A stretch of 20,505 nucleotides of DNA, from positions 1-20,505 of the IMG/VR virus record IMGVR_UViG_3300030098_004834, one strand, 5' to 3'. The stretch's first letter is position 1; each line of letters starts with the position of its first letter. Origin of the DNA: a virus. The notes beneath the pieces are model-generated. The model saw nothing but the letters and a program-made list of their open reading frames with translations, was not told the origin of the DNA and ran no database searches. The position numbers were made by a program, and so were the translations under genes. This document shows positions 1 through 20,505 of this stretch, piece after piece.

Positions 1-1929
1 CAAGGTGCTTTGGCGTTTGCAACGCCCGGTGAAAGACAAATGAGTGCCGCAGAGCGTTTAGCGCAGGTAGCTCAACCGGTAGTTGGTAGTATCGGCGCAC
101 GGGCCGGAGAACTACAGAAGTTCAAGCAAGGTCAGGAAGCTGAAGAGCGGGCACTGAAATTATCGGCAATAGGTGCCGCTGAAACACAGCTTGCTGCTAA
201 ACAAGATAGAGACTTTCGGGCATCTGAGTCTGCTTTAAACAGAGCGCAAGAATTGTTAGTGCAAGAAAGAAATCTTGATTTTAAAGAGAAATCCCAAAAA
301 AGCGATCAAGACTTTAGATCAGCTTTATTAGATCAACAGGCTAAAATTGATATTGCGGCTGCGGCACTTGCAAATGTAAATTCACAGGAAGCTCTTAAAT
401 TAAAAGCTGAACTGGATAGAAAAGCAATCCAACTGCAATCAACCTTGCGTAGACATGAAATATCTATGGGTTTACAGAATGATCTGAAAAAGATGAAAGT
501 AGCTAATACCTATGATCTTGAGAAGATGGAAAAAGGTTTTGAGTTTAATAAAGATTTAGCAGATCACAGAGCAGGCCTTGAAGAAATTGCGGCTCAAAAG
601 AAAATGGATCATGACATTGCTATGTTTTCTCTTAAAGATATTGCAGATTCGGAGAGACAAGTTACCGATCAAGAATTTCAATTGCTTATTCAACAAAATG
701 CACAGAGTTTTACCAGTGATGAAAATGCTATTAATAGAGCAGTGGAAGCAGCACAACGAAAAATCGATAACGCTTTCAAAACGGCGGCTGATGAAAGGGC
801 GGAAAAAACTCTCACTATTGCCCAACGCGCTCAAGCTCTTGATGAAGCTTATAAGGCAGAAAAAATTGCAATTGATAAAGCGGCAGCAGACGCTGTTAGG
901 TTGGGTTCTAAATCAGACACGGCTGCTATTACAGTAATTACCTCTCCAACCAATTTAGAGAAATATAGAAATAAAACTATGGGTGACTTTAAAGACACTT
1001 ATGAACAAACTATTTTAAATTACCTTGGAACAAGGGAAGCTGATTGGAATGAGGCGGAAGGCAAGTTCGTCATGAAAAAGGTAGGACTAACTCAAGGCGT
1101 TCTTGATGCCATCAAAAAAGGCGATCCAGACTTTTTCAATAGACTTCAATCTGAGTTTCAATTAGGCGACGCTGGAGGTGTCTCATCCGAAGCTACCGGA
1201 GGAGGCGGTGGGACAGGAACGGGCACTCAAGAAACTGGCACTAAAGCACCAAAAAATTTAAACGAAGCAACAATAGAAATTTTTAACCCTAACGGGACAG
1301 TTAATCTTGATTCAGAAGTTTGGAAGTTAACACCTTCTGCAAGATTTAACCCTGACTTAGATTACGGACAGGTTATTGGTTCTTCCCGACTTTATCCCGG
1401 TCTTGTGACTATGGCCTCTGAAGGTTACTCAGAATTGGCTGACGGAGTTCCGACAGAAGTGGCGGAAAACCATAGAGAAGCGCAAAAAACATTAAACGCT
1501 TTGGCAAACGATTTGTTACAATTTGCAACAAATATTTCGGATGATAGGGTGTTAAAATTTGTGCAAGAACTTATCGAAGAAGAAACACAAGAATTGCGAC
1601 CCGGTGGATTTTTATTTAAGACAGATGCTGGCGCAGCTAAAACTTTATTGGCTTTAAGAGACGGACTAGAAAACGGAATGCGAAAAATACAGCCACGGTT
1701 AACGGAGTATGGTGGTGATAGTTCTAAATACACTAAAGCCCAAGTTACAAGCGCACGAGCAAACATGGACGAAATGAAAGTTTTATTGAATGAAATATTA
1801 GCTTTTGAAGAAGGTTTTGCATTTCAAAGAAAAGCTACTACGGGCCCTCCCAAAGTTGGCGGTGTAAATCAAAGCACCGAAAATACTAAAAAGCAAATAC
1901 TACAAATGATTGTGAATCCGGATGACTGA
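1..1929 (+). CDS. Coiled-coil-rich phage structural protein (5' partial)
   Basis: I do not recognise a family. The frame is open from the first base (Gln-Gly-Ala precede a TTG at 10), so the true start probably lies upstream and the protein has at least 639 residues. From about residue 40 to 320 (counted from the TTG) it is almost purely charged and helical (Lys, Glu, Gln, Ala), typical of a long coiled coil. A Gly/Thr-rich linker near residues 388-412 separates this from a globular, more hydrophobic C-terminal part. The stop overlaps the next start by 8 bp, so it is likely co-translated with the 1279-aa protein. Position next to two other very large proteins suggests a late virion gene, perhaps an internal virion or ejection protein, or a tail scaffold. 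That role is inferred from context only; there is no enzymatic motif. Confidence 0.7.
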   Translation, partial: QGALAFATPGERQMSAAERLAQVAQPVVGSIGARAGELQKFKQGQEAEERALKLSAIGAAETQLAAKQDRDFRASESALNRAQELLVQERNLDFKEKSQKSDQDFRSALLDQQAKIDIAAAALANVNSQEALKLKAELDRKAIQLQSTLRRHEISMGLQNDLKKMKVANTYDLEKMEKGFEFNKDLADHRAGLEEIAAQKKMDHDIAMFSLKDIADSERQVTDQEFQLLIQQNAQSFTSDENAINRAVEAAQRKIDNAFKTAADERAEKTLTIAQRAQALDEAYKAEKIAIDKAAADAVRLGSKSDTAAITVITSPTNLEKYRNKTMGDFKDTYEQTILNYLGTREADWNEAEGKFVMKKVGLTQGVLDAIKKGDPDFFNRLQSEFQLGDAGGVSSEATGGGGGTGTGTQETGTKAPKNLNEATIEIFNPNGTVNLDSEVWKLTPSARFNPDLDYGQVIGSSRLYPGLVTMASEGYSELADGVPTEVAENHREAQKTLNALANDLLQFATNISDDRVLKFVQELIEEETQELRPGGFLFKTDAGAAKTLLALRDGLENGMRKIQPRLTEYGGDSSKYTKAQVTSARANMDEMKVLLNEILAFEEGFAFQRKATTGPPKVGGVNQSTENTKKQILQMIVNPDD

Positions 1930-4900
1930 CTCTCTTATAACTCTAACGTCTCCTCAATTTGAAGCTTTAATGCAAGAAAAGGGTTTAGACGAAACTACTC
2001 AAAGTATTTTAAGTATCGCCAGTGATAGATTAGGGTTTTCTGAAAATCCTCTTACACTTGAAAATTTACAGGATGGGACTCACCCCTTACTAGATCGACT
2101 TGACAGATACAAAGATTTATCACCGGAAGAAAGGTCGGTATCTGCTGAAGAAGCTTTAACCCTATTTACAAACATTCAAGACTTTGGGATGTTTGACCCC
2201 GTAGAATTGGATGAAGAAACGGGTGAACCAAAAAGTGATTTAGGTTCTTTTTCTCCACAAAGTAAAGCAAAGGCAAAAGGGGCTGTAAGAGCCATACCCG
2301 AAGCACTTGGCGCGTATGGTGGGGCAAAATTAGGTTTAGGTACAGTTTCCTTGGGTCTAAAAGGACTAGCCGCTGCAACGCCGCCCATTGGACTTCCGGG
2401 GGTGGTTGCAAAAGGTGCTCTTTATCTAACCGGCGGTGCTTTAGGTATGTTGGCTGGAATGGAGCTTGCCTCCAAAGCAGAGGACACTGTTTTTGGAGAG
2501 GCTGACCCCGTAATTCCAACACTAGAGGGCGATTATCGTTTTGGAGAAACAGGCGCTTTACTAAGCACAATGGCCGGTGCTCCGTGGAAATTAATGACTA
2601 GCGTTCCAAAAGCCTCTACTGGCGCATTAGAGTTTATTGATACTTTTTCAAAAGTTGCTCGTGGCAAGTTTACAAACGTATCGGACGAAGCGTTTCAACT
2701 GGCCGCTAAAAGTGCCGGATTATCTGAAAAAGGTGTTCAGAAACTTTTCGAACAAGCACAAAAGGCAAGAACAAAAGCTAGCACAGGTCCCATGTTTGGC
2801 GCAGGATCACAAGGCGTTAACGTTTTAGGTATAGGTAAATTTAATCCGGCAGGATATTTAATTGACCCAACTAAAGGTCCTTTAAGCGCACGGATAGTAG
2901 GCGGAATTGAAGGCGGGATCGGAAAGTCTTTTGACTTTGCCCGTGATAAAACAGGCCGATTTTTGGGGATGGAGGGTCTTGCTACGTTTGGTGGAGCTTA
3001 CGGAGCAAAAGTAATGCAAGATGTCGCCCCCTATTCTGAGGGCGGGCGTCTTGTAGGTGAGTTAGCTGGATCTTTTATCGTTCCTTTACCCGCTCAATTA
3101 TTAGTCGATAAAGGACCCGAAGCAGCAAAAGGTGTATTTAATCTGTTAAGAAATTGGTACGGCAAAGACGAAAATGTTAAAAAAGGTATACTTGAAAACA
3201 AGTTACAAAAAGACAGTGCAAACAGAATTCTTTTGGCCCTTAGAAGGTCTGAAGAATACGCAGACACGGTTAATGCTGAAGGTGGAATTGAAATAACCGC
3301 TGAAGAAAAGCTTTCAAAATTTATTGAGGAATTAGGTAAGACAACCATTGAAGACGGCAAAACAACTTTAACTCTGGCTGATATAGCACAACAAGAGGGG
3401 TTAGATTTTGCACCTACACTACGAACAATTCAAGAAGAATTGGCAAAAGCCAGCGATGATTTAAGAACAGCTACAGGTAAGGGACGAGAGGAATTACAAG
3501 CTGGAGCAACCGCTGCAATAAGAGCCCTTACTGCGACTGGTGATCCATTAGCGTTGGCTTATGCCGCCAGAATACAACAAGGTGTTTTTGAACAAAACAT
3601 TTTAGATAATCTTGAAGAAAGCGTAACTGCTGTATCTCAAGCCGCTAAAAAGGTAATTGGCAGAGAAGCGGGCGAACTTTCTCAAAGAACAAGATTTTCT
3701 ACCGCCCTTTATGGATCTTTGAAAAATCAAGTAAGATTAAGTAAAGAAAGAGAACGACGTTTATGGTCAGCTTTATCGGATTTTCCGCTGACAGAATTTT
3801 ACGCAAAAAATGGTCGAAGAATTAATCTTCCTAATTCTGTGGTTTTGTTAGACCGGAGTTCAAAAAGAGGTGGTTTAAACTATACATCAAAGGGTGCAAA
3901 AGCAGATTTTAATGCTATTTTAGGAAAATATAAAGAAGATTTTGACGACTTTAGAGAATATTTTGAAGGGGGTCAAAAAGGAAGAAATCCTTTTAATGCA
4001 GAAAGAGTTTGGACAATGAGATCCAGACTACAAGCAAAAGCCAGTGCTTTACGAAAGAATGGCAATCTATCCGAAGCGGAAGCTCTTGATGACCTTAATG
4101 ATGCTTTACTGAGAGATTTAACAGGTCAAAGAGATGGTGTATCGGCCGCTTACAATACTGCACGTGCTTATACCTTTGCTAGAAATGAAGTTTTTACACG
4201 AAGTTTTTTTAGTAAAATTCAGGAAAGAACAAAAGACCGAGGTTTTAGAATAGCTCCAGAGGATCTTTTGGACGAGTTGTTTAGGGGTGGAAATAATCCG
4301 TTGTCTAAACGCATAGGAGAAATAAGGTCTGGCGGACGCTTTTTAATTGACAACGGCGCTGTTACCGAGGAACAGTATGCGTTACTAGGGACAGATGGTA
4401 TATTAGACGCAGCTATCAGAGATAGTTTAGGTCAAATAATGACTCGAAAAAAAATACCAGATCCAGAAAGATTTGGGGAGACAACAGAAAAATTTGTTGT
4501 AAGCAAATCAAAATTAGACACGTGGAAAAAACAACCGGGCACTCAAGAGTTGTTTGACCTTTTTCCTAGACTTCGAACGGATTTCGAAACTGCTGAAAAG
4601 GCACAAAGCACCTTTGAAAATATGTTGACAGATATATCAAAAAAATTGACTCCTACTGACGCAAGAAAAAGAGGGTTTACTGAAGATCAAATTAACTCAA
4701 TTTATGACAGAGAAGCTTTTTCTTTGGCTTTACAGTATGAAGATCCCGGTAGAGCAGTTGCAAAAGCCTTAAATTCGGAGTTTCCTAGTAAGTCTTTAGA
4801 AGCGCTTTATAGAATGGCGGATACAGCAGACTATAGTAAAACTGATTTTACAAGAACAATGGCCTTACAAGGTTTAAAATCAGCTATCTTCAAAAATGCT

Positions 4901-5761
4901 TTGGACACTTCAAATAATTCTGCGGGTCTTCCAAATGGCGATGTTTTGCAACGCATGTTGTTTACACAACTTAAAGGTGTAGACCCTAGTGTTAAACTCA
5001 CAATGAGTGATTTTCTAATTAAAAAAGGATTAGCCACACAAGATGAAATGGACAACGTCCAAGAGGCCGTGAAAACTATTAGAGGTGTGCAAGAAGCTTT
5101 TAACACTGGAGATTTTGAAAACATTCTGTTCAAAAAACCTTCGCTTGCTAAATTGTTCTACGTGCGTATCGCGGGTGCCACCGCAGGTGGCGCTGTACAA
5201 AACCAGTTGAAAAAACAATTAGGTTTACCTCAATTAGGGGGTGGTTTAATTGCGGAGCAAACCGGTTCAGAACTTGTTCAGAGAGTTCTTTTAAAAGGAC
5301 CAGAAGCTCAAAGAATGAAAGTTTTGACAAAAATGTTTTCGGAACCAGAGTTAATGGCGAAAATGTTAAAAGAATTAAAAAGTGCAGAAGAAGCAGACAA
5401 AGCAATGACTGCTATAGAAAAATTTGTTTCTCCATTAGCTAGACAGGTTGGAAGAAGAATACCAATTGGCGGTATTTATTTACGAGATGAAGAAATGGAA
5501 CTTCCTCAACAACAAGAAAGCCCAACTTCTCCTGAAATAAAAACAACGCCCGAAGAGTTAACATCCCTTAACATTCCGGCACAGGCTCCCACCCTGCCTG
5601 TCGGCACTGCGCCTAGTCCTAGTTTTCAACTGGCTTCAGCAAGTTTACCCCAAACTACCCCCCAATCTGGGCCGGTTAATAGGGCTAGGTATGCAGCTAT
5701 GTTTCCTAACGATCCAGCCTCGGCTTTGATTAGACAAGGCATAGGGAGCATGATGGGCTAA
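1922..5761 (+). CDS. Very large phage structural protein, possible internal virion/ejection protein
   Basis: 1279 aa. The ATG sits inside the end of the previous gene. The N-terminal 120 residues are acidic and helical. Residues about 121-183 form a long Gly/Ala-rich hydrophobic stretch able to enter or line a membrane, and similar Gly-rich hydrophobic segments occur near residues 350-395 and 1075-1120. The middle is charged, helical and rich in Lys/Glu. After a Pro/Ser/Thr-rich linker (about 1195-1250) the protein ends in a compact tail containing YAAMFPNDPASALI. Its size, hydrophobic patches and lack of catalytic motifs fit podovirus internal core/ejection proteins (T7 gp15/gp16 role) better than a tape measure, but I see no lysozyme motif and no clear homology. 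The stop overlaps the next ATG (TAATG), implying coupled translation. Confidence 0.7.
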   Translation: MTDSLITLTSPQFEALMQEKGLDETTQSILSIASDRLGFSENPLTLENLQDGTHPLLDRLDRYKDLSPEERSVSAEEALTLFTNIQDFGMFDPVELDEETGEPKSDLGSFSPQSKAKAKGAVRAIPEALGAYGGAKLGLGTVSLGLKGLAAATPPIGLPGVVAKGALYLTGGALGMLAGMELASKAEDTVFGEADPVIPTLEGDYRFGETGALLSTMAGAPWKLMTSVPKASTGALEFIDTFSKVARGKFTNVSDEAFQLAAKSAGLSEKGVQKLFEQAQKARTKASTGPMFGAGSQGVNVLGIGKFNPAGYLIDPTKGPLSARIVGGIEGGIGKSFDFARDKTGRFLGMEGLATFGGAYGAKVMQDVAPYSEGGRLVGELAGSFIVPLPAQLLVDKGPEAAKGVFNLLRNWYGKDENVKKGILENKLQKDSANRILLALRRSEEYADTVNAEGGIEITAEEKLSKFIEELGKTTIEDGKTTLTLADIAQQEGLDFAPTLRTIQEELAKASDDLRTATGKGREELQAGATAAIRALTATGDPLALAYAARIQQGVFEQNILDNLEESVTAVSQAAKKVIGREAGELSQRTRFSTALYGSLKNQVRLSKERERRLWSALSDFPLTEFYAKNGRRINLPNSVVLLDRSSKRGGLNYTSKGAKADFNAILGKYKEDFDDFREYFEGGQKGRNPFNAERVWTMRSRLQAKASALRKNGNLSEAEALDDLNDALLRDLTGQRDGVSAAYNTARAYTFARNEVFTRSFFSKIQERTKDRGFRIAPEDLLDELFRGGNNPLSKRIGEIRSGGRFLIDNGAVTEEQYALLGTDGILDAAIRDSLGQIMTRKKIPDPERFGETTEKFVVSKSKLDTWKKQPGTQELFDLFPRLRTDFETAEKAQSTFENMLTDISKKLTPTDARKRGFTEDQINSIYDREAFSLALQYEDPGRAVAKALNSEFPSKSLEALYRMADTADYSKTDFTRTMALQGLKSAIFKNALDTSNNSAGLPNGDVLQRMLFTQLKGVDPSVKLTMSDFLIKKGLATQDEMDNVQEAVKTIRGVQEAFNTGDFENILFKKPSLAKLFYVRIAGATAGGAVQNQLKKQLGLPQLGGGLIAEQTGSELVQRVLLKGPEAQRMKVLTKMFSEPELMAKMLKELKSAEEADKAMTAIEKFVSPLARQVGRRIPIGGIYLRDEEMELPQQQESPTSPEIKTTPEELTSLNIPAQAPTLPVGTAPSPSFQLASASLPQTTPQSGPVNRARYAAMFPNDPASALIRQGIGSMMG

Positions 5762-8181
5762 TGTCTATAGCTGACCTCTTAGCACAAGCCACGCCTCAAG
5801 CTCAGTATTACGACTATGATCGAAAGATTATGGAAGATTACGACAACCGTGCAAAGATTTACAGCGACGCGTTTGATAAATACCAGAAAGACTTTGCAGA
5901 CTACCAAACGAAAGTCGATGACTTTAATTTAATGGTAGACCAATATAATAAAAATTTAGCGGACCCCACCTTTACTGGCACTGCTCCGGTTTTTAAAGGT
6001 GGTGCAGAACCTATTGCCCCTGTAGATCCCGGATTTTCACAAGGCGACATCGACGCATTTATTGATGAAGCCACGGCCCGCGCAACACGGCGCGGTCAGA
6101 CCGCAGCTACAGCTTTTAACATTTTTCAACAAGGCGGTAATTATGCAACTGCTCCACAAGTACAGGGCGGTGCAGGCGTTAGTACGCAGCCTGAGTTTAG
6201 TTTTAGCGGTTCAGGTTTTGCAGATGGTGGCGCTGTTGTTCCTCCGCCTAACGACCCTCCTGTGGTTGCCCCTGCAAGAAACGAAGGGGCTCTTGGACTA
6301 GGGTATTATATACCACCAGAGCTACGGCAGTTTGGTAGAAACGTTATGAATTTTGCAGGAGCAATAGATCCTGTTCAAGGTATTATGCGCGGTATGCGTG
6401 CCACTGGAAGAGCCTTTGATTCTGAGTTGTCACCAGAAGAAAGAAAAGCTGCAACAATTGAAGCGATATTAGAAACTTTGGCCCCCGTAGGTATGATCGG
6501 TATGGGTGCGCTTGCAAAGCAGCCCATCAAAGCAACGCTTATGGACGTTCTTACACCGACCGGGGCTCCCGCATCAATGACAGACGAAGCTGTAGAAGCA
6601 GTATCAGATCCGTCCCGTCGTGCTTTTATGAAAGGCGCGGCTGCTACAGGAGGGATCACGGCTCTTCTTCCAGATCTTGCTATGGAGGCTATGAATAGAG
6701 TACCGGCGGCGGTAACAAAAACAGCAGCGAAAGCGGTTCCGATTGGTGCTGTAAATACTCTTGCGGCTAAACTTTCATCCTTACGAAAACAAAATGACAA
6801 TTTAAGAGCCGCTATTGACGACCTTGGAGATGCTGGTGGTGGTGTAGGTGGTAAAAAAGATCAAATAGACGCGCAAATTTATAAGAATCAAGACGACCTG
6901 TATGAGGACTTTGAAAATATCTTTAATTTCGAGCTATCCCCAGAAGATTTAAAAAATGCAACAAATGATTCTTTAGAAGAAATAGCATCCTTCCGCTATG
7001 ACGTTGTTGACGGTTATATGGATGAAGTCGTTGACTCGACTATGGAAACTATGGATATGCAAGTTGCAAAAATGGAACCAATAATTCGAGAAGCAAAAAG
7101 TCGTGGTTTAGACAAAGCAAAAGATAAAAACGGTATAAGTATGTATCCAAATGCAGCAACTCTTATTGATGAATTCGACAGTTATTTTGGTAAAACAAAA
7201 AAAATACCGGATGCTATAACTAACGTAAACATTCCAAATATAGGGCAATCTAGTCTTAAAATGACCGACGACTTCGGTAAATCTACGGAAGATTTAGCCA
7301 GTGAGTATTTATCTAAAACAGAAAAAACATTAAAATTACAAAAAATTGACAGAGTCATTGCAGATGGAAAAGTTGATAATTTAGACGCTGATGAAATAAA
7401 CAAAAATGTTTTAAGTGTTGCTTCAAGAGAAGGTATACCTTTTCCAAAAAGAGCTTTTGATGATGAAAATGTACAATATGTCTCGACTAGTTTAATTAAT
7501 CAAACTATACCAAGAGGTAATGCCCCAAGATACAATGTTGGTGAATTTTTTCCTATCGAGGATGGCGTAGGAAAAATAGCGCCCGCTACTGACCTAGATG
7601 TTAAAAAATTTCTTGAGTCAGAAAAAAAATCGTTAAAAGAAGAGATTTTTTCGGAGGGTATTAAAAACCCTATTGAAATTAAGTTAAGCAAAAAAACAGG
7701 GGAGGCTCACATAGGTGAAGGTCATCACAGATTAGATGCGGCCCTTGAATTGGGTATAGAAGAAGTGCCGATTATTGTTAAAGTTACTGACAATGAACTT
7801 TTGAGAAGATTTATGACTCCAATAAAGGTCAACACGAAAGGATTAAAGGCTAATGAAAATTACTCTTTCGACAAAATAAATTTTCTACAGCGAATAGAAC
7901 GGCCGCGACCTCCGTTAAATAAACCCGGAGAATTTGCATATGATGAGTTTGATCGTCCTTTATCACTATATGGAGATTTTAAAAGAGGAGGTATAGATAC
8001 AATACCTGATTATCTTATAAAACCCATGAGACCCGGTATGTACCGAGTCCGCAATGTGGACAAAGAATATTTATCAGAGGCAGAAAGAGAGCTTTTACGA
8101 AATTCTCCAGACGTTCCATTAGTAGATAAATCAAAATATGCTGACGGCGGCGTCGTGTCCTTCGCCCCTTACCTACGCTAA
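5761..8181 (+). CDS. Multidomain phage protein with ParB-like segment and Gly-rich tags (polyvalent/ejected protein candidate)
   Basis: 806 aa, starting at the A of the preceding TAATG. The N-terminus (residues 15-65) is Tyr/Asp/Lys-rich and helical. A tag-like FADGGAVV sits at 153-160 and a closely related YADGGVVSF begins the last 14 residues (793-806). Residues 285-291 read SRRAFMK followed by a Gly/Ala-rich hydrophobic run, resembling a twin-arginine signal but internal. Near residues 636-680, NPIEIKL followed by GEGHHRLDAALELG and VPIIV matches the ParB/sulfiredoxin-like fold (the Gly-x-x-Arg helix region of ParB-type nuclease/CTPase domains). The coding DNA changes from GC-rich to very AT-rich near 6850, just before the half carrying the ParB-like part. 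Position suggests a late virion gene; a polyvalent injected protein is my inference. Its stop interleaves with that of the convergent helicase gene. Confidence 0.65.
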   Translation: MSIADLLAQATPQAQYYDYDRKIMEDYDNRAKIYSDAFDKYQKDFADYQTKVDDFNLMVDQYNKNLADPTFTGTAPVFKGGAEPIAPVDPGFSQGDIDAFIDEATARATRRGQTAATAFNIFQQGGNYATAPQVQGGAGVSTQPEFSFSGSGFADGGAVVPPPNDPPVVAPARNEGALGLGYYIPPELRQFGRNVMNFAGAIDPVQGIMRGMRATGRAFDSELSPEERKAATIEAILETLAPVGMIGMGALAKQPIKATLMDVLTPTGAPASMTDEAVEAVSDPSRRAFMKGAAATGGITALLPDLAMEAMNRVPAAVTKTAAKAVPIGAVNTLAAKLSSLRKQNDNLRAAIDDLGDAGGGVGGKKDQIDAQIYKNQDDLYEDFENIFNFELSPEDLKNATNDSLEEIASFRYDVVDGYMDEVVDSTMETMDMQVAKMEPIIREAKSRGLDKAKDKNGISMYPNAATLIDEFDSYFGKTKKIPDAITNVNIPNIGQSSLKMTDDFGKSTEDLASEYLSKTEKTLKLQKIDRVIADGKVDNLDADEINKNVLSVASREGIPFPKRAFDDENVQYVSTSLINQTIPRGNAPRYNVGEFFPIEDGVGKIAPATDLDVKKFLESEKKSLKEEIFSEGIKNPIEIKLSKKTGEAHIGEGHHRLDAALELGIEEVPIIVKVTDNELLRRFMTPIKVNTKGLKANENYSFDKINFLQRIERPRPPLNKPGEFAYDEFDRPLSLYGDFKRGGIDTIPDYLIKPMRPGMYRVRNVDKEYLSEAERELLRNSPDVPLVDKSKYADGGVVSFAPYLR

Positions 8182-9621
8182 CCAGTCTCTAGCATCCTCA
8201 CCAAGCACCTGACTCGCTATGTCTATCTTTGCCCGCAGTGCGGTCAGTATCTTTTCATCTATGGTATCGGGAGAAACTAGGTCAATGTATGTCACCTTGT
8301 TTGGTTGACCTATGCGGTGCGCTCGGTCTTCAGACTGTAGCCGTATCTCCAAGTCGTAAGAGTTACTGTAATAGATAACGGTGGTAGCCGCCGTCAAAGT
8401 AATTCCGTAACCACCGGTCTTTGGTTGACCCACAAAGAAGCGTAGAGGATCTGACTTATTCTGAAACCTATGCACGATATCCTGTCGCTCTTCTTGTGGT
8501 GTACCACCATAATAAGTTGCGACCGCTTCGGGCCCAAAGCGGCCGCGCAAGGCATCAGCAATACGTTGAATGTCGTGTGTATACGTCGCCCAAATTATCG
8601 CCTTACCTTGAACTTCATCAGACAGGTTCATGAGTTCATCAAGCCGGTAGCTTTTAATCTCCTGCATCTCGCCCTCGTCTGGCTGCAAAAACCCGCAGCA
8701 AATCTGTTGCAATCGCATGATCTGTGTCAGAACACTTGTCGTCGTAGCAAGATCCCCACTGTCCATTTGTGCAAGTGCCAACAGCTTCATCTGGTTGTAC
8801 ACGTTCGTCTGTTCGTGAGTCAGAGGAACGACGCGTTTGACGTAGACTTTATCTGGCAGATCCAGACATTCTTCCTTCAATACGCGGTTTGAAAACTCGT
8901 CTAGTTTGTTGGTTAGTTCTTCAAGGCGTTGGTAGCCCACAATTTGTTGAAAGCTACGGTGCCCCATGGTCCGGCGTTGGACTTGTGCATACCGTGCTTG
9001 GAAAGCAAAGTAGCTGTTAAAACCAAGCGCTCTGTCTTTGAGAAAGTCACACTGACTAAACAAATCCATCGGGCTCTTTGTAATAGGAGATCCTGTAAGT
9101 ATGCGACGATACAAAGATCTTTCTCTCAACGCCACAATGTTCTTGGTCCGCAGTGCTTTGCGGTTTTTGATCGTGGTGCTTTCATCGACAATCATCATGT
9201 TCTCAGGGTTTTGAAACAAAAAAGCTTTGGCCGCATCCAAACCCCGTTGCGAACTGAACGCTTCGACATTGATTACAAATATCTTAACGCCCTCAAACTT
9301 TTCGGTAATAAAATCCACAAGGTTTGTATCGTATCGTTTTGATTTGCCAGTCCGCCAAGACATGACTTTCTTTTCGATTCGGTCTGGAAAGTGTGTTTCA
9401 ATCTCACCCTTTGCCCAGTTGTCATACACGCCTTTTGGGGCCACAATCATGGCGGCGTTAATTTTACCAGCTTCAAAAAGCACGGCTATATTATCTATGG
9501 CTACCTTCGATTTTCCTGTCCCCATCTCCATAAAAAGAGCATAATACTCCGCGGCCCACGAATCTTCTAACGCCTTGCGTTGGTGGTCATACGGTCTGGT
9601 TTTGAACTCGAAGTTTAACAT
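8173..9621 (-). CDS. SNF2-type (SF2) DNA helicase/translocase
   Basis: 482 aa on the minus strand, starting at ATG 9621-9619 after a GGGGG-type ribosome site. All core SF2/SNF2 motifs are present: Walker A GTGKS (34-38), motif Ia around 57-75 (IVAPKGVYDNW), motif II DEST (146-149, in place of DEAH), motif III LTGSP (175-179), motif V (GGYGITLTAA) and motif VI QSEDRAHRIGQ (429-439), the last being a SNF2 hallmark. It is the minimal two-RecA-lobe form with no extra nuclease or methyltransferase domain. Phages use such enzymes as ATP-driven dsDNA translocases in replication, recombination or repair; the exact job is unknown. It is the only clear gene on this strand, divergent from the replication operon and convergent with the structural genes, so it is probably expressed early from its own promoter. 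Confidence 0.92.
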   Translation of the reverse strand: MLNFEFKTRPYDHQRKALEDSWAAEYYALFMEMGTGKSKVAIDNIAVLFEAGKINAAMIVAPKGVYDNWAKGEIETHFPDRIEKKVMSWRTGKSKRYDTNLVDFITEKFEGVKIFVINVEAFSSQRGLDAAKAFLFQNPENMMIVDESTTIKNRKALRTKNIVALRERSLYRRILTGSPITKSPMDLFSQCDFLKDRALGFNSYFAFQARYAQVQRRTMGHRSFQQIVGYQRLEELTNKLDEFSNRVLKEECLDLPDKVYVKRVVPLTHEQTNVYNQMKLLALAQMDSGDLATTTSVLTQIMRLQQICCGFLQPDEGEMQEIKSYRLDELMNLSDEVQGKAIIWATYTHDIQRIADALRGRFGPEAVATYYGGTPQEERQDIVHRFQNKSDPLRFFVGQPKTGGYGITLTAATTVIYYSNSYDLEIRLQSEDRAHRIGQPNKVTYIDLVSPDTIDEKILTALRAKIDIASQVLGEDARDWLA

Positions 9622-9644
9622 TTTGCCCCCTGCGAATTTTTTTG

Positions 9645-9672
9645 TTGACTTTCTAAGCGTATAAGATATTAT
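9645..9672 (+). promoter_or_regulatory. Sigma70-like promoter of the replication operon
   Basis: TTGACT (9645-9650), a 16-bp spacer and TATTAT (9667-9672), each one base from consensus. Transcription would start near 9679 and give a leader of about 47 nt before the ATG at 9726. It interleaves with the minus-strand promoter described separately. Confidence 0.65.
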
Positions 9673-9685
9673 CCGTTTTTGTCAA
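9658..9685 (-). promoter_or_regulatory. Sigma70-like promoter of the SNF2 helicase gene
   Basis: On the minus strand a perfect TTGACA (complement of 9680-9685) is followed after 16 bp by TATACG (complement of 9658-9663, 4 of 6 matches). The start would be near 9651, about 30 nt before the helicase ATG. The two boxes lie across the -10 box and start region of the plus-strand promoter, so both cannot be occupied at once. Confidence 0.5.
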
Positions 9686-9702
9686 GGCCCGAAAGGTGCC
9701 TT
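9684..9702 (+). promoter_or_regulatory. 5' leader hairpin with GAAA tetraloop
   Basis: AAGGCCC (9684-9690), loop GAAA (9691-9694) and GGTGCCTT (9695-9702) form a 7-bp stem with one bulged T (9697) capped by a GNRA tetraloop. It would lie a few bases from the predicted 5' end of the replication mRNA, a placement that often protects against decay. It ends well before the Shine-Dalgarno at 9714-9719 and has no U tract, so it is not a terminator. Confidence 0.5.
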
Positions 9703-9725
9703 CTAATCGCGAAAGGAGAAAAACG

Positions 9726-10304
9726 ATGAACGACAGTATCTTCAAACAGCTTGAAGAAGACTTTGAAGAAACCTTATCTTCCGTCAATAAAGTCGATCAA
9801 GGTGGTCTAACAAGTTTAGCATCACTGGCTCGAAAAATACAAGAGGAAGAAAAGAACATTGCCACTTTAGAAGAAACTCTCAAAGAGGCAAAGAAGAAGC
9901 TTCTCAAACTAACTGACGAAGACATGCCTGCTGTGATGCAAGAAGTAGGTATGAACAAGTTCGAACTGGATGACGGTTCGACTGTTGAAGTCAAACCAAC
10001 CTACGGGGCTTCTATCCTCGTAGACAATCGACCTCAAGCTTATGAGTGGCTACGGGAGAACGGTTATGATGACATTATCAAGAACAATGTCATATGCTCG
10101 TTCGGGCGTGGTGAGGACGATAAAGCGTCAGCCTTCAAAGCCTTTGCTGCTAAAGAAGGTTATGTCGCAAATCAAAAAACCGAAATACATTCGCAGACGT
10201 TACGAGCTTTTGTAAAAGAGCGAGTGGAAGCAGGTGATGCGTTTCCAATGGAATTATTTGGAGCGTGGGTAGGTCAACGCGCAGTTATTAAGAGAGGAAA
10301 GTAA
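9726..10304 (+). CDS. Conserved phage protein with N-terminal coiled coil, first gene of the replication operon
   Basis: 192 aa. ATG 9726 is chosen over an upstream GTG (9696) because AGGAGA (9714-9719) sits 6 nt before it and the GTG lies inside the leader hairpin. Residues about 30-65 are Glu/Lys-rich and predicted coiled coil (LARKIQEEEKNIATLEETLKE). The rest is an alpha/beta domain, with MNKFELDDGSTVEVKP near the middle and a C-terminal FGAWVGQRAVIKRGK. The tail resembles uncharacterised proteins I recall next to ssDNA-binding proteins in phage replication clusters, but I cannot name a family. It lies one base upstream of the SSB-like gene and shares its transcript, so a replication or DNA-binding role is likely. 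No catalytic motif is visible. Confidence 0.8.
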   Translation: MNDSIFKQLEEDFEETLSSVNKVDQGGLTSLASLARKIQEEEKNIATLEETLKEAKKKLLKLTDEDMPAVMQEVGMNKFELDDGSTVEVKPTYGASILVDNRPQAYEWLRENGYDDIIKNNVICSFGRGEDDKASAFKAFAAKEGYVANQKTEIHSQTLRAFVKERVEAGDAFPMELFGAWVGQRAVIKRGK

Positions 10305-10305
10305 A

Positions 10306-11085
10306 ATGGCTGACAATAAAGCAGTTGCAAAAAAGCAATCATCAAACGTAGTTGAGTTTGACATGTCTGTTATAGAAGCAGACGCCAGTGTTGGATTTGA
10401 AAACATTGGTCAGGAAGACTTAGCACTTCCGTTTTTAAAAGTGTTGTCTGGTAACGATCCTGTTCTGGATGACCGTAACTTCAAAGGCCGTAAGGGGGAT
10501 ATTTACAATACGGTCACCGGAGAATGTTTTGACGGCGAGAAGGGTATTAAAGTTATACCGTGTGCCTATCAACGTCGATTTATTCAATGGGCACCACGAG
10601 GACAGGGTAGCGGCGCTCCGGTTGCAATGTTCTCACCAGATGAAGAGCGTCCGGAAACAGAGCGTTCGCCTGACGACAACAAAGATTACGTCAAGGGCGG
10701 TGAAGGCGATTACATCGAAGAAACGCATCAGCACTTTGTGTTGCTTGTAAATGACGATGGTGCGGCCGAAACTGCCCTGATTGCTATGAAATCTACGCAG
10801 CTTAAAAAGTCTCGTAAATGGAACAGCATGATGATGAGCAGACAAATACAAGGTAAGAACGGACCGTTTACTCCGCCACGCTTTGGGTTTGTTTACAACC
10901 TCAAGACTACCTTTGAGGAGAATAGCAAAGGCTCATGGCATGGTTGGGAAATGTCCGTCGAAGGACCTACTCCAAATCTTGATCTCTATAATCGAGCCAA
11001 GGAGTTCGCAAGTAGCATTACAGCGGGTGACGTTGTTGTCAAACATACGAACGATGAAGCGGGTGGTAAAGAAGCACCGTTCTAA
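10306..11085 (+). CDS. Putative phage ssDNA-binding protein
   Basis: 259 aa, ATG one base after the preceding stop with AGAGGAAAG as ribosome site. The protein opens with a polar basic stretch, then a beta-rich core: LALPFLKVLSG, GEKGIKVIPCAYQRRFIQWAP, HFVLLVNDDG and an aromatic-rich region near residues 180-225. The C-terminal part ends in GGKEAPF. Acidic tails ending in Pro-Phe are how SSB and T7 gp2.5-type proteins recruit replication partners, and this one is mildly acidic (NDEAGGKEAPF). The neighbouring primase ends in the same EAPF. Position between an unknown replication protein and the primase supports an SSB role. No OB-fold signature is certain, so function is inferred from context, aromatic content and the tail. 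Confidence 0.6.
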   Translation: MADNKAVAKKQSSNVVEFDMSVIEADASVGFENIGQEDLALPFLKVLSGNDPVLDDRNFKGRKGDIYNTVTGECFDGEKGIKVIPCAYQRRFIQWAPRGQGSGAPVAMFSPDEERPETERSPDDNKDYVKGGEGDYIEETHQHFVLLVNDDGAAETALIAMKSTQLKKSRKWNSMMMSRQIQGKNGPFTPPRFGFVYNLKTTFEENSKGSWHGWEMSVEGPTPNLDLYNRAKEFASSITAGDVVVKHTNDEAGGKEAPF

Positions 11086-11092
11086 TCATCAC

Positions 11093-11116
11093 GCGGCGGA
11101 GCACTAGCTCCGTCGC
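11093..11116 (+). promoter_or_regulatory. Intergenic hairpin between SSB-like gene and primase
   Basis: GCGGCGGAGC (11093-11102), loop ACTA, GCTCCGTCGC (11107-11116) make a 10-bp stem with one G-U pair, 8 bases after the SSB-like stop. No U run follows, so it is not a canonical terminator. It may be an mRNA processing or stability element that sets SSB above primase expression. Confidence 0.5.
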
Positions 11117-11134
11117 TCTCGTATGGGGGCAGTA

Positions 11135-12673
11135 ATGGAAATCGAGAAGTTTGCGTCCATATTCGATGGGCTGAAGGAAGCTTATGGCTACTTCAAAATA
11201 GAAAAGACCGGTGCGAATGGTAAGGCTCAAGGTAAAGCGGGGGTTACACGTGAGCCACGGACCAAAGAGCTTTGGGAAAACCATTTGCTTGGCAACAGTA
11301 TGGGCATTGGTATCATACCAATTAATGAAGACAATTGTTGCAAATGGGGTTGTATAGACATTGATCAGTATCCTTTGGACCACAAAGTTTTGGTGCAAAA
11401 GATACGCAAGTTAAAACTACCACTGGTAGTGTGTCGCTCCAAATCAGGCGGAGCGCACTGCTTTTTGTTTGCCACCGAGTGGGTAGAAGCACGAGACATG
11501 CAGAAAGCACTGCAACACATGTCCTCGGCATTAGGATATGGAGAAAGTGAAATATTTCCAAAGCAAGTTAAATTGCATTTGGACAGAGGCGACGTAGGTA
11601 ACTTTTTAAACTTACCGTACTACGACGCAGAGAATGGATTACGGTATGCTTTTCTTGATGACGGCACATCAGCGTCGATAGACGAGTTTTACGAACTGCA
11701 CGACAAGTACAAGCAAACGCCGGAAGAAGTGGTCAAGTTACAGGTTGTAGGAAATAAAGAGACAGATTTACTTAATGACGGCCCACCGTGTTTACAAATA
11801 CTTTGTAAGGCAAAAATTAGTGAGGGTGGAAGAAATAACGGTTTGTTCAACATTGGTGTTTATTTACGCAAGGCATACCCGGACAGTTGGGAGTCGGAGA
11901 TACTGAAATACAATATGGATTTTTTATCGCCGCCCTTACCCCTGCCAGAGGTAAATGTGGTAGCCAAGCAAGTGGAGCGCAAAGACTACGCGTACAAATG
12001 TTCAGACGCTCCAATCAACGCGCACTGCAACAAGGATCTGTGCCGTACCCGTAAATTCGGCATAGGAGCGGCTGTAGCAGGGGCTACAATCGCGAACCTA
12101 CGCAAGTACAACTCAGTACCGCCTGTGTGGTTTATGGATGTTAACGGAGAGCCTCTGGAGCTAGACACGGAAGCGTTGATGAACCAGATGCAGTTTCAGA
12201 AAGCTTGCATGGAACAATTAAACTTCATGCCACGGTCCATGGCGAAGCAACAATGGGAAAGTCGGATTAGTACATTGCTTACAGAAATGAAAGATAACGA
12301 AAGCGCAATCATTGAGGTAGCACAAGACGCAAGCATCAGCGGTCAGTTCTACGACTACCTTGAAGAGTTCTGTCGTCATCAACAACAGGCACAAGACAAA
12401 GAAGAAATATTATTGCGTCGCCCTTGGACCGACGAAGATTCAGACATAACTTTCTTCAGATTAAAAGATTTTGAAGGGTTTCTTCGCAAAAACAAATTTT
12501 TCGAGTATAAATCCCATAAGATTGCTCAACGCCTTCGGGATATAAATGGCGAGAGTGTTGTTTTGAAAATTAAAGGGAGGGCTGTTAGAGTGTGGCAGAT
12601 ACCATCTTTTGAAAGTGCAGATATGGACTTTACAGTCCCACAGTTTGGATCACAAGGGGAGGCTCCGTTTTGA
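11135..12673 (+). CDS. Archaeo-eukaryotic-type (TOTE-like) DNA primase
   Basis: 512 aa from ATG 11135, preceded at 5 nt by GGGGG (11125-11129); an in-frame ATG at 11123 would add four residues. The AEP catalytic core is clear: WGCIDID (71-77, metal-binding D75 and D77), SKSGGAHCFLF (102-112, the Ser-x-His type motif with H108), EIFPKQ (139-144) and GNFLNLPYY (155-163). This order matches the primase domain described from TOTE conflict systems and found in many phages. A Cys/His cluster (C289, H297, C298, C303) followed by RTRKFGIGA looks like a small zinc-binding element. The C-terminal half is helical with no helicase motifs. It ends in SQGEAPF, shared with the SSB-like protein. It would synthesise primers for the family A polymerase encoded downstream. 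Confidence 0.85.
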   Translation: MEIEKFASIFDGLKEAYGYFKIEKTGANGKAQGKAGVTREPRTKELWENHLLGNSMGIGIIPINEDNCCKWGCIDIDQYPLDHKVLVQKIRKLKLPLVVCRSKSGGAHCFLFATEWVEARDMQKALQHMSSALGYGESEIFPKQVKLHLDRGDVGNFLNLPYYDAENGLRYAFLDDGTSASIDEFYELHDKYKQTPEEVVKLQVVGNKETDLLNDGPPCLQILCKAKISEGGRNNGLFNIGVYLRKAYPDSWESEILKYNMDFLSPPLPLPEVNVVAKQVERKDYAYKCSDAPINAHCNKDLCRTRKFGIGAAVAGATIANLRKYNSVPPVWFMDVNGEPLELDTEALMNQMQFQKACMEQLNFMPRSMAKQQWESRISTLLTEMKDNESAIIEVAQDASISGQFYDYLEEFCRHQQQAQDKEEILLRRPWTDEDSDITFFRLKDFEGFLRKNKFFEYKSHKIAQRLRDINGESVVLKIKGRAVRVWQIPSFESADMDFTVPQFGSQGEAPF

Positions 12674-12855
12674 ACCAAGAACGTAATCAGGAAATCGTGC
12701 GACTGATAGACAAACAACGCATGACCAAAACAGCCGTTGCAAAACGTTACAACGTCTCGAAACAACGTGTGCAACAAATATACAAACGGGAGAAAGCAAG
12801 AGATGTTGAGGATATTCGGACCGCCGGGGACAGGAAAAACAACGACGCTACTTAA
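12670..12855 (+). CDS. Small helix-turn-helix DNA-binding protein
   Basis: 61 aa, starting at TTG 12670, which overlaps the primase stop as TTGA. The start is supported by a strong AGGGGAGG (12655-12662) 7 nt upstream. Residues about 18-44 (MTKTAVAKRYNVSKQRVQQI) form a textbook HTH of the sigma region 4/Mor-like kind: helix, turn at YNVS, and recognition helix SKQRVQQIYKRE. The tail is basic and polar. Its last 53 nt overlap the helicase gene in another frame, so its C-terminus and the helicase Walker A region share DNA. It could be a transcription regulator of the phage or a replication accessory factor; the sequence alone does not decide. Confidence 0.7.
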   Translation: MNQERNQEIVRLIDKQRMTKTAVAKRYNVSKQRVQQIYKREKARDVEDIRTAGDRKNNDAT

Positions 12856-14320
12856 TATGGTGGACGATGCTCTGGCTAGTGGTGTACATCCGCACCGGAT
12901 AGCCTTTCTCGCTTTTACCAAGAAGGCCGCTACAGAGGCCAAGGAACGCGCCGCACAGAGGTTTAAGCTAGATCCTAAGAAAGACTTGATGTTTTTCCGT
13001 ACACTGCACTCACTGGCGCTTACAATGACTGACATACGCCCAGAGCAAGTTATGCAGTCTGAAAACTATAAGGAGTTGAGCAGGGCAATCGGCATCACCC
13101 TTAACGAAGCCAAGGTGGTAAATTTTGAGAACGACCTGACCGACATGGTTACAAACTCGGACCCCTTATTGGGTTTGATCAACCTTACGCGTTTGAAAAA
13201 ATCTGATCTACGCAAAGAATATAACAACAGTAACGTCGAAGAAGACTGGAACACGGTAAAATATGTGGACGAGTGCTTACGCGAATACAAAACAAAGTTG
13301 GGACTGTACGATTTTACAGACATGCTACAGGAGTTTGTAAATCAGTCCGCCAAGTATTGCCCAAAGTTTGACATATGCTTTCTGGACGAGGCGCAGGATT
13401 TGAGCGCATTACAGTGGGACATTGCTCATATACTAGATGACAACTCTGACCGTATGTATGCGGCCGGTGACGACGACCAAGCTATTTACAGATGGGCAGG
13501 GGCAGACGTAGACCAGTTCATCAACCTACCGGGCGGATCTGAAACGCTCAGTAAATCTTACCGCGTACCGCGTCAGGTTCATCAGGTAGCAGAAGGTGTG
13601 GTGCGTCGCATAACGAGGCGGTTTCCTAAAAGGTATGAACCCAAGGACGAGCCCGGAAATGTGACGCGGATTGATACTATCACTGGTCTGGACATGTCGC
13701 AAGGCACTTGGCTCATTTTATCGCAAGCCGGATACCAATTAAATCCAGTAGCCGCCGACCTACGATCTAGCGGTTATCTGTTCAACTATCGCGGCCACCG
13801 GTCCATATCCGAGAAGATAAGCGAAGCTGTCAACGGTTGGGAGCAAATGCGTCAGGGCAAAGAAATAACAGGTGACGTAGCCAGAAAGATTTACAGCTTT
13901 ATGTCAATCGGTGACCGAGTCAAAAGAGGGTTTAAAAAACTGCCCAGTCTACAAGATGACGATTTGGTAAGTATGGCTGACCTAACTGAGAAACATGGTT
14001 TGCTTGCTACCAACGGCATGCTCTGGTCCGAAGCAATGAACAAGCTGCCAGAGACAGACAGGGCATACATCACGGCTCTCTTACGGAGAAAAGAAAAGTT
14101 CAACGGCATACCTCGTATTACAGCGTCCACGATCCACGGTGCAAAAGGCGGCGAAGCAGAAAACGTTGTACTGTTTACCGACATTAGTCCGGCGGCTGAT
14201 GAAGAGATGCGCCGTAATCCAGACGACATGCACCGCGTATTCTATGTGGGCGTCACAAGAACGAAACAAAACCTCTACATTGTAGAGCCAGAAGACGTAT
14301 CAAGGAGTTATGACTTATGA
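12803..14320 (+). CDS. UvrD/Rep-like superfamily 1 DNA helicase
   Basis: 505 aa from ATG 12803, preceded by GGGAG (12788-12792). An earlier in-frame ATG (12737) is rejected because it only adds residues that shadow the HTH gene. Motifs: Walker A GPPGTGKTT (6-14), Ia FLAFTKKAATE (35-45), Ib RTLHSLA (66-72), motif II LDEAQD (194-199), motif III GDDDQAIYRWAGAD (222-235), motif IV/IVa around SKSYRVP, motif V STIHGAKGGE (442-451) and motif VI YVGVTRTKQ (481-489). These define the SF1A 3'-5' helicases, here with reduced 1B/2B subdomains (E. coli UvrD has 720 aa). With no DnaB-like or T7 gp4-like helicase visible, it may unwind the fork for the polymerase. Its stop overlaps the next ATG (ATGA). Confidence 0.92.
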   Translation: MLRIFGPPGTGKTTTLLNMVDDALASGVHPHRIAFLAFTKKAATEAKERAAQRFKLDPKKDLMFFRTLHSLALTMTDIRPEQVMQSENYKELSRAIGITLNEAKVVNFENDLTDMVTNSDPLLGLINLTRLKKSDLRKEYNNSNVEEDWNTVKYVDECLREYKTKLGLYDFTDMLQEFVNQSAKYCPKFDICFLDEAQDLSALQWDIAHILDDNSDRMYAAGDDDQAIYRWAGADVDQFINLPGGSETLSKSYRVPRQVHQVAEGVVRRITRRFPKRYEPKDEPGNVTRIDTITGLDMSQGTWLILSQAGYQLNPVAADLRSSGYLFNYRGHRSISEKISEAVNGWEQMRQGKEITGDVARKIYSFMSIGDRVKRGFKKLPSLQDDDLVSMADLTEKHGLLATNGMLWSEAMNKLPETDRAYITALLRRKEKFNGIPRITASTIHGAKGGEAENVVLFTDISPAADEEMRRNPDDMHRVFYVGVTRTKQNLYIVEPEDVSRSYDL

Positions 14321-14472
14321 AATGTTGGCATTGTAAAACTGAATTAATTTGGGGTGGAGACAACGATTGTGAAGATCACGAGGGTTTTCTTATGGAAACA
14401 AACCTAAGTTGTCCAAAATGTAAATGTTTGGTTTTGGTTTATTTACCGAGGGAGGAAATAGATGAAGCGTAA
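14317..14472 (+). CDS. Small zinc-ribbon phage protein
   Basis: 51 aa, ATG in the ATGA overlap with the helicase stop; AAGGAG (14302-14307) lies 9 nt upstream. It begins MKCWHCKTELIWGG and carries a second pair, CPKC (32-35), so C3, C6, C32 and C35 can form a zinc ribbon, with C18, H21 and C37 as further possible ligands. I recall closely similar short proteins (CWHC...LIWGG...TNLSCPKC) in replication regions of marine and rhizobial phages, all of unknown function. The 3' end overlaps the next gene by 11 bp, so it is tightly translationally coupled on both sides. Confidence 0.75.
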   Translation: MKCWHCKTELIWGGDNDCEDHEGFLMETNLSCPKCKCLVLVYLPREEIDEA

Positions 14473-14800
14473 GGAAGTATTAGAAGAAGCAGCAAAACTA
14501 ATTACCGGAGACAGAGCAGAACACTACGGTGATGCCTATGAAAACCACGCTCGTATTGCAGAAGGGTGGAATATAATAATAAGAGGGGCCATGATGTCCC
14601 ACGGATTGCTGACACCGGCCCACGTGGCTTTAATGATGGACTGGGTCAAGACAAGTAGACTATTAGAATCACTCGACCATGTAGACTCATGGATCGACAA
14701 GGCAGGATACACGGCCCTCGGAGCAGAACTGACGGGCTCAAGAAACGAGGAAATAAAAATTGACAGGTTTACAAATGGCTATGTTCGCCCCAAAAAGTGA
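14462..14800 (+). CDS. DUF6378-like small phage protein
   Basis: 112 aa, ATG 14462 with GGGAGGAAA (14450-14458) as ribosome site. The sequence has the features I associate with the DUF6378 family: an N-terminal AAKLITGDRAEHYGDAYENH, then LTPAHVALMMDWVKTSRL and HVDSWIDKAGYTALGAE. It is all-helical; the Asp/Glu/His arrangement (GDR...HYGDAYENH and DSWID) hints at a metal-dependent nucleotide-handling fold of the MazG/dUTPase-like kind, but that is speculation and no activity is established to my knowledge. Its location directly before the polymerase fits nucleotide-pool or replication support. The 3' end overlaps the polymerase start region by 26 bp or more. Confidence 0.75.
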   Translation: MKRKEVLEEAAKLITGDRAEHYGDAYENHARIAEGWNIIIRGAMMSHGLLTPAHVALMMDWVKTSRLLESLDHVDSWIDKAGYTALGAELTGSRNEEIKIDRFTNGYVRPKK

Positions 14801-16655
14801 ATGGGTGCCACCACTAGAACTACCAGACCTAACCCAAGCTAAAAAAATAGCTATCGACGTAGAGACAAAAGATCCTAATTTAAAAACTAACGGGCCCGGT
14901 TGGCCCACGGGTGATGGCGAAGTTGTAGGCTATGCAATAGCTACAGAGGATTGGGCGGGTTACATACCCGTCCGACACTTCGGCGGCGGCAATCTGGACG
15001 AGAAGATCGTCAACAGATGGCTGAAAAAGATATTCGAATGTCCGGCAGATAAAATAATGCACAATGCCCAGTACGATCTGGGTTGGATCAGGCAGATGGG
15101 TTTCACCGTCAACGGCCGTATTATAGATACGATGGTCATTGCGTCCTTGCTTGATGAGAACAGGTTTAGTTATAGCCTCAACGCTTTGGCATACGACCAC
15201 CTCAACAAAACAAAATCAGAAAAGGCCCTTGTCGAAGCGGCAAGAGAGTTTGGTATCGACCCCAAAGCAGAGATGTGGAAGATGCCCGCCATGTACGTCG
15301 GCCCCTACGCCGAAGCTGACGCAAGCCTGACCTTGGAACTTTGGAATTATTTTTCCGTACAGCTTGGTAAAGAGGACCTCTGGGACATAGCAAATCTCGA
15401 ACTAGACCTACTGCCTTGTCTGGTAGACATGACTCAGCGTGGCGTTCGTGTGGATCAGGACCGCGTCGAACGCACCAGAGATATGCTACTTAAGCGCGAA
15501 AAAGAAGTAATGAAAGAAATAAAACGTCTGGCAGGCACGGATGTAGAAATATGGGCGGCGCAATCCCTATCGAAAGCGTTTGATAAACTCGACATAAGCT
15601 ATCCAAAAACAGAAAAAGGAGCACCGTCGTTTACAAAACTGTTTCTGGCAGAGCATGAACACCCACTAGCCAAGCTCGTGGTTGAAGCTCGAAACCTAAA
15701 TAAGACGTCCGGCACGTTTATAAACACAATACAAAAGCACTGTCACTCCGACGGACGCATACATTCGCACATAAACCAGATAAGATCCGACGATGGCGGT
15801 ACAGTGTCGGGGCGCATATCAATGTCAAACCCTAACCTACAGCAAATCCCTGCCCGCGATCCAGAACTGGGGCCAATGATACGCAGTCTGTTCCTACCAG
15901 AAGAGGGCGACCAGTGGGCGGCCATTGACTTCTCGCAACAGGAACCACGGATCTTGGTGCATTTTGCAAAAACATACAGCATCTACAGGGGCTCGACCTT
16001 GGAAGGAACCGACGAGTTCGTCAAAGAATACAACGAAAACCCAGACACGGACTTTCATACCATGGTGGCCGAGATGGCAAACATACCGCGTAAGCAAGCC
16101 AAGACAATAAATCTGGGCATGATGTACGGAATGGGCGTGAATAAACTGTCAGAGCAACTCGACATATCTGTTGAAGAAGCGAAAGACATTATAAAACAAT
16201 ACCATAGCCGTGTACCGTTCGTAAAAGGATTGATGAATGGCGTTACAAACCAACTTAACACGCGTACATCGAGCGGTTCGTTACGGTCCTTACTGGGTAG
16301 AAAGTGTAGATTTGATCTGTGGGAGCCGGATAGTTTCGCAATGCACAAGGCGTTGCCTTACAAAGAGGCGGCCGATGCCCACGGCCCAACGACCAGACTG
16401 AAGAGAGCGTACACTTACAAGGCTCTAAACCGGCTGATACAAGCCAGTGCCGCTGATATGACCAAGAAAGCGATGGTAGATATATACAAAACCGGCCGAC
16501 TGCCCATGATCCAAGTACATGACGAGATTGCCATGTCCGTAAAAACGGTTGACGAGGCCAAAAAAGTTGCTAAGATAATGGAAAATGCGGTTGAACTAAA
16601 AGTTCCCTCAAAATGTGACATTGAAATCGGTCCATCTTGGGGGGAAGCGAAATGA
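14775..16655 (+). CDS. polA: Family A DNA polymerase with 3'-5' exonuclease (Leu762-type)
   Basis: 626 aa from ATG 14775 (GACAGG 7 nt upstream); TTG 14760, preceded by GAGGA at 9 nt, is a possible alternative adding five residues. The proofreading domain is intact: Exo I IDVETKD (D28, E30), Exo II HNAQYD (N97, D101), Exo III YAEAD (Y178, D182). Polymerase motif A is AIDFSQQEPR (D385), motif B is RKQAKTINLGMMYG (K443, Y451) and motif C is QVHDE (H582, D583, E584). The residue matching E. coli Phe762 is Leu447. There is no 5'-3' exonuclease domain, as usual for phage PolA, and no DnaJ insertion. It is the replicative polymerase of this phage and the last gene of the replication operon, 55 bp before a strong terminator. 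Confidence 0.96.
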   Translation: MAMFAPKSEWVPPLELPDLTQAKKIAIDVETKDPNLKTNGPGWPTGDGEVVGYAIATEDWAGYIPVRHFGGGNLDEKIVNRWLKKIFECPADKIMHNAQYDLGWIRQMGFTVNGRIIDTMVIASLLDENRFSYSLNALAYDHLNKTKSEKALVEAAREFGIDPKAEMWKMPAMYVGPYAEADASLTLELWNYFSVQLGKEDLWDIANLELDLLPCLVDMTQRGVRVDQDRVERTRDMLLKREKEVMKEIKRLAGTDVEIWAAQSLSKAFDKLDISYPKTEKGAPSFTKLFLAEHEHPLAKLVVEARNLNKTSGTFINTIQKHCHSDGRIHSHINQIRSDDGGTVSGRISMSNPNLQQIPARDPELGPMIRSLFLPEEGDQWAAIDFSQQEPRILVHFAKTYSIYRGSTLEGTDEFVKEYNENPDTDFHTMVAEMANIPRKQAKTINLGMMYGMGVNKLSEQLDISVEEAKDIIKQYHSRVPFVKGLMNGVTNQLNTRTSSGSLRSLLGRKCRFDLWEPDSFAMHKALPYKEAADAHGPTTRLKRAYTYKALNRLIQASAADMTKKAMVDIYKTGRLPMIQVHDEIAMSVKTVDEAKKVAKIMENAVELKVPSKCDIEIGPSWGEAK

Positions 16656-16710
16656 CATCTAATCCTTTACACTGCTCGGCAGAGTCCACGCCTGTGGCTC
16701 GGTCCAACTG

Positions 16711-16732
16711 CCCCGCTTCGGCGGGGTTTTTT
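16711..16732 (+). terminator. Rho-independent terminator after the polymerase gene
   Basis: CCCCGC (16711-16716), TTCG tetraloop, GCGGGG (16721-16726), then six T. A very stable stem with a UUCG loop. The 19-base core is repeated exactly at 20403-20421. The interval 16656-16710 before it holds nothing else I can support. Confidence 0.92.
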
Positions 16733-16733
16733 C

Positions 16734-16762
16734 TTGCAAACTTGCATATTATCTTATATTAT
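16734..16762 (+). promoter_or_regulatory. Sigma70-like promoter of the RHH gene
   Basis: TTGCAA (16734-16739), a 17-bp spacer and TATTAT (16757-16762), directly after the terminator. The spacer holds TTGCATAT, related to the GCATA element of the neighbouring promoters. A short hairpin CCGAT/ATCGG (16773-16785) in the leader takes up the first two bases of the GGAG ribosome site. Confidence 0.55.
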
Positions 16763-16795
16763 CCTAGAAATACCGATAAAATCGGAGATGGATTT

Positions 16796-17026
16796 ATGGA
16801 TACAACGCGTTGGAAAAGTATTCTCGTACCCAGAGACATGTACGAGGAAGTAAAATTTATGGCAAAAGACGAAGGGCGGACAATATCCGGACAACTTCGC
16901 ATGATTTTTGAGGATCACAAAGACAGGAAGAGGAGTGATGCAGTATCAGACGGAGGCGGGGGAGATACACAGAAGGCTCGTGCAGAATACTTGCCCCAAG
17001 TGTCAGGCTCCACTGGAAGTAGTTGA
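16796..17026 (+). CDS. Small ribbon-helix-helix-like protein
   Basis: 76 aa from ATG 16796; GGAG (16784-16787) is 8 nt upstream. The open frame continues further 5' but that part runs through the terminator and promoter and is rejected. Residues 5-42 (WKSILVPRDMYEEVKFMAK, then EGRTISGQLRMIFEDH) fit an Arc/MetJ/CopG ribbon-helix-helix: a short strand ending in Pro, helix A, the turn DEGRTISG and helix B. Such proteins dimerise and bind short repeated DNA sites, usually their own promoters. The C-terminal 30 residues are polar, Gly/Ser-rich and encoded in DNA shared with the next gene, so probably unstructured. It is a candidate regulator for the small promoters in this cassette. Confidence 0.65.
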   Translation: MDTTRWKSILVPRDMYEEVKFMAKDEGRTISGQLRMIFEDHKDRKRSDAVSDGGGGDTQKARAEYLPQVSGSTGSS

Positions 17027-17126
17027 AAGAACTGACGAAATACTGATTCGTAAATGTGGCCCTTGTCTGCTAACCATACATGATGAAGCAGACAAAGCGG
17101 AAGGCATTGAGCATATATGCGATTAA
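16938..17126 (+). CDS. Small zinc-ribbon protein
   Basis: 62 aa from ATG 16938, with the purine-rich AGGAAGAGGAG just upstream; GTG 16935 is an alternative start. CPKC (19-22) and CGPC (50-53) flank a 27-residue stretch of short strands, a typical zinc-ribbon layout, with an acidic tail ending in HICD. It overlaps the 3' end of the RHH gene by 89 bp in another frame, so the two are co-transcribed and probably coupled. I do not recognise a specific family. Zinc ribbons of this size in phages often bind nucleic acid or host RNA polymerase, which is only a suggestion here. Confidence 0.65.
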   Translation: MQYQTEAGEIHRRLVQNTCPKCQAPLEVVERTDEILIRKCGPCLLTIHDEADKAEGIEHICD

Positions 17127-17158
17127 GTATTGCATATCGCATACATATGGTGTACTAT
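17116..17158 (+). promoter_or_regulatory. Sigma70-like promoter with inverted TATGCGA/TCGCATA operator
   Basis: TTGCAT (17130-17135), 17-bp spacer, TACTAT (17153-17158). Around the -35 box lies a perfect 7-bp inverted repeat, TATGCGA (17116-17122) and TCGCATA (17137-17143), whose arm centres are 21 bp apart, two helical turns. The right arm extends to TCGCATAC, the element shared with the promoters at 17651 and 19807. A palindrome GCATATATGC (17111-17120) overlaps the left arm. Confidence 0.55.
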
Positions 17159-17165
17159 TCGCTTA

Positions 17166-17228
17166 GTGTCCCCCTCCATGGACACCTTCGTAGTTGAAAG
17201 CCCCAGTTCGGTTGCCCCCGACTGGGGC
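17166..17228 (+). promoter_or_regulatory. Structured 5' leader with two hairpins
   Basis: Downstream of the promoter, GTGTCC (17166-17171) pairs with GGACAC (17180-17185), and GCCCCAGT (17200-17207) pairs with ACTGGGGC (17221-17228), extended inward by CGG/CCG past a bulged T. The weakly T-rich ACTTTCGTT that follows makes the second stem a possible attenuator but not a good terminator. Confidence 0.45.
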
Positions 17229-17250
17229 ACTTTCGTTCGAGGAGATAAAT

Positions 17251-17400
17251 ATGAAAAATAAAGAAGCAGTGGCAATCATGCAAAAATTTGTAAATGATTA
17301 TATGGATCTTATAGAAAAAGATGATACTCTGACCCCAGAGCAACGCAAGCAGAAGGTAGATGCCCTTGAAAAAGCGTGGCAATGTATACTTAACAGATGA
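17251..17400 (+). CDS. Small helical protein of unknown function
   Basis: 49 aa. ATG 17251 is chosen for the excellent AGGAG (17240-17244) 6 nt upstream, at the end of a structured leader with its own promoter; the frame stays open upstream but runs through the hairpin. The protein is acidic and helical throughout (MQKFVNDYMDLIEKDD, then TPEQRKQKVDALEKAWQCIL), looking like two amphipathic helices around a Thr-Pro cap. I do not recognise it. The next gene starts inside its 3' end, so both are on one transcript. Confidence 0.65.
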   Translation: MKNKEAVAIMQKFVNDYMDLIEKDDTLTPEQRKQKVDALEKAWQCILNR

Positions 17401-17647
17401 AGAGTCCGCGCATCACGATTTCTTTGATGCATGCGACATGACCATAGAATTACTCAACGAGTTCGAAGCTAGAGGCATGTTGAAGGGCCCTGCTATGGGC
17501 GGAGCTATGACTCAACTGCTATCTCATCTTATAGACATATCTCCCGACCCACGGACCGTGAGCGAGATAATCGCAAGCTGTTTGTCGAATGCCGCGTACA
17601 ATGCAGAAAGTGCAATTACCCACGAAGGTAATGACCAAATACATTAG
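17360..17647 (+). CDS. Small phage protein of unknown function
   Basis: 95 aa from ATG 17360, overlapping the previous gene by 41 bp. The ribosome site (AAGG at 17353-17356) is weak and close, so translation probably depends on coupling. The N-terminus is basic (PLKKRGNVYL), followed by an acidic helical part (TDEESAHHDFFDACDMTIELLNEFEARGML, given here in outline) and a hydrophobic helix (GGAMTQLLSHLIDI). No family recognised. The His/Asp-rich HHDFFDACD could bind metal, but nothing else supports this. Confidence 0.6.
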   Translation: MPLKKRGNVYLTDEESAHHDFFDACDMTIELLNEFEARGMLKGPAMGGAMTQLLSHLIDISPDPRTVSEIIASCLSNAAYNAESAITHEGNDQIH

Positions 17648-17650
17648 CTA

Positions 17651-17678
17651 TTGACTTAGTCGCATACTTTCCTATATA
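17651..17678 (+). promoter_or_regulatory. Sigma70-like promoter with TCGCATAC in the spacer
   Basis: TTGACT (17651-17656), 16-bp spacer and TATATA (17673-17678); TATACT at 17675-17680 is an alternative -10 box with 18-bp spacing. The spacer contains TCGCATAC (17660-17667) at the same distance from the -35 box as in the promoter at 19807. It drives the 358-aa gene; the leader is about 25 nt. Confidence 0.65.
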
Positions 17679-17709
17679 CTTCCAGTATTCAACTATGGAG
17701 GTATGAAGG

Positions 17710-18786
17710 ATGGGTAGAAAGCGATCTGCTAAAGCAACAGGAAGCGGTCTTAAGGAGATTCCATCAAGTGAAAATCTTTCTTTAGGTGAACGTTTAAGTT
17801 ATATGGATAGATCTAAAAGAGGAATTGTAACACACAGTGGGCGTGGTCATGGACGAAGCACATCACATGGGCGTGGTAAACGGTCTACCAATCAACCGAC
17901 AAGACGGGAAATGCTTTACTTTGTACGAGACATAGTGAGGAACCTTAGAGAAGCTCCCGACAGGCAAATACCTAAAAACACGTTAAAAGCAACAACTCAT
18001 GACTTTGCAAACGTTTTAGCAAGAGACGTTCAATTTTTTGATTGCAGTGAATTAACCGATTACATTGAAAGCAATTGGCATGAAATGTATCCCGATAGAC
18101 AGGTTCCTGTCAGTCCCAAAGTAATATTGCCCGCTCCGGCGGTTGGACTGTATGTAAACAACGTGCCCGATTTTGATCCTCATACTGAAGAACCAGACGG
18201 AACTTTTGGAGAAGTTATGTTTGTTTGTACGCCTCGTGCAAATAGCGGAAGCACCACAAATTTTTCAATTGTTCTTATTTCGCGCAACTTAGATCACAGT
18301 ACAACGGACGCATCTTTAAGTATTCTTGGGACTATTGATAGCGGAAAAGGTGTTTTTGGTATCAGTCCTAAAAATAAAAATGAAGACTTCTCGTCTAGAA
18401 ATTCAAGGTCTTTAAGAATAGTTGCAGCTTATCTACAAACCATAAACAATCCGCGGTTTGTAAGACGCGGTAAAAAAACCTTTAGTCAAATGAAAAAACA
18501 GAGCGCTAAAAAAGTTCTTCGCGACTTTATAGCAGAGCAATGGAACATGGTTTCGTGGAACGTCGATAAAGCTGTTGATGCCAAAAACTACGAAGAGGGA
18601 AATGGAGGCCGACAGGGTTTGCATTTTAGACGCGGGTTCTTTCGACGCGGCGAATCTCACTGGCAGAATGTTCAAATGATCGACGGCGTCTGGAGACAAT
18701 GGATAGAAGGCTACGAAGCCGGACACCCCGCTTTTGGTGTTAAGAAAAGCTACCACCTACCACGTATCAAGGGAGAAAATAAATGA
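17710..18786 (+). CDS. Basic phage protein of unknown function with Arg/Gly/His-rich N-terminus
   Basis: 358 aa from ATG 17710 (GGAGG at 17697-17701, 8 nt upstream). The first 65 residues are very basic with Ser/Gly/His, including THSGRGHGRSTSHGRGKR, a duplicated HGRG-type motif encoded by a 10-base direct repeat (TGGGCGTGGT at 17838 and 17868). This resembles RGG-type nucleic-acid-binding tails. The middle is mixed alpha/beta (VMFVCTPRANSGST, FSIVLISRNL). The C-terminus is again basic and aromatic (LHFRRGFFRRGESHWQNVQ, then WRQWIEGYEAGH), a pattern I recall from the C-termini of several uncharacterised phage and plasmid proteins. It has its own promoter and leads a run of small genes. A DNA- or RNA-binding role is likely by composition; the function is unknown. 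Confidence 0.8.
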   Translation: MGRKRSAKATGSGLKEIPSSENLSLGERLSYMDRSKRGIVTHSGRGHGRSTSHGRGKRSTNQPTRREMLYFVRDIVRNLREAPDRQIPKNTLKATTHDFANVLARDVQFFDCSELTDYIESNWHEMYPDRQVPVSPKVILPAPAVGLYVNNVPDFDPHTEEPDGTFGEVMFVCTPRANSGSTTNFSIVLISRNLDHSTTDASLSILGTIDSGKGVFGISPKNKNEDFSSRNSRSLRIVAAYLQTINNPRFVRRGKKTFSQMKKQSAKKVLRDFIAEQWNMVSWNVDKAVDAKNYEEGNGGRQGLHFRRGFFRRGESHWQNVQMIDGVWRQWIEGYEAGHPAFGVKKSYHLPRIKGENK

Positions 18787-18992
18787 TGGATGATAGAGTT
18801 TGTTTATTTTATGTCGCTGACCGTTTACAAGATATAGTAGACAAAGAAAGCACGGCAGAGGAGTTTTTAAGGGAAATCAACCACAATATCGGCGTAAATG
18901 CCCGATGGAAACGCAATAACCCCGACGCATTAGTCGCGGACCTACCACCCATAAAGCCCGCAAAGCGCGGCCGTAAACCTAAAAGGAGTTAA
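18783..18992 (+). CDS. Small protein with AT-hook-like C-terminus
   Basis: 69 aa. The start overlaps the preceding stop (ATGATGG; ATG 18783 or 18786), with GGGAG about 8 nt upstream. The N-terminal half is acidic and helical (LFYVADRLQDIVDKESTAEEF). The last dozen residues, KPAKRGRKPKRS, match the core of an AT-hook (Arg-Gly-Arg-Lys/Pro flanked by basic residues), which binds the minor groove of AT-rich DNA. No family recognised. It lies two bases upstream of the AlpA-like gene and is on the same transcript. Confidence 0.7.
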   Translation: MMDDRVCLFYVADRLQDIVDKESTAEEFLREINHNIGVNARWKRNNPDALVADLPPIKPAKRGRKPKRS

Positions 18993-18994
18993 AC

Positions 18995-19339
18995 ATGGCA
19001 AAGCAGTATCTAAAAATAGAACAAGTCGCGGAAATGACCGGACTGTCTGAACAAACCATCTACCGCCGCTCACGGCTCAAGACCTTTCCACCACCCGTAG
19101 ATTCAATGTATGTTCCAGAAAAACTAAAAAACAAAAAGCACTGGGCTAAAACAGAAATATCCAAATGGGTAAAAGAAAATGCCGTCGAACCAAAAGTCGT
19201 AAAGCTAGAGCCCAAGGAACAGGGCAAAGCTGAAGCTGACGACGCACAAGTCCTCGGCATTATGAAAGACGAAACCGTCATACGGCCCGCGTTCCACAAA
19301 CGACTAATAGATTACATCATGAAATGGTTTAAGCGGTGA
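18995..19339 (+). CDS. AlpA/excisionase-like HTH regulator
   Basis: 114 aa, ATG 18995 with AAAAGGAG (18979-18986) upstream. Residues 5-32 (YLKIEQVAEMTGLSEQTIYR) and the Trp-Ala-Lys-Thr-Glu-Ile-Ser-Lys-Trp (WAKTEISKWV, about 50-59) give the winged-helix layout of AlpA/MerR-type (HTH_17) proteins: a helix-turn-helix, a Pro-rich loop (FPPPV) and a closing Trp-containing helix. The long charged linker (60-90) and amphipathic C-terminal helix (HKRLIDYIMKWFKR) are beyond the usual AlpA length of about 70 and may mediate oligomerisation. AlpA relatives activate or repress prophage genes or act as excisionases. No integrase gene is nearby, so transcriptional control is the better guess. Confidence 0.8.
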   Translation: MAKQYLKIEQVAEMTGLSEQTIYRRSRLKTFPPPVDSMYVPEKLKNKKHWAKTEISKWVKENAVEPKVVKLEPKEQGKAEADDAQVLGIMKDETVIRPAFHKRLIDYIMKWFKR

Positions 19340-19575
19340 TTGAATATTTCACCGCCCTTGTCATTGCATATACCTTGCATGGTCATGACATTGAAACAGC
19401 CGTATGGTTCGAGAGCGAGAAGCATTGCTCACGGGCCATGGAAAACAGAAGTGCAGATTTTATGTACGATTATTTGTTTGACTTGTATGGCCATGACATT
19501 TCGATGGGTTGCTACACAACAGATAAAGTGTCAAAGTTGATCAAACCAAAACCGCGACCAGAAAGGATCGACTGA
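19336..19575 (+). CDS. Small phage protein of unknown function with hydrophobic N-terminus
   Basis: 79 aa starting at GTG 19336 in a GTGA overlap with the preceding stop; no good ribosome site, so coupling is assumed. The first 15 residues (MIEYFTALVIAYTLHG) are hydrophobic and could be a membrane anchor or a buried strand-helix. The remainder is polar with two HDI motifs (GHDIE near 17-21, GHDIS near 52-56) and two Cys (C31 and C59), ending in the Pro/Lys-rich KPKPRPERID. I recall short phage proteins of similar design but no function. Confidence 0.65.
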   Translation: MIEYFTALVIAYTLHGHDIETAVWFESEKHCSRAMENRSADFMYDYLFDLYGHDISMGCYTTDKVSKLIKPKPRPERID

Positions 19576-19787
19576 TGGCAACCATTAGAAAAATTAAAAA
19601 AGATGGCGGACTGCCCGATTACTATTACATCATGCCAAACAAGGATCGAATCGACATCATGGTGGTTCGATCCAAAAACTCAGGAAACCAGTACACTTGC
19701 GTACTGCCCGCGCCTCACTTCTCGAAGACGTTCAACAAGATGAACGAAATGCGGGCATACTTCGATGAGCATTTTGAGTCGGCTTGA
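19575..19787 (+). CDS. Small phage protein of unknown function
   Basis: 70 aa; the stop of the previous gene and this start form TGATG, and AAGGA (19563-19567) is 7 nt upstream. It is basic and beta-rich at the N-terminus (MATIRKIKKDGGLPDYYYIMP), with a strand (DIMVVRS) and a C-terminal helix (FNKMNEMRAYFDEHF). No family recognised. It is the last gene of the transcript that begins at the promoter at 17651. Confidence 0.7.
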   Translation: MATIRKIKKDGGLPDYYYIMPNKDRIDIMVVRSKNSGNQYTCVLPAPHFSKTFNKMNEMRAYFDEHFESA

Positions 19788-19806
19788 AATTTCTAAAAAT
19801 TTAATG

Positions 19807-19835
19807 TTGACATTATCGCATACTCGTGTTATAAT
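19807..19835 (+). promoter_or_regulatory. Perfect-consensus sigma70 promoter with TCGCATAC element
   Basis: TTGACA (19807-19812), a 17-bp spacer and TATAAT (19830-19835): both boxes and the spacing match the bacterial consensus exactly, and TGT before the -10 box adds an extended -10. The spacer holds TCGCATAC (19816-19823). Such strength usually needs a repressor to keep it in check, and the shared element is the obvious candidate operator. Confidence 0.88.
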
Positions 19836-19843
19836 GTTTTTAT

Positions 19844-19908
19844 CGAAGGGATGAGCCCTTCGGTTGGGGCGGGCAAGCCCCACGTTATTTGACAATGGAC
19901 CACGGTCC
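19844..19908 (+). promoter_or_regulatory. Leader with three tandem hairpins
   Basis: After the promoter, CGAAGGG (19844-19850) pairs with CCCTTCG (19856-19862), TGGGGC (19865-19870) with GCCCCA (19877-19882), and GGAC (19897-19900) with GTCC (19905-19908). No U tract follows any of them. The three stems fill most of the roughly 85-nt leader, up to the GGAGG at 19919-19923. It could be a stability or regulatory leader, or a small RNA in its own right. Confidence 0.55.
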
Positions 19909-19928
19909 TACATATCATGGAGGAATAA

Positions 19929-20186
19929 ATGTCAAAACGCATTTGGATTGAACTCGATAAAGCCGAAAACTTTGAAGAGGCAAAAGAAAATTGTGAACTT
20001 GCTAATAAGTTAATTCACAAGTTAGGTGTACCAAAAGACGCGAAATTTTTTGCAGTTAAAGAACAAAAGTACACAAATACCTTTTACAATTATACATCGA
20101 GTTACCAATCCGGTTTTACAGAACTGGATGATCGTGGCACTTGGTTCGATTTGGAATATCTTGCAAATCATGAAGGACAGGAATAA
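19929..20186 (+). CDS. Small acidic phage protein of unknown function
   Basis: 85 aa, ATG 19929 with a strong GGAGGAA (19919-19925). The sequence is helical in the first half (KAENFEEAKENCELANKLIHKLG) and aromatic/polar in the second (NTFYNYTSSYQSGF, then DDRGTWFDLEYLA). Net acidic, no signal or motif. It is driven by the strongest promoter in the window, so it is expected to be made in quantity, perhaps early after infection, as with host-takeover proteins of other phages; this is inference from the promoter only. Confidence 0.7.
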   Translation: MSKRIWIELDKAENFEEAKENCELANKLIHKLGVPKDAKFFAVKEQKYTNTFYNYTSSYQSGFTELDDRGTWFDLEYLANHEGQE

Positions 20187-20395
20187 TGGAAAAGTATGAA
20201 TTTTCATCTATTAATCCAAACACAAACAAAAGAAAATATTTTGTTGTGGAAGCTAAAAGCTTGCAGGGCGCAGAAAAGAAAGCAGAACTTCAAACTGTAT
20301 CCCACACGGGCTTACGCGTTGAAAGGCGTATATCCGATGATTTTAGTTTAAGGGGACAATCCGTTCCGGCTTTAGCCAAAATGCTTAAATTTTAA
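20186..20395 (+). CDS. Small basic phage protein of unknown function
   Basis: 69 aa, ATG in a TAATG overlap with the previous stop and GACAGGA upstream. The layout (YEFSSINPNTNKRKYFVVEAKS, LQGAEKKAELQ, then LRVERRIS) suggests a strand-strand-helix-strand mini-domain, somewhat like short phage proteins in which a strand pair precedes a helix labelled by Ala/Glu/Lys. The basic charge would permit nucleic-acid binding. No family recognised. It is followed at once by a terminator and so ends this two-gene operon. Confidence 0.68.
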   Translation: MEKYEFSSINPNTNKRKYFVVEAKSLQGAEKKAELQTVSHTGLRVERRISDDFSLRGQSVPALAKMLKF

Positions 20396-20402
20396 TTACA
20401 AC

Positions 20403-20427
20403 CCCGCTTCGGCGGGGTTTCTTTTTT
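20403..20427 (+). terminator. Rho-independent terminator, copy of the one after polA
   Basis: CCCCGC (20403-20408), TTCG, GCGGGG (20413-20418), then TTTCTTTTTT. The stem, loop and first three T are identical to 16711-16729, so the two copies bracket the small-gene cassette. Confidence 0.93.
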
Positions 20428-20428
20428 A

Positions 20429-20498
20429 ACACCGGTTATATTATATAGAGAGAAAAATAAAAAAAATATTTTTTGTAAAAATATGCCGTAACCGGTGT
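20429..20498. repeat. 10-bp inverted repeat flanking an AT-rich palindromic core
   Basis: ACACCGGTTA (20429-20438) and its exact reverse complement TAACCGGTGT (20489-20498) bracket about 50 bp with very few G or C. Near the centre is a perfect 14-bp palindrome, A6-TA-T6 (20461-20474). TAACCG recurs at 20498-20503, giving a 9-bp spaced direct repeat with 20489-20494. No gene is visible from 20428 to the window end. Confidence 0.65.
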
Positions 20499-20505
20499 AA
20501 CCGTG

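Follow-up and report, generated by a model that had tools for sequence, protein, structure and literature searches.

A phased operator-like repeat in the promoters of uncultured aquatic phages, probably read by a small RHH protein

Why should one short word recur inside several promoters of a phage genome, and which protein might read it? The window (the whole stretch of DNA analysed here) is a 20.5-kb viral contig that carries a replication operon (primase, UvrD-type helicase and PolA) and a gene for an SNF2 helicase, with a short gene for a ribbon-helix-helix (RHH) protein sitting right after polA. A first-pass annotation had pointed to the 8-mer TCGCATAC between the -35 and -10 boxes of several promoters, and had suggested that a small DNA-binding protein encoded in the window controls a regulon through it. 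Our analysis indicates that TCGCATAC is one form of a predicted operator unit of approximately 10 bp, tTATC(G/C/T)(C/T)ATA(C/T), and that repeats of this unit appear to occupy nearly all promoters in a large group of uncultured aquatic phages. We consider it quite likely that the units are read by the small RHH protein, acting as an autoregulated repressor of the Arc/omega/F55 type over host sigma-70 promoters throughout the phage genome.

The window contains four copies of TCGCATAC versus 0.52 expected, a number that was reached in 0 of 100 dinucleotide shuffles. As annotated, three copies are on the plus strand (17137-17144, 17660-17667 and 19816-19823) and one is on the minus strand (9099-9106); the window has no others, and three of the four are intergenic. 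Several finer observations also hold. In two promoters the first base of the 8-mer lies 9 bp downstream of the first base of the -35 box (TTGACT from 17651 and TTGACA from 19807), the TATGCGA/TCGCATA inverted repeat is perfect (17116-17122 and 17137-17143, with 7-mer centres 21 bp apart), and the related word TTGCATAT at the fourth promoter is located at 16742-16749. The description of the promoters as near-consensus is accurate for the one at 19807, which alone matches at 12 of 12 positions, but not for the one at 17137, which is weak (TTGCAT-17-TACTAT) and absent from the list produced by a promoter scan. Moreover, that scan found 18 promoters in the window versus 16.7 in shuffles, which is no excess. 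Therefore, the promoter reading required outside evidence.

The set of sites that had been collected by eye was correct in its four copies but incomplete, since it lacked a reversed fifth member at 9658-9669 and the 10-bp direct repeats at 16739/16749/16759 and 17657/17667. The core letters of the unit vary, and for this reason TTGCATAT had seemed merely related and the repeats had gone unseen. For a similar reason, a search for TCGCATAC that allows one mismatch masks the signal (14 matches versus 11.3 expected), because the true unit has particular variable positions. The copy at 9099-9106 was rejected as a member of the regulon. It sits in the coding DNA of the SNF2 gene, and because coding sites at its score (about 0.25 per kb) are at chance level, we judge it a chance match.

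A direct DNA search of a phage collection gave no near match to the window among deposited phages, and the order of its replication operon and SNF2 helicase gene matches that of DSL-LC04 and HTVC023P-type phages. Outside evidence is available from 80 viral contigs whose PolA is 73-98% identical to that of the window. These relatives share ancestry; identical or near-identical contexts were counted once, but the statistics ignore phylogeny; gene calls are simple open-frame calls, and E-values and shuffles bear on chance rather than on function. In the window and its 80 relatives, ATCGCATA is the top intergenically enriched 8-mer besides A/T runs, with 83 intergenic copies versus 9.6 expected from its coding frequency. 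Two of the refuting conditions set for the original proposal, on frequency in promoters relative to coding DNA and on conservation in related phages, were checked, and both outcomes favor it: the element is strongly intergenic and it is conserved in the relatives. The RHH promoters were held out of an EM motif search over 481 de-replicated intergenic pieces, which returned ttATCnYATAta (approximately 288 sites, 11.3 bits) as the best motif besides A/T runs. Models of A/T runs had the highest EM likelihoods but were excluded as low-complexity sequence, which left this motif as the best specific one. In the form tTATC(N)YATA(Y), it is the main non-low-complexity intergenic motif found de novo in the roughly 80 related contigs. 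The outer arms of TATC-N-YATA mirror each other about the centre, a layout that would fit binding by a dimer with two-fold symmetry and would account for use of the unit in both orientations.

Spacing between units is sharply phased. Pairs in the same orientation lie at exactly 10 bp in 57 cases and at 20 bp in 10 cases, with 0-4 pairs at any other distance. Divergent pairs have peaks at 10 bp (15) and 20 bp (13) only, and convergent pairs lack a comparable distance peak. The inverted repeat of the window (17114/17134) belongs to the 20-bp divergent class. When whole sequences of the clade are counted, RHH promoters included, there are 136 same-strand pairs at 10 bp versus 80 over twenty other distances. 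HTVC023P, HTVC027P, 023Pt_psg01 and DSL-LC04, in which the RHH protein is diverged or missing, have 0-1 ten-bp pairs each. Units are single, in 10-bp tandem or divergent at 10 or 20 bp, and would therefore lie on roughly one face of the helix.

The units are also locked to promoter geometry. Hexamers resembling a -35 box are enriched at offsets of -6 (24 versus 1.4), -16 (21 versus 1.6) and -15 (17 versus 1.7) from the unit, and reversed units have TTGACA-like hexamers at a few other discrete offsets. In these putative sigma-70-type promoters, a unit is found in the spacer between the -35 and -10 boxes, on the -10 box, or on both, at fixed registers. Given that the unit contains ATA, the promoter sequence itself could account for some of the signal at -10 boxes. 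One promoter class (L005-L084; examples are L012 14868, L025 13114 and L058 17303) has a second conserved element, CTTGATNTGTCC, some 15-20 bp upstream of a tandem pair of units.

The promoters, predicted operator units and candidate regulator genes of the window are as follows.

9645-9672, plus strand: replication-operon promoter TTGACT-16-TATTAT (genes from 9726 on), read from the sequence
9658-9669, minus strand: reversed operator unit ATATCTTATACG, also GTATAAGATA at 9658-9669, 11.3 bits, in the spacer of the replication-operon promoter
12670-12855: sigma-like HTH protein, rival regulator candidate
16734-16762, plus strand: RHH gene promoter TTGCAA-17-TATTAT, from sequence and promoter scan
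16739-16750, plus strand: unit 1 of the RHH promoter, AACTTGCATATT, 7.3 bits, in the spacer
16749-16760, plus strand: unit 2 of the RHH promoter, TTATCTTATATT, 12.7 bits, overlapping the -10 box
16759-16770, plus strand: unit 3 of the RHH promoter, TTATCCTAGAAA, 7.8 bits, from the end of the -10 box onward downstream
16796-17026, plus strand: RHH gene, 76 aa, MDTTRWKSILVP...GRTISGQLR, proposed repressor
17114-17125, minus strand: left, reversed arm of the inverted operator, TAATCGCATATA, 15.6 bits, overlapping the end of gene 16938-17126
17134-17145, plus strand: right arm of the inverted operator, ATATCGCATACA, 15.7 bits, including the 17137 copy of TCGCATAC
17130-17158, plus strand: weak promoter TTGCAT-17-TACTAT spanning the right arm, read from the sequence and below the scan threshold
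17651-17680, plus strand: promoter TTGACT-18-TATACT of gene 17710-18786, from the promoter scan
17657-17668, plus strand: unit TAGTCGCATACT, 13.3 bits, -6 register, including the 17660 copy of TCGCATAC
17667-17678, plus strand: unit CTTTCCTATATA, 9.4 bits, 10 bp past TAGTCGCATACT, over the -10 box, register -16
18995-19339: AlpA-like protein, rival regulator candidate
19807-19835, plus strand: consensus promoter TTGACA-17-TATAAT upstream of gene 19929-20186, from the promoter scan, 12/12
19813-19824, plus strand: unit TTATCGCATACT, 15.5 bits, -6 register, including the 19816 copy of TCGCATAC

The window has six intergenic gaps of more than 40 bp, and five of them carry a unit of at least 11.3 bits, each inside a promoter; the sixth, which follows a terminator at the contig end, has no unit at that score. 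A site at the place matching 9658 is also present in the relatives G014, G015 and G016. Four long relatives (44-60 kb) extend the picture. They carry sites in the small-gene stretch that separates polA from the terminases, immediately ahead of the gene for the large terminase and in the vicinity of the GroES/capsid region. In three of these four a site precedes the replication operon, and genes within that operon have sites in only 0-3% of cases. Gene 16938-17126, which overlaps the end of the RHH gene, codes for a small zinc-ribbon protein (Zn_ribbon_TFIIB model, E=1.7e-5, above the cut-off).

The units are most concentrated at the promoter of the RHH gene itself. Among the promoters held out of the motif search, 94% of 54 distinct examples have a site of at least 7 bits versus 15% after shuffling, and these promoters include 42 unit pairs at 10 bp and 14 at 20 bp. 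A separate scan for RHH genes yielded 29 further distinct promoters, 24 of which have a site of at least 8 bits (2.6 in shuffles), with 19 pairs at 10 bp versus 0.01 in shuffles. The RHH promoters of L032, L147, L181 and L186 are without sites. Short phased units that overlap the regulator's own promoter are a feature shared with tandem-operator autorepressors of the omega, MetJ and F55 kind, in which the RHH protein would be a candidate member. The sequences themselves show the operator code, how it is phased, that it is locked to promoters and that it is concentrated at this gene.

The RHH protein matches the Pfam RHH_5 model with E=1.5e-5 and 25 bits, just under the cut-off of 26, which its homologue in L038 passes at 28. 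Its predicted structure (monomer) has an extended N-terminus followed by helices at residues 13-26 and 30-51, with block-mean pLDDT values of 91-95 over residues 11-40. The strand of an RHH protein forms only in the dimer. Foldseek searches with the model returned CdbA, CopG, Arc, AmrZ and AvtR, and the top hits are nearly all RHH proteins, with E-values of 0.1 or worse. By profile, the nearest solved structure is 1u9p (E=6e-5), an engineered single-chain Arc, and Arc itself follows with E of about 0.009. The protein was not filed as Arc/Mnt proper, with 13.1 bits against the Pfam Arc cut-off of 20.4 and 17.5 bits for the best homologue. Across 36 diverse members the strand region hardly varies: M1, D2, K7, S8 and P12 are the same in all and W6 in nearly all. 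Such constancy would be expected if the proteins kept to a single operator sequence.

Profile searches detect the RHH protein in nearly all relatives, and in diverged form in HTVC023P, HTVC027P and 023Pt_psg01; a protein search of the phage collection with the RHH sequence gave no match. RHH homologues, most with similar promoters, also occur in six bacterial metagenome bins (L192-L197) assigned to Verrucomicrobiales, Pirellulaceae, Maricaulis, Rhodobacteraceae, Flavobacteriaceae and Burkholderiales. These loci are possibly stray phage contigs.

The earlier proposal left the choice of regulator among RHH, AlpA-like and HTH proteins. Its core, a repeated operator serving the regulon of one small DNA-binding protein, is supported by an element that is conserved, intergenic and locked to promoter geometry, and the choice can now be narrowed. 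The RHH gene is present in 41 of 41 loci that reach at least 3 kb past polA and has the best-furnished promoter. In the same loci the AlpA-like gene is found in 4 of 41 and the sigma-like HTH gene in 15 of 41, the latter count being a lower bound because this gene lies upstream of polA, beyond some loci. On the basis of this universal presence, the autoregulatory type of promoter and the known habits of RHH proteins, the RHH protein is most likely the regulator.

It is distinctly unlikely, in our view, that another phage DNA-binding protein reads the operators and that the RHH gene is merely one of its targets. In favor of the AlpA-like protein, AlpA-family and excisionase-type proteins bind short direct repeats, and AlpA homologues in the relatives have sites upstream in 5 of 7 cases. 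However, a regulator of this type is not present wherever the operator is, and the sigma-like HTH gene lies inside the replication operon, where internal genes are nearly devoid of sites. A phage regulator encoded outside the window, or beyond the ends of the relatives' contigs, would also fall under this explanation.

There is very little chance that the element is a part of the promoter core, such as an extended -10 or a site recognised by a phage sigma factor or by an activator like MotA, rather than a repressor site. The fixed registers to the -35 box and the overlap with the -10 box in RHH promoters are what such an element would offer, but units occur in both orientations relative to transcription (reversed at 9658 and in the replication-operon promoters of relatives), form tandem and divergent arrays, and are found even inside a promoter that already matches the sigma-70 consensus at 12 of 12 positions. 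Least plausible of all is that phage promoters captured the signal of a host regulator. Phages do use such proteins, for example CtrA in alphaproteobacterial phages (PMC9437464), but the motif tracks the phage clade together with its RHH gene. The nearest cultured relatives do not have it, and its density is highest at the RHH gene of the phage.

In its presumed mode of action, the favored RHH regulator comes closest to three known systems, Arc, omega and F55. Arc of phage P22 is likewise a small phage-encoded RHH protein and is the nearest by structure profile. It binds an operator between the -35 and -10 boxes and represses its own transcript. However, Arc acts at one short control region through an operator of paired half-sites, whereas the units described here form a 10-bp tandem series at promoters genome-wide. 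The omega protein, or ParB, of pSM19035 places RHH dimers, one per short non-palindromic unit, on consecutive repeats that overlap several promoters, including that of its own gene (PMC9499535). Omega differs in using 7-bp WATCACW units in runs of 7-10 and in being a partition protein as well, whereas the present units are spaced at 10 bp in runs of 1-3 and belong to phages. F55 of Sulfolobus virus SSV1 is an RHH protein that works as a switch governed by its own concentration, through tandem repeats at early-gene promoters and at the promoter of its own gene (PMC5569661). The likeness is that of a viral RHH protein with tandem repeats at its own promoter, and SvtR and AvtR are named as kin; the virus and its promoters are archaeal, however, and the F55 repeat ATAGATAG differs from the present unit. 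The nearest cultured phages, HTVC023P-type pelagiphages and DSL-LC04, share the replication gene order and have PolA at 50-57% identity, and HTVC023P gp13 is a diverged relative of the RHH protein, but these phages lack the motif in their promoters and its 10-bp pairs. The papers examined on this cultured group do not discuss a promoter motif or RHH repressor, and the literature searched contained no RHH operators in marine phages.

We infer both the binding and the direction of regulation in the following model. One dimer of the 16796-17026 product would bind each operator unit, dimers on neighbouring units would cooperate along the helix face, and bound dimers would exclude host RNA polymerase. 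The RHH gene would be under negative autoregulation through its three-unit promoter, and as the protein accumulates it would shut down or delay other phage promoters, namely those of the replication operon and the small-gene region and, in relatives, the promoters that precede the large terminase gene or lie in the GroES/capsid region. F55 serves to maintain lysogeny, but a search of nine contigs of the present clade, which are possibly incomplete, detected no tyrosine integrase. Because of this result, an Arc-like throttle during lytic growth is favored over a lysogeny switch. That control is negative is not certain, since some RHH proteins, AmrZ among them, also act as activators.

Two other elements deserve mention. 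Perfect parS-like palindromes, GTTTCACGTGAAAC and GTTCCACGTGGAAC, which resemble ParB sites, occur in relatives outside the window at these positions:

L010 13822-13858
L012 19243-19279
L203 8469-8506
L208 10230-10267
L005 10012 and 10263

They are often paired at about 23 bp beside a ATCGCATA operator; those of L203 and L208 are upstream of the large terminase gene. In addition, a direct repeat, GGTTACACC/GGTTACGGC, is located beside an A/T-rich tract at 20475-20505 (minus strand) of the window. It is kept in at least 12 relatives, near the small terminase gene where mapped, and resembles origin iterons or a packaging site.

What began as an observation by eye has thus become a predicted regulator-operator pair with its regulon, in a phage group that is widespread and mostly uncultured and on whose gene control nothing was found in the papers examined. 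At its most ambitious, the idea would make one RHH protein of 45-76 residues the master timer of the whole infection programme, acting in a large clade of uncultured phages through a helical-turn code of 10-bp units, read in either orientation, at almost every promoter; because parS-like sites adjoin operators near the terminase gene, the arrays may also serve genome handling, as with omega. We regard this extended version as improbable. More immediately, the motif is usable to locate early or accessory genes; an approach based on regulatory sequences has uncovered anti-defence genes in archaeal viruses (PMC11065993). Finally, the co-variation of RHH proteins and their predicted operators over many genomes may provide a natural data set on the evolution of beta-strand recognition.
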